64,000 bases of DNA, from positions 81,017-145,016 of the forward strand of contig NZ_CP059185.1 of the NCBI RefSeq assembly GCF_014251315.1. Direction: 5' to 3'. Position numbers and translations under genes: made by a program. Positions 1-64,000 of this stretch are shown here, in pieces. Within the stretch, counting starts at the first letter, position 1; each line of letters starts with the position of its first letter. Source of the stretch: Blattabacterium cuenoti (lineage in GTDB: Bacteria; Bacteroidota; Bacteroidia; Flavobacteriales; Blattabacteriaceae). A model generated the notes under the pieces. It worked only from the letters and a program-made list of their open reading frames with translations, was not told the origin of the DNA and searched no databases.

Positions 1-5
1 AATTG

Positions 6-695
6 TTATTTTTTATCTTTTACAAAATTCATGATAGATCTGTTAGAACCAAAAAGAGTTAATATATCTCCTTTTTGTAAAACAGTGTTTCCTGTAACTA
101 ATCCTATAACTTTTCTTGTAGGAGTCCCTTTAGAAGACATTGGATTATTTATATCTCGGATTACAGTAATTAAAGAAACGGAATATTTTTGTGTCAATTT
201 CAAACTTTTTACAGATTTCCCACTAAAAGAATATGGAGAAAAAACTTCTGCTATAGAATGCTTATTATCTACTCTAAAATAATCTAAAGCATAATTAAAA
301 GATATTTGTTTAGTTAATCGAAATGCGGCATCTTGTTCTGGATGTATAACATCATTAATTCCCATAGCTTCTAATATTGTATCATGTATTTTTGATAAAG
401 ATCTACTCACGATTCTTAAATTCTTATACTTTTTTTTAAGGATAGCTGTCGTTACTATTGAGGACCCCTCGTTTTCTCCAATAGCTACAATACCTAAATC
501 TGCTTGTTTAATAGGCAATACTTTATAAGCCGCTTCATTATTTGCATCCATACATACTACGTTTGCTATATGATCTTTCAATAAATCTACTTTTTCCATT
601 TTATGATCTATCCCAAATACTTCATGTCCATTATCTGTTAAATTAAGAGCTAAAGATCTTCCAAAATTTCCTAACCCTATAATTATAATTTTCAT
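6..695 (-). CDS. trkA: Potassium uptake regulatory subunit, KtrA/TrkA type
   Basis: Cytoplasmic regulatory (gating) subunit of a Trk/Ktr potassium channel. The 229-residue protein has a single RCK_N Rossmann domain with the nucleotide-binding motif GLGNFG at residues 7-12 and an acidic residue (D30) at the end of beta-2, followed by an RCK_C domain from about residue 140. One RCK unit is the KtrA arrangement; E. coli TrkA has two. The gene lies 18 bases behind the membrane subunit gene on the same strand, so the two are probably co-transcribed. The ATG start precedes the Rossmann strand directly, as expected. Family is certain; Ktr versus Trk naming is not. Confidence 0.93.
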   Translation of the reverse strand: MKIIIIGLGNFGRSLALNLTDNGHEVFGIDHKMEKVDLLKDHIANVVCMDANNEAAYKVLPIKQADLGIVAIGENEGSSIVTTAILKKKYKNLRIVSRSLSKIHDTILEAMGINDVIHPEQDAAFRLTKQISFNYALDYFRVDNKHSIAEVFSPYSFSGKSVKSLKLTQKYSVSLITVIRDINNPMSSKGTPTRKVIGLVTGNTVLQKGDILTLFGSNRSIMNFVKDKK

Positions 696-713
696 ATTCT
701 TCTTTATCTTAAT

Positions 714-2459
714 TTAATTAATAAGAATATTCCCTCTAGGATACCTATAATAATGATGGGAACCTATTTTATTTTTTCTTAAAAAACCAATCATGACATT
801 AAAAACTCCTATTCTTCCTAATAACATTAAAAATATTAAAACTAATTTACTTCCGTTTGATAAATTAGAAGTAATACCTAAAGATAATCCTGTTGTGGAA
901 AAAGCAGAAAAGACTTCAAAAGAAACAGATAGAATATCTTCTTTTGGATCTAAAAGAATTATGATTAATATACTTATGTATATTACCATTAGAGATAGCA
1001 TAATAATTGAAAAAGATAATCGAATAGATTCCGAAGATATTTCTTTTCTTTGTATTTCTAATCTATTTTTTCCTCTAGACAAAGAAATAATATTCATTAA
1101 TGCTAATGCAAAAGTACTCGTCTTTATCCCTCCACCAGTAGAAGCTGGAGAAGCTCCTATCCACATTAAAAAAATAGTAAAAAAAATAGTAACTGGTGTT
1201 AGAGTACTCATATTTAATACATGAAATCCTGCAGTTCTAGATGTAGCTGAAGAAAAAAACGAAGCGATCCATTTACCATGAAAAGAATGATGTTCTGAAA
1301 GAGAAAAATGATACTCACTTATATAATAAAAAAGAGTTCCAAAAAAAAGCAAAAAAAAAGTAGTCAATATCACAATTTTTGTATTTAAAGTTACTACATG
1401 TGCAGGACGTCTAAAATCTTCATCTTTAAAAATTTTTAAAAAATATTTTTTTACAGTTAGCCATATATATGTAAAAAAATTGAACAAAATATTAAAACCT
1501 ATCCCACCCAATATTAATAAAAAAGCAATAATTATCTGCAATAAATAATTAAATCTAACAGATTCTGAATATAATCCTTGACTTAAAGTAGAAAATCCAC
1601 TATTGCAAAAAGCGGATATAGAATGAAAAATAGAAAAAAACAAAATACTATCAGATTCTATTATCTGTTTATTTTTAATAGAAAAATAAATTAATAAAGT
1701 TCCTATAAATTCTACTGTTAAAGTAAACATGACTACTTTTACAGCTAAACTAAGAACGTTACTTGTTGTTTTTGTGTTTAGAAAATTACTAACAAAAATA
1801 GCTTCCTTAAAAGAAAATCCATCTCTGAAAAAATAACTAAAAAAAGAAGTTATAGTTAAAATACCTAGTCCTCCTAATTCTATTAATATAAGTATAAAAA
1901 TTTTTCCTAAATATGTAAAATCCTTAGCTGTATCTAATACGCCTAATCCCGTTACACACACAGCACTAGTAGAAGTAAATAAAGCATCTATAAATGATAT
2001 TTTATTGACTGTAGATGCAGGAAGCATTAATAAAGCGGATCCCAAAAAGGATAAAAGAACAAAACTTGTAATAAATATGAAAGCAGGACTATGAATTTTT
2101 ACGTATACTATTCGCATAAAATAAGTGATACGAATTAACACATATAGAATCAAACTAATAAGTGTTGATATTTTTATATCTTCAGTTATTCTTATGTTAT
2201 GGAATAAAATTTTTACAAAAGAAAAAATAAGAGAAAGTCCTAATATGAAAAAGGATAAAAAAATCATGGATCTATAACCTTTTTCAAGGTTTTTATCAAA
2301 AAGAATAAAAAAGTGCAAAATACTCATCATTAATACAATTCCTAAAAGAATTTCTACATTAAAAAGTCTAAAAGTTTTCCATCCTAAAGAGATAATTATA
2401 TAAATAAATATAATTGGAGTAGACATATCCAAAAAATTTCGTAATCTAATTTGGATCAT
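714..2459 (-). CDS. trkH: Potassium transporter membrane subunit, TrkH/KtrB family
   Basis: Membrane pore subunit of the potassium uptake system whose regulator follows directly. The 581-residue protein is largely hydrophobic. Four selectivity-filter-like loops are recognisable: SAVCVTGLG, AFCNSGFS, SRTAGFHV and AFSTTGLS, the usual fourfold M1-P-M2 arrangement of TrkH/KtrB. About 120 N-terminal residues form extra membrane segments before the pore core, which is common in Bacteroidota homologues. The ATG start overlaps by four bases (ATGA) the stop of a short remnant reading frame upstream, suggesting the gene was once translationally coupled to a gene now lost. Confidence 0.93.
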   Translation of the reverse strand: MIQIRLRNFLDMSTPIIFIYIIISLGWKTFRLFNVEILLGIVLMMSILHFFILFDKNLEKGYRSMIFLSFFILGLSLIFSFVKILFHNIRITEDIKISTLISLILYVLIRITYFMRIVYVKIHSPAFIFITSFVLLSFLGSALLMLPASTVNKISFIDALFTSTSAVCVTGLGVLDTAKDFTYLGKIFILILIELGGLGILTITSFFSYFFRDGFSFKEAIFVSNFLNTKTTSNVLSLAVKVVMFTLTVEFIGTLLIYFSIKNKQIIESDSILFFSIFHSISAFCNSGFSTLSQGLYSESVRFNYLLQIIIAFLLILGGIGFNILFNFFTYIWLTVKKYFLKIFKDEDFRRPAHVVTLNTKIVILTTFFLLFFGTLFYYISEYHFSLSEHHSFHGKWIASFFSSATSRTAGFHVLNMSTLTPVTIFFTIFLMWIGASPASTGGGIKTSTFALALMNIISLSRGKNRLEIQRKEISSESIRLSFSIIMLSLMVIYISILIIILLDPKEDILSVSFEVFSAFSTTGLSLGITSNLSNGSKLVLIFLMLLGRIGVFNVMIGFLRKNKIGSHHYYRYPRGNILIN

Positions 2460-2663
2460 AATTTTTTTATGAAATCCCTTTTTATTTTTTCTAATATTTT
2501 TATTTCTATTTCTTTTAAAATATTTTCAATACAAATACATTGAAAGCCAATTGTATCATAATTAGATCCTATTTTTTTGTGCATTTCATCTAATCTCAGT
2601 TTAGATTATGGCAAAATAATCAATTTTATTTTTAATCTCAGCATGATCTCCTATAGGATTCAT
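2456..2663 (-). pseudogene. Remnant of an unidentified gene upstream of trkH
   Basis: Two short open stretches in different frames read as one continuous coding-like sequence. The first begins at an ATG at 2663 (MNPIGDHAEIKNKIDYFAII, stop at 2601-2603). The second runs on in another frame (KLRLDEMHKKIGSNYDTIGF and about 25 further residues) to a TGA at 2456-2458. A one-base shift near 2603 joins them into about 70 codons. The final stop overlaps the trkH ATG as ATGA, the classic operon junction, which supports a real former gene. I cannot identify the family. It may be the C-terminal tail of a degraded gene. Confidence 0.35.
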
Positions 2664-2951
2664 GCATCCATTTTATAAAACTTAAAAAAAATTGACATTA
2701 CATATATATGCAGATTATATAATTTAATGAATTTAAAAATAAATAATATTAATTATTTTGAATAATAATACATGATTTTTTTTATATTCTAAACGTTTTA
2801 ATCCTACTCAGACAGCCTATTTATTTTTATTACTTAACTCAAGTAGAAAATCATTTGTATGTTATGTATTATTTGTTTGAAAAATATTTGATTTAAGAAA
2901 ACGTTGAATTTTTTTTCCATAAAAATGGAGATATGTATTTTTCATTATTAT
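2664..2951. other. Gene-free stretch between tsaB and the trkH relic
   Basis: No gene is visible in these 288 bases. The stretch is very A+T-rich and full of stops in all frames. The longest open stretch starting at ATG is about 28 codons on the minus strand (from about 2920) and has no recognisable similarity. On the plus strand there is a promoter-like TTGACA at 2692-2697 and TATAAT at 2718-2723, but the 20-base spacer is long and no plus-strand gene follows. This is probably decayed coding DNA. Confidence 0.5.
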
Positions 2952-3587
2952 TTATAAATAAAAAGGAATAAATTTTTCAATGTTATTAAACTCTTTTTTA
3001 CAAAATTTTTTGTAGGAAACTAAAGCCATATCCATTGCAGATGGTATTTTTTTATATAAAAATCCATTTTTTACTAATTTAGTATCTATAATAGGAATAT
3101 TTCCTATGAAATATATTTTTTTATATTTTGATAATAAAGATTTTAAAAAATCGTTATCAAATTTTTTTATCTGAATAGGTTTCAATCTTTTTTTTGATTC
3201 ATTAAATAATGAAGTATAGAAAAAATCAGATTTAGCATGTATCATAGGAATCAAAAATCCTTTTTTTATATCTATTTTATAACTCATTATAGTTAATGTA
3301 TCTATAGATAACAAAGGAATATCTAAAGCAAAACATAATCCTCTAGCAGTAGATGCTCCTATTCTTAAAGAAGTGTAGGATCCCGGTCCTTTGCTTACAC
3401 AAATAGATTTTAAATCCTTAATATGAATTCCGGAAATTTTTATAGCATATTCTATAAATGTATGTAATTTTTCTGAATGAAAATATTCTTTATAACATTC
3501 TTCTACAGAAGTTAAACATATTCCATTTTTAGCAATACTGACTGAACTATTTTTGGTAGAAGTTTCTAAATTTAGAATTAAAGACAT
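2952..3587 (-). CDS. tsaB: tRNA threonylcarbamoyladenosine biosynthesis protein TsaB
   Basis: Non-catalytic partner of TsaD in the universal t6A37 modification of ANN-decoding tRNAs. The protein has the ASKHA fold signature at its N-terminus (MSLILNLETSTKNSSVSI) and the conserved SICVSKGPGSYTSLRIG segment at about residues 68-86. The open frame extends upstream to 3731, but those 48 residues are hydrophobic, unlike the family, and cover the start of the divergent nadE. The ATG at 3585-3587 gives 211 residues, close to the usual length. It is transcribed divergently from nadE with only about 40 bases between the starts. Confidence 0.9.
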   Translation of the reverse strand: MSLILNLETSTKNSSVSIAKNGICLTSVEECYKEYFHSEKLHTFIEYAIKISGIHIKDLKSICVSKGPGSYTSLRIGASTARGLCFALDIPLLSIDTLTIMSYKIDIKKGFLIPMIHAKSDFFYTSLFNESKKRLKPIQIKKFDNDFLKSLLSKYKKIYFIGNIPIIDTKLVKNGFLYKKIPSAMDMALVSYKKFCKKEFNNIEKFIPFYL

Positions 3588-3627
3588 ATATAAAATTTTT
3601 TTAAAATTAATGTATTCAAAAAATAAA

Positions 3628-4416
3628 ATGATAAAAACAGAAAAAGTAATTAAATATATTGTTTCCTGGTTAAAAGAATATATTAAAAAATCTAAATCTA
3701 ATGGTTTTATTATTGGTATATCTGGAGGCATTGATTCTTCAGTAACATCTTTTTTAGTAGCTATGACAAAATTTCCTACTATCGTATTAGAAATGCCTAT
3801 TATGGAAAATAAAAAAAATTTTTTGTCTATGAAACATGCAAAATTTTTAAAGAAAAAATTTTCAAACGTTCATTATCTAGAAAAAGATTTATCTTCTTTA
3901 TTTACGGTTTTTTGTCATATCATAAATAAAAATAATGTTGAAGATTCAAAATTATCTTTAGCATTAGCTAACGTAAAATCTCGTATTCGAATGATAACTT
4001 TATACTATTATGCTAATGTAAAAGATTATCTTGTTGTTGGAACTGGAAATAAAGTGGAAGATTTTGGGGTAGGTTTTTTTACGAAATATGGAGATGGAGG
4101 TGTGGATTTACATCCTATAGCTGATCTAACTAAAAGTGAAGTACGTTTTTTGGCTAAAAAATTAAATATTCTTGATGAAATCCAAAAAGCAAAGCCTACG
4201 GATGGACTTTGGGAAGATAATCGATCAGATGAAGATCAATTAGGAGCTACTTATGAGGAATTAGAATGGGCTATGAAGGTTATGAAAAAAAAAGACTATC
4301 CGTTTTCCGAAATAGAATATAAAATTCTAAAAAAATATCAAATTTTACATCAGAAAAATAGACATAAAATGATTCCTATTCCTGTATGTAAAATTCCTTA
4401 TAATATAAAAAAATAA
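3628..4416 (+). CDS. nadE: NH3-dependent NAD synthetase
   Basis: Converts nicotinic acid adenine dinucleotide to NAD with ATP and ammonia. The PP-loop motif SGGIDSS lies near residues 32-38, and the substrate-binding stretches GTGNKVEDFGVGFFTKYGDG and LHPIADLTKSEVR follow. There is no N-terminal glutaminase domain, so free ammonia is the likely nitrogen donor. The open frame begins at 3553, but the ATG at 3628 (MIKTEKVIKYIVSWLK) matches the expected start and gives 262 residues; an ATG at 3610 is possible. It begins just outside the divergent tsaB and is followed by folE after 75 bases. Confidence 0.92.
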   Translation: MIKTEKVIKYIVSWLKEYIKKSKSNGFIIGISGGIDSSVTSFLVAMTKFPTIVLEMPIMENKKNFLSMKHAKFLKKKFSNVHYLEKDLSSLFTVFCHIINKNNVEDSKLSLALANVKSRIRMITLYYYANVKDYLVVGTGNKVEDFGVGFFTKYGDGGVDLHPIADLTKSEVRFLAKKLNILDEIQKAKPTDGLWEDNRSDEDQLGATYEELEWAMKVMKKKDYPFSEIEYKILKKYQILHQKNRHKMIPIPVCKIPYNIKK

Positions 4417-4491
4417 TAATGAAACTTCGAGTAAATATTACAACAGAATCGTTTTCGTAACTTTGTTTTTCATGGATCAATATATGTATGT

Positions 4492-5187
4492 ATGATGGAA
4501 GAAAAATATAAAAAAATTTTAAAAAAAGAAAAATTGACTCAAAAATCTAATTCGATTTTAAATCGATCAGTTGATACAGATCCTGTTTTTCAGCATAAGG
4601 ATGTTTGCTTTATGACTGATGAAGAGAAGATTGAAAAAATTAAAAAACATTTTTTTCAGATTATGAAGATTTTAGGTTTAGATATGAACGATGATAGTTT
4701 ACGTAAAACACCTAAACGAGTAGCAAAAATGTTTATACAAGAAATATTCAGTGGTCTGAATTCTAAAAATTCGCCTAACCTTTCCATTTTCGAAAATAAA
4801 TATAAATATAAACAAATGTTAATAGAAAAAAATATAACAGTTTATTCCACTTGTGAACATCATTTTCTTCCTATTGTAGGTAAAGCTCATGTGGGTTATA
4901 TTTCTAATGGAAAAGTAGTAGGTCTTTCTAAAATTAATAGAATTGTAAATTTTTATGCAAAAAGACCACAAGTTCAAGAACGTTTAACTATACAAATTGT
5001 TCAATATTTACAAAAAATGTTAGATACACAAGATGTAGCTTGTGTAATAGAAGCAAAACATTTATGCGTAAATTCTCGTGGAATTAGGGATATAGATAGT
5101 AGTACTATTACTACTGAGCTAATAGGTTCTTTTAAAAAAAATTCAGAAATTCGAGAAGAATTTTTGCATCATATTGGAATTTCTTAA
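4492..5187 (+). CDS. folE: GTP cyclohydrolase I
   Basis: First enzyme of tetrahydrofolate synthesis, converting GTP to 7,8-dihydroneopterin triphosphate. The zinc ligands are visible: C121 and H124 in STCEHHFLP, and C192 in KHLCVNSRG. The length of 231 residues includes about 35 poorly conserved N-terminal residues. Two tandem ATG codons start the frame. The TAA stop is followed immediately by the ATG of cysS with no spacer, so the two are probably translated from one message. Confidence 0.95.
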   Translation: MMEEKYKKILKKEKLTQKSNSILNRSVDTDPVFQHKDVCFMTDEEKIEKIKKHFFQIMKILGLDMNDDSLRKTPKRVAKMFIQEIFSGLNSKNSPNLSIFENKYKYKQMLIEKNITVYSTCEHHFLPIVGKAHVGYISNGKVVGLSKINRIVNFYAKRPQVQERLTIQIVQYLQKMLDTQDVACVIEAKHLCVNSRGIRDIDSSTITTELIGSFKKNSEIREEFLHHIGIS

Positions 5188-6687
5188 ATGATAAAAATGG
5201 AGGATAAAAATTTTCAAAAAGAAAATCGAAGTCACATAAAAATATATAATTCTTTAACAGGAAAAAAAGAATTGTTTCATCCGATTCATAAAGAGCATGT
5301 TGGTATTTATGTATGTGGTCCTACGGTTTATAATCACTTACATTTAGGTAATTGTAGAACTTTTATATCATTTGATATTGTTTTTCGTTATTTAAAACAT
5401 TTGGGATATAAAGTTCGTTATGTAAGAAATATTACTGATGTTGGACATATAGAAAATGAGGTTTCTGATACAGAAGATCAAATTTCTAAAAAATCTCGTA
5501 TAGAAGGACTTGAACCTATGGAAATTGTTCAAAAATACACTCTTTCTTTTCACAATTTATTAAATATTTTAAATGTATTACCTCCAAGTATAGAACCTAC
5601 AGCGACAGGACATATTATAGAACAAATAGATATGATTCAAGAGTTAATTAAAAAAAAACTGGCATACGAAATAAATGGATCTGTCTATTTTGATTTGAAA
5701 GAATATAAAAAATCATATCCTTATGGTATTATTAGCAGAAATAAAATTGATCAACTTTTTCATAAAAAATTAAAATTTTTAGAGGAAAAACGTGGATTTC
5801 AGGATTTTTCTCTTTGGAAAAGAGCTCATTCTAGTCATATTATGAATTGGAATTCTCCATGGGGAAAAGGATTTCCTGGTTGGCATATAGAATGCACTGC
5901 TATGAGCACAAAATATTTAGGAGAAACTTTTGATATTCATGGTGGAGGAATAGATCTTAAATTTCCTCATCATGAATGCGAATTAGCTCAAGCTATAGGT
6001 CTTTATAATAATAAAAATTCTTTTGCACATTACTGGATGCATACTAATATGCTGACTTTAAATGGAAAGAAAATGAGTAAATCTACAGGTAATTTTTTGG
6101 AATTAAAAGACATCATTCACAATAGTGAAATTTGTGAAAAAACTTTTTTTCCTAATATTTTTAGATTTTACATTTTACAATCCCATTATAGAAATGTTAT
6201 GGATTTTTCCAATAAAGGAATTACAGATGCTGAGAAGGGATATCATCGCATAATGAGAGCTATAGAAATATTAAAAAATTTTGAACAACCTAAAATATCT
6301 GAAAATAGATTAATAAAAAATAGTTTTGATATATATCATTGGATAAATATTTGCTATCAAGCTATTAACGATGATTTTAATATTCCTTTATTAATTACTT
6401 ACTTATTTGAAGCTGTCCGTATTATTAATACTTCCCTTCATAGTATGGACATATATCATGTTAATTTATTAAAAAAGTATATGATTTATTTTGTTTTTGA
6501 TGTTTTAGGGATTCAAAAAATAAATCATCACGAAGAAAACTCTAAAAAATTAAAGATACTCACTGAAAGATTAATCAAATTTCGTGCAGAGGAAAGAAAA
6601 CAAAAAAATTGGATTATTTCAGATCAAATTCGTAAAGAATTGTCTTACATAGGAGTTTCATTACATGATGAAAAATTTTTACAATGA
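5188..6687 (+). CDS. cysS: Cysteinyl-tRNA synthetase
   Basis: Class I aminoacyl-tRNA synthetase charging tRNA-Cys. The zinc-binding cysteine C43 starts CGPTVYNHLHLGN, which contains the HIGH-type motif. GWHIECTAMS and HGGGIDLKFPHHECE carry the other zinc ligands, and KMSKS lies at about residue 295. The 499 residues match full-length CysS. Either the ATG at 5188, abutting folE, or the ATG at 5197 could be used. The last nine bases overlap the end of the convergent cystathionine enzyme gene. Confidence 0.96.
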   Translation: MIKMEDKNFQKENRSHIKIYNSLTGKKELFHPIHKEHVGIYVCGPTVYNHLHLGNCRTFISFDIVFRYLKHLGYKVRYVRNITDVGHIENEVSDTEDQISKKSRIEGLEPMEIVQKYTLSFHNLLNILNVLPPSIEPTATGHIIEQIDMIQELIKKKLAYEINGSVYFDLKEYKKSYPYGIISRNKIDQLFHKKLKFLEEKRGFQDFSLWKRAHSSHIMNWNSPWGKGFPGWHIECTAMSTKYLGETFDIHGGGIDLKFPHHECELAQAIGLYNNKNSFAHYWMHTNMLTLNGKKMSKSTGNFLELKDIIHNSEICEKTFFPNIFRFYILQSHYRNVMDFSNKGITDAEKGYHRIMRAIEILKNFEQPKISENRLIKNSFDIYHWINICYQAINDDFNIPLLITYLFEAVRIINTSLHSMDIYHVNLLKKYMIYFVFDVLGIQKINHHEENSKKLKILTERLIKFRAEERKQKNWIISDQIRKELSYIGVSLHDEKFLQ

Positions 6688-7830
6688 TTTTAAAGCCTGA
6701 TCAAGATCTTCTATAAGATCTTCTACGTTTTCTATTCCAAGAGATAAACGAATAAGAGAATCTTGGATTCCTGCATTGATTCTGACTTCTGACGGGGTAG
6801 ATTTGTGAGTCATAGTTGCTGGATGACAAATTAAACTTTTTGTCCCTCCCAAACTTTCTGCTAACTTAAATATCTTTGTTGAAGTTACAATTTTTTTTGC
6901 TGATTCTATTGTATTTTTTTTAAGACTAAAAGAAACAACTCCTCCAAAATACCGTTGTTGTTTTACTGCAATAAAATGATTTTTATGATGAGATAATCCA
7001 GGATAATAAACTTTATCTATTTTAGAATTTTTTTTATCTCTTAAAAAAGAAGCGATTTGAAACGCATTTTGAGATTGTTTTTTGATACGTAAATATAACG
7101 TTTGGCTTCCTCTTATAGTTAACCAACAATCAATAGGAGATAAAACCCCACCCGTTGCATTTTGAATATACTTTAATTTTTCATATAAATCTGTACTCTT
7201 TACAGTAATTAAACCTGCTAATACATCTGAATGTCCTGCTAAATATTTTGTAGCACTATGAACCACTATGTCTGATCCTAGTTTTAAAGGATTTTGAATA
7301 GCAGGAGAAGCAAAAGTATTGTCTACAACAACTAAAATTTTGGGATTTTTTTTCTTAGATTTTTTGCTAATATATTCTATATCAGATATTTTTAAAGTAG
7401 GATTTGTTGGAGATTCTAACCAAACTAATTTCGTTTTATTAGAAATAGCAGAAATAGTTTTTTCTGCATCTGTTGTATCTACAAATTTAGTATTAATACC
7501 TAATTTTTTATACAAATTTAATAAACGAAATGTTCCTCCATAAATATCATCGACAGCTACTATTTCACTTCCACTTTCTAACAATTTTAATATAGCATCT
7601 ACAGATGCTAATCCAGAAGAAAATGCTAAACTAGCATGACCATATTCCAAATGAGTTATTAAATTTTCCAGTATTTTCCTTGTAGGATTATTAGTTCTAG
7701 TATAATCAAATCCTTTGTGAACGCCAGGAGATTCCTGTACGTAAGTTGAAGTTTGATATATTGGAGTAGATATTGCTCCTGTAAGAGGATCAGATAAAAT
7801 GTTTTGAATAAGCCTTGTTTCTTCCTTCAT
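6679..7830 (-). CDS. metB: Cystathionine gamma-synthase/gamma-lyase family PLP enzyme
   Basis: Member of the Cys/Met metabolism PLP-dependent family. The PLP-anchoring lysine is K195 in HSATKYLAGH, and the cofactor-binding stretches AFSSGLASVDA, VDNTFASPAIQNP and SLGGTKSLICHPATMTH are all present. The length of 383 residues is normal. Sequence alone does not separate cystathionine gamma-synthase (toward methionine) from gamma-lyase (toward cysteine), so the symbol is provisional. The 3' end overlaps cysS tail to tail by nine bases. A palindromic site lies just upstream in the region shared with atpB. Confidence 0.85.
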   Translation of the reverse strand: MKEETRLIQNILSDPLTGAISTPIYQTSTYVQESPGVHKGFDYTRTNNPTRKILENLITHLEYGHASLAFSSGLASVDAILKLLESGSEIVAVDDIYGGTFRLLNLYKKLGINTKFVDTTDAEKTISAISNKTKLVWLESPTNPTLKISDIEYISKKSKKKNPKILVVVDNTFASPAIQNPLKLGSDIVVHSATKYLAGHSDVLAGLITVKSTDLYEKLKYIQNATGGVLSPIDCWLTIRGSQTLYLRIKKQSQNAFQIASFLRDKKNSKIDKVYYPGLSHHKNHFIAVKQQRYFGGVVSFSLKKNTIESAKKIVTSTKIFKLAESLGGTKSLICHPATMTHKSTPSEVRINAGIQDSLIRLSLGIENVEDLIEDLDQALKSL

Positions 7831-7850
7831 CGTTATAATTATAAAATTTC

Positions 7851-7877
7851 GTACATACGGATTGTATACAAATGTAC
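7851..7877. promoter_or_regulatory. Nested palindrome between metB and atpB
   Basis: The 145-base region between the divergent metB and atpB genes contains a perfect 10-base palindrome TTGTATACAA (7862-7871). It is flanked by GTACAT (7851-7856) and its complement ATGTAC (7872-7877). The site sits 21-47 bases upstream of the metB ATG, where an operator would act. No regulator is identified. Confidence 0.35.
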
Positions 7878-7975
7878 TAAAAATGAAAATATAATTTTTG
7901 TAAAAAATTTTTTTTATACAAAAACAACATATTTTTTTGAAAAAATATAAATTTGTTTCCTAAATTTTTCTATTT

Positions 7976-9049
7976 TTGAATGACTTCAAAAAAATAATGT
8001 GTTCTTTGTTCTTTTTTTTGTCTTTATTTTTATTTGTAAAATCTGATAATGAAAATCAGAAAATAAAAAATGGAAAAGAAAAAAAAGAGAAGATGGATAT
8101 AGCTAGTACTATTTTTGATCATGTAAATGATTCTCATGAATGGCATGTTGCAGGGACTCATAATCATGGTATTATTTTTTACTTACCAGTTATTTTATGG
8201 AATAATGGATTAGAAATTTTGTCTTCCTACAAATTTTCATGTGGTAATGTAGTAAAAGGAAAATATGGATATTATAAGATGTTTAGAGAAAAAATATATA
8301 AAACCAATTATCTCGGATTATTATATATAGATCCAAAAGGAATTCCAAAAAATGATAAACCTTGGGATTTTTCTATTACGAAAAATGTAGTATCTATTTT
8401 AATGTCTTCTTTTTTATTGTCTTATCTTTTTATACGAATGAAATGTAGTTATCAAAATCATCAAATTAATAAATGGAGTTTAGGAATTTTATTGGAGTTT
8501 ATAATTTTGTTTATAAGAGATGAAATTGCAATTCCTAATATTGGTAAAAAATATAAAACTTTTCTTCCTTTTTTGTTAACATCCTTTTTTTTTATATTAA
8601 TTAATAATTTGATAGGTATGATTCCAGGCTTTCCAAATGTAACAGGTAATATAAATATTACATTAGTATTAGCTGGTATGACATTTATTGTCACCAATAT
8701 AAATGCAAATATGAGTTATTGGAAACATATTTTTTGGATGCCAGGAGTTCCAATGGGAATTAGATTATTATTAGCTCCTATAGAATTTATTGGAATTTTT
8801 ATTCGTCCATTAACTTTATGTATTAGATTATTTGCTAATATTACTGCTGGACACATAATTATTTTAAGCTTCATTTGCCTCATTTTTATTTTTAAAAATT
8901 TTCTCATTGCTGGTTTTTCCATAATTTTTGGTTTTTTTATTTCTTTGTTAGAAATTATGGTTGCATTTTTACAAGCTTTTATATTTACAACTTTATCTGC
9001 TTTACTTATAGGAACATCTGTTAAAAATTATGATAATGAAACGCATTAA
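7976..9049 (+). CDS. atpB: ATP synthase F0 subunit a
   Basis: Membrane stator subunit forming the proton half-channels of F0. The proton-path arginine lies in the segment FIRPLTLCIRLFANITAGH, and the C-terminal helix is typical. As in flavobacteria, an N-terminal signal-like hydrophobic stretch and a roughly 100-residue extracytoplasmic segment, including HEWHVAGTHNHG, precede the core. Two starts are possible: TTG at 7976, which gives a KK-containing n-region before the hydrophobic stretch, or ATG at 7997. I chose the TTG for its better signal-peptide shape. It is the first gene of atpBEFHAG. Confidence 0.93.
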   Translation: MNDFKKIMCSLFFFLSLFLFVKSDNENQKIKNGKEKKEKMDIASTIFDHVNDSHEWHVAGTHNHGIIFYLPVILWNNGLEILSSYKFSCGNVVKGKYGYYKMFREKIYKTNYLGLLYIDPKGIPKNDKPWDFSITKNVVSILMSSFLLSYLFIRMKCSYQNHQINKWSLGILLEFIILFIRDEIAIPNIGKKYKTFLPFLLTSFFFILINNLIGMIPGFPNVTGNINITLVLAGMTFIVTNINANMSYWKHIFWMPGVPMGIRLLLAPIEFIGIFIRPLTLCIRLFANITAGHIIILSFICLIFIFKNFLIAGFSIIFGFFISLLEIMVAFLQAFIFTTLSALLIGTSVKNYDNETH

Positions 9050-9289
<240 letters not shown>

Positions 9290-9296
9290 AATATCA

Positions 9297-9785
9297 ATGG
9301 ATTTAATAACTCCTTCTATTGGATTAATTATTTGGCACACAATAATATTTATAATACTCATGTTTTTTCTTTCAAAATTTGCTTGGAAACCGATAATGAA
9401 TTTCATTGATCAAAGAGAAAAAAAAATTAAAATGTCTATTGAAAAAGCTGATCAAATAAAAGAAGAATTGAAACATATAGAAGATCAAAAGAATAAAATT
9501 TTAAAAGAAACCCGTTTGAAAAGAGACCTAATTTTGAAAGAAGCTATTGAAATTAGAGAAAAAATAAAATTGAAAGCGAAAGAAGAGGGAATGATAGAAA
9601 AGAAAAAGATTATAGAAGAAACAAAAAAAAATATTGAAATAGAAAGGAAAGTTGCAATTCTTAAGTTAAAAAATAAAATAGGAGATATTTCTATTCAAAT
9701 CGCCGAAAAAATATTAAGAAAAGAGTTAGATCAAGCCTATAAACAAGATAAGTTTATGAAAGAATTAGTAGATCAATTGTACTAA
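9297..9785 (+). CDS. atpF: ATP synthase F0 subunit b
   Basis: Peripheral stalk subunit. One N-terminal membrane helix (about residues 8-26) is followed by a long, charged, coiled-coil region rich in Lys and Glu, the usual form of subunit b. The length of 162 residues is normal. Only one b-type gene is present, so the stalk is presumably a homodimer. It lies 11 bases ahead of atpH in the operon. Confidence 0.95.
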   Translation: MDLITPSIGLIIWHTIIFIILMFFLSKFAWKPIMNFIDQREKKIKMSIEKADQIKEELKHIEDQKNKILKETRLKRDLILKEAIEIREKIKLKAKEEGMIEKKKIIEETKKNIEIERKVAILKLKNKIGDISIQIAEKILRKELDQAYKQDKFMKELVDQLY

Positions 9786-9796
9786 TTTCAGAAAAA

Positions 9797-10339
9797 ATGT
9801 TTTCAAATAAAAAAATAATTGAACATTATGCTCAAGTTTTTTTTGAGTTTTCTATTGAAAATCTGAATAATAGTGAAATATTTTATCATAAAATTAAAAA
9901 AATATCTTTTTTATTAAAAAATGATATCTACATAAATAGAATCATTTGTAGTTCTTTATTAAATTCTGAAAAAAAAATAAGGATTTTCAAAAAAATATTT
10001 TATACTTTTGATGCTTTACTTTTTAAATTGATTAAACTCTTAATTCTAAGAAAAAGAGAATCTTTTTTGAAAGAAATTTTTTTAAAATACCAAGAAATAT
10101 ACGAGGAAAATCAAAAAGGATTTGTAAAATCTGTTATTATTTCTGCTTTTCCTTTGAAAAAGGATATACAAGAAATAATTGCACAAAAAATAATGTCTAA
10201 TAAAAAAAAATTTCATTTTTTCAATAAAATAGATAAATCTATTATTGGAGGTTTTATATTTCGTGTAGGATACAAAGAATGGGATTTTAGCGTTAAAAAA
10301 CAATTATTACATATTAATAAATATATATTTCAAAGTTAA
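9797..10339 (+). CDS. atpH: ATP synthase F1 subunit delta
   Basis: Links the b stalk to the top of the alpha/beta hexamer. The 180-residue protein is identified by its position between atpF and atpA and by weak but recognisable features: an N-terminal helical bundle beginning HYAQVFFEFS, and a C-terminal segment with SKSIIGGF-like sequence (KSIIGGFIFRVGYKEWDFS). It is divergent and very lysine-rich, as expected for an A+T-biased endosymbiont. Confidence 0.9.
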   Translation: MFSNKKIIEHYAQVFFEFSIENLNNSEIFYHKIKKISFLLKNDIYINRIICSSLLNSEKKIRIFKKIFYTFDALLFKLIKLLILRKRESFLKEIFLKYQEIYEENQKGFVKSVIISAFPLKKDIQEIIAQKIMSNKKKFHFFNKIDKSIIGGFIFRVGYKEWDFSVKKQLLHINKYIFQS

Positions 10340-10364
10340 TTAAAATAAAAGCTTTTATTTTCAT

Positions 10365-11945
10365 ATGTCAGATTTAAAATATTCTGAAATATCATCAATT
10401 CTTAAAGAAGAATTATCAAATTTTCAATTTGAATCAAAATTATCCGAATCTGGTGTAATTGTTCAAATAGGAGATGGAGTCGTAAGATCCGTTGGACTAA
10501 ATTCTGCTTTTTATGGAGAATTAGTAGAATTCCATGATGGAATAAAAGGGATGGTTTTAAATCTCGAAGAAGATCATGTAAGTATCGTTTTACTTAGTCC
10601 ATCAAAAAACTTAAAAGAAGGAGATATAGTAAAAAGAACTGGGAAAATTTTTTCTATTAAAGTAGGAGAAAATATGTTAGGTCGTGTTGTAGATGTATTA
10701 GGAAATCCTATAGATGGAAAAGGACCTATAGAAGGAGAATTATTTGAAATGCCTTTGGAAAGGAAAGCTCCAGGTGTTATTTATAGAGAACCTGTTAAAG
10801 AACCTCTTCAAACTGGTATAAAATTTATAGATTCTATGATTCCCATAGGAAAAGGACAAAGAGAATTAATTATTGGAGATAGACAAACTGGAAAAACAAC
10901 TATAGCTATTGATACGATTATCAATCAAAAAAGATTTTTTAAAAAAAATCAGCCTGTTTATTGCATTTATGTAGCTATTGGGCAAAAAGGTTCTACAATA
11001 GCAAGAATTAAAAAAATTTTACAAAAAAAAGGAGCCATGCTTTATACGATTATAGTTTCAGCAACTTCTTCTGATCCAGCATCTATGCAAGTATTTGCTC
11101 CTTTTTCCGGAACTTCCATCGGAGAATATTTTCGGGATACAGGTCGTTCTTCCTTAATTATATATGATGATCTTTCAAAACAAGCAGTTTCTTATAGGGA
11201 AATGTCCTTATTATTACGACGTCCACCTGGTAGAGAAGCTTATCCAGGAGATGTTTTTTATTTACATTCTCGTCTTCTAGAAAGATCCGCAAAAATTATA
11301 AAAGATCAAAAAATGGCTGAAAAAATGAACGATATTCCATTTTCTATTAGAAAACAAATTAAAGGGGGAGGGTCTTTAACTGCATTGCCTATTATTGAAA
11401 CTCAATCTGGAGATATCTCTTCTTACATTCCTACTAACGTTATTTCTATTACTGATGGTCAGATTTTTTTAGAAAAAGATTTATTTCATTCTGGAGTTCG
11501 TCCTGCAATTAATGAAAGTATATCTGTTTCTCGAGTAGGAGGATCTGCACAAATTCAGTCTATGAGAAAAATATCTGGAACTCTAAAATTAGATCAAGCT
11601 CAATTCAGAGAATTAGAATCTTTCTCAAAATTTGGTTCTGAACTAGATTCATCTACTATGAATATTCTTAATAGAGGAAAAATTAATATAGAAATATTAA
11701 AACAACCACCTCATACTCCCTATGATATAGCAGATCAAATAGCTATTATTTATGCTGGAACTAAAAATTTACTTAAAAAAATCCCTATTGATAAAATTTC
11801 AGATTTTGAAAAAGAGTATCTTTTCTATTTAAAAGAAAAACATGAAAATATCTTAAATTTTTTAAGAAATGGAATTTTTGACAAAAAAATATCTGATATT
11901 TTAGAAAACGTGGCTTTAGAGTTAAGTAAAAAATACGTTTCTTAA
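10365..11945 (+). CDS. atpA: ATP synthase F1 subunit alpha
   Basis: Non-catalytic nucleotide-binding subunit of the F1 hexamer. The Walker A motif GDRQTGKT lies near residues 171-178, followed by [20 protein letters not shown] and the family signature [17 protein letters not shown]. The length of 526 residues is normal. The catalytic beta subunit and epsilon (atpD, atpC) are not in this cluster, which matches flavobacterial genomes where they lie elsewhere. Confidence 0.98.
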
Positions 11946-11958
11946 ATTTTTGTTTGCT

Positions 11959-12840
11959 ATGTCTAATCCAAAAGAAATAAAAAGAAGAATATTATCTATA
12001 GAATCTGTTATTAAAACTACAGAAGCAATGAAAATGATTTCTATAGTAAAATTACGAAAAACAAAAGATTTACTTATGCAAGTAAAAATTTATTTGGATT
12101 ATATAGAATCGGTTCTTTTAGATCTTTTATTAACAAAAAAATGTAAAGAAAATTCTAAAAAAAATCAATATTTTTCAGAAAAAGGAAAAGGAAAAATGAA
12201 ATTATTTATAGTATTTACTTCTGATCGTGGTTTATGTGGTTCTTTTAATTCTTCAATTTTTGAAAAAATTAATCATTTTTTTCAAAAAAAAAAATACTCA
12301 TATAATGAATGTGTATTTTTATCTATTGGAAAAAAAGGATCTGATTTTTTATGTAAAAAATATAATATGTACAATAAAAATTGGATCGATAATAATTTAT
12401 CGAATCAGAAAATACAATTTTTGGGATCAAAATTAATTTTTGATTTTTTAAAAGGGAAATTTTCTTCAATTTATTTGATGTACAATCATTTGAAAAAATC
12501 TTTATTTCAAGAAATAGTTATAGAAAAATTTCTTCCAATTACTACTAAAAATTTTAAAAAAAAAATATCGGAAATTTACTATATTTTAGAACCTTCTAAA
12601 AAAGAAATATTAAATTTTCTGATTCCGAAATTTTTAAATGCAAAATTATTAAAAATTTTTTGGGAATCTGCTACTGCAGAGCATACATCTCGCATGATAT
12701 CTATGCATAAAGCTACAGAAAATGCATATGATATTAAACATGATTTAATATTAAATTATAATAAAGAAAGACAAACTACAATTACTAAAGAAATACTTGA
12801 AATTATTAGTGGATTAGAATCTATAAACAAAAAAAAATAA
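11959..12840 (+). CDS. atpG: ATP synthase F1 subunit gamma
   Basis: Central rotor shaft of F1. It has the conserved N-terminal helix (MSNPKEIKRRILSIESVIKT followed by TEAMKMIS), the Rossmann-like middle with TSDRGLCGSFN, and the C-terminal helix with ESATAEHTSRMISMHKATEN. The frame is open from a TTG at 11950, but the ATG at 11959 fits the family and gives 293 residues. An A11 run (12284-12294) is in frame here, which contrasts with the A10-A11 runs that break other genes in the window. It is the last gene of the cluster. Confidence 0.96.
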   Translation: MSNPKEIKRRILSIESVIKTTEAMKMISIVKLRKTKDLLMQVKIYLDYIESVLLDLLLTKKCKENSKKNQYFSEKGKGKMKLFIVFTSDRGLCGSFNSSIFEKINHFFQKKKYSYNECVFLSIGKKGSDFLCKKYNMYNKNWIDNNLSNQKIQFLGSKLIFDFLKGKFSSIYLMYNHLKKSLFQEIVIEKFLPITTKNFKKKISEIYYILEPSKKEILNFLIPKFLNAKLLKIFWESATAEHTSRMISMHKATENAYDIKHDLILNYNKERQTTITKEILEIISGLESINKKK

Positions 12841-12872
12841 TAAAAATTCCGATTGATTTATACATTATAATT

Positions 12873-13859
12873 ATGGAAAAAATGTTAACAGGAATTAGAA
12901 GCACAGGGACTCCTCATTTAGGGAATATTTTAGGTGTTATTATTCCGTCTGTATTCAGAGCTAATAAAAGTACAAAATATTCTTCATTCATATTTATAGC
13001 TGATTTACATTCTATGGTTCAAATAGAGAATATAAGAACGATAAAAAATAATACTTATCAAATTGCAGCTGCATGGTTAGCTTTTGGATTAAATATAGAT
13101 AATTGTTTATTTTTCAGACAATCTGATGTTTCGTCCGTTACTGAATTAGCTTGGTATTTCAATTGTTTTTATCCATATCAAAGACTTTCATTAGCTCATG
13201 CTTTTAAAAAAGAAATCAAGAATAAAGGAAAAATAAGTGTGGGTTTATTTACTTATCCTATTTTAATGGCTGCTGATATTTTACTTTACAACGCAAAAAT
13301 TATTCCAGTAGGAAAAGATCAATTACAACATATTGAAATAGCTCGTTGTATAGCTAATTATTTTAATAAAAAAATAGATAAAAAATTGTTTGTTCTACCT
13401 AATGCTATTTTACAAAAAAATACGTTTATATTAGGTACAGATGGAAAAAAGATGAGTAAATCTCAAAAAAATTGTATTGATATTTTTTCTTCAGATGAAG
13501 TTTTGAAAAAACAAATTATGAGCATCCGTACAGATAGTAAATCTGTAGAAGAAAAGAAAAATCCTGAAACTGATTATATCATGTATTTATATAGTTTAAT
13601 AGCTCCTTTGGATAAAATAGAGATCATGAAAAAAAGATATATAAGAGGAGGATATGGATATTATGAAGCTAAAATTGCATTATACGAGTATATTATTCAT
13701 AAATTCTCATCGGAAAGAAAAAAGTTTTTTTCTTTTATGAAAAAGAAACCTTTATTAGATCATATTTTAGCTTTAGGTGCTAAAAGAGCAAAAAGGATAG
13801 CTAATGAAAGATTAAATTGCATTAGAAAACATTTGAGATACAATTCTATAAATTTTTAA
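12873..13859 (+). CDS. trpS: Tryptophanyl-tRNA synthetase
   Basis: Class I synthetase charging tRNA-Trp. The HIGH-type motif is in TGTPHLGNILG (HLGN at residues 15-18), and KMSKS lies at about residues 192-196. Tryptophan-pocket residues are in PILMAADILLY and VGKDQLQHIEIAR. The length of 328 residues is normal for the bacterial enzyme. It follows atpG after 32 bases and may share its transcript. Confidence 0.96.
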   Translation: MEKMLTGIRSTGTPHLGNILGVIIPSVFRANKSTKYSSFIFIADLHSMVQIENIRTIKNNTYQIAAAWLAFGLNIDNCLFFRQSDVSSVTELAWYFNCFYPYQRLSLAHAFKKEIKNKGKISVGLFTYPILMAADILLYNAKIIPVGKDQLQHIEIARCIANYFNKKIDKKLFVLPNAILQKNTFILGTDGKKMSKSQKNCIDIFSSDEVLKKQIMSIRTDSKSVEEKKNPETDYIMYLYSLIAPLDKIEIMKKRYIRGGYGYYEAKIALYEYIIHKFSSERKKFFSFMKKKPLLDHILALGAKRAKRIANERLNCIRKHLRYNSINF

Positions 13860-13888
13860 TCAATGCCATTATGACATAATTATAACTT

Positions 13889-13905
13889 TTGGCAAATCTT
13901 TTGCC
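13889..13905 (+). promoter_or_regulatory. Sigma-54-like promoter upstream of grpE-dnaJ
   Basis: The sequence TTGGCAAATCTTTTGCC carries GG (13891-13892) and GC (13903-13904) separated by exactly ten bases. This is the -24/-12 spacing of sigma-54 promoters (consensus TGGCAC-N5-TTGC). Transcription would start near 13916, about 37 bases before the grpE ATG. The same bases form an inverted repeat (GGCAAA-TCT-TTTGCC), so a repressor site is an alternative. No CIRCE element was found. Confidence 0.45.
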
Positions 13906-13953
13906 CCAGTCCATAGAATTATATGGAAAATATTTTTTATATTATTTTATATT

Positions 13954-14511
13954 ATGGATATTAATCAAAAAAACACTGAAAAACAGTCAAAATTATCTAA
14001 TGAAAATAAATCTAATGGAATAGATTCCTCTTGTCAAAAAGAAGTACATGATCCATTAAAAAAAGAAATCCAGTTTTTTAAAGAAGAATTAGAAAAAGAA
14101 AAAGATAAATTTTTACGTCTTTTTGCCGAATTTGATAATTATAAAAAACGTATTCAAAAAGAAAGATTTGATATCTTTAGAAATGTTCATGAACAAATTC
14201 TTATAGATTTAATTCCAATTTTAGATGATTTTGAACGAGGGATTAAAGAATTAAAAAAATCTAAAGATGAACATCTTGTAAAAGGAGTTTTTTTGATACA
14301 GGAAAAACTTATTAAAACTTTAAAAGAAAAAGGATTAAATAAAATCAAAATAAAAAAAGGAGATGATTTTAACACGGATTTTCATGAAGCAATAACACAA
14401 ATTCCAGCTATAACAGATGATTTAAAAGGAAAAATTATAGAAATTATAGAAGCTGGATATTTTCTAAAAGAAAAAGTGATACGACATGCTAAAGTCATTA
14501 CCGGAAAATAA
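13954..14511 (+). CDS. grpE: Nucleotide exchange factor GrpE
   Basis: Releases ADP from DnaK and so drives the chaperone cycle. The 185-residue protein has a charged disordered N-terminus, a long coiled coil from about residue 40 (KKEIQFFKEELEKEKDKFLR then FAEFDNYKKR), and the C-terminal beta domain ending GYFLKEKVIRHAKVITGK. It lies 18 bases ahead of dnaJ, giving a co-chaperone operon. dnaK is not in the window. Confidence 0.96.
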   Translation: MDINQKNTEKQSKLSNENKSNGIDSSCQKEVHDPLKKEIQFFKEELEKEKDKFLRLFAEFDNYKKRIQKERFDIFRNVHEQILIDLIPILDDFERGIKELKKSKDEHLVKGVFLIQEKLIKTLKEKGLNKIKIKKGDDFNTDFHEAITQIPAITDDLKGKIIEIIEAGYFLKEKVIRHAKVITGK

Positions 14512-14529
14512 TTAATAATTTTTATCTTC

Positions 14530-15648
14530 ATGATGAAAAAAGATTATTACGAAGTATTAGGAGTTTCTAGAAACGCTTCTCCAGAAGAAATAAAAAAAGC
14601 CTATCGAAAATTAGCAATAAAATATCATCCAGATAAGAATTTAGATAATAAAAATAAAGCAGAAGAAAAATTTAAAGAAGCAGCCGAAGCTTATGAAGTT
14701 TTAAGCAATCCAGAAAAAAAACAACGTTACGATAAATTTGGACATTCTGGAATAAAAGGAAGTGCTTCAGGTTCAGGAATGAATATGGAGGATATTTTTG
14801 CAAATTTTGGAGATATTTTTGCTGATGCATTTGGAGAAGGTTTTTCTAGCTTTGGATTTGGAAGACAAAATAGACATAAAACTATTAAAGGAAGTGATTT
14901 AAGAATCAGAGTAAAACTTTCATTGGAAGAAATAGCTAACGGAGTAGAAAAAAAAGTTAAAGTTAAAAGACTTAAAGTGGCCAAAGGAATCAGATTTAAA
15001 AATTGTACATCTTGTAATGGTACTGGTCAAATAATACGAGTCACCAATACTATTTTAGGAAAAATGCAAACTACTTCACAATGTGGAATATGTTATGGTA
15101 CTGGAAAAATTATTGAAAATATTCCTTATGGAGCTAATAAACATGGATTAATTAAAGAAGAAGAATTAGTAAATATTAAAATTCCCGCAGGTCTTACAGA
15201 AGGAATTCAATTAAAAGTTTCTGAAAAAGGAAATGAAGCACCATTTGGTGGAATTTCTGGTGATTTGATCGTGTTAATTGAGGAGATCCCTCATCATAAA
15301 TTAAAAAGAGAAGGAAGTAATCTTCATTATGATTTGTATATATCATTTCCAGATGCAATATTAGGTGCTTTGAAAGAAGTTCCAACCATTAATGGAAAGG
15401 CAAGAATAAAAATAGATCCAGGAACACAATCAGGGAAAACTCTTAGATTAAAAAACAAAGGATTGCCTAATCTTGAAGGATATGGATATGGAAGTCTTTT
15501 CATTCATGTAAATGTTTGGACTCCAAAAAAAATTAATGAAGAACAAAAAAAATTTTTTGAAAAAATGAGAAAAAATGAAAATTTTCTTCCTCATCCCGGA
15601 AATTCAGAAAAATCGTTTTTTGATCGTGTAAGAGAAATGTTTTCCTAG
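14530..15648 (+). CDS. dnaJ: Chaperone DnaJ with reduced zinc domain
   Basis: Hsp40 partner of DnaK. The J domain carries HPD at residues 33-35, followed by a Gly/Phe-rich linker (about 78-115). The zinc region has only two CxxCxGxG repeats, CTSCNGTG near residue 159 and CGICYGTG near 185, whereas E. coli DnaJ has four. Flavobacterial DnaJ proteins commonly share this half-size zinc region, so it is probably ancestral, not decay. The substrate-binding domains ([20 protein letters not shown]) are intact. Tandem ATGs start the frame; the second, at 14533, is also plausible. Confidence 0.95.
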
Positions 15649-15764
15649 AAAATTTAATGATAAAATACTTTGATCAATTATTTTTACTGTTCTATTTCAT
15701 TATGTTTTATTGATTTCAATGTAATTACATTTTTATATAACATCACATCAATAAAAAAAATTTT

Positions 15765-16973
15765 ATGCAAAAAGTAGTAGTTGGACTTTCAGGAGGGGTA
15801 GATTCAAGTGTAGCTGCATTAATTCTTAAAAAAAGGGGTTATGAAGTTATTGGCCTATTTATGCATAATTGGGAAGAGGAAGATTCTAATAAATGTACTT
15901 GGAAAGAAGATAGTATTGATGCTATGTTAATCTCCAAGCAATTAAATATCCCTTTTCAAGTAGTTGAAATGAAAAATGAATACAAAAAACATGTCATAAA
16001 CTACATGTTTAACGAGTATAAATCTGGAAAAACCCCTAATCCAGATATTTTGTGCAATAGAGAAATAAAATTTAACATTTTTTTGAAAAAAGCTCTTGAT
16101 TTAGGAGCAGATTTTATTGCTACAGGACATTATGTAAATAAAGAAAAAATTGTAAAAAATAGAAAAACAATTTATCGCCTTTTAATTGGAAAAGACCTTA
16201 ATAAAGATCAATCATATTTCTTATGTCAATTAACGCAATATCAATTGAAAAAATCTCTATTTCCGTTAGGATTACTAACTAAAAATAAAGTTCGAAAAAT
16301 AGCAGAAATTCATAAATTATGTAATGCTCATAAAAAAGAATCTCAAGGTTTATGTTTTGTAGGTAAAATTAATTTACCTAATTTTCTTAAAAAAAGAATC
16401 CCTACAAAAAAGGGAGAAATTGTTTCCATTGATTCTAATGCTTCGATATTTCAAGAAAAAAAATTCTTTTTTTCTAAAGAAGAAGAGTTATTTTTTTTAT
16501 CTAGAAAAAAAAAATACAAAAAATCAGATGGAAAAATAATTGGATCCCATAAAGGGGCTTATTATTTTACTAAGGGACAACGGAAGGGAATAGCATTAGG
16601 AGGTTATAAGGAAGCTCTTTTTGTTATAGATACTGATGTAAAAGAAAATGTTATTTATACAGGAATGGGAAAAAAACATCCGGGATTATATAGAAAATCT
16701 TTGTTTATTCAGGAAAAAAATATTCATTGGATACGAGAAGATCTTACTCTTTTTGAAGGTGAAAAAATGGATGTATTCTGTAGAATTCGTTATAGACAAC
16801 CATTGCAAAAATCAAAATTGTATAAAATAAAAAAAGGAATGTTTATTGAATTTGATAGAATGCAATGTGCTATAACAGAAGGACAATTTGCCGTTTGGTA
16901 TCTTGGAAAAGAATTAATAGGATCAGGTATTATTTCTATTGTTTTACATTTTATATTTTTTTTAAAAAATTAA
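15765..16973 (+). CDS. mnmA: tRNA-specific 2-thiouridylase MnmA
   Basis: Thiolates U34 of tRNA-Lys, -Glu and -Gln. The PP-loop SGGVDSS is at residues 9-15. The two catalytic cysteines are C97 (PNPDILCNREIKF) and C197 (ESQGLCFVGK). The C-terminal beta-barrel starts around FTKGQRKGIALGG. The length of 402 residues is slightly long because of a Lys/Phe-rich insert before that barrel. An in-frame A10 run lies at 16505-16514. Its partner modification gene mnmG is also in this window. Confidence 0.95.
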   Translation: MQKVVVGLSGGVDSSVAALILKKRGYEVIGLFMHNWEEEDSNKCTWKEDSIDAMLISKQLNIPFQVVEMKNEYKKHVINYMFNEYKSGKTPNPDILCNREIKFNIFLKKALDLGADFIATGHYVNKEKIVKNRKTIYRLLIGKDLNKDQSYFLCQLTQYQLKKSLFPLGLLTKNKVRKIAEIHKLCNAHKKESQGLCFVGKINLPNFLKKRIPTKKGEIVSIDSNASIFQEKKFFFSKEEELFFLSRKKKYKKSDGKIIGSHKGAYYFTKGQRKGIALGGYKEALFVIDTDVKENVIYTGMGKKHPGLYRKSLFIQEKNIHWIREDLTLFEGEKMDVFCRIRYRQPLQKSKLYKIKKGMFIEFDRMQCAITEGQFAVWYLGKELIGSGIISIVLHFIFFLKN

Positions 16974-17202
16974 ATATATTTTATAAATATAAAAATTTTT
17001 TTTAAAAAATTTTTTAAAAAAGCATTCTTTTTTTGATAAAAAATCAAAAATACATTGTTCAAATAATTTCTTATTGTAAACTTTATAATATATTCATTAA
17101 TAAATCAAAAAATAATAATATTTTAAAAATAAATACCTAAAAACCGCTTTTATATAATCTATTTTTTTCATATTTTTGCATATTATATAATTCAAAATTT
17201 GT
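16974..17202. other. Gene-free stretch upstream of the ilv operon leader
   Basis: This is very A+T-rich sequence with long A and T runs and no open frame worth naming. I looked for an ATG-started leader peptide rich in Ile, Val or Leu codons and found none. A Bacteroidota-style promoter could lie at its end, with TTG at 17176-17178 and AAATTTG at 17195-17201, which would start transcription just before the hairpins described next. That is weak evidence. Confidence 0.4.
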
Positions 17203-17222
17203 ATAGTTTTTTGTAAAACTAT
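17203..17222 (+). promoter_or_regulatory. Hairpin 1 of the ilv operon leader
   Basis: Perfect inverted repeat: ATAGTTTT (17203-17210), loop TTGT, and AAAACTAT (17215-17222). It lies 25 bases upstream of a terminator-like hairpin and about 70 bases before ilvD. In the transcript it would form a weak 8-base-pair stem. A regulatory role is inferred only from position. Confidence 0.35.
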
Positions 17223-17246
17223 TCAAGTTCGGTGTTATTTTTTTAT

Positions 17247-17275
17247 CCCTACTTGATAGCTCAGTAGGGCTTTTT
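17247..17275 (+). terminator. Terminator-like hairpin just upstream of ilvD
   Basis: The stem CCCTACT (17247-17253) pairs with AGTAGGG (17263-17269) around a nine-base loop. CTTTTT follows at once (17270-17275), the form of an intrinsic terminator. It is the most G+C-rich structure in the region. It ends 18 bases before the ilvD ATG and 274 bases after mnmA, so it could be a late terminator for mnmA or an attenuator for ilvDBNCA. Confidence 0.55.
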
Positions 17276-17293
17276 GATTTATTAAAATATTTC

Positions 17294-18979
17294 ATGAAAA
17301 AAAGAATTAACAATTTTAGCAAAGAAATCACAAAAGCACCTAATTTGCCAGCGGCACATGCTATGTTGTATGCTACAGGAATGAAAGAATCAGATTTTTG
17401 TAAAGCTCAAATAGGAATAGTTAGCAACTGGTACGAAGGAAATCCTTGTAACATGCATTTAGATAAATTAGCTAAAAAAATAAAATCATCGGTTATAACT
17501 AAAAATTTAATAGGATTTCAATTTACAACTATTGGAGTTAGTGATGGAATTACCATGGGGACATCAGGGATGAGGTATTCACTTCCTTCCAGAGAATTAA
17601 TAGCAGATAGCATAGAAACTGTAGTAGATTCTCATTATTATGATGGAGTGATAGCTATACCCGGATGTGATAAAAATATACCAGGAGTTATGATAGCTTT
17701 GTTAAGACTAAATAGACCATCCATAATTGTATATGGAGGAAGTATTTCTTCCGGTTATTATAATGGAAAAAAGTTAGATGTTGTTTCTTCTTTTGAAGCT
17801 TTAGGAAAAAAGAATACATGTCAAATCACTGAAAATGAATATAAAAATATAGTAAAAAATTCTTGTCCAGGACCAGGAGCTTGTGGAGGAATGTATACAG
17901 CAAATACTATGTCCTCTGCTTTAGAAGCTATGGGAATGATGTTACCTTATTCTTCCTCTTCTCCTTCAACTAGTGAAAATAAGAAAATAGAGTGTGAAGA
18001 AGTTTCTATATATATTAAAAATCTTTTAAAAAAAGGAATAAAACCAAAAAATATAGTAACAAAAACTTCTATAGAAAACGGAGTGAAATTAGCTATGTGT
18101 TTGGGAGGATCTACTAATTTAGTTTTACATTTTTTAGCTATTGCTAAATCAGCAAATGTTGATTTTTCTTTAAAAGATTTTCAAAAAATTAGCAATAAAG
18201 TTCCTTTGATTGGAAATCTAAAGCCTAGTGGAACTTTCTTAATGGAAGATATACATATGTATATAGGAGGTATGCCTGTCATTATAAAATATTTATTAAA
18301 TAAAGGAATATTATCAGGAAATTGTTTAACTGTTACTGGAAAAACATTATCTGAAAATATGAAAAATATTCCAGACATAACTTTTAATCAAAAAATTATT
18401 TATCCACTAGAGAATCCCATAAAAAAAAACGGACATATTAGAATTTTGTATGGAAATTTAGCGCCTAAAGGTGCTATAGCTAAAATTACAGGAAAAGAAG
18501 GAACAATTTTTAGGGGAATGGCTAATGTTTTTAATTCGGAAGAAGAAGCAAACCAAGCTATTTTAAATAATAAAATTTTACCTGGAGTTGTCATTGTTAT
18601 TCGATATGTAGGTCCAATAGGAGGACCAGGTATGCCAGAAATGTTAAAACCAACATCTTATATTATGGGATCTGGACTAGGAAAAAAAGTAGCTCTTATC
18701 ACAGACGGAAGGTTTTCAGGAGGATCACATGGTTTTGTTGTAGGACATATCACTCCAGAAGCACAATCTGGAGGATTAATTGCTTTAGTAAAAAATGATG
18801 ATTTCATTAAAATAGATACAGAAAATAATACCATTACTCTTGAAGTAGAGGATGAAGAAATACAAAAAAGAATGAAGTCATGGACTCCCCCTTTATTAAA
18901 AGTTCAAAAAGGATATCTATACAAATATACAAAAATGGTATCTTCAGCTTCTGAAGGGTGCATTACAGATCAATTTTAG
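17294..18979 (+). CDS. ilvD: Dihydroxy-acid dehydratase
   Basis: Third common enzyme of isoleucine and valine synthesis, dehydrating dihydroxy acids to 2-keto acids with an iron-sulfur cluster. The cluster cysteines are in IPGCDKNIPG and CPGPGACGGMYTANTM. The C-terminal signature TDGRFSGGSHGFVVGHITPEA is also present. The length of 561 residues is normal. It is the first gene of ilvDBNCA and lies directly behind a terminator-like hairpin. The stop is nine bases before the ilvB ATG. Confidence 0.97.
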   Translation: MKKRINNFSKEITKAPNLPAAHAMLYATGMKESDFCKAQIGIVSNWYEGNPCNMHLDKLAKKIKSSVITKNLIGFQFTTIGVSDGITMGTSGMRYSLPSRELIADSIETVVDSHYYDGVIAIPGCDKNIPGVMIALLRLNRPSIIVYGGSISSGYYNGKKLDVVSSFEALGKKNTCQITENEYKNIVKNSCPGPGACGGMYTANTMSSALEAMGMMLPYSSSSPSTSENKKIECEEVSIYIKNLLKKGIKPKNIVTKTSIENGVKLAMCLGGSTNLVLHFLAIAKSANVDFSLKDFQKISNKVPLIGNLKPSGTFLMEDIHMYIGGMPVIIKYLLNKGILSGNCLTVTGKTLSENMKNIPDITFNQKIIYPLENPIKKNGHIRILYGNLAPKGAIAKITGKEGTIFRGMANVFNSEEEANQAILNNKILPGVVIVIRYVGPIGGPGMPEMLKPTSYIMGSGLGKKVALITDGRFSGGSHGFVVGHITPEAQSGGLIALVKNDDFIKIDTENNTITLEVEDEEIQKRMKSWTPPLLKVQKGYLYKYTKMVSSASEGCITDQF

Positions 18980-18987
18980 TTTTGTGT

Positions 18988-20682
18988 ATGGAAAAAAAGT
19001 TATTCTATGGTTCAGAAATAGTAATAAAAGCTCTTTTATATGAAGAGGTAGAATATATATTTGGATATCCAGGGGGAGCCATTATGCCCATATATGATTC
19101 TTTACACGATTACTTAAATTCCATTTCGCATATTCTCATGCGTCATGAACAAGGATCTATTCATGCAGCACAAGGATACGCTAGAGCTACTGGAAAAATA
19201 GGTGTATGTTTTACAACTTCAGGTCCGGGAGCTACTAATTTAATTACTGGATTAGCAGATGCCTTGATAGATAGTACTCCTATTGTTTGTATTACCGGAC
19301 AAGTCTCCTCTCATTTATTAGGAACTGATGCTTTTCAAGAAACCAACATCATAGATATTTCGATTCCTGTAACTAAATGGAATATTCAGGTTTTAAAAGC
19401 TAAAGATATTTGTGAATCAATCCAAAAAGGATTTTTTATAGCTAAAAAAGGGAGACCAGGGCCTGTATTGATAGATATAACCAAAGATGCCCAGTTTCAA
19501 AAAACTATATTTCATTATACACGTTGTAAATATATAAAAAATTTTCGTCCATATCCTTGTATAGAAAACAAAAGAATAATAGAAGCTGCAGATTTAATAA
19601 ATTCGGCTCAAAGGCCTTTAATTCTGGTAGGTCAAGGAGTAATTTTAGCTGAAGCAGAAGAAGAATTTAAAGAATTTGTTGAAAAAACTGGAATTCCAGT
19701 AGCTAGCACTTTATTAGGTTTAGGAGCATTGGAGAGTGATCATCATTTATATGTAGGAATGTTAGGGATGCATGGAAATTATGCCCCCAATATTTTAACT
19801 AATCAATGTGATATTCTCATTGCGATAGGTATGCGATTTGATGATCGTGTAACTGGAGATGTTAAAAGATATGCTAAACAAGCTAAAATCATTCATCTAG
19901 AAATAGATTCTTCCGAAATCAATAAAAATATTTTATGTCATCTCCCAATTTTGGGAGATTGTAAAATATCTTTAAAAAAATTGGTTTTTTATGTTAATAA
20001 ATCTGTTCATCAAAAATGGATAGATAAATTTTTTCATCTTAAAGAAAAAGAAAAAATCACAGTAATACAAGAAGATCTGAATCCAAAAAAAAAAGGTATT
20101 ACTATGGGTGAAGTAATTAAATGGATTAATCAATACAAACAAAAAAATGCAGTTCTTGTAACTGATGTAGGACAACATCAAATGATAGCTTCAAGATACT
20201 TCAATTTTACTTACAAAAAAAGTCAAATAACTTCTGGAGGATTGGGAACCATGGGGTTCGCTTTACCTGCTTCTATAGGGGCTCAATTAGGATCCAAAAA
20301 TAGGCAAGTTATTTGTGTTGTAGGAGATGGAGGAATTCAAATGACAATACAAGAAATGGGGACAATATTACAAAATAAGATTCCCGTAAAAATTATACTA
20401 TTAAATAATAATTTTTTGGGAATGGTACGTCAATGGCAACAACTTTTTTTTAATAAACGTTATTCGTGTACAGAACTGGTTAATCCAGATTTTATAAAAT
20501 TAGCTGATGCTTATAACATAAAAGCAAAAAAGGTAAGAAAAAGAGAAAAATTAAAAGAATCAGTAAAAAAAGCATTAAATCATGAAAATGCTTTTTTATT
20601 AGAAGTTTTGATAGAAAAAGAAGACAATGTTTTTCCTATGATTCCTTCAGGAGCTGCTGTGGATGAAATCCGTTTAAATTAA
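18988..20682 (+). CDS. ilvB: Acetolactate synthase large subunit
   Basis: Thiamine diphosphate enzyme condensing pyruvate with pyruvate or 2-ketobutyrate, the first common step of Val/Leu/Ile synthesis. The catalytic glutamate is in RHEQGSIHAAQGYARATG. FAD-binding and C-terminal ThDP motifs (GDGGIQMTIQEM then NNNFLGMVRQWQ) are intact. The frame is open from within ilvD (18958), but the ATG at 18988 (MEKKLFYGSEIVIKAL) fits the family and gives 564 residues. An A10 run at 20085-20094 is in frame. Confidence 0.96.
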   Translation: MEKKLFYGSEIVIKALLYEEVEYIFGYPGGAIMPIYDSLHDYLNSISHILMRHEQGSIHAAQGYARATGKIGVCFTTSGPGATNLITGLADALIDSTPIVCITGQVSSHLLGTDAFQETNIIDISIPVTKWNIQVLKAKDICESIQKGFFIAKKGRPGPVLIDITKDAQFQKTIFHYTRCKYIKNFRPYPCIENKRIIEAADLINSAQRPLILVGQGVILAEAEEEFKEFVEKTGIPVASTLLGLGALESDHHLYVGMLGMHGNYAPNILTNQCDILIAIGMRFDDRVTGDVKRYAKQAKIIHLEIDSSEINKNILCHLPILGDCKISLKKLVFYVNKSVHQKWIDKFFHLKEKEKITVIQEDLNPKKKGITMGEVIKWINQYKQKNAVLVTDVGQHQMIASRYFNFTYKKSQITSGGLGTMGFALPASIGAQLGSKNRQVICVVGDGGIQMTIQEMGTILQNKIPVKIILLNNNFLGMVRQWQQLFFNKRYSCTELVNPDFIKLADAYNIKAKKVRKREKLKESVKKALNHENAFLLEVLIEKEDNVFPMIPSGAAVDEIRLN

Positions 20683-20701
20683 TTAATAAATATATAACAC
20701 T

Positions 20702-21013
20702 ATGAAGCATCAATTCAGAATAATAATTTTAGGAGAAAAAGAAACAAGATTATTAAGTAGAATTCTTATTATATTAAATCGGAGGAATCTGAAAACTAAT
20801 CATATTCATGTATCCAGTAATAATGAAAATGAAACCATGAGTAATATTCAATATATTGTTGATATAGAATGTCAAGAAGAACAATTGTTTAAAATCAAAA
20901 AATTAATTGAAAAGTTAATTGGAATTATTCATGTTTACTATTCTAAACTAGAAAAACAAAATTCAATAAAAAGTTTATGGAAAAAAATAGATTTGCCACT
21001 AGCTACATATTAA
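20702..21013 (+). CDS. ilvN: Acetolactate synthase small (regulatory) subunit
   Basis: Short ACT-domain regulatory partner of IlvB. The protein has 103 residues, while E. coli IlvH and typical flavobacterial versions are about 160-180, so the C-terminal domain is missing. The ACT fold is recognisable from FRIIILGEKETRLLSRILII to IECQEEQLFKIKKLIEKLI. The TAA stop abuts an ATG of ilvC. It probably still activates IlvB; whether valine feedback remains cannot be judged. Confidence 0.85.
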   Translation: MKHQFRIIILGEKETRLLSRILIILNRRNLKTNHIHVSSNNENETMSNIQYIVDIECQEEQLFKIKKLIEKLIGIIHVYYSKLEKQNSIKSLWKKIDLPLATY

Positions 21014-21037
21014 ATGAAAAATAAAAATATAAAAATT

Positions 21038-22090
21038 ATGAAAATAAAATTTGGATCTATAGAAGAAACTATTGTTACAAGAGATGAATTTCCATTATGT
21101 AAAGCTAGAGAAACTTTGAAAAAAGAAACTATTTCTGTTTTAGGTTATGGAGTCCAAGGTCCTGGACAGTCTCTTAATTTAAGAGATAATGGATTTAAAG
21201 TGATAGTGGGGCAAAGAAAACATTCTTTTTCTTGGAAAAAAGCGTTAAAAGACGGATGGATAGAAGGAGAAAATCTTTTTACTTTAGAAGAAGCTTCTGA
21301 AAGAGGTACTATACTTATGTATTTGTTATCAGATGCAGGTCAAATCTCTTTTTGGCCTACTCTTAGTACATACTTAACTGAAGGAAAATCTTTATATTTT
21401 TCACATGGATTTGGATTAACTTTTTGTAATCAAACAAAAATATATCCTTCTAAAAATATAGATATTTTTTTAGTAGCACCTAAAGGATCGGGTACCAGTT
21501 TAAGAAGATTATTTAAACAAGGAAAAGGAATCAATTCTAGTTATGCTGTTTATCAGGATTATAGTGGAAACAGTTTAAAAAAAACTTTATCAATTGGAAT
21601 CGGAATAGGATCTGGATTTTTATTTAAAACAAATTTTAAAAATGAAGTATATTCTGATTTAGTAGGAGAGAGAGGAACTTTGATGGGAGCTATACAAGGG
21701 ATTTTTTCTGCACAATATCAAATATTAAGAGAAAAAGGACATTCTCCTTCAGAATCTTTCAACGAAACTGTAGAAGAATTAACTCAAAGTTTAATGCCAC
21801 TAGTTTCGGAAAAAGGAATGGATTGGATGTATGCTAATTGTTCTACTACTGCACAAAGAGGTGCTTTAGATTGGTGGAAAAAATTTAGAAATGCTACTCT
21901 TCCAATATTTAAAGAATTATATAATGAAGTATCATCTGGAGATGAAGCAAAAAGAATTATTGAAGCTAATAGTGATACCAATTATAGAGAAAAATTACAA
22001 AAAGAATTACAAGATCTTAGAAAAAGTGAATTGTGGGAAGTAGGATCCATAATTCGTAATCTTAGACCTGAAAAAAAAGATCAAAATTAA
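21038..22090 (+). CDS. ilvC: Ketol-acid reductoisomerase
   Basis: NADPH-dependent isomeroreductase, second common step of Val/Ile synthesis. The Rossmann motif is LGYGVQGPGQSLNLRDNG. The catalytic helical domain contains GERGTLMGAIQGIFSAQY and NETVEELTQSLMPLVSEKGM. An ATG at 21014 abuts the ilvN stop, but MKIKFGSIEETIVTRDEFP from the ATG at 21038 fits the Bacteroidota-type enzyme better, giving 350 residues. Confidence 0.96.
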   Translation: MKIKFGSIEETIVTRDEFPLCKARETLKKETISVLGYGVQGPGQSLNLRDNGFKVIVGQRKHSFSWKKALKDGWIEGENLFTLEEASERGTILMYLLSDAGQISFWPTLSTYLTEGKSLYFSHGFGLTFCNQTKIYPSKNIDIFLVAPKGSGTSLRRLFKQGKGINSSYAVYQDYSGNSLKKTLSIGIGIGSGFLFKTNFKNEVYSDLVGERGTLMGAIQGIFSAQYQILREKGHSPSESFNETVEELTQSLMPLVSEKGMDWMYANCSTTAQRGALDWWKKFRNATLPIFKELYNEVSSGDEAKRIIEANSDTNYREKLQKELQDLRKSELWEVGSIIRNLRPEKKDQN

Positions 22091-22104
22091 TATTATTTTA
22101 AGGA

Positions 22105-23370
22105 TTGAAAAATAAGATTAAAGGATACTTTCCTTCTTACAAAGAAATAATTAAAGCAAAAAATCTTTTAAAAGATATTATTAATGAAACTCCATTACAA
22201 AAAAATTTTCTTTTATCAGAAAAATATAAAGCTAATGTTTTCCTAAAAAGAGAAGACTTACAAATCATACGTTCATACAAAATTAGAGGAGCTTATAATA
22301 AAATAAAAAGTTTATCTCATATAGAATTGAAAAAGGGAATTATTTGTGCTAGTGCAGGAAATCATGCACAAGGGGTTGCTTATTCTTGTAATATATTAAA
22401 AATACCAGGAAAAATTTATATGCCAAGTACTACTCCTAAGCAAAAAGTAGAGAGAGTCAAAATGTTTGGAAAAGAGTATATTGAAATTATTCTTATCGGA
22501 GATACTTTTGATGCAGTTAGTTATGAAGCTATGAAAGATTGTAAAAAAAATGAAAAAATTTTTATTCATCCTTTTGATGATATTAAAATTATTGAAGGAC
22601 AAGCTACTGTTGGAGTGGAAATTTTACAACAATCTATTTCAGATATAGATTATGTTTTTATTCCTATTGGTGGAGGAGGATTAGCTTCTGGTGTAGGAAG
22701 TCATTTTCAAGAATTTAGTCCTAAAACTAAAATTATTGGAGTAGAACCTCAAGGAGCTCCATCTATGAGTTTTTCTTTGAAAAAAGGAAAAGTTGTTGAA
22801 TTAAAAACAATAGACAGATTTATTGATGGAGCTTCAGTAAAAAAAGTGGGAGAATTAAATTTTAATATATGTAATCAAACATTATTTGACATCAGAACCG
22901 TTCCGGAGGGAAAAGTTTGCACAACGATTTTGGATTTATATAATTTAGAAGCTATTGTTGCAGAACCTGCTGGAGCTCTTTCAATAGCTGCTTTAGATTT
23001 TTATTCTGATGAAATAAAAGGAAAAACTATTGTCTGTATTTTAAGTGGAGGAAACAATGATATTACTAGAATGGAAGAAATTAGAGAAAGATCTCTTTTA
23101 TATGAAGAAAAAAAGCATTATTTCATTGTAAAATTTCCCCAAAGAGCTGGCGCTTTAAAAGAATTTGTTAATAATATTTTGGGACCAAAAGATGATATTG
23201 CCTATTTTGAATATTCCAAAAAAACTTCTAAAGAAGAAGGACCAGCAGTAATAGGAATAGAACTAGCAGATAAAAATGAATTTACTGGATTAATAGGAAG
23301 AATGAAGAAACATAAAGTTCATTTCCAATATTTGAATAAAAATCCATATTTATTTCGGATTCTCATATAA
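22105..23370 (+). CDS. ilvA: Threonine dehydratase (biosynthetic)
   Basis: PLP enzyme making 2-ketobutyrate from threonine, the committed step to isoleucine. The PLP lysine is in IIRSYKIRGAYNKI, with SAGNHAQGVA and the glycine loop PIGGGGLASG following. A shortened ACT-like regulatory tail begins near KHYFIVKFPQRAGALKEF. No ATG precedes the conserved region and an in-frame TAA lies at 22099-22101, so the TTG at 22105 is the only sensible start. The length is 421 residues. It is the last gene of the ilv operon. Confidence 0.95.
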   Translation: MKNKIKGYFPSYKEIIKAKNLLKDIINETPLQKNFLLSEKYKANVFLKREDLQIIRSYKIRGAYNKIKSLSHIELKKGIICASAGNHAQGVAYSCNILKIPGKIYMPSTTPKQKVERVKMFGKEYIEIILIGDTFDAVSYEAMKDCKKNEKIFIHPFDDIKIIEGQATVGVEILQQSISDIDYVFIPIGGGGLASGVGSHFQEFSPKTKIIGVEPQGAPSMSFSLKKGKVVELKTIDRFIDGASVKKVGELNFNICNQTLFDIRTVPEGKVCTTILDLYNLEAIVAEPAGALSIAALDFYSDEIKGKTIVCILSGGNNDITRMEEIRERSLLYEEKKHYFIVKFPQRAGALKEFVNNILGPKDDIAYFEYSKKTSKEEGPAVIGIELADKNEFTGLIGRMKKHKVHFQYLNKNPYLFRILI

Positions 23371-23383
23371 TAAAAAAAATTCG

Positions 23384-23468
23384 TACCCACGACTGGATTT
23401 GAACCAGCACATCCTAATCGGATACCACCCCCTCAAAGTGGCGTGTCTGCCATTTTCACCACGTGGGC
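23384..23468 (-). tRNA. trnL: tRNA-Leu(GAG)
   Basis: Full cloverleaf of 85 bases with a long variable arm. The acceptor strands GCCCACG and CGTGGGT pair with one G-U. The anticodon stem CCACT/GGTGG encloses loop TTGAGGG, giving anticodon GAG. TTCAAAT is in the T arm. The discriminator is A and CCA is not encoded. It lies convergent to ilvA. Confidence 0.95.
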
Positions 23469-23607
23469 ATTATATCAAATAATGATCATTTCCTATGATG
23501 AAGATAGGATCTCTTGTTTATTCAAATATAGAATTTATTGAAATTCCATCAAAGAAAAATATAAGTTATCTTTGAATGAATTATGAATTCTATTCAAATA
23601 AAAAAAT

Positions 23608-24318
23608 ATGAATATAGCAATAATAGGATATGGAAAAATGGGTAAAACTATAGAAAAAATAACTAAAATTAGAAATCATAAAATTTCATTATGTTATGAT
23701 GGAACCCCTTCTTTACATTTATTGAAAAATTCAAATTCAGATGTAGCAATAGAATTTAGTCAACCTCATTCTGCTTTCAATAATGTAAAAATTTGTATAG
23801 AAAATGATATTCCTGTAGTAAGTGGAACTACAGGGTGGCTAGAAAAATTTGAAATTATTAAAAAAATATGTAAAAAAAGAAATGGATCTTTTTTGTACTC
23901 ATCCAATTTTAGTATTGGAATGAACATTTTTTTCGAAATTAATAAAAAATTATCAAAACTATTGCATTTATATTCTAAAGATTATGAAATAACAATAGAG
24001 GAAATTCATCATAAAGAAAAAATAGATAAACCTAGCGGAACAGCTATTTCTTTAGCAAAAGATATAGTTCACAACAAAATGAAAAAAACATGGGTTTTGG
24101 ATGAAAAAAAGACAAAAGATCAAATTTTGATTTTATCAAAAAGATTTAATAATGTACCCGGAATACATACTGTAAAATATGAATCTAAAATAGAGGATAT
24201 AAAAATCCAACATAAAGCTCATAGCAGAGAAGGATTTGCTTTAGGTGCTGTTATTGCAGCAGAATGGATTCAAAACAAAAAAGGTTTTTTTTCTATGAAA
24301 GAAGTTTTAGGAATATAA
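23608..24318 (+). CDS. dapB: 4-hydroxy-tetrahydrodipicolinate reductase
   Basis: NAD(P)H-dependent step of the diaminopimelate/lysine pathway, needed for peptidoglycan and lysine. The nucleotide-binding motif GYGKMGK is near residue 7. SGTTGW is present, and the catalytic signature is EIHHKEKIDKPSGTA. At 236 residues it is short but normal for Bacteroidota. The two pieces of lepB follow after ten bases. Confidence 0.95.
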   Translation: MNIAIIGYGKMGKTIEKITKIRNHKISLCYDGTPSLHLLKNSNSDVAIEFSQPHSAFNNVKICIENDIPVVSGTTGWLEKFEIIKKICKKRNGSFLYSSNFSIGMNIFFEINKKLSKLLHLYSKDYEITIEEIHHKEKIDKPSGTAISLAKDIVHNKMKKTWVLDEKKTKDQILILSKRFNNVPGIHTVKYESKIEDIKIQHKAHSREGFALGAVIAAEWIQNKKGFFSMKEVLGI

Positions 24319-24328
24319 ATATCTTTTT

Positions 24329-24544
24329 ATGTATCAATATTTTGTTTTTAGTGGCATATTTTTATTTTTTGAACATATCATTCATATTTTAGGAACATGG
24401 AAATTTTATAAAAAATTGGGGATAAAATCTTGGAAAATTTTTATTCCTGTATATAATATTTTTATTCTTTTAAAAATTTATAAAAGATCTATCTGGTGGA
24501 TTTTACTATTATTTATTCCATTAACTAGCATAATCTTAATTTAA
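24329..24544 (+). pseudogene. lepB: LepB N-terminal membrane domain, cut off by an in-frame stop
   Basis: Hydrophobic 71-residue frame that matches the extra N-terminal membrane domain of flavobacterial signal peptidase I (HILGTWKFYKKLGIKSW then IPVYNIFILLKIYKR). It ends at TAA 24542-24544. The rest of lepB continues in the same frame without any shift. Either a nonsense mutation has split one gene into two, or the stop is read through or a sequencing error. If translated separately it would be a small membrane protein with about two helices. Confidence 0.7.
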
Positions 24545-24553
24545 ATTTTGTGG

Positions 24554-25807
24554 ATGAACTTAATTTATACTTTTTTAAAAAAAACGAAAAAAAATATTAT
24601 TTTATTTTTAATGTCTGCGGGTTTATACATTTTTTACGTAAATTTTTTCAAAAAAATACAATTATTAAAAATTGAAAATATAAAAAAAAAAGAAGATAAT
24701 ATAGGGATTTTATTCGCTATTGTTTTTTCTTTTGTAACTCATACTTATATAGTTCAACCTTTTGTGATTCCTACTTCTTCTATGGAAAGAACTTTATTAG
24801 TAGGAGATTTTATATTAGTCAGTAAAATTCATTATGGATTACGAATGCCTATGTCTCCTATTTGCATTCCTTTTTTTACACATAACAATATTATTGGAAA
24901 TATAAAATCTTATATTTCTATTTTTCAATGGCCATACTTTCGTTTTCCTCCTATACAATCTGTGCAAAGAAATGATATAATCGTTTTCAATTATCCTAAA
25001 GATTCTAATCATAAAATAATAGATCGTAAAGACCATTATATTAAACGTTGTGTAGGATTACCAGGAGATTTAATCTCTATTAAAAAAGGGATTTTATTTG
25101 TTAATCATAAAAAAGAAAAATCTTTTTTGGAAAAACAACAAGCTTATTTTATTAAAACGATAAATATTCCTTTAAATATAGAATATCTTAAAAACAAAAT
25201 GGATATTGAAGATATTGAATGTATTGAAGAAAAAAATGATGAATATTTTTATCAAATTATGTTAAATGAAAAAAAAGCAACTCAAATAAAAAATTTATTC
25301 GATAACATAGTTTTTATAAAAAAGTATATTCTTCCTATTCATTTTAAGGAACATTCTATATTTATGAATTATTCAGATTGGAATAGAGATTTTTTTGGGC
25401 CATTACACATACCTAAAAAAGGGGAATTAGTGAAATTAAATTCAAAAAATATTCATGTTTATAATGAAATTTTCACTTATGAAAAAGTTAATAAATTCGA
25501 TATGACTTCAAAGAAATATTATAAAGTAAAAAACAATTATTATTTTATGATGGGAGATAATAGACATAATTCATCTGACTCTCGATATTGGGGTTTTGTT
25601 CCAGAAGATCATATAGTAGGTAAACCTATATTTATATGGATGAGTATCGATTGGGATCGAAAAAATCCTTTAAATATATTTAATTGGAAGTTTCGTTGGG
25701 ATCGCATTATGAAAACAATAAATAATCAACATTCTTATCTATCTTTATTTTTTCTATTTTCATTTTCATATTTAATCTATTTTTTATTTAAAAACGAAAA
25801 ATCATAA
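24554..25807 (+). CDS. lepB: Signal peptidase I, catalytic part
   Basis: Membrane-anchored serine protease removing signal peptides during Sec export. The catalytic serine is in [14 protein letters not shown] and the general-base lysine is in [13 protein letters not shown]. The C-terminal box [18 protein letters not shown] is intact. Membrane segments lie at both ends (about residues 15-31 and near the C-terminus). The frame is continuous with the upstream piece apart from one TAA; TTG at 24548 and ATG at 24554 are possible restarts. It retains the catalytic residues, so it is probably functional without the N-terminal domain. Confidence 0.9.
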
Positions 25808-25809
25808 AT

Positions 25810-26514
25810 TCAATAAAAAATATTATTTTCGTTTTTTTTAAAAAAACTCCCTATAAAATAACCAGATAAAATCCCTCCAATATGAGCAAAATGAGCAACT
25901 CCAGGTGCTAAATTAAAAATAGACGAGACAAAACTTCCAAAAATAAAAATTATAAGAGCTTTTCTAACTGCTATTGGAAAAGGAAAAGGTAAAATAAAAA
26001 TTTTATGTTCTGGAAAAAATTTAGCAAAAGCTCCTACTATTCCACTTACGGCTCCAGAAGCTCCCATCATAGGAGAATACATAGAAGTATAAAGATTAAT
26101 TTTTTGTTCTTCATTGAAATAATCTAACATTTTTTTAGCTTGTGAAAAATCTAAAGTTTGAACAAAGTAATATAAAACACCAGTGTTAAAAATGATTTGA
26201 AATAATGCCGCGAAAATACCTGATAAAAAATATATAATTATAAATTTTTTTACTCCTAATAAAGTTTCTATCTGTCCTCCAAACATAAATAAAGCTAACA
26301 TATTAAAAATTATATGAAAAAAAAGTCGTTTCGAGTGGACAAACATATGAGTAAAAATTTGATATAATTCAAATCGTTCATCTAAAGGATGATATAAAGA
26401 AAGAATGCTCTCTATTTTATATTGTGAAAAAACAAAAGCAGCTGTATACACAAGTATATTCACACTAATTAAATGTTTTACAGCATCTGAATTAAAATTT
26501 GTATAAAAATTCAC
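25810..26514 (-). CDS. Rhomboid family intramembrane serine protease
   Basis: Polytopic membrane protein of 234 residues. The catalytic serine is S153 in GASGAVSG and the catalytic histidine is H211 in AHFAHIGG. The conserved TYMFVH-type motif (IFTHMFVHS) and HIIFNMLALFMFG are present. Substrates in this organism are unknown. It is the last gene of a minus-strand run TPR-ribH-mutL-rhomboid, an arrangement resembling free-living flavobacteria. Confidence 0.92.
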   Translation of the reverse strand: MNFYTNFNSDAVKHLISVNILVYTAAFVFSQYKIESILSLYHPLDERFELYQIFTHMFVHSKRLFFHIIFNMLALFMFGGQIETLLGVKKFIIIYFLSGIFAALFQIIFNTGVLYYFVQTLDFSQAKKMLDYFNEEQKINLYTSMYSPMMGASGAVSGIVGAFAKFFPEHKIFILPFPFPIAVRKALIIFIFGSFVSSIFNLAPGVAHFAHIGGILSGYFIGSFFKKNENNIFY

Positions 26515-26517
26515 TTT

Positions 26518-28251
26518 TTAAAAAAAATTTTTTCTTAAAACAAAAAATATGGGATCGCCTGAATATGTATAATTTGGATTATGACAAGAAAATAAATCTT
26601 TAATTATACATTCCATTTTTTCAGGATATAATTTTGTTCCGTATTTTATAGATGCGGATTTGGATATAATTTGAATAAGTTTCTTTTTATTATTTTTTTC
26701 TTTTCTAAGAAAATTATATGTTATAATATTTTGAATGATTTCAACCAACATGTTTTGATGTATGTTTTCAGGGACAGAATACAAATAAGCTGATTCGTTA
26801 CAAATATATAAATGAAATCCAAAATTGATCAAATCATTTTTTATATTATTTAAAGAAATAGATTCTTTTTTTAAAAGTTTTACTTTTATGGGAAAAATCA
26901 ATTGTTGACTTATCAAATTTCTTTTTCTTAAAAAGAATTCAAATAATATGTTTTGATGCGCTTTATGTTGATCTACCAATATCACATATTCATTCTTCAA
27001 TACAAAAATTATGTATTTTCTATTCATTTGAAGAGTTTTTATTTTACTTTTATGAGAAACATAATGAAATAACTCATTTGTGAATTGAAAATTGTTATTA
27101 AATGTTTCAAAATTAGATTCATTTATTTTATGATACCAATTTTCTAGTTGAACGACTTTTTCTTGATCATAAAGTTTATCATAAAAATTATTTAATGAAT
27201 AATCTTTTTTAAGTGATTTACAAGATAGAAAAATATCATAATTTTTCAACTCTCTATTTTTTACTTTATATTGATGAAATAAAATATTTTTGATTTCTTG
27301 TTGGATCATTTCACCAATATCCTCTTCTTTTTCTAATTTTACTTCTTTTTTTGTTGGGTGTATATTCCAATTTACTAAACTAGAATCTACAAAAATAAAA
27401 ATAAAATAAGATGCTGTTTTTAAATCTCTCAAAAAACCATCATAAGCATGAACAATTTTTTTGTGTAAAAGTAAATGAGTAACACAGCGTTGATTCACCA
27501 ATAAGAATTGATCACCTTTTTTTCTATAAATATCTGGAACGCTCACAAATCCTTCTACAAGAATTCCATTTTTTTTTATAAAAATGGAAACTAAATTTTT
27601 TATTTTATTTTTAAAAATTTCTTTAATTCTTTCTATTAAAGAAGTTTTTTTGAAATAAAAAACAATTTTATTATTATGATAAAATCGATATGTTATATTT
27701 CTGTGTGCTAAAATAATTTTATAAAATTCATAAATAATATGTTGAAATTCTATTTTAGAAGATTTTAAGAATTGTCTTCTAGCTGGAAATTTAGAAAAAA
27801 TATTTTTTACAGAAATTCTTGTTCCTCGAAGCATATTTATAGGAATTTGTTTTTTTATTTTTCCTTCTTCTATAAAAAGATGAATTCCTACTACATTTTC
27901 TTCATTTTTAGTTTGGATTTCTAATTGAGAAATCAGTGCTATAGAAAATAAAGCTTCTCCTCTAAATCCTTTTGTTTTAATTTTGAAAATATCATCAGTT
28001 TTTTTAATTTTAGAAGTAGCATGTCTTAGAATACTCATTTTAGCATCATCAATACTCATCCCTATTCCATCATCTATTAATTGAATCAATGTTTTTCCTG
28101 AATCTTTTATAAAAATGTCAATCATTTTCGCGTTTGCATCTATTGCATTTTCTAATAATTCTCTTAAAACAGAAGAAGGACGTTGTATGACCTCTCCTGC
28201 AGCTATTTGCTGAATCACTTTTTCAGGCAAAAGTTGAATAATATTTTTCAT
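26518..28251 (-). CDS. mutL: DNA mismatch repair protein MutL
   Basis: GHKL ATPase coordinating mismatch repair. ATP-binding motifs are ELLENAIDA (about 31-39), DDGIGM and TKGFRGEAL. The C-terminal dimerisation domain has VDQHKAHQNILFEF, a variant of the MutL endonuclease motif DQHA(x)2E(x)4E with its A and first E replaced (K and Q). The length of 577 residues is near normal. The start overlaps the ribH stop by four bases (ATGA), implying coupled translation. Confidence 0.94.
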   Translation of the reverse strand: MKNIIQLLPEKVIQQIAAGEVIQRPSSVLRELLENAIDANAKMIDIFIKDSGKTLIQLIDDGIGMSIDDAKMSILRHATSKIKKTDDIFKIKTKGFRGEALFSIALISQLEIQTKNEENVVGIHLFIEEGKIKKQIPINMLRGTRISVKNIFSKFPARRQFLKSSKIEFQHIIYEFYKIILAHRNITYRFYHNNKIVFYFKKTSLIERIKEIFKNKIKNLVSIFIKKNGILVEGFVSVPDIYRKKGDQFLLVNQRCVTHLLLHKKIVHAYDGFLRDLKTASYFIFIFVDSSLVNWNIHPTKKEVKLEKEEDIGEMIQQEIKNILFHQYKVKNRELKNYDIFLSCKSLKKDYSLNNFYDKLYDQEKVVQLENWYHKINESNFETFNNNFQFTNELFHYVSHKSKIKTLQMNRKYIIFVLKNEYVILVDQHKAHQNILFEFFLRKRNLISQQLIFPIKVKLLKKESISLNNIKNDLINFGFHLYICNESAYLYSVPENIHQNMLVEIIQNIITYNFLRKEKNNKKKLIQIISKSASIKYGTKLYPEKMECIIKDLFSCHNPNYTYSGDPIFFVLRKNFF

Positions 28252-28736
28252 TTTATAGACTTTCTAAATAAAGACATATATATAGCTGTTTTCGCACATT
28301 CTATACCTTTATTTCCATTTTTTCCGCCTGATCGATCAAAAGATTGTTGTTCATTTCTATCAGAAAGAACACAAAATATAACAGGGGTATCATATATTAT
28401 GTTAATATCTTTAATTCCATTCGAAATAGCTTGACATAAATATTGAAAATGAGGAGTTTCTCCCTGTATCAGGGATCCTATGGCAATAATTGAATCAAAA
28501 TCGTAACAATGAGCTATTTTTTTAGAAGAATAAATTAATTCATAACTTCCAGGAACTTCCCAAGTTTTAATTTTTTCTTTTAGTATTCCTAATTGAATTA
28601 AAGTTTCGTAAGCACCTTTATATAATCTATTCGTAATTTCTCTATTCCATAAAGAGACAATAATCGCAAATTTTAAATTTGCATTTTTTATTTTTTTTTT
28701 ATCTAATGAATAAGCAGAATCTATCTTCATAAACAC
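28248..28736 (-). CDS. ribH: 6,7-dimethyl-8-ribityllumazine synthase
   Basis: Penultimate enzyme of riboflavin synthesis. Conserved elements are IVSLWNREITNRLYKGA, the WEVPGSYEL substrate loop, GSLIQGETPHFQYLC with the catalytic histidine region, and the C-terminal SGGKNGNKGIECAKTAI. The length of 162 residues is normal. It sits between a TPR gene and mutL, with four bases overlapping mutL. Confidence 0.96.
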   Translation of the reverse strand: MFMKIDSAYSLDKKKIKNANLKFAIIVSLWNREITNRLYKGAYETLIQLGILKEKIKTWEVPGSYELIYSSKKIAHCYDFDSIIAIGSLIQGETPHFQYLCQAISNGIKDINIIYDTPVIFCVLSDRNEQQSFDRSGGKNGNKGIECAKTAIYMSLFRKSIK

Positions 28737-28742
28737 AATAAT

Positions 28743-29345
28743 TTATAATTTGTTTTCAATAAACATAAGATATTTTTCAACGTTTTTTTTATACAAAAAA
28801 AAAGGATATTTTTTTTCTATTTTTTTTAGAAAAAATTTAGAATTTTTATATTTTTTCATATAAAAATTCAATAATGCTGCTTTGTAATAATAAAGAGGAG
28901 TTGTGATTTTATTATCTCTTACATTAGCTGCTATAACGTAATTTTTTAAGGCTTCTTTTTGATTTTTGATTTGAGAAAAAGCATCTCCTATAATTCCGTA
29001 TTTCATAGAGGATAAAATTTCATCTTTTGCTGAAAAACTTTTCATCATTTGTATAGTTTTTTCATAATCCCCCAATTTATAATAGCAAATTCCTGCATAA
29101 AATTTAGATATGTTTCCTGCTTTAGTAAAAGGAAATTTAGAAGCTATACCTAAAAATCCTAAATAATTTATTTTAATATTTTTTCTATTTAAAGCTTTAT
29201 CTGTTTCTCCTTCAGAAAGATATTGTTGAGCATAATTCAATTCTTTCATCGCTTTTTCTTCTGATGGATATAAAAAAAATTTCTTTGAAAAAAAATATGC
29301 ACCAGTTATTATAATAATTAAAAAAAAAATTATGTTTTTTTTCAT
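28743..29345 (-). CDS. Membrane-anchored tetratricopeptide repeat protein
   Basis: This 200-residue protein has one N-terminal hydrophobic helix (about residues 4-20) and then TPR-like helical repeats, for example FYAGICYYKLGDYEKTIQMM and AFSQIKNQKEALKNYVIAA. Homologues of this type commonly precede ribH in flavobacteria. No enzymatic residues are seen. It probably acts as a protein-interaction scaffold at the membrane, but the partner is unknown. Confidence 0.75.
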   Translation of the reverse strand: MKKNIIFFLIIIITGAYFFSKKFFLYPSEEKAMKELNYAQQYLSEGETDKALNRKNIKINYLGFLGIASKFPFTKAGNISKFYAGICYYKLGDYEKTIQMMKSFSAKDEILSSMKYGIIGDAFSQIKNQKEALKNYVIAANVRDNKITTPLYYYKAALLNFYMKKYKNSKFFLKKIEKKYPFFLYKKNVEKYLMFIENKL

Positions 29346-29413
29346 GTCATGATATTTGATAAATCAATAAAGGAACTATAATATTCTATAAATTTAATAT
29401 TAATATACATTAT

Positions 29414-30742
29414 CTAATTCATTTTTTTTCTTATTACTTCTATAGTTTTTATTCTTTTATGATCAATGCTTTTTATAATAAAAGAATAATTTAAAAAATT
29501 GATTTTCTGTTTTCTTTTTGGAAATTCTTTACTTATTTCCATAATAAATCCTCCTAAAGTATCTGCTTCTCCTTTTTTATTCTCAAAAAAAACTTCTTCT
29601 TTAATGTCCATAATACGATAAAAATTGATTAAAGATGTTTTTCCATCAAACAAATAATTATTTTGATTGAGTTTAGAATAAGACATGTCTTCTTCATCAA
29701 ATTCATCAATAATATCTCCTACTATTTCCTCTATCACATCTTCAAGAGTAATTAATCCACATGTTCCTCCATATTCATCTACCACAATAGCTAAATGGAT
29801 TTTCCTTTTTTTAAAATCGTTTAAAAGATCATCTATCTTTTTTTTTTCTGGTACAAAAAAAGGGGGATGAATTAATTTATTCCATTCAAAATTTTTATCA
29901 TAAATAAACGGAAGTAGATCTTTCGCAAAAAGAACTCCTTCTATATCATCAATACTGTCTTTATAAATAGGAATCCGAGAATATCCCTGATACCTAACTA
30001 ATTCTAATACGTTTGAAAAATTTGTATTTCGATTTAAAGCGAACATATCTATTCTTGGCGTCATAATTTGATGTATTTCTGTATTTCCAAAATCAACAAT
30101 TCTTTGCAAAAATTGACGTTCTTTAACGTTTTTTTGATTTGAAGATGTAATTTTTAAAGCCTTTGAAAGTTGATCTACAGAAATCATTTTCTTTTTTTTT
30201 GTTACTTTTTTTTCTATAGATTTTGAAATCAAAATTATAATTTTGCTGATTGGATATAATATCTTACTGAGAATCAGTAATGGCTTTGCCATAAAAATAG
30301 CAAAACGTAAATTATTTTTACTAGCATATATTTTAGGTATTATTTCTCCAAATAAAAGCAAAATAAAAGTAAGAAACACCACCTCTAAAAGAAAATTGAT
30401 AGGGATATGAAATCGATTATAAATAACTAAATATTTTTTTTGTAAAAATTCTGTTATTAAATAAGAACTTAGTATAACAATTCCAATATTAGAAAAATTA
30501 TTAGATATTAATATTGTTGCTAGTAGTTTTTTTTTCTCTCTTAGAATTTTAAACACAATATTTCCTTTATAAGAGTTTTTTTTTCTCTCTCTATCAATCG
30601 TTTTTTTTTCAATACAAAAAAAAGCTGTTTCGGATCCAGATATTAGTGCAGAAAATAATAACAGTATTATTATTAATGCAAAATAAAAAACTAAATATAA
30701 AGTTTTTTCTAAAAAAACATTCGTCGAAGATTCTTTTTCCAA
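29414..30742 (-). CDS. gldE: CNNM/CorC-type CBS-domain membrane protein (GldE-like)
   Basis: The 442-residue protein carries an N-terminal DUF21 membrane domain with about four helices (ALISGSETAFFCIEKK), two central CBS domains (IMTPRIDMFALN; IVVDEYGGTCGLITLEDVIE) and a C-terminal CorC_HlyC domain. Members are linked to divalent-metal handling. In free-living flavobacteria the gene in this position near mutY is the gliding-associated gldE. No other gliding gene is visible here, so the retained role is probably not motility. The symbol is based on neighbourhood. Confidence 0.75.
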   Translation of the reverse strand: MEKESSTNVFLEKTLYLVFYFALIIILLLFSALISGSETAFFCIEKKTIDRERKKNSYKGNIVFKILREKKKLLATILISNNFSNIGIVILSSYLITEFLQKKYLVIYNRFHIPINFLLEVVFLTFILLLFGEIIPKIYASKNNLRFAIFMAKPLLILSKILYPISKIIILISKSIEKKVTKKKKMISVDQLSKALKITSSNQKNVKERQFLQRIVDFGNTEIHQIMTPRIDMFALNRNTNFSNVLELVRYQGYSRIPIYKDSIDDIEGVLFAKDLLPFIYDKNFEWNKLIHPPFFVPEKKKIDDLLNDFKKRKIHLAIVVDEYGGTCGLITLEDVIEEIVGDIIDEFDEEDMSYSKLNQNNYLFDGKTSLINFYRIMDIKEEVFFENKKGEADTLGGFIMEISKEFPKRKQKINFLNYSFIIKSIDHKRIKTIEVIRKKMN

Positions 30743-30843
30743 GAGATTAAATTTTGATAATAATTTTTAGAAAATAAAATGGAAAATTTATATGATAAAA
30801 AATGGATCTTAAATTCATATTAGGGTTTCATTGAAAATAAAAA

Positions 30844-31888
30844 CTAAATCATTTTTTCATGTTTTAAAAATAAGATAATAGGACGAGGAAAAGGGTACTC
30901 ATCTATTTTATTATGTGGGATAAAAAAAAAATTATCAAGAAATATATTTTTATTTTGTAAAATATCACAATTTAAAAATCGAATTGATAAAATTTGATGA
31001 GTAAGTTTATGTTCTATTTTATACATCAAAGTGTTAGAAACAACTATTCTAAATTTTTTCCAAATTTTATCATTTATATCATAAATTGAAAGATTTTCTT
31101 TCGATTCTATTAAAGGAAAATCATAAAGTCCCTTCCATATATCTTTATTAGATCTTTTATTTATACAAATATTTTTATTCCGATCACATATGAAAAGATA
31201 ATAAAAAAATCTATGTTTTATAAACTTTTTTATTTTTTTTACAGGTAATTTATATACAGTTTCATTTTGAATGGAAAAACAAGAATCTTTAACTGGACAT
31301 CCTAAACATTTAGGATTTTTTGGAGTACATAAAATAGAACCTAAATCCATAATTGCTTGATTAAAAATTCCTGGCTGTTTAAAATCCATTATTTTTGAAA
31401 CAATAACTCGAAATATATTTTTTGTAGTAGTGGATGTAATATCATTATAAATTCCAAAATATCTAGAAAATACTCTAAAAGCATTTCCATCAATAGCAGG
31501 GATAACTTCATGAAAACATATAGATGCAATAGCTGCTGCTGTATATGGACCTATTCCTTTATATTTTATTAATTCTTTATATTTTTTGGGAAAAGAAATT
31601 TTTTTGTTTTTTAATTCTTTCGCAAAAGAATGTAAGTATTTTGCTCTAGAATAATACCCCAATCCTTCCCATTTTTTCAATACATCTTTCTCTTCTGCTT
31701 TAGCTAACTTTTCTAAAGTTGGAAATTTTTTTATAAAGTTTAAATAATACTTTTATGGTTTGTGATATCCTTGTTTGTTGCAGCATAAACTCTGAAACCA
31801 ATATATAATATGGATTTTTAGTTCCTCTCCAAGGAAGGATTCTATGATTTTTTTTATACCAATTTATTATTTTTTTAGAAAAATCCAT
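30844..31888 (-). pseudogene. mutY: A/G-specific adenine glycosylase MutY, frameshifted
   Basis: Base-excision repair enzyme removing A opposite 8-oxoG. The N-terminal piece starts at 31888 (through EFMLQQTRISQTIK) and reaches a stop near 31700. The rest resumes in another frame (KYYLNFIKKFPTLEKLAKAE), with the helix-hairpin-helix YKGIGPYTAAAIAS, the catalytic Asp in AIDGNAFRV and the iron-sulfur cysteines CTPKNPKCLGCPVKDSC. One surplus base in the AAAA run opposite 31751-31754 explains the break; removing it gives about 347 residues. Because all downstream motifs persist, the event is recent or an error. Confidence 0.85.
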
Positions 31889-31970
31889 ATACCTTTAATT
31901 TTAGAGCAATTTTATAAAAAATTGGTATATTTAAGAAACCAAATTTTGTTATTCGATATAATGATTTAAC

Positions 31971-32270
31971 ATGACAAAAGCAGATATAATAACAGAAATC
32001 ATATCAGAAACTGGATCTGAGAGAATTGATACGCAAAAGGTGATAGAAACATTTATGAAAAAAATAAAGCAAAGTTTAACATCGGGAGAAAATGTTTATT
32101 TAAGAGGATTCGGATCATTTATTATTAAATATCGTGCGAAAAAACTCGGCCGTCATATATCCAAAGATATGTCTATTGTAATTCCTGCGCATAATATACC
32201 AGCATTTAAACCTGCAAAATCTTTTACAGAATTAGTGAAAAAAAATGTTCCTATACCTATAAAGGAATAG
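31971..32270 (+). CDS. hup: HU/IHF family DNA-binding protein
   Basis: Small histone-like protein organising DNA. The 99-residue sequence has the dimerising helices at its N-terminus (MTKADIITEIISETG), the saddle motif RGFGSFIIKYRAKKLGRHI and the beta-arm with the DNA-intercalating proline region IPAHNIPAFKPAKSF. It is transcribed divergently from mutY, as in flavobacteria, and is followed by a tiny basic-protein gene and RNase G. Confidence 0.95.
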   Translation: MTKADIITEIISETGSERIDTQKVIETFMKKIKQSLTSGENVYLRGFGSFIIKYRAKKLGRHISKDMSIVIPAHNIPAFKPAKSFTELVKKNVPIPIKE

Positions 32271-32314
32271 AAATAATGGAAATACAATGAATCAATAATT
32301 ACTAAATGAGAATT

Positions 32315-32404
32315 ATGCCAAACGGAAAAAAAAGAAAAAGACGTAAAATTGCAACCCATAAAAGAAAAAAAAGAAATAGGAAAAATAGGCATAAAAAGAA
32401 ATAA
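32315..32404 (+). CDS. 29-residue highly basic protein, probable ribosome-associated
   Basis: The short frame reads MPNGKKRKRRKIATHKRKKR followed by NRKNRHKKK and TAA. More than half of its residues are Lys, Arg or His. A nearly identical small protein between an HU gene and an RNase G gene is something I recall from Bacteroidota genomes, and its retention in a reduced genome argues that it is real. The composition fits a ribosomal or RNA-binding protein. I am not certain which named family it belongs to. Confidence 0.75.
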   Translation: MPNGKKRKRRKIATHKRKKRNRKNRHKKK

Positions 32405-32456
32405 TAATAAAATTAATCTATTGTAATTTCTGAAACCTTTTTCCTTGTTTTTGTGT

Positions 32457-33998
32457 ATGAATAAAGAGTTAATTATAAATGCAGAAGAACAAGAAGTTAA
32501 GATAGCTCTTTTAGAAGAAGGAAAGTTACTGGAGCTTCATAGAGATGTTTTTGATAAAAAATTCTCTGTAGGAGACATATATTTGGGGAGAGTTAAAAAA
32601 ATTTTATATGGATTAAATGCTGCTATCATAGATATAGGACATTCAAAAGGAGCTTTTTTGCATTATGATGATCTTGGATTTCAAATAGATCAAATGTTAG
32701 ATTTGATATCTACAAATCATATAAAAAAAGAATTTTATAATTTTGAACCTCAAGAAAATAAAAATTCTATAAATCATATATTGCATCTTGGACAAAAAAT
32801 ATTAGTTCAAATTTCCAAAGAGCCTATTTCTAACAAAGGACCAAAACTTACTACCAAAATTTGCATTCCAGGGAGAAATTTAATACTTATACCTTTTTCA
32901 GAAAAAATTTTTATTTCTAAAAAAATAAAAAATATAAAAGAAAGAAGTAGATTGGTTTCTTCCATAAAAAAAATAATACCTCAGAAATTTGGTGTTATTA
33001 TTCGTACAGCTGCTAATAATGAAATAGAAAAAATTCTGAATGATGAATTAATTTTTTTAATCAAAAAATGGAAAAAAACGTTAAATAGTTTAATGAAACT
33101 TTGTCCTCCAGTTCGAGTATTGAGTGAAAGGAGTAAGACTTATTGTTTATTAAGAGATATATTCAATAACGATTTTAAATCTATTTATTGTAATAACAGT
33201 TTTCTTTTTCAAGAAATTCATTCATATTTATCTTTAATTGCTCCAAAAAAAATCAGCATAATTAAATATTATAAAGGAAACCTCCCCATATTTGAAAAAT
33301 ATGGGGTAGAAAAACAAATACAAATTTTTTTAGGAAAAAATGTCCCCCTTGAAAATGGAGCTTATCTTATAATAGAACACACTGAAGCTTTACATGTTAT
33401 AGATGTTAATAGTGGAATGAGTAATCATATGATGAAAAATTGTACAGAAATAGAAAGAACTGAGAATATATTGAAAATTAATTTATTGGCAGCAACTGAA
33501 ATAGCTAGACAACTTAGACTGAGGGATATGGGAGGTATAATTATAGTGGATTTTATAGATATGTATGACTCTATGCAAAAAAAACAACTATATGAACATT
33601 TAAAGGATAAAATGAAAAATGATAGAGCAAAACATCAAATTTTACCTCCTAATGAATTTGGTTTAGTTCAATTTACTCGTCATAGAGTAAGGCCTGAATT
33701 AAAAAAAATGAATATAAATAATAAAAAGTCTAAAAATTCTCCTGAGAATTACATTCATTATTTGGAATTTGTTCTAGAAACTATTATAAAAAATAAGAAT
33801 CATAAAGGAATACAATTACATATTCATTCTTTTGTTTCAGCTTATTTAAAAAAAGGATTTCCTTCTATTCAACAAAAATGGTTTTTAAAATATAAAAAAT
33901 GGATAAAAATAATTCCAAGAGATTCATTTGAATACACAGAATATCTAATTTTAAATAAAAATCATAAAATTGTATCATCTTCTTTTTATTTTCATTAA
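32457..33998 (+). CDS. rng: Ribonuclease G (RNase E/G family)
   Basis: Endoribonuclease for rRNA maturation and mRNA decay. The S1-like domain (GDIYLGRVKKILYGLNAAI) is at the N-terminus. Catalytic aspartates are D~319 in VIDVNSG and D~365 in IIVDFIDM. The CPxC zinc-link motif of E. coli RNase E/G is absent after TRHRVRPELKK, a difference I believe flavobacterial members share. The frame is open from a TTG at 32445, but the ATG at 32457 (MNKELIINAEEQEV) fits. The length is 513 residues. Confidence 0.93.
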   Translation: MNKELIINAEEQEVKIALLEEGKLLELHRDVFDKKFSVGDIYLGRVKKILYGLNAAIIDIGHSKGAFLHYDDLGFQIDQMLDLISTNHIKKEFYNFEPQENKNSINHILHLGQKILVQISKEPISNKGPKLTTKICIPGRNLILIPFSEKIFISKKIKNIKERSRLVSSIKKIIPQKFGVIIRTAANNEIEKILNDELIFLIKKWKKTLNSLMKLCPPVRVLSERSKTYCLLRDIFNNDFKSIYCNNSFLFQEIHSYLSLIAPKKISIIKYYKGNLPIFEKYGVEKQIQIFLGKNVPLENGAYLIIEHTEALHVIDVNSGMSNHMMKNCTEIERTENILKINLLAATEIARQLRLRDMGGIIIVDFIDMYDSMQKKQLYEHLKDKMKNDRAKHQILPPNEFGLVQFTRHRVRPELKKMNINNKKSKNSPENYIHYLEFVLETIIKNKNHKGIQLHIHSFVSAYLKKGFPSIQQKWFLKYKKWIKIIPRDSFEYTEYLILNKNHKIVSSSFYFH

Positions 33999-34033
33999 AA
34001 TTTATTATAAATTATTTATACATACTCAAATGA

Positions 34034-34116
34034 GTGGGCGTGGTGAAACCGGTAGACACGTCAGAATTAGGATCTGATGCCTATTAGGCGTGAGGGTTCG
34101 AATCCCTTCGCCCGCA
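34034..34116 (+). tRNA. trnL: tRNA-Leu(TAG)
   Basis: An 83-base cloverleaf with long variable arm. Acceptor GTGGGCG pairs with CGCCCGC (one G-U). The anticodon stem TCAGA/TCTGA encloses ATTAGGA, giving anticodon TAG. TTCGAAT is in the T arm, the discriminator is A and CCA is not encoded. The 3' end directly abuts the last base of convergent gltA. Confidence 0.96.
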
Positions 34117-35367
34117 CTAATTTTTTATATTTCTTTTTTTATATCCTATATAAATTTGTCTAGGTCTTCCTATAGGATCTCTATTCAATTTCATTTCTTT
34201 CCAATGGGCCATCCACCCTGGCAATCTTCCTAAAGCAAACATAACAGTAAACATATCTTTTGGAATGCCTATGGCCTGATAAATAATACCGGAATAAAAA
34301 TCGATATTAGGATAAAGTTTTTTTTCCACAAAATAGGAATCCTGAAGAGCATTTTTTTCAAGATTTTTTGCCAATTCTAATATTGGATCAGAAATTCCTA
34401 ATTCTTTAATAACGTTTTCAGCTACTTTTTTAGCTATTTTAGCTCTAGGATCAAAATTTTTATAAATTCGATGTCCAAAACCCATAAGTCGAAATGGATC
34501 TTTCTTATTTTTTGCTTTTTCTATCCATTTTTTTATATTTCCTCCACTTTTTAAAATATCTTCTAACATTTCAATTACAGCTTGATTAGCCCCTCCATGT
34601 AATTTTCCCCAAAGAGCACTCATCCCTGCAGATATAGATGAAAATAATCCAGCATGAGCAGAACCTAATAAACGAACAGTAGTTGTGGAACAATTTTGTT
34701 CATGATCAGCATGTAATATTAAAAGTTTATTCAAAGCATCCGAAATAATTGGATTTTGTTCATAAGATTTATTAGGAATAGAAAAAAACATTTTTAACAG
34801 ATTGGATATATAATCAAGATGATGATCTGCATGAGAAGGAGGTACCCCTATTTTTTTTCTGTAAGTTAAAGCTGCTAATATAGGTAATTTAGCTAATAAA
34901 TGAAGATATATATCTTCTTCTTGTAAAGAATTTGTAAATGCATCTAAAGTATAGGTCAATAAAGATAAAATTTCCATTGGATGATAAAAGTTAGGAATAT
35001 TATCAAGTATTTGGATTATTTTCTGATCAATATGATTAAATTTTTTTATTTTTTCGGAAAAGGATTTTAATTGTGCAGTATTAGGAAGTTCTCCATTTAA
35101 AATAAGATAACTCGTTTCTATAAATGAACATTTGTTAATAACTTGTTCAATAGGATATCCTCTATATAAAAGTTCTCCTTTTTCTCCATCTATAAAACTA
35201 ATAGAACTTTTGGTGATTCCTGTATTTTTAAATCCTGGATCAAATGTAATAAATCCTGTATTTTCTCTTAATTGAGAAATATTAATGGCTTTATCATAAA
35301 AAGTTCCATAAATGACAGGCAACTTGTAATGATATCCATTGATATTCAAATTTACGACACTGCACAT
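34117..35367 (-). CDS. gltA: Citrate synthase
   Basis: Condenses oxaloacetate and acetyl-CoA, entry to the TCA cycle. Catalytic and binding residues are recognisable: the His in LHADHEQNCSTTTVR, the His in LHGGANQAVIEML, and GHRIYKNFDPRAKI with the later catalytic Asp in YFVEKKLYPNIDFYSG. The length of 416 residues matches the hexameric gram-negative type. The stop abuts tRNA-Leu(TAG). Fumarase is encoded 3.9 kb away, in line with an operating TCA cycle. Confidence 0.97.
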   Translation of the reverse strand: MCSVVNLNINGYHYKLPVIYGTFYDKAINISQLRENTGFITFDPGFKNTGITKSSISFIDGEKGELLYRGYPIEQVINKCSFIETSYLILNGELPNTAQLKSFSEKIKKFNHIDQKIIQILDNIPNFYHPMEILSLLTYTLDAFTNSLQEEDIYLHLLAKLPILAALTYRKKIGVPPSHADHHLDYISNLLKMFFSIPNKSYEQNPIISDALNKLLILHADHEQNCSTTTVRLLGSAHAGLFSSISAGMSALWGKLHGGANQAVIEMLEDILKSGGNIKKWIEKAKNKKDPFRLMGFGHRIYKNFDPRAKIAKKVAENVIKELGISDPILELAKNLEKNALQDSYFVEKKLYPNIDFYSGIIYQAIGIPKDMFTVMFALGRLPGWMAHWKEMKLNRDPIGRPRQIYIGYKKRNIKN

Positions 35368-35415
35368 AAAAATAAATTTTTAAATTTATATAATATAAAT
35401 AATAAAATATAACTT

Positions 35416-36360
35416 TTACATTTTTAAAATCATTTCATCAAATGAAATAAGAGTATCAAATCCCTTTTTAGAAAAATAATTTTTCATTCCTTTTCTATAA
35501 CTTATCAAAACAAAATCTCCGCCCCAAGCTCCTAAACTTTTGATTATTCCTAAATAGTCAGGAAAATATATTTCTTTAATAGTAGGAATATTAAGTATTT
35601 TTGATATAATTTTTTCATGTTTGAACAATAATTCTTCGAATTCTTTTAATGTTTTACAAAAAGGAATTTTTCGAGTAATAAAAGATATGGACTCAATATT
35701 TTCATAGGATATACTAGATATAGTAGAATGAAAATATTGTATTTCATCACAAGTATTTTTCTTTTTATTGAGATGCAGAAAAAAAAGTTGGTTTTTAAAT
35801 GGAGGATTAAATTCTATGGGAATAATATGAGGTTTTTTATTACATAATTTATAAATTATGGGTCTTGAAATTGAAACACAAGCGATATCATATCCACTTC
35901 CTGGAAAATAGTTTCCTAATAACATGTAAGGGTCTATTTTAGCCCATTTCGCTATATTATTAATTAAAGTAGAACTGCTACCTAACCCCCAATTTCTAGG
36001 AAATTCCAATTGTGTTTTAACATATATTCCTAATTCATTAGGTTCATTAGAAAGAAAATTCTTTTGAATTTTTTTAGATTTTAATAATAAATCTCTTAGT
36101 TTAATAGCCGTATTTTTTTCTGTTTCATAACAAATGTCTAAAGAAGGAAGCTGAAATATGCCTTCAAACCAAGGTTGATTGACTTCATCGTAACATTTCC
36201 AATGCAAAACAGAAGAAAAATTATGTACAAAAATAGTTAATGACTGTCCTTTAATTGTGGGCAAAGCTAATCCATAAGCTCCACAAAGAATAAAATATTC
36301 TCCTGTTAACAACAGTTTTCCATGACTATAAAAAAAATGTTTATATTTATGTCTATGCAT
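35416..36360 (-). CDS. GYDIA family GHMP kinase
   Basis: This 314-residue GHMP-superfamily kinase has the ATP-binding motif WGLGSSSTL (about residues 128-136), the N-terminal KLLLTGEYFILCGAYGLALP and the name-giving GSGYDIA. In flavobacteria such proteins accompany mevalonate-pathway genes and may phosphorylate a mevalonate derivative. No other mevalonate gene is in this window, so the substrate remains open. It lies between fabD and gltA on the same strand. Confidence 0.85.
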   Translation of the reverse strand: MHRHKYKHFFYSHGKLLLTGEYFILCGAYGLALPTIKGQSLTIFVHNFSSVLHWKCYDEVNQPWFEGIFQLPSLDICYETEKNTAIKLRDLLLKSKKIQKNFLSNEPNELGIYVKTQLEFPRNWGLGSSSTLINNIAKWAKIDPYMLLGNYFPGSGYDIACVSISRPIIYKLCNKKPHIIPIEFNPPFKNQLFFLHLNKKKNTCDEIQYFHSTISSISYENIESISFITRKIPFCKTLKEFEELLFKHEKIISKILNIPTIKEIYFPDYLGIIKSLGAWGGDFVLISYRKGMKNYFSKKGFDTLISFDEMILKM

Positions 36361-36376
36361 TATGGATTTATATTTT

Positions 36377-37237
36377 TTAGACAGAATTTCTTAAAATTTT
36401 TTTAATTAAACCTTGTAAAATATTACTTGGACCTATTTCTGTAAATGAAACGGCTCCATGGTCCATCATATTTTTTATGGATTGTTTCCATTTAACTGGA
36501 GCAGTCAATTGTTCTACAAGATTCTTTTTTATATCATCAGATTTATTTACAGGTAGAGCGGTTACATTTTGATATATTGGATATTTAGAATCTTTAAAAT
36601 AAATTTTATTTAAAATTTTTTTAAATTTTTTTTGGGCTGGTTTCATGATTGGAGAATGAAAAGCTCCATGAACAGGAAGAAAAAATATTTTTTTAGCACC
36701 TATTTTTTTTAGATAAGAACAAACCCTTCTCAAAGCTTGAATTTCTCCAGAAATAACTAGTTGCTCAGGACTATTATAATTAGATGGAACTATAATCCCA
36801 TGATCTTTGTTACAAACGTCTTCTATAATAGAATCTTTTAATCCAAATACAACAGCCATACCTCCTGGGTTCAATTCACAAATATTTTGCATAATTGAAG
36901 CTCTTTCATTCACTAATTTTAATCCATCTTCAAAAGAAAATACATTAATTGCAGCTAAAGCAGATAATTCACCAAGAGAATGTCCAGCTACCATATCAGG
37001 TTCAAAACTATTTGATATTCTTGCTTTGATAACTGAATATATATAAATTGATAATTGTGTGTATTTTGTATTTTTTAAAATATCCATAGATCCTTCAAAC
37101 ATTATAGATGTAATTCGAAAACCTAAGACTTCGTCAGATAATTGAAATAATTTTTTTGCTAAATGAGAATTTTTATATAAATCTTTTCCCATTCCTAAAA
37201 ATTGAGATCCTTGACCAGAAAATAAATAAGCTTTCAT
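36377..37237 (-). CDS. fabD: Malonyl-CoA:ACP transacylase
   Basis: Loads malonate onto acyl carrier protein for fatty acid elongation. The N-terminal FSGQGSQFLGMG, the nucleophile elbow GHSLGELSALAA with the active serine, and the histidine-containing VHGAFHSPIM are all present. The length of 286 residues is normal. It lies 16 bases upstream of the GHMP kinase gene. accB and accC, which provide malonyl-CoA, are also in this window. Confidence 0.95.
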   Translation of the reverse strand: MKAYLFSGQGSQFLGMGKDLYKNSHLAKKLFQLSDEVLGFRITSIMFEGSMDILKNTKYTQLSIYIYSVIKARISNSFEPDMVAGHSLGELSALAAINVFSFEDGLKLVNERASIMQNICELNPGGMAVVFGLKDSIIEDVCNKDHGIIVPSNYNSPEQLVISGEIQALRRVCSYLKKIGAKKIFFLPVHGAFHSPIMKPAQKKFKKILNKIYFKDSKYPIYQNVTALPVNKSDDIKKNLVEQLTAPVKWKQSIKNMMDHGAVSFTEIGPSNILQGLIKKILRNSV

Positions 37238-37278
37238 AAAAAAATATTTTAATTTAAAAACTTAAAATTAATTGTTAC

Positions 37279-38055
37279 ATGAAAATTACTGATACCCATA
37301 CCCATTTATACATGAAAGAATTTGATGAAGATATTAGTTTTGTAATACAAAAAGCCTTTCATAAAGGAATCAATAGATTTTTACTTCCTTCTATAGATAG
37401 TTCTACTATTCCTAGTCTACTAAAATTAGAAAAAAAATATCCCAATGTATGTTTTTCTATGATAGGATTACATCCTAATAAAGTTCATCCAGTTAGTTTA
37501 AAGAAAGAATTGAAAAATATTAAAACATGGTTATATAAACATCCTTTTATTTCTATTGGAGAAATTGGGATGGATTTGCATTCGGAAAAAAAATTTATTT
37601 CTGAACAGGAATATGCTTTTCAAACTCAAATAAGATGGGCTAAACAAAAAAAACTACCTATAGTTATACATTGCAGAGAAGCTTTTGATCAAGTTTTTCA
37701 TATTTTATCAAAAGAAAAAAACTCTTTTCTTAAAGGAGTTTTTCATTGTTTTTCCGGAACTTTGGAGCAAGCTCAAAAGATTATTGACCTTGAAATGAAA
37801 CTAGGCATTGGAGGAATGATCACTTTTAAAAAAAATCATGTTAGTCAATTTTTACATAAAATATGTTTGAATCATATAATATTAGAAACTGATTCTCCTT
37901 ATCTTGCTCCACATCCTTTTAGAGGAAAAAGAAACGAACCAAAAAATTTAAGAATAATTTTAGAAAAACTATCACAGATTTATTCTGTATCAGAAGAAAA
38001 AATATCTGATATTATTCATTTAAATGTAGAAAAATTATTTTTTACACCATTTTAG
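37279..38055 (+). CDS. tatD: TatD family metal-dependent hydrolase
   Basis: TIM-barrel nuclease/hydrolase with two-metal ligands: TDTHTHLY at the N-terminus, [29 protein letters not shown] and the final ETDSPYLAP. Members act as 3'-5' exonucleases or D-aminoacyl-tRNA-type hydrolases; the exact substrate is not deducible. The length is 258 residues. The 3' end overlaps the end of convergent fumC by 14 bases. Confidence 0.93.
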
Positions 38056-39427
38056 ATGGATTAATGAATTTTTCAAATTCATCAACAGTCAAATATCCTA
38101 ATCGAATCGCTTCTTCTTTTAAGGTACTATTATTTTCATAAGCACATTTTGCTATTTCTGCTGATTTTTCGTATCCAATATGAGGATTAAGTGCTGTAAC
38201 TAACATCAAAGATTTATCCAAAAATTCTTTAATTCTCTGATAATTTGGTTTTATTCCTTTCACGCAAAAAGAAGAAAAAGAAGTGCAAGCATCTGCAAGA
38301 AGTTGAGAAGATTGTAAAAAATTATATGCCATTAATGGTTTTGCTACATTCAATTCATAATTTCCTGAAGATCCAGCCATAGAAATGGCTATATCATTTC
38401 CTATAACTTGAGTACAAACCATAATAATAGCTTCGCATTGAGTAGGATTCACTTTTCCAGGCATTATAGAAGATCCGGGTTCATTTTTAGGAATGTGAAT
38501 CTCTCCAATACCTGAACGTGGTCCAGAAGCTAAAAAACGAATATCATTTGATATTTTAATTAAAGAAACAGCTATTTGTTTAAGAGCGCTGTGAGATTCC
38601 ACTATAGCATCGTGAGATGATAATGCTTCAAACTTATTTTTAGCGACTTTAAAAGGAAATCCAGTATATTTACATATATATTCGGTTACTTTCGTATCGT
38701 ATCCTTTAGGAGCGTTCAACCCTGTTCCTACAGCTGTTCCTCCTATAGCCAATTCAGAAAGATGATCTAAAGTTTTTTTTAGAGCGTTTAATCCATGATC
38801 GATTTGAGAAACATATCCTGAAAATTCTTGTCCTAGAGTAATAGGAGTTGCATCCATAAGATGAGTTCTTCCTATTTTAATGACATTATAAAATAATTTG
38901 GATTTTTCTTCCAAAGTTTTTTTTAATTTTTGGATAGAAGGAATAGTTTCTTTTCTTAATTTATTATAAGAAGCTATATGCATTGCTGTAGGAAAGGTGT
39001 CGTTAGATGACTGAGACATATTCACATCATCATTAGGATGAATAAAAGGTTTGTTCCTTCCTAACTTTTCTCCCATTAAAACATGAGCTCTATTAGAAAT
39101 AACCTCGTTTATATTCATGTTAGTATGAGTTCCTGAACCCGTTTGCCATATAACTAAAGGAAATTGATCATTTAATTTTTTTTCTATAATTTCATCACAA
39201 ACTAAGGATATCATGTCTTTCTTCTTTTTAGATAAAAAACCTAATTCAAAGTTAACATGAGCCGCTGCTTTTTTTAAAAAACCAAATGCATGAATAATTT
39301 CTATAGGCATAGAAGCCTCTGCCCCAATCCTAAAGTTTCTTCTAGATCTTTCTGTTTGCGCTCCCCAATATTTATTAGCAGGTACTTCAACAAATCCTAA
39401 AATATCTTTTTCTATTCTATATGTCAT
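38042..39427 (-). CDS. fumC: Fumarase class II
   Basis: Interconverts fumarate and malate in the TCA cycle without an iron-sulfur cluster. It shows [18 protein letters not shown], the [20 protein letters not shown] region, [10 protein letters not shown] with the active-site histidine, and the superfamily signature [16 protein letters not shown]. The length of 461 residues is normal. The last 14 bases overlap the tail of tatD. Confidence 0.97.
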
Positions 39428-39473
39428 TGTCCTATTTTTTTACGAAATTATAATATAAAAATTTTATCTATCT

Positions 39474-39644
39474 ATGATTATTAAATTTATAGGATTTTTG
39501 TTTTTTTTATTCATAACTATATCTGGTTTTTGGTGTATATTTTTTTTATCTTTTTTTAGTATTTACTGGATTATGAGTATATTAATTAATATGTTTTCAA
39601 TTCGTTTTTTAAAATATAGGAATGATAAAGACAAGAAAATATAA
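39474..39644 (+). CDS. Small hydrophobic protein, 56 residues, unknown
   Basis: The ATG-started frame begins MIIKFIGFLFFLFITISGF and has two probable membrane helices followed by a basic tail ending RFLKYRNDKDKKI. I do not recognise the family. It overlaps the start of the ftsB/divIC-like gene by 23 bases, suggesting coupled expression. It could be a real small membrane protein, a relic of a longer gene, or chance in A+T-rich DNA; the fall into charged residues only at the tail favours a real gene slightly. Confidence 0.4.
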   Translation: MIIKFIGFLFFLFITISGFWCIFFLSFFSIYWIMSILINMFSIRFLKYRNDKDKKI

Positions 39645-39935
39645 AATACTTAAAAATAAATACTTTTGGATTAGTATTTTTTTTTTAATATGGATATCTT
39701 TTTTTGATTCTAATTCTTTAATGTTACACTTAAAATTTAAAAAAAGTATTCAGGAAATGACATTGAATAGAGATTTTTTAAAAAAAAAATTTTATTAGAA
39801 GGAAATAAATTTAAAAAATTAACTACGGATTCTAAATATCTTGAAAAATTAGCAAGAGAAAAATTTTACATGAAAAAAGAAAATGAAGATTTATTTGTTA
39901 TATCCCAAAATAATATTAACGTCCCATATAAATAA
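39622..39935 (+). pseudogene. ftsB: FtsB/DivIC-like septum formation initiator, frameshifted at A10
   Basis: Small bitopic division protein of the FtsB/DivIC family. The first part encodes a basic tail, a membrane helix and the family motif FFDSNSLMLHLKFKK. After the A10 run at 39780-39789 the frame hits TAG at 39796-39798. The expected coiled coil and C-terminus (LEKLAREKFYMKKENEDLFV) continue in the next frame to TAA at 39933-39935. One added A restores 104 residues. The strong conservation on both sides suggests the product is still needed. The end overlaps convergent mnmG by 20 bases. Confidence 0.8.
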
Positions 39936-41790
39936 GTAATATACTTAAATCTGAAGGAGATATTCCACTAATTCTTGAAGCTTGAGCCAATGAGATTGGA
40001 CGATAATAATCCAATTTTTCTCTTGCTTCTGAAGAAAGAGATTTAATTGATTTATAATCAAAATTATTCGGAATTTTAAGACTTTCCAATTTTAATAATT
40101 TTTTTGCATTTTCTTTTTCTCTGTTTATATATCCTTTATATTTTATACGAATAGAAACTTGTTCCAATATTTCCTGAGTAAAATCGTTTTTTTTAATTTC
40201 TTCTATTAAAAATGGAACAGATATAATGTCTTTAATATCAATTTCAGAACGAGATAAAATAGTTTCTATTTTTTTATTGTGATATATTTTAGGAGATTTT
40301 CTAGCAAGTAAGATAGGATTTATAGTTTTTGGATCAAAATTCTTTTTTCGAAATAAATACATACATTTTTCTATCTTAGATTTTTTTCTATCTAGTAGTG
40401 TCATTTTATCTTTTGAAATTAAACCTATATTGTATCCCATAGGAGTCAATCTTTCATCAGCATTATCTTGTCGCAATAACATTCTATATTCCGCCCTTGA
40501 AGTGAACATTCTATAAGGTTCTTTTGTCCCTTTTGTAATCAAATCATCTATTAAAACTCCAATATAAGCTTGATTTCTTTTAAGAATAAATGGTTCTTTT
40601 TTATGAATTTTTAAATGAACATTAATTCCTGCCATTAATCCTTGTGCAGCAGCTTCTTCATATCCAGTTGTTCCGTTAATTTGTCCAGCAAAAAAAAGAT
40701 TTTCTATAATCTTACTTTCTAAAGTGGCCTTTAATTGTTCTGGAGGAAAATAATCATATTCAATAGCATATCCAGGTTTCAATATTTTTACATTTTCAAA
40801 ACCTGAAATTTTTTTTAAAGATTGATATTGTATTTTTTCTGGAAAAGAAGTAGAAAATCCATTTATATATACTTCTACAGTATTCCATCCTTCTGGTTCT
40901 ACAAAGATAGTATGTTCTTTTTTATCCGAAAATCGAAAAACTTTTTCTTCTATAGATGGACAATATCTGGGGCTGACTCCTTGAATAGATCCAGTATGAA
41001 TTGGAGAATAACTGAAATTATTACGTATAAAATCATGTATTTTTTGATTCGTGTAAGTAATGTAACATTTTTTTTGTTTTTTCAATTTTTTTGTATTATA
41101 AAAAAAAGAAAATTTTTTTGGATCTATATCTCCATTTTGAGACTTCATTTTATTATAATTTAAGGAACGTCCATCTACTCTTGGAGATGTTCCTGTTTTC
41201 ATTCTTCCAAATTTTAATCCAAAATTTTCAGTTAATTGTTCTGTAATTCCTCTTACTTCTTGTTCTGCTATTCTTCCTCCATTAATTTTTTTTTCTCCAA
41301 TATGTATTTTTCCATTTAAAAAAGTCCCATTTGTAAGTATTACTGTCTTTCCTTTAATTTTTAAACCAAAAAAAGTTTTAACTCCTTTAATTTTATATTT
41401 TTCTATTATTAAAGATGTTACTGTATCTTGATACAGATCCAATTGAACATTTTTTTCTATAAAAAATCTCCAATAATAGGAAAATAATTTTCTATCACAT
41501 TGAGCTCTAGGACTCCACATAGCAGGTCCTTTAGATTTGTTTAGCATTCTGAATTGAATTGTACTAAAATCTGCAATTATTCCTGAATACCCACCTAAAG
41601 CATCTATTTCTCGAATGATTTGACCTTTAGCAATTCCTCCTATAGCCGGATTACATGACATTTGACCTATAGTTTGTAAATTAGTGGTAATAAGCAAAGT
41701 TTTGGATCCCATATTAGAAGCTGCAGAAGCCGCTTCTACACCAGCATGTCCTCCCCCAACCACAATGACATCATATATATCTAAAAACAT
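39916..41790 (-). CDS. mnmG: tRNA uridine 5-carboxymethylaminomethyl modification enzyme MnmG
   Basis: FAD- and folate-dependent enzyme that, with MnmE, modifies U34 of several tRNAs. The FAD motif VVVGGGHAGVEAASAAS is at the N-terminus. The conserved CNPAIGGIAKGQIIREIDALGG and the second motif NGTFLNGKIHIGE are intact, and the C-terminal domain ends DLSILLIYMGR. The length of 624 residues is normal. ybeY follows upstream on the same strand with 15 bases between. Confidence 0.97.
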   Translation of the reverse strand: MFLDIYDVIVVGGGHAGVEAASAASNMGSKTLLITTNLQTIGQMSCNPAIGGIAKGQIIREIDALGGYSGIIADFSTIQFRMLNKSKGPAMWSPRAQCDRKLFSYYWRFFIEKNVQLDLYQDTVTSLIIEKYKIKGVKTFFGLKIKGKTVILTNGTFLNGKIHIGEKKINGGRIAEQEVRGITEQLTENFGLKFGRMKTGTSPRVDGRSLNYNKMKSQNGDIDPKKFSFFYNTKKLKKQKKCYITYTNQKIHDFIRNNFSYSPIHTGSIQGVSPRYCPSIEEKVFRFSDKKEHTIFVEPEGWNTVEVYINGFSTSFPEKIQYQSLKKISGFENVKILKPGYAIEYDYFPPEQLKATLESKIIENLFFAGQINGTTGYEEAAAQGLMAGINVHLKIHKKEPFILKRNQAYIGVLIDDLITKGTKEPYRMFTSRAEYRMLLRQDNADERLTPMGYNIGLISKDKMTLLDRKKSKIEKCMYLFRKKNFDPKTINPILLARKSPKIYHNKKIETILSRSEIDIKDIISVPFLIEEIKKNDFTQEILEQVSIRIKYKGYINREKENAKKLLKLESLKIPNNFDYKSIKSLSSEAREKLDYYRPISLAQASRISGISPSDLSILLIYMGR

Positions 41791-41805
41791 GATTTTTATT
41801 TAAAT

Positions 41806-42219
41806 TTATTTCAATTTTAAATAAAATTCTTCTTTTCTTTTCATAATTTCTTTATCTATATGATTATGGTCGTCATATCCTAAAAAATGTAATATGGCAT
41901 GTATCATAACACGTTTTAATTCATTAATAAAAAATTGATTCCATTGTTTGGAGTTATCATAAACACGATCTATACTAATAAATATGTCTCCCGAAATACA
42001 TTTATTGATAGAATAATTAAACGCAAGTACATCTGTGTAAAAATTTTTTTTTAAATATTTTTTATTCATATCTAAAAGATAATCATCATTACAAAAAATA
42101 TAGTTAATATTTCCAATATATCTTCCTTCATTGTTTAATAATGTATAGATTTCTTTAATAAAAAAAGATTTTTTTTTGATAAAAAAATTAGAAATTTCAT
42201 AAAACAATTTAATTCTCAT
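41806..42219 (-). CDS. ybeY: Endoribonuclease YbeY
   Basis: Metal-dependent RNase in 16S rRNA maturation and ribosome quality control. The zinc motif HxxxHxxGxDH appears as HAILHFLGYDDH near the C-terminus. TDVLAFNYS and GDIFISIDRV are conserved. The length of 137 residues is typical of Bacteroidota. It precedes mnmG in the same direction and starts 48 bases from the divergent pssA. Confidence 0.94.
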   Translation of the reverse strand: MRIKLFYEISNFFIKKKSFFIKEIYTLLNNEGRYIGNINYIFCNDDYLLDMNKKYLKKNFYTDVLAFNYSINKCISGDIFISIDRVYDNSKQWNQFFINELKRVMIHAILHFLGYDDHNHIDKEIMKRKEEFYLKLK

Positions 42220-42267
42220 AAAATAATATTTATTATTTTAGAATAATTTTTATTTACATATTTACAT

Positions 42268-42978
42268 ATGTTGATAACAACAAAAAAAATAATTCCTAAT
42301 ATATTCACTTTATTAAATTTGTTTTGTGGATGTCTGTCTATTATATTTTTACAATCTAGAAATTTTAATTATTCTGCTGTTGTTACTTTATTTTCAATAA
42401 TTTTTGATTTTTTGGATGGTTTTTTTGCTAGATTGATCAAAAACGAAAATCCATTTGGAAAAGAATTGGATTCTCTAGCAGACATGGTTTCTTTTGGATT
42501 AGTTCCATCTGTAATAGTTTTCCTTTTATTGGAAAAAAAAACCCCAATTCCATTTATTGAATATTTTTCTTTTTTTATTTCCATTATTTCTGCATGTCGT
42601 TTAGCTAAATTTAATATTACACCTCATAATAATCATGTAATAGGACTAACAACACCCGTGAATACCCTGTTTTTTTCTTCTTTATCTATCGTAATAATAA
42701 ATCATCCTATCCTCTTTATTAATAAAAAAATCATATATCTTATTACGATGCTTTCTATGATATTCTTTTCCTGTTATTTTTTAATATCTAAGATTAGAAT
42801 GTTTTCTTTTGATTTTGAAGATTTTTCTTGGAAAAAGAATAAAATACGTTATATATTTTTATTGATTAGTACATTTCTTTTATTAACTTTACATGTCATG
42901 GCATTGCCATGCATTATTATTTTTTATATAATAACCTCAATCTATTTTCATAAAAAATTAAAAAAAAAAAATTCATAA
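42268..42978 (+). CDS. pssA: CDP-diacylglycerol-serine O-phosphatidyltransferase
   Basis: Membrane enzyme making phosphatidylserine, precursor of phosphatidylethanolamine. The CDP-alcohol phosphotransferase motif D-G-x2-A-R-x8-G-x3-D-x3-D appears as DGFFARLIKNENPFGKELDS followed by LAD at about residues 50-72. Six or so hydrophobic helices span the 236 residues. An A12 run at 42960-42971 near the end is in frame. The exonuclease gene follows after seven bases. Confidence 0.93.
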   Translation: MLITTKKIIPNIFTLLNLFCGCLSIIFLQSRNFNYSAVVTLFSIIFDFLDGFFARLIKNENPFGKELDSLADMVSFGLVPSVIVFLLLEKKTPIPFIEYFSFFISIISACRLAKFNITPHNNHVIGLTTPVNTLFFSSLSIVIINHPILFINKKIIYLITMLSMIFFSCYFLISKIRMFSFDFEDFSWKKNKIRYIFLLISTFLLLTLHVMALPCIIIFYIITSIYFHKKLKKKNS

Positions 42979-42985
42979 TAAAAAC

Positions 42986-43753
42986 ATGAAATTAAAACTT
43001 CATCGTCCTATTTGTTTTTTTGATATAGAAGCAACAGGAATCAATATAGGAAAAGACAGAATTATAGAAATATCCATATTAAAAATATTTCCAAATGAAA
43101 AACAGGAAGATAAAACTTGGTTAATCTGTCCTGGAATTCCTATCCCCCCACAATCAACAGCTATTCATGGCATTAAAGATGAAGATGTAGCAGGAAAATT
43201 AAAGTTTAAAGATGTAGCTTTTTCTATTTTTAAAATGATTGAAAATACAGATTTAGCAGGATATAATTCTAATAGATTTGATATTCCAATTTTAGCAGAG
43301 GAAATGCTTAGAGCAGGAATATCTTTTGATATTAAAAAATATAAAACTATAGATGTTCAAGTTATATTTCATAAAATGGAACCTAGAACCCTATCTGCTG
43401 CCTATAAATATTATTGTAGTAAAGAGCTTCTGAGAGCTCATAGTTCTAAAGCTGATACATTTGCTACATACGAAATATTATTAGCACAATTAGAAAAATA
43501 TAAAAACTTAAAAAAAGATGTAAAAAGTCTCAATCAATTTTCTCATCAAAAAAACATAGCAGATCTTGCTGGATTCGTTAAAATAGATGAAAAAGGAAAT
43601 GAAATATTCAATTTTGGAAAATACAAAGGAGAGAAAATTTTTGAAATTTTTGAAAAAGATCCCAATTATTATGGATGGATACAGAATTCAGATTTCCCAT
43701 TATATACAAAAAAAATATTAACAGGAATTAAATTAAAAAAATTTAATAAATAA
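42986..43753 (+). CDS. DnaQ-like 3'-5' exonuclease with C-terminal DUF3820-type domain
   Basis: DEDD-family exonuclease. The first acidic pair is in FFDIEATG (about residues 11-18), the next Asp is in YNSNRFDIPIL, and the last motif is in HSSKADTFATYEI. After a linker, the C-terminal 60 residues (FNFGKYKGEKIFEIFEKDPN then YYGWI) match the small domain seen in DUF3820 proteins. It might serve as proofreading or repair exonuclease; which one is not clear. The length is 255 residues. Confidence 0.85.
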   Translation: MKLKLHRPICFFDIEATGINIGKDRIIEISILKIFPNEKQEDKTWLICPGIPIPPQSTAIHGIKDEDVAGKLKFKDVAFSIFKMIENTDLAGYNSNRFDIPILAEEMLRAGISFDIKKYKTIDVQVIFHKMEPRTLSAAYKYYCSKELLRAHSSKADTFATYEILLAQLEKYKNLKKDVKSLNQFSHQKNIADLAGFVKIDEKGNEIFNFGKYKGEKIFEIFEKDPNYYGWIQNSDFPLYTKKILTGIKLKKFNK

Positions 43754-43769
43754 ATCCCCTAACTCTACC

Positions 43770-45638
43770 CTATTCTTGTCCTTTAATAAGATCTTTTAAT
43801 TTTTTCGATATAAAATTTGTAAGATTTTTTCCATGTAGTAAACCTTTAGATAAAAGAGCCAAATTTAAAGCTTCTTGTATAATTTTTTTTCTTTTTTCTT
43901 CTGATGTTTCTTTTAATACTTTTTTCATCAAAATATGATTTGCGTTTACTATCAATTGATAATATTTTTCTTGATCTTTTTCTACCATATCTTTTCCTAT
44001 AGTAGAATTCATTTCTTTTATTCTCCTTAAAAATTCTGGAATGATAATTAAAAAAGGATTATCTTTCTTGGATAAATCTTCTAATTGTATGGAAAATTTG
44101 AAATTTTCCATTAGATGATGATGAATAAGATTTTTTAAATCTTGTTTTTCTTTTTCAGAAAGTTCTGAATAAGGTTTATCCTCTTTCCTATAATTAATTA
44201 ACTTATCAATATGATCTGAATCCACTCGCACAAAACAAATATCTTGATAAGAAAATTCTAATTTTTGTATTAAATGAACTGAAAGTGAACTATCAAGAAT
44301 TAAAACTTCATAGCATCTATCTTTAGCATCTTTTATATAACTATACTGTTTATCTATATGTGAAGAATAAAGAAAAACAATTTTTTCTTCTTTATTTTTT
44401 TGAGTTTCTCTAATTTTATTTCTAAACTCTTCTAGAGTGAAATAATTTTCATCTACAGTACAAAAAACAAAGAACTTGATAGCTTTTTCAAAAAAATTTT
44501 GTGAGCTAATCATTCCATACTCTACTATAATTTTTATATCTTTCCATTTTTTTTGAAAATCTTCTCTGTTTTTTCTAAACATAGAATCTAGCTTATCAGC
44601 TACTTTTCTGGTTATATATTTAGATATATTTTTAACAGAAGCATCAGATTGCAAATAAGAACGTGATACGTTAAGAGGAATATCTGGAGAATCTATAACT
44701 CCTCTTAATAAAATAAGAAAATCTGGTACAACCCCTTCTAAATTATCCGTAATATAAACCTGATTTTGATACAAATGAATTTTATTTTTTTGTATGTCTA
44801 TTCTTTTTTCTATTTTAGGAAAATATAAAATTCCTGTTAAATGAAAAGGATGATCTATATTTAAATGAATCCAAAATAAAGGATCTTCTAATTGATTTGT
44901 ATATAATTCATGATAAAAATCCAAATAATTTTTATCGTTCAATCGAAGTGGATTTTTTTTCCAAGCAGGATTAATATTATTGATGACAACTTCTTTTTCT
45001 TTATCTTCTTCTTTTGAAGACAAAAAAATTTTAATGGGCATAAATTTACAGTATTTTTGTAATAATTTTAAAATCCGATCATACTCTAAAAATTCTTTAT
45101 TCTCTTCATTAATAGACAAAACAATTTCTGTTCCTCTATCTTTTTTTTCAATTTCTTTCATGATGAAATTTGGATCTCCTTCACAAGACCAAAATATAGA
45201 TGATGCGTTTTTTTTATAAGATTGAGTAAATATCATAACTTTGTTTGCCACCATAAAAGAAGAATAAAAACCTAATCCAAAATGCCCAATAATATTAGAA
45301 GAATCTGTTGTAGACAGATTTTTATATTTTTTAATAAATTCCTCAGCTCCAGAAAAAGCTATTTGATTAATATATTTATCCACTTCTTCTTCAGTCATTC
45401 CTATCCCATTATCTAAAATGTGAAGTGTATTATTTTTTTTATCTATGATAATTTTAACTTTAAAATCATTAATAATATCATACAAATTTTCTAATTTTAT
45501 TAAAGTTTTTAATTTAACAATAGCATCTATAGCATTAGAAACTAGTTCACGTAAAAAAACTTCTTGATCTGAATAAAGAAACTTTTTAATAATAGGAAAA
45601 ATATTGTCTGAAGTAACACTAATTTTATTATTTTTCAT
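43770..45638 (-). CDS. htpG: Chaperone HtpG (Hsp90)
   Basis: GHKL ATPase chaperone. The N-terminal ATP site is clear: FLRELVSNAIDAI, LDNGIGMTEEEVDKYI, IGHFGLGFYSSFMVA and RGTEIVLSI. The middle domain includes the catalytic arginine region DIPLNVSRSYLQSDASVK, and the dimerisation domain follows. The length of 622 residues is normal. There is no cytosolic Hsp90-type MEEVD tail, as expected for bacteria. Confidence 0.97.
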   Translation of the reverse strand: MKNNKISVTSDNIFPIIKKFLYSDQEVFLRELVSNAIDAIVKLKTLIKLENLYDIINDFKVKIIIDKKNNTLHILDNGIGMTEEEVDKYINQIAFSGAEEFIKKYKNLSTTDSSNIIGHFGLGFYSSFMVANKVMIFTQSYKKNASSIFWSCEGDPNFIMKEIEKKDRGTEIVLSINEENKEFLEYDRILKLLQKYCKFMPIKIFLSSKEEDKEKEVVINNINPAWKKNPLRLNDKNYLDFYHELYTNQLEDPLFWIHLNIDHPFHLTGILYFPKIEKRIDIQKNKIHLYQNQVYITDNLEGVVPDFLILLRGVIDSPDIPLNVSRSYLQSDASVKNISKYITRKVADKLDSMFRKNREDFQKKWKDIKIIVEYGMISSQNFFEKAIKFFVFCTVDENYFTLEEFRNKIRETQKNKEEKIVFLYSSHIDKQYSYIKDAKDRCYEVLILDSSLSVHLIQKLEFSYQDICFVRVDSDHIDKLINYRKEDKPYSELSEKEKQDLKNLIHHHLMENFKFSIQLEDLSKKDNPFLIIIPEFLRRIKEMNSTIGKDMVEKDQEKYYQLIVNANHILMKKVLKETSEEKRKKIIQEALNLALLSKGLLHGKNLTNFISKKLKDLIKGQE

Positions 45639-45713
45639 AGAATATTAACATTGTAGAATAGCAAAGAGAAAGTTATCAAAAATTATACCGTTATTTTTAT
45701 AATAGACAATATG

Positions 45714-46673
45714 TCAGATTTTTGTAAAAAAACAATCAATAAATTTTTTTCCATCAAATCCTTTTAAATCTTGTATTTTTTCTCCTGTTCCTAAATATTG
45801 TATAGGAATTTTAAATTGATCCATTATTCCTATTACTACTCCTCCTTTAGCTGTCCCTTCTATTTTCGTTAGGATAATAGAAGTAACTGGAACAAAAGAA
45901 AGAAATTGTCTGACCTGTTCAAAAGCATTTTGACCAGTTGTTGCATCTAAAATCAGTATAATCTCATGAGGAGATTCAGGTATTATTTTTTTCATGACTC
46001 TACTAATTTTAGAAAGTTCTTCCATAAGATGGATTCGATTTTGTAATCTTCCGGCTGTATCAATTAGAACTACATCTTTTTTTTTAGATTTCGCCGATTG
46101 TAAAGTATCATATGCCACAGATGCTGGATCCGCATACATATGTTGTTTAATTAAAGGAACTTCAGCTTTATTTGACCATATTTCAAGTTGATCAATAGCA
46201 GCCGCTCTAAATGTATCTGCAGCACCTATAATGACATGAAAACCCTTTTTTTTTAGAAAAAAAGACAATTTTCCAATTGTCGTCGTTTTTCCTACCCCAT
46301 TTACTCCTACTATCAGGATAACATATGGTATTTTTTCATTTTCCTTTATTTTTGTTTCTAAACAAACATTTTCAATATTTATAAAGAGATTTTCAATTTC
46401 TTCTTTAAGAAGATCGTAAATATCCTGTAAACTTCTATATTTATCTCTTTGAATTCTTTTTTCTAAATTATCAATAATTTTGATAGTAGTTTGTGTTCCT
46501 ATATCTGCAGATAATAATATTTCTTCTATAGAATCAATAACATTTATATCTATTTTGGATTTTTTCAAAAATAGATTTTTGATTTTAGAAAATAAAGATT
46601 CTCTAGTTTTTTTTAATTCATGATTGAATGTTTGACTTATTTTTTTCTTGTGTTTTAAAAACATGATATACAT
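45714..46673 (-). CDS. ftsY: Signal recognition particle receptor FtsY
   Basis: GTPase receptor for SRP at the inner membrane. The N domain is a helical bundle (about residues 15-95). The G domain has GVNGVGKTTTIGKL, DTFRAAAIDQLEIW, DTAGRLQNRIHLMEEL and TKIEGTAKGG. The acidic A domain of E. coli FtsY is missing, leaving 319 residues, as in many Bacteroidota. The ATG at 46671-46673 overlaps the DUF4295 stop by one base (TGATG), indicating translational coupling. Confidence 0.95.
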   Translation of the reverse strand: MYIMFLKHKKKISQTFNHELKKTRESLFSKIKNLFLKKSKIDINVIDSIEEILLSADIGTQTTIKIIDNLEKRIQRDKYRSLQDIYDLLKEEIENLFINIENVCLETKIKENEKIPYVILIVGVNGVGKTTTIGKLSFFLKKKGFHVIIGAADTFRAAAIDQLEIWSNKAEVPLIKQHMYADPASVAYDTLQSAKSKKKDVVLIDTAGRLQNRIHLMEELSKISRVMKKIIPESPHEIILILDATTGQNAFEQVRQFLSFVPVTSIILTKIEGTAKGGVVIGIMDQFKIPIQYLGTGEKIQDLKGFDGKKFIDCFFTKI

Positions 46674-46837
46674 CACTTTTTTGTAAAAAAAATCTTGATT
46701 TCTTCATCAGAAATCATTTTATTTTCAAAGGTATAATAACCTGACTTTTTAGATTTAACTATTTTTATGGCCAAAGTCATTTTTTTTGAAATCTTTTTTT
46801 TTTGGGGATCTACTCCTTTTACTCCTTTTTTAGACAT
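46673..46837 (-). CDS. DUF4295 family protein, 54 residues
   Basis: Small basic protein starting MSKKGVKGVDPQKKKISKKM and ending in FENKMISDEEIKIFFTKK. It matches the Bacteroidota DUF4295 family both in its core (AIKIVKSKKSGYYTF) and in position between rpmG and ftsY. Linkage to rpmB and rpmG suggests a ribosome-associated role; this is inference. It contains an in-frame A10 run (opposite 46794-46803). The TGA overlaps the ftsY ATG by one base. Confidence 0.88.
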   Translation of the reverse strand: MSKKGVKGVDPQKKKISKKMTLAIKIVKSKKSGYYTFENKMISDEEIKIFFTKK

Positions 46838-46852
46838 TTTTTTTATATGATT

Positions 46853-47035
46853 TTATTTAATTTCTTTATGAACTGTATATTTTCTTAATATTGGATTATA
46901 TTTTTTTAGCTCAATTCTATTTGGAGTATTTTTTTTATTTTTCGTTGTAATATACCTAGAACAACCAGGTACTCCAATTTTTCTTTGTTCAATACATTCT
47001 AGTATGATTTGTATTCTATTTCCTTTTTTTCCCAT
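46853..47035 (-). CDS. rpmG: 50S ribosomal protein L33
   Basis: A 60-residue protein with the L33 pattern: [20 protein letters not shown], then [20 protein letters not shown], then [15 protein letters not shown]. It lacks the two CxxC pairs, so it is the zinc-free form. It lies five bases behind rpmB and 15 before the DUF4295 gene, in a ribosomal-protein/ftsY operon. Confidence 0.95.
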
Positions 47036-47040
47036 TTCAT

Positions 47041-47268
47041 TTAATATTTGTATTTAAAACGTTTTAAAACTTTTTCTATTCCTATTTTATTGATAAGTTT
47101 AATAATAGAAGTGCAAATTTTTAAAGTAATCCATTTTTTTTCTTTTATTAAAAAAAAACGTTTTCTACATAAATTAATGTTAAAACGACGTTTTTTTTTG
47201 TTATTTGCATGAGAAACTCGATTTCCCATCATTGCTTTTTTTCCTGTCAATTCACAAATTTTTGACAT
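47041..47268 (-). CDS. rpmB: 50S ribosomal protein L28
   Basis: The 75-residue protein starts [20 protein letters not shown], followed by [12 protein letters not shown], a clear L28 match. The frame is open 24 codons further upstream to 47340, but those residues are hydrophobic and unlike L28, so the ATG at 47268 is used. It is the first gene of the rpmB-rpmG-DUF4295-ftsY unit, divergent from yebC. Confidence 0.95.
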
Positions 47269-47343
47269 AAAAATTTTTTTTGTTAACTTGCCAAAATGGC
47301 TGTACATTAAATATAAATAATAAAATAATATAAAAGACATTTC

Positions 47344-48060
47344 ATGTCAGGACATAGCAAATGGTCAAATATACAACATAGAAAATCGAATCAAGATTTC
47401 AAAAAATCTAAGAAATTTTCTAAAATTATTAAAGAGATTTCTATGGCCGTAAAAGAATCAGGCACAAACAATTCTCGTTTTAGAAATGCGGTTTCGAATG
47501 CTAAATCGTTCAACATTCCTAAAAATACTATAGAAAAGGCTATAAAAAAAGCTTTGCAAATCAAAACAGATGGGTACAAAAATTTGGATTTAGAAGGATT
47601 AATTCACGGAATTAGTCTGATTATAGAATGTGTGACGAATAATAGCATTAGAACAACCTCCAATATTCGAATCCTTTTTAATAAAAATAAAGGAAGATTA
47701 TGTCATAACGGAGAATTAACTCATTTTTTTCATAAAATGGGTGTTTTTTGTGTAAAAAAAAAGGATATCCATTATTCAGTGGAAGATTTTGAACTTATGA
47801 CAATAGATTTTGGAGCTAAAGATTTTATAGAAGATCATGATATAATTTATTTATATACAGATTTTGAATATTTTGGATCTATGAAAAATAGTTTGGATAA
47901 GTTAGAAATACTTCATAAGTATAAAGTGAAACGTATTCCTAGACAAATGAAATACATTTCAGAAGAAAAAAAAAATAAAGTTTTAGATTTAATTGAAAAA
48001 CTTTACCTAAATGAAGATGTAGAAAATATTTACTCAAATATAGATGAAAATAAAAAGTAG
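47344..48060 (+). CDS. yebC: YebC/PmpR family protein
   Basis: Conserved cytoplasmic protein of the TACO1 family, whose members act as regulators or as translation factors easing ribosome stalling. The N-terminus [18 protein letters not shown] and [17 protein letters not shown] are diagnostic. The length of 238 residues is normal. Its last codons double as the 5' strand of the RNase P RNA P1 helix, so the 3' end cannot drift freely. Confidence 0.93.
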
Positions 48061-48359
48061 AATGTCCTATCGCATTTTTTTTTAACAAAAAATGAGGAAA
48101 GTCCGGACACCGTAGAGCAACACAATGGGTAACTCCCATCCATCGTAAGGTGAGGAATAGTGCAACAGAAAGAAAGTACAGATATAATTTATTAATTGCT
48201 GTAGTGAAATCATGTAAACTCTGTGTGGTGAAATGCCATGTATACCGGAAAACTAGCTCGGTTGAAACCGGGGGGTAGGCAGATTGAGATCATGGGTAAC
48301 CTAGATCCTAGATAAATGATAGGTGTAAAAACAGAATCCGGCTTATAATTCTACTTTTT
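48052..48359 (+). ncRNA. rnpB: RNase P RNA, type A
   Basis: Catalytic RNA that trims tRNA 5' leaders. Conserved elements in order are GAGGAAAGTCCGGAC (48093-48107), the AACAGAAAGAAAGTACAG region, GGTGAAATGCC, GGTTGAAACCGG and the 3' ACAGAATCCGGCTTATA. The P1 helix is a perfect 12-base-pair match between AAAAAGTAGAAT (48052-48063) and ATTCTACTTTTT (48348-48359). The 5' strand therefore overlaps the end of yebC. Mature ends may lie a few bases inside. tRNA-Ser begins two bases after P1 ends. The protein partner, rnpA, is frameshifted elsewhere in the window. Confidence 0.95.
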
Positions 48360-48360
48360 C

Positions 48361-48445
48361 GGAGAGGTGGCCGAGAGGATTAAGGCGCACGTCTGGAAAG
48401 CGTGTTCACCAAAAAGTGTCAAGGGTTCGAATCCCTTTCTCTCCG
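48361..48445 (+). tRNA. trnS: tRNA-Ser(GGA)
   Basis: An 85-base cloverleaf with long variable arm. Acceptor GGAGAGG pairs with TCTCTCC (one G-U). The anticodon stem CACGT/GCGTG encloses CTGGAAA, giving anticodon GGA. The T-arm has TTCGAAT, the discriminator is G and CCA is not encoded. It starts with a single-base spacer after the RNase P RNA helix, so both probably come from one transcript. Confidence 0.96.
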
Positions 48446-48458
48446 CTTTTATTCTTTA

Positions 48459-49622
48459 TTATAAGTTTTCTATATCCTTTAATTTTTTTTCTATCAAATG
48501 AGTTCGAACTTTTAATAATCGATCTATGTCTTTGGAAGCCCCTTGTAATTTGTATTGAGCCTGATGAAGTAATAATCCAAATTTTGTGAATTCTTGTTTT
48601 ACCGTTTCTAAAACTTGCCACACTTCAGAACTCCTTTTTTGAATAGCTAAAGTTCGGAACCCAATTTGCAAACTATTTAATATAGCAGCCAATGTAGACG
48701 GTCCTGCTATTACTGTTTTGTATTTTCTTAATAATTCTTCTAATAAACTAGAGTTTCTTGTTATTTCAGCATATATGCCTTCAAAAGGCAAAAAAAGTAT
48801 AGCAAAATCAGTAGTATGTGGAGGGTCTACATATTTTTCTTTAATGTCTTTGGCCATTTTTTTAAGTACAGATTCCATATTTTTTATAGCTGTTTCTATA
48901 TTTTTTTTTTCTCCATTATGATAAGCTTTTTGTACTTTTTCATAAGTTTCTTTTGGAAATTTAACATCAATAGGTAACCATATCATATTTCCATCTTCAA
49001 TCCCTGGAAGTTTAATCGCAAATTCTACTACAAAATTTGTACTAGATTTGGTCACAACATTAGAAGCATATTGTTCTGGAGACAGAATTTGCTGTAAAAG
49101 CATTGAGAGCTGCATTTCGCTAAAACTTCCACATATTTTTACATGATTTAAGGTTCTTTTTAAAGAACTCACATCTTTCGCTAAAATCTTCATTTCTCCC
49201 AAACCCTCTTGTAAAAAGAATAATTGATTTCCAATCATCTCAAATGATTTACCCAGATGTACATTTAAAGAAGTTTGAAGTTTGTCATTAACATTTTCTC
49301 TTATTTCCTCAAGTTTTTTTTCAAAAATTTTAAGAAATTTTTCATGAGATGTATAAAAAGAATTCAATTTTTTATCTTGGTTTTCAGTATAAAATTGAAC
49401 TTTTTGATCAATAACATCCTGAAAAACTTTTATGTTTTGTATTAAACCATTTTTTACTTCAATTAAAGAATCACCAATTTCGGTTCTACTATATTTAGAT
49501 AATTTATGAATTTCATTCTGTTGATCTTTAAATTCTTTTCTAAAGAACAATTCTAATTTTCTAAAAAAATATATGCATATGAATAAAATAAAAAAAGAAA
49601 AAAGTATAAATGAATAATACAT
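48459..49622 (-). CDS. rmuC: DNA recombination protein RmuC
   Basis: Proposed nuclease-related factor limiting recombination at inverted repeats. It has one N-terminal membrane helix (about residues 3-20), a long coiled coil to about residue 130, and the RmuC core with VEFAIKLPGIEDGNMIWLPI then DVKFP, FAILFLPFEGIYAEI and GPSTLAAILNSLQIGFRTLA. The length of 387 residues is slightly short. It lies between tRNA-Ser (convergent) and tRNA-fMet. Confidence 0.92.
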   Translation of the reverse strand: MYYSFILFSFFILFICIYFFRKLELFFRKEFKDQQNEIHKLSKYSRTEIGDSLIEVKNGLIQNIKVFQDVIDQKVQFYTENQDKKLNSFYTSHEKFLKIFEKKLEEIRENVNDKLQTSLNVHLGKSFEMIGNQLFFLQEGLGEMKILAKDVSSLKRTLNHVKICGSFSEMQLSMLLQQILSPEQYASNVVTKSSTNFVVEFAIKLPGIEDGNMIWLPIDVKFPKETYEKVQKAYHNGEKKNIETAIKNMESVLKKMAKDIKEKYVDPPHTTDFAILFLPFEGIYAEITRNSSLLEELLRKYKTVIAGPSTLAAILNSLQIGFRTLAIQKRSSEVWQVLETVKQEFTKFGLLLHQAQYKLQGASKDIDRLLKVRTHLIEKKLKDIENL

Positions 49623-49640
49623 TCATATAAATAAAAAAAA

Positions 49641-49713
<73 letters not shown>

Positions 49714-49776
49714 AATATTATATTTGTGAATATAATGTTTTTCATTTACAAAATCAAATATTAAAAAAAATTTATT

Positions 49777-51345
49777 CTATCCATTCATAGATATTAAAAA
49801 TTCTTCATTATTTTGAGTTCTAGCCATTCTAGATCTTAAAAAATCCATAGCTTCTACTGGATTCATATCGGAAAGATGTTTTCGTAAAATCCACATTCTT
49901 TGTAATGTATTTTGATCAAGTAAAAGATCATCTTTTCTAGTACTAGAAGATACAAGATCAATAGCTGGATAAATTCGTTTATTAGCTATTTTTCTGTCTA
50001 ATTGAAGCTCTTTATTTCCTGTTCCTTTAAATTCTTCAAAAATTACTTCATCCATTTTTGATCCTGTATCGATCATGGCTGTGGCAATTATCGATAAAGA
50101 TCCTCCATTTTCTATGTTTCTAGCAGCTCCAAAAAATCTTTTGGGTCTATGTAATGCATTTGCATCTACTCCTCCTGATAACACCTTTCCAGATGCAGGA
50201 GCAACAGTGTTATACGCACGTGCTAAGCGTGTAATGGAATCTAACAATATGACGACGTCATGTGAACATTCTACCATTCTTTTTGCTTTTTGTAAAACAA
50301 TGTTGGCTACTTTAACATGTCGATCCGCTGGTTCATCAAAAGTAGATGCAATAACTTCTCCTTTCACGTTTCTTTGCATATCTGTAACTTCTTCCGGACG
50401 TTCATCTATCAATAATATAATTAAATATACTTCAGGATGATTAGCTGCAATAGCATTTGCTATTTCTTTTAATAAAGTAGTTTTTCCTGTTTTAGGAGGA
50501 GCCACGATCATTCCTCTTTGTCCTTTTCCTATAGGAGTAAAAAGATCTACAATTCTTGTAGAAAGAGTAGCATTTTTTTCAGCTAATTTGAATTTTTCAT
50601 TTGGAAATAGTGGCGTCAAATGCTCAAAAGAATCTCTATCTCTTACAAAAGAAGGTGATCTTCCATTAATCTCAAGAATTTTAATTAGGGGGAAATATTT
50701 CTCACCATCTTTAGGTGGACGAACTTCTCCCCTTATTGTATCTCCTGTTTTCATTCCAAAAAGTCTAATTTGAGATTGGGAAACGTAAATATCATCAGGA
50801 GATGATAAATAATTAAAATCAGAAGATCTCAAGAATCCGTAATTTTCTGGCATAATTTCCAATACACCTTCACTTATTATTATTCCTTCAAATTCGTATT
50901 CAGGAGTACGGTATTTATTAGGAGAAATTTTTTGTGATCCTATTTCTGTTCCGTGAGATGATGATATATTCTGAGTTTCAAATCTATCATTTTTTTTCCA
51001 ATTAGAAAAATTTTGATGCTTTTTTTGAAATTTTGGGGATTCTTCTGAAAATTTAGAATTATAATTTTTTAAATGTTCTTGAGAAATCAATTTTTTTTTA
51101 CCATTTATGCTTTTTTTTTCTGAAAATGAATTTTTAGATTCAGTATTTTTTCGCATATTAAATCCTTTTTTTAAAGAATTTTCCCTTTTTGAATGTGCAG
51201 AAGTTTTTTTATTATTAAAAATGGAAATAATTTTTTCTAGGAGTTCGTTTTTTCGAAGTTGTGTACATTTTTTTAATCCTGATGAACGGGCAATCTCCTG
51301 TAATTCAAAAAGTTTTTTACTTTTTAATTCAGTAATATCAAACAT
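49777..51345 (-). CDS. rho: Transcription termination factor Rho
   Basis: Hexameric RNA helicase ending transcription. The order is a SAP-like N-terminal segment ([20 protein letters not shown]), a Ser/Lys/Asn-rich insert of about 80 residues, the cold-shock-like RNA-binding domain ([20 protein letters not shown]) and the RecA-type ATPase with [10 protein letters not shown] and [15 protein letters not shown]. The length of 522 residues includes the insert, common in Bacteroidota. Several antisense open frames across it are shadows. Confidence 0.97.
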
Positions 51346-51524
51346 AAAGTGATTGGGTTTTATATATGTATATGCTTGGTAAGTAATATACTTTGAGTGT
51401 ATTAACTTAATATTAATAATAATAACTTATGAAAAATAACTTAGAAACGATAAATACAATTATACAAAAAATTAATTTGAAAATAACAAATTACAAAATA
51501 ATTTAATCTTTATATTATTATATT

Positions 51525-51941
51525 ATGTTATATAGAATACAAACATTATATTTATTTATTTCTATTTTTATTTACTTTGTCTTCATATATTTTTTATATC
51601 CTTTAAATATTAATTTTAATCAAAATCTAATTGATTTTTTTTATTTGTATTTGTGTTTGAAAAAAATAATTAGAATGATTCTAATCATATGTTTATCTCT
51701 ATCTATTTTCAGTTTTTTTCTTTTTAAGAAAAAAAAATTGCAAATATTTATAAATAAAATTAATATACTTTTTAATACAATTCATGTATTAATCCTTTTT
51801 TTTTCAGACTATCAATTGAATAAATACGAGTTTAGTTCAATAATCACACTTCTTTCTTTATGTATATGTGTTTTGTGTATGTCAAACATAGCTATAAAAA
51901 AAGATATAAAATTAATCGATTCTATAAATCGAATACGATAA
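51525..51941 (+). CDS. DUF4293 family membrane protein
   Basis: This 138-residue, four-helix membrane protein starts MLYRIQTLYLFISIFIYF and ends with LIDSINRIR, the pattern of Bacteroidota DUF4293 proteins. These usually begin with a RIQT motif and end in a short Arg-rich tail, and are commonly encoded next to rho, as here. Function is unknown. The sequence is very Phe/Ile-rich from A+T bias. The 179-base gap before it probably holds the divergent promoters for rho and this gene. Confidence 0.82.
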   Translation: MLYRIQTLYLFISIFIYFVFIYFLYPLNINFNQNLIDFFYLYLCLKKIIRMILIICLSLSIFSFFLFKKKKLQIFINKINILFNTIHVLILFFSDYQLNKYEFSSIITLLSLCICVLCMSNIAIKKDIKLIDSINRIR

Positions 51942-51990
51942 ACAAGAGTATTCTTGATTAAAAAGAATTTTTATGAAAAATTTATAATAG

Positions 51991-53076
51991 ATGAAAAAAA
52001 CTTTATTAATTCAAAAGTTGGAAGTTTTCAAAAAGGAATTTTATGAAATTTCAAAATCAATCATACAACCCAGTATTATATCTGATCAAAAAGAATATAA
52101 AAAATTATTAAAAAAATACACAAAATTAGAAAAAATAGTTACTCTTTATGAAGAGTACAACAAAAAGTTATCTCTACTTGAAGAAATAAATTTCATTTTA
52201 AAAAATGACTCAAATACAGAAATGAAGGAATTCGCTTCAACAGAAAAATACAAAGTTTTAGAAAATTTATCTTTCATTGAAAAAAAATTCGAAAATCTCC
52301 TCTTTTCTTCAAAAGAAAAATATACAACAGAAGATCATAGAAATGCTGCTATAGTAGAACTACGTTCTGGAACAGGAGGAGACGAAGCATGTCTTTTTGT
52401 TGAAGATATATTAAGAATGTATACTATGTATTTTAAAAAATCAGGTTGGAAATATAAAATCATACATGCTCAAAAAGGAGGAGTCAAAGGATATAAAGAA
52501 ATTATTTTAGAAATTTATGGAGAAAAAGGAGTTTATGGAAATTTAAAATTCGAATCTGGAGTACACAGAGTACAAAGAATTCCAAAAACAGAATCTCAAG
52601 GAAGAGTTCATACATCTGCTATAACCGTTGCAGTTTTTCCTAAAGTTGAAGATATAGAAGTCGATATTAATTTATCTGATATAAAAAAAGATACTTTTAG
52701 ATCTAGTGGGGCTGGAGGTCAGCATGTTAATAAAACAGAATCTGCTGTACGATTAACCCATATTCCAAGTAAAATTACAGTAGAATGTCAAGAAGAACGT
52801 TCTCAACATAAAAATTTCGAAAAAGCTATAAGTATTTTACGATCACGTATTTATCAAAATGAAAAAGAAAAAAGATTAAAAAAAATATCGATAAAAAGAA
52901 AATCTTTGGTTTCTACAGGAGATCGTTCCGTAAAAATTAGAACCTATAATTATCCCAAAAATAGAGTTACGGATCATAGAATTCATAAATCTATTTATGA
53001 TCTTTCAGGATTTATGAATGGAAATATTCAAAAAATGATTAATTTATTAAAATTATTTGAAAAAAAATCAATCTAA
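51991..53076 (+). CDS. prfA: Peptide chain release factor 1
   Basis: Releases peptides at UAA and UAG. The GGQ motif is in RSSGAGGQHVNKTESAVRLT near residues 241-243, and the preceding domain has VELRSGTGGDEACLFVEDI. The codon-recognition region lies in HRVQRIPKTESQGRVHTSAI. The length of 361 residues is normal. The end overlaps convergent accC by nine bases. Confidence 0.95.
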   Translation: MKKTLLIQKLEVFKKEFYEISKSIIQPSIISDQKEYKKLLKKYTKLEKIVTLYEEYNKKLSLLEEINFILKNDSNTEMKEFASTEKYKVLENLSFIEKKFENLLFSSKEKYTTEDHRNAAIVELRSGTGGDEACLFVEDILRMYTMYFKKSGWKYKIIHAQKGGVKGYKEIILEIYGEKGVYGNLKFESGVHRVQRIPKTESQGRVHTSAITVAVFPKVEDIEVDINLSDIKKDTFRSSGAGGQHVNKTESAVRLTHIPSKITVECQEERSQHKNFEKAISILRSRIYQNEKEKRLKKISIKRKSLVSTGDRSVKIRTYNYPKNRVTDHRIHKSIYDLSGFMNGNIQKMINLLKLFEKKSI

Positions 53077-54414
53077 ATTTAGATTATCTAAAAAACTTGT
53101 ATTATAATTTCCTTTTACAAAATCATTATTTTGCATGAGTTTTCTGAGAAAAGGAAGTGTAGTATGTATACCTTCTATTACAAATTCATCTAAAGAACGA
53201 CGCATTTTTTCAATAGTTTCTTTTCTGCTTTTTGCCGTGGTAATAATTTTAGCAATCATAGAATCATAATAATGTGGAACAAGATATCCTGCATAAATAT
53301 GTGTATCAATACGTACGCCTTTTCCACCAGGTAAATGCATTTGAGTAATTTTACCAGAAACTGGACGAAAATTATGATACGGTTCTTCTGCATTAATTCT
53401 ACATTCTATTGAATACATTTTTGGATAAAAAAAATTTTTTTTTATAGAAAGTTTTTCTCCATTAGCTAAAAATATTTGTTCTTGAATTAAATCTAATCCT
53501 GTTATTTCCTCAGTTATAGTATGTTCCACTTGTATTCTCGGATTCATTTCCATGAAATAAAAATTTTTATTTTGATCTACCAAAAATTCTATAGTCCCTA
53601 CTCCTTCATAATGAATATACTTAGCAGCTTTTACTGCTTCTTCTCCCATTTTTTTTCTAAGAGATGTAGTTAAAAACGGAGAAGGCGCTTCTTCTACCAA
53701 TTTTTGATTTCTCCTTTGAATTGAACAATCTCTTTCTGATAAATGACATGCTTCTCCATATTTATCTCCTATAATTTGAATTTCTATGTGTCTTGGATTT
53801 AAAAGAAATTTTTCTATATACATATCTTTTTTTCTGAAACAAGACCAAGCCTCTTTTTTAGCTTCTTCCCAAGAATCTTTTAAATGATTTTTATCTAAAA
53901 CAGATCGGATTCCTTTTCCTCCACCTCCAGAAACAGCTTTTATAATAATTGGATATCCTATTTTATCTGCAATTTTTTCTATTTCTTGATAAGATGATTC
54001 AATAAAACAATCAGATCCAGGCAAACAAGAAATGCCAACTTTTTTCATAGTTTTTTTGGCTAAAATTTTATTTCCCATTTGAATCATATGACTAGGGTTT
54101 GCCCCTATAAACTTTATCCCATGTTTATGACACATGGAAGAAAAATATGCATTTTCAGATAAAAATCCATATCCAGGATGGATTGCATCTACATTTGTAA
54201 TTTCTGCCGCAGAAATCAAATTTGGAATATTTAAATAAGATTGATAAGGAGGGGGGGGGCCTATGCATACAGCTTCATCCGCAAAATAAACATGAAGACT
54301 ATGTTTATCTGCTGTAGAATAAACAGCTACAGTTCTAATTCCCATTTCTTTAGCCGTTCGTATAATTCGTAAAGCAATTTCTCCACGATTAGCAATTAAT
54401 ATTTTTTTAAACAT
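53068..54414 (-). CDS. accC: Acetyl-CoA carboxylase, biotin carboxylase subunit
   Basis: ATP-grasp enzyme carboxylating biotin on AccB, the first step of fatty acid synthesis. The N-terminus KILIANRGEIALRIIRTAKE, the ATP loop KAVSGGGGKGIR, and the catalytic EMNPRIQVEHTITEEITGLD are intact. The length of 448 residues is normal. A run of eight G on the plus strand (54251-54258, Pro codons) is unusual for this genome. It lies seven bases behind accB. Confidence 0.96.
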   Translation of the reverse strand: MFKKILIANRGEIALRIIRTAKEMGIRTVAVYSTADKHSLHVYFADEAVCIGPPPPYQSYLNIPNLISAAEITNVDAIHPGYGFLSENAYFSSMCHKHGIKFIGANPSHMIQMGNKILAKKTMKKVGISCLPGSDCFIESSYQEIEKIADKIGYPIIIKAVSGGGGKGIRSVLDKNHLKDSWEEAKKEAWSCFRKKDMYIEKFLLNPRHIEIQIIGDKYGEACHLSERDCSIQRRNQKLVEEAPSPFLTTSLRKKMGEEAVKAAKYIHYEGVGTIEFLVDQNKNFYFMEMNPRIQVEHTITEEITGLDLIQEQIFLANGEKLSIKKNFFYPKMYSIECRINAEEPYHNFRPVSGKITQMHLPGGKGVRIDTHIYAGYLVPHYYDSMIAKIITTAKSRKETIEKMRRSLDEFVIEGIHTTLPFLRKLMQNNDFVKGNYNTSFLDNLNLD

Positions 54415-54420
54415 AAAAAT

Positions 54421-54903
54421 TTAAAAATTAGGATCTAAAAGAAATAAAGGTTGGTCGTAATCAACAGGAGAGGCATCTTCCACTAGAATTTTAATAAGTT
54501 TTCCATCCACTTCAGATTCAATATCATTAAATAATTTCATTGCTTCTATCACACAAACTTTTGTTCCTATTTTTATTTGATCTCCTACTTTTACAAAAGG
54601 TTCTTGATCCGGATGAGGTTTTCTATAAAATGTTCCTATCATAGGAGATTTTATGGTTAAATATTGATTTTTATTTTTTTTTTCTTCTTTATAAAATCTA
54701 TCATTAAAATCAGAAACAGAAAAAGAAGATGATGATGAAGGTATTTTTTTTTTGGGATGAGTTGGTTTCCATGAACGTTCTTGATTTTTTATCAAAGCTC
54801 TATTTTTCATGTAAATCTCAGTATTTTCTATTTTTATCCTTATTTCATCGATATTCGAATCCGAAATAAATTGAATCAGGGATTTTATTTTTTTTAAATC
54901 CAT
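54421..54903 (-). CDS. accB: Acetyl-CoA carboxylase, biotin carboxyl carrier protein
   Basis: Carries biotin between the carboxylase and transferase parts of acetyl-CoA carboxylase. The biotinylated lysine is K123 in CVIEAMKLFNDIESEVDG. The N-terminal helical region is followed by a Ser/Pro/Lys linker (about 45-75) and the lipoyl-like domain from TIKSPMIGTFYR. The length of 160 residues is normal. It is co-directional with rpmF upstream and accC downstream. Confidence 0.96.
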   Translation of the reverse strand: MDLKKIKSLIQFISDSNIDEIRIKIENTEIYMKNRALIKNQERSWKPTHPKKKIPSSSSSFSVSDFNDRFYKEEKKNKNQYLTIKSPMIGTFYRKPHPDQEPFVKVGDQIKIGTKVCVIEAMKLFNDIESEVDGKLIKILVEDASPVDYDQPLFLLDPNF

Positions 54904-54905
54904 AA

Positions 54906-55100
54906 TTAGGATTCTTTTTTATTTTTACTATATACAATTTTTCCTCTATAATAAAGTTTATTTTCATACCAATATGCATGATGGTATAAATGTTTTCGCT
55001 TTGTTAAAGCACATTTTGTTAATAAAGGCTCTTTTATTTTCAAATGACTTCTTCTTTTATTTTTTCTAGATTTAGATTGTCTTCTTTTAGGATGGGGCAT
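54906..55100 (-). CDS. rpmF: 50S ribosomal protein L32
   Basis: A 64-residue protein with the L32 N-terminus MPHPKRRQSKSRKNKRRSHL and the Bacteroidota-type C-terminal half (HLYHHAYWYENKLYYRGKIV). Only one cysteine remains, so the zinc-binding four-Cys form is absent, which is usual in this phylum. The stop is two bases before accB, giving rpmF-accB-accC, an ordinary lipid-related context for rpmF. Confidence 0.95.
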   Translation of the reverse strand: MPHPKRRQSKSRKNKRRSHLKIKEPLLTKCALTKRKHLYHHAYWYENKLYYRGKIVYSKNKKES

Positions 55101-55209
55101 AAATTATGATATTTAATAAATTACTAATTTAGAAATAAAATTAAATGTGTTAAATAATTTTTATATCTTTCATACATAAAAGAATAATAGAAATCATTTC
55201 TTATGTTTT

Positions 55210-56679
55210 ATGAGTCAACTAACTAAACGTAATGAAAATTACTCAAAATGGTACAATGAAATTGTTGTTAAATCTGGTTTAGCAGAATTTTCCGGAGTAC
55301 GTGGTTTTATGATTATTAAACCATATGGATATTCTTTATGGGATAGGATGAAAACAATATTAGATAAAATGTTAAAATTAACTGGACATCAGAATGTTTA
55401 TTTTCCTTTATTGATTCCAAAATCAGCTTTTTCAAAAGAAAAAGAACATACTGAGATTTTTTCTGAAGGATGTGCAGTCGTTACACATTCTAGATTAAAA
55501 AAAAATCAAAATAAAGAAGAACTTATTGTTGATCCTGAATCTAAATTACAAGAAGAACTAGTCATTAGACCTACTTCAGAAAGTATAATATGGAAAACTT
55601 ATAAACGGTGGATTCAATCTTATAGAGATTTACCTATTTTATTTAATCAATGGGGAAATGCAATAAGATGGGAAATGCGAACTCGTTTATTTCTTAGAAC
55701 TACTGAATTTTTATGGCAAGAAGGACATACTGCACATTCTACAGAAAAAGAAGCTATAGAAGAAGCTATAAAAATATTGAATATCTATACAGATTTTTCC
55801 GAAAAGTTTATGGCTATTCCCGTATTACAAGGAATAAAACCATATATGGATAAATTTTATGGGTCAGAAAAGACATATTGTATCGAAGCGCTAATGCAAG
55901 ACGGAAAAGCTTTGCAAATTGGAACTTCACATTTTTTAGGACAAAATTTTTCAAAAGCTTTTGATGTGAAATTTACCAATTTCAACGGGAAGAAAGAATA
56001 TGTATGGTCAACTTCTTGGGGCGTATCTACCAGATTAATAGGGGGATTAATTATGTCACATTCTGATGATAAAGGATTAATTTTACCTCCAAAAATAGCT
56101 CCTATACAAATCGTAATTATTCCTATATATTGTGAAGAAAAATATGATTTTATCAATAAAATAGCAAAAAAAATTTTAAATATTCTAGAAAAAGAAGGAA
56201 TACGAGTCAAATATGACGATAGAATTATATTAACTCCAGGATGGAAATTTCATGAATATGAAATGAAAGGGATTCCTATCCGAATCAGTATAGGAAAAAA
56301 TGAAATACAAAATGAAAAAGTAGAAATTTTTAGAAGAGATACATATGAAAAAACATATGCACCTTGGATAAATTTAAAAAATTCAATACCAAAATTATTA
56401 GATAAAATACAAAATAACATTTATAAAAAAGCTTTGAAAAGAACTCAAGAATTAATCATTCAATCAGATTATTACAATGATTTTAAGAATCAAATAAATC
56501 GTTCAGGAGGATTCATATTTGCTCATTGGGATGGAACAAAAAATACAGGTAAAAAAATTCAAGAAGAAACAGAAGCAACCATCCGTTTTATTCCTCTCTT
56601 GAAAGAGAAAGAAAAAGGAAAATGTATTTATTCTGGAAACCCTTCTTTACAAAGAGTGGTTTTTTCTAAATCTTATTAA
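55210..56679 (+). CDS. proS: Prolyl-tRNA synthetase, short archaeal/eukaryote-like type
   Basis: Class II synthetase charging tRNA-Pro. Motif 2 lies in RTRLFLRTTEFLWQEGHTAH, with VIRPTSESIIWKTYKRWIQS before it. The C-terminal zinc-binding-type extension ends CIYSGNPSLQRVVFSKSY. At 489 residues it lacks the YbaK-like editing insert of E. coli ProRS, as in other Bacteroidota. The last four bases overlap convergent pyrD. Confidence 0.95.
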   Translation: MSQLTKRNENYSKWYNEIVVKSGLAEFSGVRGFMIIKPYGYSLWDRMKTILDKMLKLTGHQNVYFPLLIPKSAFSKEKEHTEIFSEGCAVVTHSRLKKNQNKEELIVDPESKLQEELVIRPTSESIIWKTYKRWIQSYRDLPILFNQWGNAIRWEMRTRLFLRTTEFLWQEGHTAHSTEKEAIEEAIKILNIYTDFSEKFMAIPVLQGIKPYMDKFYGSEKTYCIEALMQDGKALQIGTSHFLGQNFSKAFDVKFTNFNGKKEYVWSTSWGVSTRLIGGLIMSHSDDKGLILPPKIAPIQIVIIPIYCEEKYDFINKIAKKILNILEKEGIRVKYDDRIILTPGWKFHEYEMKGIPIRISIGKNEIQNEKVEIFRRDTYEKTYAPWINLKNSIPKLLDKIQNNIYKKALKRTQELIIQSDYYNDFKNQINRSGGFIFAHWDGTKNTGKKIQEETEATIRFIPLLKEKEKGKCIYSGNPSLQRVVFSKSY

Positions 56680-57614
56680 AAATTTTTTAATTTCCCTTTA
56701 AAACTATTTATAGATGAATAATTCTTTTTTTCTAAAATGAAAATTAATTCTTTTTTTAATCTTTCAAATACAGAAATTCCCTCTTTCATAAATTGTGTTC
56801 CAATCTGAACAGCAGAAGCTCCACATAATATGTGTTCAAAAATATCTTTTCCAGAAGAAATTCCTCCACATCCTATGATGGAGATATCTTTTCTAAGATA
56901 AGTATAAAACTTATGAATATTAGCTAATGCAAATGGCTTTATAATTGATCCACCTATCCCTCCAAATCCTTTTTTAGGTCGTATTACTACTGATTCTTTC
57001 ATTGGATCAATGAAAAGACCATTAGGTAAACTATTAATACAAGTAACAAAAAAAATAGGAAATTGATTTAAAACTAAAGCCATATTCTTAATGTGTTCTT
57101 CCCGGAAATAAGGAGGAAGTTTAATTCCTAGAGGTTTTTTATTAAACTTAAATATGTTTTCTATGAAATTCGAAATTTGATAGAAATCATAACCTAACAT
57201 TTTTTCTTTTTCAACAATATTTGGACAAGATAAGTTTAATTCTATAGCAGTAATTTTTGAAGATTCGTTTGCTTTTTTAACGAGAAAATAATTTTCTTCT
57301 TTAGATAACCCGGATATAGAAAGAAAAATAGGTTTATTTATTTTTTTTTTTTCTAAAAAACTTAGATAAAAATTAATACCAAGATTAGGTAATCCCATTG
57401 AATTTATGCTTCCTATATTCCATTCAAAATATCTAGGGATAACATTTCCTTTTCTTGGTTTATATGTACAACTTTTTGTAACGATTCCACCAGAAAAACT
57501 ATTTAATAAATTGGATAGTTCTTGTTCTGTAGTACAAAGAACGCCTGAAGCGTTCATGATGCATAATGGAAGTTTGATTCCATTTATACTAGCAGTAGTA
57601 TCTATTTTTTTCAT
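56676..57614 (-). CDS. pyrD: Dihydroorotate dehydrogenase, class 1A type
   Basis: FMN enzyme oxidising dihydroorotate to orotate. The catalytic cysteine is in ELNLSCPNIVEKEKMLGYDF, typical of the soluble class 1A (fumarate-linked) form. NSMGLPNLGINFYLSFLEK and GCGGISSGKDIFEHILCGAS support this. There is no membrane helix. The length of 312 residues is normal. It lies divergent from the fused pyrimidine gene, and together they cover the last three steps to UMP. Confidence 0.9.
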   Translation of the reverse strand: MKKIDTTASINGIKLPLCIMNASGVLCTTEQELSNLLNSFSGGIVTKSCTYKPRKGNVIPRYFEWNIGSINSMGLPNLGINFYLSFLEKKKINKPIFLSISGLSKEENYFLVKKANESSKITAIELNLSCPNIVEKEKMLGYDFYQISNFIENIFKFNKKPLGIKLPPYFREEHIKNMALVLNQFPIFFVTCINSLPNGLFIDPMKESVVIRPKKGFGGIGGSIIKPFALANIHKFYTYLRKDISIIGCGGISSGKDIFEHILCGASAVQIGTQFMKEGISVFERLKKELIFILEKKNYSSINSFKGKLKNF

Positions 57615-57681
57615 AATCGTATCAATTGTAAGTAATAATATCCAAGTATAAAATTTTTAACTTTACCAAAACAGCTTTTTT

Positions 57682-59046
57682 ATGGAAGAAAAAGAACAAT
57701 TCTTTTTAGAAATTTACAATTTAGGAATCATAAAGTTTGGAAATTTTACACTGAAAAGTGGAATGAATTCTCCTATATATATAGATTTTCGTCCAATAGC
57801 TTCTAGACCTGATTTATTAATCAAATTATCAGATTTACTAATACGTGAAGTTACATCTTATGATTTTGAATTAATTTGTGGAGTTCCATACGCTGCTTTA
57901 CCTATAGCTACTACTTTATCTTTAAGATCTAAAGTCCCGCTAATTATTAAAAGAAAAGAAAATAAAGGATATGGAACAGAACGAATGATTGAAGGAATAT
58001 ATAAAATAGGACAAAATTGTCTTATTATAGAAGATGTAATCACAAGCGGAGATAGTTTATTAAGAACTGTAATCGATCTTGAAAAAGAAGGATTAATCAT
58101 TAAAAATATTATGTCTATTCTTGATAGAGAACAAGGAGGGATCGAAAATATAAAAAAAAGAGGATATAATATTCGAACTTTATTTAAAATAAGAGAAGTT
58201 TTCAAACTATTAAAAAAAAAACATTTTTTAAAGAAAAAAGAAATACATATGATTCAATTTTTTTTCAAAAAAAGAAATATAAAAAATATTCAAAATAAAC
58301 GAATTTCTTATGAAGAGAAAAAAAATAAAATTTCTCATCCTATAGGAAAAAAACTTATTGATATTACGTTAAAAAAAAAAACAAACTTGATAGTTTCTGC
58401 TGACTTGATATACACTGAAAATATTTTAAAATTAGTCAATTCAATTGGAGATAGAATTTGTGGATTAAAACTTCATGTAGATATTATAAATGACTTTTCA
58501 TATTCATTTATAAAATGTCTTAAAAATATTTCTATAGAAAAAAAATTCTTATTATTCGAAGATCGAAAATTATGTGATGTTGGTCCGACTAATTATCTTC
58601 AATTACATTACGGGATACATAAAATTTCTTCTTGGGCAGACATCATCACAACGCACGTAATTGCTGGTAGTATGAGTATACAAAACTTAAATATTCCTTC
58701 TAGTATGGGATTGATTACAATATCTGAAATGTCTTCTCACGGAAGATTATCGGATGATCATTACATAAGAAAAGCTCTGAATATTTCTTTGAAAAATCCA
58801 AAAGTTATTGGAACTGTAGCACAAAGAAAAGTGGATGATCGATTATTATTGTTTACGCCTGGAATTCATTTTTCTCAACAAAATAATGACGGAGGAAATA
58901 GGTACATTCATCCTGTCCAAGCTTTTGAAAAAAATGGAAGCGATTTTATTATTGTAGGTAAAGCGATTTACAAATCTATTAATCCAGAAATAGCGGCAGA
59001 AGAATATAGAGATGCAGGATGGAAAGCTTATGAAAATGGACTTTGA
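57682..59046 (+). CDS. pyrEF: Bifunctional UMP synthase: orotate phosphoribosyltransferase + OMP decarboxylase
   Basis: Fusion of the last two steps of UMP synthesis. Residues 1-175 are OPRT, with FGNFTLKSGMNSPIYIDFR and the PRPP loop CLIIEDVITSGDSL (about 113-126). A lysine-rich linker (about 176-225) follows. Residues 226-454 are OMP decarboxylase with the catalytic D-x-K-x-x-D in FEDRKLCDVGPT (about 291-302) and the loops KISSWADIITTHV and GSDFIIVGKAIYKS. Domain order and the decarboxylase sequence resemble eukaryotic UMP synthase more than ordinary bacterial PyrF. An A11 run at 58371-58381 is in frame. Confidence 0.93.
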   Translation: MEEKEQFFLEIYNLGIIKFGNFTLKSGMNSPIYIDFRPIASRPDLLIKLSDLLIREVTSYDFELICGVPYAALPIATTLSLRSKVPLIIKRKENKGYGTERMIEGIYKIGQNCLIIEDVITSGDSLLRTVIDLEKEGLIIKNIMSILDREQGGIENIKKRGYNIRTLFKIREVFKLLKKKHFLKKKEIHMIQFFFKKRNIKNIQNKRISYEEKKNKISHPIGKKLIDITLKKKTNLIVSADLIYTENILKLVNSIGDRICGLKLHVDIINDFSYSFIKCLKNISIEKKFLLFEDRKLCDVGPTNYLQLHYGIHKISSWADIITTHVIAGSMSIQNLNIPSSMGLITISEMSSHGRLSDDHYIRKALNISLKNPKVIGTVAQRKVDDRLLLFTPGIHFSQQNNDGGNRYIHPVQAFEKNGSDFIIVGKAIYKSINPEIAAEEYRDAGWKAYENGL

Positions 59047-59203
59047 ATAAGTCTATTTTATTTACATGAATGAGTTTTTTTAAAAAAATTGATGATACTG
59101 ATTATAATTTTATTTAATTTGTATATATATAGTCGTCATATTAATTATTTCAATCATAAAAAATTATAAACGAGGTAAAAAATTATTTGAATAAATTTTG
59201 AGT

Positions 59204-59779
59204 ATGGAATGGATCAATTCATTAATTAGTTGTTTTATGATACTTTTTAGCATTATAGATATATTAGGGAATGCTCCCATAATTATGGGGTTTAAATCAA
59301 AGGGGAACATTATAGATACTAAAAAAGTTATAATTACTTCTCTTGTAATATTTTTATCTTTTCTTTTTTTAGGACAACCTATGCTTAAAATCATTGGAGT
59401 TGATGTTCATTCTTTTTCTGTAGCTGGATCTGTAGTATTGTTTTTAATTGGGTTAGAAATGATATTAGGAATAGATCTTCATAAAGTTACGAAAAATGCT
59501 CAAACTTCTATTGTTCCAATAGCTTTTCCACTTATAGCTGGTCCCGGATCTTTAACTACTTTAATTTCATTAAGAGCAACTTATGACGTAAATATTATTC
59601 TTTTATCTCTTATTTTAAATATGATAGTTGTCTATTTTGTGATAGACAGATGTGATTTTATAGCCGAAAAAATAGGAAATAATGGTTTAGATATTTTAAA
59701 AAAAATATTTGGAATTGTTTTATTAGCTTTTGCAGTGAAAATTTTTGGAGCTAATGCGGGGCAATTGTTTCAACAATGA
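59204..59779 (+). CDS. MarC family integral membrane protein
   Basis: This 191-residue protein has about six membrane helices and belongs to the MarC/UPF0056 family: GNAPIIMGFKSKG, LIGLEMILGI, PIAFPLIAGPGSLTTLISL and the C-terminal GIVLLAFAVKIFGAN. Function is unsettled in the family. The frame opens at TTG 59198, but the ATG at 59204 is the likelier start. Its last 29 bases overlap the end of convergent rnpA. Confidence 0.88.
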   Translation: MEWINSLISCFMILFSIIDILGNAPIIMGFKSKGNIIDTKKVIITSLVIFLSFLFLGQPMLKIIGVDVHSFSVAGSVVLFLIGLEMILGIDLHKVTKNAQTSIVPIAFPLIAGPGSLTTLISLRATYDVNIILLSLILNMIVVYFVIDRCDFIAEKIGNNGLDILKKIFGIVLLAFAVKIFGANAGQLFQQ

Positions 59780-60124
59780 TTTTATTGAAAATGTTTACAA
59801 TAGATTCATTTATATCTTTAAATTTGGGTAAATAAAAAGCTTTATAAATAAAAATAATGTAACAATTTTTATTATTATTTATAATACTTTTATTCAAAAT
59901 TGATTTATTTAGAAAAAAAGAAGCTTTTAACAAACGTTTTATTCTATTTCTATGAACTGATTTTTTAAAATTTTTTTTTTCACTAAAGTTCCAATTAGAT
60001 TTAGTGACAAGTTTTTTCCAAAATTTGTTTCTTTTAACAAAAAGACAGATAAAACAGGATATACGAATAAATATTTTCCATTTTTTATTACTTTTTCAAA
60101 AATTTTTTTTTCTTTAAGATGCAT
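59751..60124 (-). pseudogene. rnpA: RNase P protein subunit RnpA, frameshifted at A10
   Basis: Protein partner of the RNase P RNA. The first piece starts at 60124 (MHLKEKKIFEKVIKNGKYLF) and ends at a TAA just after 59941. The conserved RNA-binding signature (FKKSVHRNRIKRLLKASFFL) lies in another frame that continues to 59751. A T10 run on the plus strand (59971-59980; A10 on the sense strand) lies exactly at the switch. One extra A joins the pieces into about 124 residues, normal for RnpA. Since the protein is essential in bacteria studied, it is probably still made. The 3' end overlaps marC by 29 bases. Confidence 0.85.
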
Positions 60125-60133
60125 TTTTAAGAT

Positions 60134-61135
60134 TTATTCACAATCTAGCATAAACTCTTCTAACTTGGAAACCATTCCTGTAGGACCACAAACGAATGGA
60201 GTCCTTTGATGTAATTTAGTAGGTTCTATGTCTAGAATCCGTTTTTTTCCATCAGAAGCTTTTCCTCCAGCTTGTTCTGCTAAAAAAGCCATAGGATTAC
60301 ATTCATAAAGTAATCTCAATTTTCCTTCTGGAGAAGAAGCTGTTTTGGGATAAATGTATATTCCTCCTTGTATAAGGTTTCTGTGAAAATCTCCCACTAA
60401 AGATCCAATATATCTTGCTGTGTATGGACGATTGTCTTTTTTTTCTTGACAATATCTAATAAATTTTCTAATAGAATTAGAAAATTTAGCATAATTTCCT
60501 TCATTAATAGAATAAATTTTTTCTTTTTTAGGAAAATGAAGATTAGAGTGAGATAAGTAAAATGTTCCAACTGAAGGATCTAAAGTAAATCCATGGACTC
60601 CATCCCCAATACTATATACTAATATAGTAGAAGATCCATAAATAATATATCCAGCAAGAATTTGTTTATTTCCTTTTTGCAAAAAATCTTCTATTGTTAA
60701 ATTCATTTGAATAGGAGTTTTTCTCATATACACAGAAAATATAGTACCAATAGATACATTCACATCTATATTAGATGAACCGTCAAGTGGATCTATTAAA
60801 ACAATATATTGATTTTGAAAAATATTTTCATGTTTCCCTTTTATTACTATAAAATTTTTACTTTCTTCAGAAGCTATTCCACAAACAACATTTCTACTTT
60901 TAAAAGATTCAATAAAAGCTCGATGAGCAAAATCATCCAATTTTTGTTGATTTTCTCCTTGAATATTAGTAATACCAGAACTTCCTATAATTTCTTCTGT
61001 TAATCCTGCTTTATTAACTTCTTTATGAATCGCTTTAGAAGCCAATTTTATAGAGCTAAATAATCGTAATAATGCTTCTGTAGAATATGAAAAACGATCT
61101 CTATTTTTTATAATAAACTCTCCTAATGTATACAT
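60134..61135 (-). CDS. fbp: Fructose-1,6-bisphosphatase class I
   Basis: Gluconeogenic phosphatase making fructose 6-phosphate. The metal-binding signature [19 protein letters not shown], with [10 protein letters not shown] before it, is intact. [20 protein letters not shown] near the C-terminus holds the substrate lysine and metal glutamate. The length of 333 residues is normal. Its presence suggests sugars are built from amino-acid or TCA carbon. It lies nine bases upstream of rnpA. Confidence 0.96.
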
Positions 61136-61286
61136 GTTTCTTTAAAAGAAAAGACTTTCTTTATATAAAGATCAGATTTTTTTAAAAAAATTTTATAATT
61201 ATGTTTCAATTTTTGTAAAATTTATGATGAATAATTTTAAAAAAGTTACTATGAATTTTATATATTTCTGTTAATTTTATTGCTTA

Positions 61287-62039
61287 ATGAAAATTATACA
61301 AATATCATTAATATTGTTATGGCGTACATGGTTTTTTCTTATCAATATATTTTTGATTCCTTTATGGGCAGGAGCTTCTATTCCATTTCTTTTTAAAGAA
61401 AGACATTATCCCATTGCATATTGGTTTCATCAAATGTGGGCCAGAAGTAATCTTTTTCTCATGGGATTTTGGTATGTGTTGGAAAAAGACCAAGAAATAT
61501 TAGATAAAAATCAACAATACGTAATTATTAGTAATCACAGTTCGATTATGGATATTATGTTAATTTACTCTTTAATGAGAAATCATCCTTTAGTTTTTGT
61601 GGGAAAGGCAGAATTAGCTAAACTTCCTTTTTTTGGATTTGTTTATAAAAAAAGTAATATTCTTATTGAGAGAAAAAATTTATCAAGTTGTATACAAGTA
61701 TTTAAGAAAATAAAAGATAAAGTAGATTCTGGAAAAAGTGTTTGTATTTTTCCAGAAGGGGGGGTTCCTAAACCTTATATTTTATTGGACGATTTTAAGA
61801 GTGGAGCTTTTTTTATCGCTATTTTAAAAAAAATCCCTATTATTCCTTTTACCATAGCTGATGTAAAAACAAAATTTCCTAGTTCTTCTATTGTAAAAGG
61901 AAGGCCTGGGAAAATAAGAATTAAACAACATCGTTCCATATCAACAAAAAATTTATCCCTAAAAGATAAGGATAATTTGAAAAAAAAATGTTTCAATTTA
62001 ATAAAATATCAATTAGAAAAATTTGAACGTGAAAAATAA
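61287..62039 (+). CDS. plsC: 1-acyl-sn-glycerol-3-phosphate acyltransferase
   Basis: Adds the second acyl chain in phosphatidic acid synthesis. The acyltransferase motif HX4D is H84 to D89 in ISNHSSIMDIML, and block III is CIFPEGGVPKPY. An N-terminal hydrophobic segment (about residues 5-35) anchors it to the membrane. The length of 250 residues is normal. It supplies the precursor consumed later by pssA. Confidence 0.92.
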   Translation: MKIIQISLILLWRTWFFLINIFLIPLWAGASIPFLFKERHYPIAYWFHQMWARSNLFLMGFWYVLEKDQEILDKNQQYVIISNHSSIMDIMLIYSLMRNHPLVFVGKAELAKLPFFGFVYKKSNILIERKNLSSCIQVFKKIKDKVDSGKSVCIFPEGGVPKPYILLDDFKSGAFFIAILKKIPIIPFTIADVKTKFPSSSIVKGRPGKIRIKQHRSISTKNLSLKDKDNLKKKCFNLIKYQLEKFEREK

Positions 62040-62063
62040 AATAGTTAATTACATGAATCATTC

Positions 62064-62537
62064 GTGAACAAAAAAATTCATATTTATACTGACGGTTCTT
62101 CAAAAGGAAATCCTGGTCCAGGAGGATATGGAATTTTTATAGAAATGTTTTTTGGTCATTTTTATAATAGAAAAATAATTTCAGAAGGATTTCGTTATAC
62201 AACTAATAATAGAATGGAACTATTATCAGTCATAGTAGGATTAGAAAAAATAGAAAATAAAAAGCAAAATATTATTGTTTTTACTGATTCTAAATATATA
62301 GTTAATACGGTACAAAATAAATGGATTTATAAATGGAAAAAAAATAACTTTCATAATAAAAAAAATGTAGATTTATGGAAAAGATTCCTATCCTTATTTT
62401 GTAAGCATTTTGTTATATTTTATTGGATTAAAAGTCACAATCATCATTATATCAATGATTATTGCGATCAATTATCTGTAGAAGCTTCCAAAAGAAAAAA
62501 TTTAAAAATAGATCACGTGTATGAAAAACAGATATAA
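62064..62537 (+). CDS. rnhA: Ribonuclease HI
   Basis: Degrades RNA in RNA-DNA hybrids. Acidic catalytic residues are D10 in IYTDGSSKGNPGPGGYG, the Glu in TTNNRMELLSV, the Asp in FTDSKYIVNTV and a final Asp in NDYCDQLSVEA. The length of 157 residues is normal. It starts with GTG at 62064; no in-frame ATG lies before the first catalytic strand. Confidence 0.93.
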   Translation: MNKKIHIYTDGSSKGNPGPGGYGIFIEMFFGHFYNRKIISEGFRYTTNNRMELLSVIVGLEKIENKKQNIIVFTDSKYIVNTVQNKWIYKWKKNNFHNKKNVDLWKRFLSLFCKHFVIFYWIKSHNHHYINDYCDQLSVEASKRKNLKIDHVYEKQI

Positions 62538-62540
62538 ATA

Positions 62541-63347
62541 TTATCTAGTATAATTTCTTTGTCTAATAATTTCATATATGATGATAGACATTGCATTACT
62601 AACATTTAATGAATCTATATTTCCAAACATAGGAATATTTATAATTTTGTTAGCTTTTTTTAACCAAATATTAGAAACTCCTTTATTTTCAGAACCAAAA
62701 ACAATAGCTATTTTATTAAAATGAGAAAATTGAGTTTGGTATAGATTCATTACTTTTTTATGTTGATGAAATCCTGTTGTTATAATTTTTATTTTATTTT
62801 TTTGTAACCAATTCATAATTGATTCTATTTTTTCCATAAAAATCTTTCTTGTAAAAAGACTACCTAAACTACATCTGATAATGTTAGAATTATATATATA
62901 AGTTTTCATATTACATAGTATAATGATATGAATATTTGCAGCATCAGCTATTCTTAACATAGCTCCTATATTCCCAGGTTTTTCTATTCCATCTAATATA
63001 AGTATTAAAGAAGAATTATTATTATCAATTTTTATGTTTTTCAATTGATTCATATATTTTTTTTCTTGAAATAAAGCAATAATTCCACCCGAATTATCTC
63101 TATACGTTAATTTTTTAAAAATTTTTATATTAATAAAAAAGGTTATAGAATAAAATGATTGAATCATATTATATTTATGGAATATTTTTTCGCATATAAA
63201 TATTCTTTTTGGTATAAAATTTCCCTTTATAGCCATTTCAAATTCTTTGATTCCTTCAACAAGGAAAATATTCATAGAATTTTTTTTTTGAGAAATTTTT
63301 ATCAAATCTTTAATTTTTGTATTTTGAATATTATATGTTTTTTTCAT
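62541..63347 (-). CDS. SpoU/TrmH family RNA 2'-O-methyltransferase
   Basis: SPOUT-fold methyltransferase. The three motifs are LILDGIEKPGNIGAMLRIAD, AIVFGSENKGVS and IPMFGNIDSLNVSNAMSIII, which form the deep-knot SAM site. The N-terminal 90 residues resemble the substrate-binding domain of RlmB-like rRNA methyltransferases. The length is 268 residues. Whether the target is 23S rRNA or tRNA cannot be decided here. Confidence 0.9.
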   Translation of the reverse strand: MKKTYNIQNTKIKDLIKISQKKNSMNIFLVEGIKEFEMAIKGNFIPKRIFICEKIFHKYNMIQSFYSITFFINIKIFKKLTYRDNSGGIIALFQEKKYMNQLKNIKIDNNNSSLILILDGIEKPGNIGAMLRIADAANIHIIILCNMKTYIYNSNIIRCSLGSLFTRKIFMEKIESIMNWLQKNKIKIITTGFHQHKKVMNLYQTQFSHFNKIAIVFGSENKGVSNIWLKKANKIINIPMFGNIDSLNVSNAMSIIIYEIIRQRNYTR

Positions 63348-63373
63348 ATTTATTTTCTATTTCTACCTAAAAA

Positions 63374-63792
63374 ATGATTTATAAAATTTATAAAAAATAC
63401 CATGATATGATATATATGAATATGGCTATCGAACGTTCAAAATTATCTTTTTGCAAAAAAAAAAAGTAGGCGCTGTTATAGTTAAAAATAATAAAATCAT
63501 ATCTGATGGATATAACCATACTCCAGATGGATTTGATGATATATGTGAAGATCACAATGGAAATACAAAATGGTATGTTATACATGCAGAAGCAAATGCC
63601 ATATCAAAAATGGCTTCTTCTTCTTTATCCTGTGAAGGAGCTTCCATATATATTACTCATTTTCCATGTAAAGAATGTTGTAAATTAATTTATTTTTCTA
63701 ATATAAAAAGAGTTATTTATTTACAACATGCAATAAAAAATGAAGAATTATCTTTTTTGAGAAAACTAAAAATAGGAATAGACAAACTATAA
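63374..63792 (+). pseudogene. dCMP deaminase family protein, frameshifted at A11
   Basis: Zinc-dependent cytidine/deoxycytidylate deaminase. The first piece starts at the ATG at 63374 (KKYHDMIYMNMAIERSKLSF then C) and hits TAG at 63467-63469. The catalytic part lies in the next frame: VGAVIVKNNKIISDGYNHTP, the zinc motif HAEANAI with the proton-shuttling Glu, and PCKECC. The break lies at the A11 run 63455-63465; one extra A gives 139 residues, a normal length. A TTG at 63451 could restart translation but would lose the first helix. Confidence 0.8.
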
Positions 63793-63803
63793 ATTTTATG
63801 AAA

Positions 63804-63886
63804 ACCCAGGTGGCGAAATAGGTATACGCGCTGGACTCAAAATCCAGTGATTTTACATCATGCGGGTTCGAATCCCGCCCTGGGTA
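63804..63886 (+). tRNA. trnL: tRNA-Leu(CAA)
   Basis: An 83-base cloverleaf with long variable arm. Acceptor ACCCAGG pairs fully with CCTGGGT. The anticodon stem CTGGA/TCCAG encloses CTCAAAA, giving anticodon CAA. The T arm has TTCGAAT, the discriminator is A and CCA is not encoded. It reads UUG and is the third leucine tRNA in this window. Confidence 0.96.
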
Positions 63887-63893
63887 TTTTTAT

Positions 63894-64000
63894 TCAGAAT
63901 AAAAAATATCTCTGAGAAAGAGGTAAAACATCAGAAGGATGAGAAATTATTTTTTCTCCATTTATATAAACATTGTAGGTTTTGGGGTCCACTTCTAAAT
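63894..64000 (-). CDS. ureC: Urease subunit alpha, C-terminal end (partial)
   Basis: The minus strand from the window edge encodes [20 protein letters not shown] then [14 protein letters not shown] and TGA at 63894-63896. This closely matches the C-terminus of urease alpha subunits, which typically end in LPLAQRYFLF or a near variant. Only about 35 residues are inside the window; the nickel-binding active site is outside it. Urease hydrolyses urea to ammonia and is a known trait of Blattabacterium-type symbionts. Confidence 0.88.

Follow-up and report, generated by a model that had tools for sequence, protein, structure and literature searches.

RNase P is the enzyme that trims tRNAs, and its protein half, encoded by rnpA, is essential in the bacteria studied. 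In most species of Blattabacterium, which lives as a symbiont in the fat body of cockroaches and of Mastotermes, this gene is divided between two reading frames, which raises the question of whether it still functions and, if so, how a complete protein could be made. The window analysed here is a stretch of 64,000 nucleotides (positions 81017–145016 of a single contig of 633,448 bp). The upstream half of rnpA (59939..60124, minus strand) opens with an ATG at 60124, aligned with the RnpA start in relatives, and runs in the zero frame for 61 amino acids, about 51 of which are RnpA, reading ...NLIGTLVKKK-ILKNQFIEIE* up to the stop at 59939. The downstream half (59751..59970, minus strand) lies in a shifted frame, reads ...NFKKSVHRNRIKRLLKASFF...IAPH* to its end at 59751, and carries the RNA-binding signature HRNRIKR. 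The frame changes at a tract of exactly ten A residues on the sense strand (opposite 59971..59980), which is also the proposed slippage site. Since the spacing between the GGA codon of LIGTLV and the HRN codon is 38 nt (2 mod 3), one additional A (or the loss of two) joins both frames. The first-pass annotation had described this arrangement, with one added A as the join, and it is borne out by the joined protein, which matches the Pfam family PF00825 (8.2e-12) over profile positions 6–108 of 109. The downstream half alone still matches over positions 52–108 (1.1e-6), while no PF00825 match was found for the upstream half alone. With a whole-domain profile match and the RNR-type basic motif (HRNRIKR), the joined product belongs to the bacterial RNase P protein family.

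The upstream neighbour on the same strand is fbp (fructose-1,6-bisphosphatase, 60134..61135, minus strand), whose stop is separated from the rnpA ATG by 9 nt, and the two genes are probably cotranscribed; fbp serves below as dN/dS control and forms part of the species tree. The RNA half of the enzyme, rnpB, is intact (48054..48361, plus strand; G000:C1:129070-129377; RF00010, E 9.5e-66). No second intact rnpA is present in the genome the window comes from, and throughout the genus sample there is one PF00825 match per genome, except in G022, where two adjacent pieces match. A separate C-terminal protein made from an internal start was considered and rejected: the downstream frame has a single listed start (TTG, 59933), which is located past HRNRIKR and would give a product devoid of the signature. 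The split is more than a chance juxtaposition of open frames, since the family signature lies in the downstream frame, in which no premature stop occurs in any of the 49 genomes compared.

The genus sample consisted of 49 Blattabacterium genomes, one per species and including that of the window, and the tract was aligned, and its phase counted, with the GGA codon of LIGTLV and the HRN..KR codon as the two anchors of the distance. Both rnpA (as PF00825) and the RNase P RNA were found in every one of them. The tract is in phase 0 in 11 genomes, in phase 1 in 18 and in phase 2 in 20, and the gene is disrupted at this site in 39 species (the window symbiont and 38 of its 48 sequenced sisters), a count which covers both shifted phases and includes G042, which is in phase 0 but has an in-frame stop. 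Comparison with related strains, which had been suggested as a check, thus gives the same disrupted site and the same conserved halves across most of the genus. The tract has at least nine A residues in 46 of the 49 genomes, ten being the commonest length. In the loci examined from other genera of the family, rnpA is open across the tract site, even where there are runs of A9–A11. One further irregularity was seen in L008 (G041, which has an identical 3,816-bp plasmid in common with the Cryptocercus punctulatus symbiont): its rnpA has A12 and is in frame at the tract, while beyond HIVF the C-terminus no longer resembles that of its sisters, which looks like the effect of a second shift, in a T run.

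When mapped onto a tree built from the flanking genes, the three-state phase requires at least 24 changes, compared to 22.5 for shuffled labels, and sister species only 0.04–0.08 substitutions per site apart already differ. Since the changes are no fewer than for shuffled labels and close sisters differ, the DNA phase of rnpA is thus nearly free. The first-pass annotation had supposed that, if the shift is real, the level of RNase P would depend on how often slippage occurs; this near-random turnover of the three phases argues against a fine tuning of that level. The rapid turnover in tract length, together with the frequent polyploidy of insect symbionts, could also suggest that tract lengths are mixed among the many genome copies of a cell, the in-frame copies providing the message and the assembly showing only the majority length. 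We regard this as highly improbable, as it requires an out-of-frame majority in most species.

The absence of phylogenetic signal in the rnpA phase is equally what would be seen if the assemblies were miscounted and the gene truly in frame; long A runs are error-prone, and strain Bge was partly sequenced by 454 pyrosequencing (PMC2768785), which adds to this concern. For comparison, coding tracts of at least ten A were collected from six genomes (200 kb each), and the frame on each side of the tract was scored by codon usage. Of the 220 tracts other than that of rnpA, 203 are in frame and 17 out of frame, the latter (8%) being an upper bound as some are gene boundaries (for example window position 42960, between two genes), whereas rnpA is out of frame in all six genomes. 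The longer control tracts (A11–A13) are in frame in 55 of 58 cases. A general miscount would hit all tracts, and with at least 92% of the controls in frame a wrong base count, which had been offered as the alternative to a bypass, is very unlikely: 39 of 49 species share the disrupted rnpA site, whereas at most 17 of the 220 other tracts are out of frame.

An example of such a tract lies within a single ORF of 454 aa (window 57682-59046), in which domains resembling those of pyrE and pyrF (orotate phosphoribosyltransferase and orotidine-5-phosphate decarboxylase, recognized by eye) are fused; each of the six genomes compared keeps its A10–A11 tract in frame. The same holds for some other conserved tracts, which indicates that phase matters in general, and rnpA and the dCMP deaminase gene described below are tolerant exceptions. 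Some other frame changes were observed. A gene resembling a septum formation initiator (FtsB/DivIC type, by eye; window 39622-39935) is split at an A10 tract (39780-39789), and the ORFs of about 106 aa of three relatives are continuous through this site. A filtered homology scan for frameshifts is blind to rnpA because the gene is out of frame in all six genomes scanned; at G000:C1:34901, in the same genome as the window but outside it, the scan detected a run of nine A across which the frame of a gene changes, and in relatives this gene encodes about 367 aa. The frame changes at G015:C1:19578, 84823 and 145618 have no long homopolymer at the junction and are possibly assembly errors or decaying genes.

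The second exception is a dCMP deaminase gene (63374..63792, plus strand; PF00383, 2.2e-24), which is out of frame at an A11 tract (63455..63465, plus strand). The upstream frame reads TGC-AAA-AAA-AAA-AAG-TAG there, and one additional A restores the frame. It is out of frame in 33 of the 49 genomes, nearly all of them with A11, and the 16 in-frame copies comprise nine with A12 and seven in which the tract is interrupted by another base. Its frame state follows the tree (9 changes compared to 13.7 for shuffled labels, P 0.003), which also speaks against miscounting.

If the break is bypassed by means of the tract itself, an out-of-frame copy cannot do without a pure tract, and interruptions should be confined to in-frame copies. 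This is the pattern observed. There are three interrupted tracts in rnpA and seven in the dCMP deaminase gene (3 + 4 independent events), and all ten are in frame, while none of the 72 out-of-frame copies of the two genes is interrupted (Fisher's test: 0.0065 and 1.3e-4, respectively; 3.8e-7 when pooled, ignoring phylogeny; about 1e-4 when based on events). In formal pair tests on the tree, the events were too few for significance to be reached. The same pattern would also be expected from miscounted pure tracts, and it counts only in combination with the low out-of-frame rate of the controls. Retention points the same way: at least nine A are kept at the rnpA tract in 46 of 49 genomes, compared to 36% at the orthologous positions of other tracts of at least ten A.

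A third possibility is that rnpA is a pseudogene and that RNase P acts as RNA alone, as has been proposed for strain Bge. Dead genes would be expected to gain other stops and to be deleted. Over 12 pairs of sister species with both members out of frame, the pooled dN/dS is 0.47 for the upstream half and 0.39 for the downstream half, compared to 0.19 for fbp. The gene is therefore under purifying selection, with a weaker constraint (about twice the dN/dS of fbp), and yet it is not dead. The conservation of both halves, HRNRIKR included, which had been noticed in the window genome, holds across the genus according to these values and to the open downstream frame. All 49 species keep rnpA with both halves open and the signature conserved, and the disruption is always at the same tract. 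Further disabling changes, relaxed selection and loss in some lineages, by which a pseudogene would be recognized, were not found for rnpA, and we consider this explanation extremely improbable.

The published case nevertheless deserves a closer comparison. In the Bge genome, no pseudogene was described other than the RNase P protein gene, in which a stop takes the place of residue 53, a lysine in free-living relatives; an A-to-T point mutation was proposed for the stop, and an RNA-only activity was suggested (Lopez-Sanchez 2009, PMC2768785). G042 in our sample (chromosome 636,850 bp) is this strain, as its plasmid of 4,085 bp shows 100% identity with NC_015679, the plasmid of Blattabacterium sp. 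(Blattella germanica) Bge. If the ATG at which we begin the gene is residue 1, the TAA following A10 falls exactly on residue 53. The Bge gene (L002:1600-1700) has A10 like its relatives, and the next A run is one A short, so that the total length is correct but a TAA lies inside the gene. In the related G030, which is in phase 1, the tract is likewise A10 and the next run has one A more, so the Bge gene represents the common out-of-frame state with a second one-base difference, either real or a 454 miscount. The gene and the site are thus the same as in the window, but while the 2009 reading was of a point mutation in a dead gene, the comparison with sister species describes a tract phenomenon of the whole genus, and these data argue against the RNA-only suggestion. 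A single slip at A10 would, however, not restore the frame in Bge, since the second, shorter run is one base short, and this counts against slippage.

The reading that we consider probable is that rnpA is functional despite its out-of-frame DNA and is rescued by slippage of RNA polymerase on the A tract. The polymerase would slip on the long tract and produce mRNAs with varying numbers of A, and the in-frame fraction would be translated into full-length RnpA, which would join the intact RNase P RNA. As some in-frame message would be made at any tract length, the DNA phase could drift almost freely between species, while out-of-frame DNA would demand that the tract stay long and unbroken. The features by which slippage rescue is recognized are present in rnpA: the frame is broken within an A tract of at least nine residues (A10), the halves are intact and under purifying selection, and the disruption is kept across species (39 of 49). 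Copies in phase 2 need one additional base and those in phase 1 need one less (or two more), and the presence of both shifted phases suits slippage, which can occur in either direction. The first-pass annotation had held that the cell must bypass the break, for example by slippage. The comparative data favour a bypass that depends on the tract; slippage as such is suggested by the sequence and by work on Buchnera and Blochmannia.

Ribosomal frameshifting would be a bypass at the level of translation, by a –1 shift on A-AAA-AAA (the dnaX-like A-AAA-AAG in the dCMP deaminase gene) or a +1 shift on UUU-UAA or CUU-UAA. The –1 shift would serve all 20 phase-2 rnpA genomes, the out-of-frame dCMP deaminase genes are nearly all A11 with A-AAA-AAG directly followed by UAG, and UUU-UAA or CUU-UAA directly follows the tract in 12 of the 18 phase-1 rnpA genomes. 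However, L014, L020, L039 and L047, which are in phase 1, offer no site for +1 re-pairing of the P-site tRNA, and a +1 site needs no A tract, yet the tract is retained in all phase-1 genomes. Programmed frameshifting is characterized by a stimulatory structure and a single direction, and here both directions are needed across species and no RNA structure was found downstream of the rnpA tract (mean z –0.13). Ribosomal frameshifting is thus an unlikely explanation, although the two processes may act together. We prefer slippage during transcription, to which the ribosome may add some help, and infer that the break is bypassed when the gene is transcribed and not when the message is translated, that the needs of the cell are covered in this way, and that rnpA is tolerant because little of the protein is needed.

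The mechanism itself is already known. The rescue by slippage in Buchnera and Blochmannia (Tamas 2008; Wernegreen 2010; via PMC5009743, PMC3017870, PMC4389277) likewise concerns AT-rich insect endosymbionts in which a gene still functions although it is broken within a long A tract, with both halves conserved and a frameshift common to several species. There, one conserved frameshift is described, while the present case concerns rnpA in a member of the Bacteroidota, with 39 of 49 species affected and all three phases represented. In the poly(A)-broken genes of aphid and ant symbionts, 12–50% of transcripts are corrected (PMC5009743, PMC3017870), and the Blochmannia authors treat such genes as intact (PMC3017870, PMC4389277). 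Messages in several frames also arise from A tracts of about nine residues in Thermus dnaX and Shigella mxiE (PMC1088944). Slippage was shown there by experiment, whereas here we infer it, and both products that it gives in dnaX are useful, while in rnpA it would do no more than restore a single protein. A genus-wide account of disruption or slippage in Blattabacterium rnpA was not found in the literature searched, although papers outside that search could contain one, and the genus-wide, phase-wandering case thus appears to be unreported in it.

More tentatively, rnpA, the dCMP deaminase gene and perhaps others could be phase-neutral throughout the genus, which we regard as possible but somewhat doubtful: poly(A) would then be a lasting mixer of frames, with phase invisible to selection, tract length and purity selected, and the dosage cost tolerated or even favoured. 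The 49 species, with three DNA phases, form a natural experiment for slippage efficiency, dosage tolerance and selection for tract purity. The annotation of such genes as pseudogenes is probably wrong, and if the slippage reading is true, the published case of a pseudogene with an RNA-only RNase P would be overturned, and most species of an old genus of symbionts would depend entirely on errors of the polymerase for making an essential part of RNase P.
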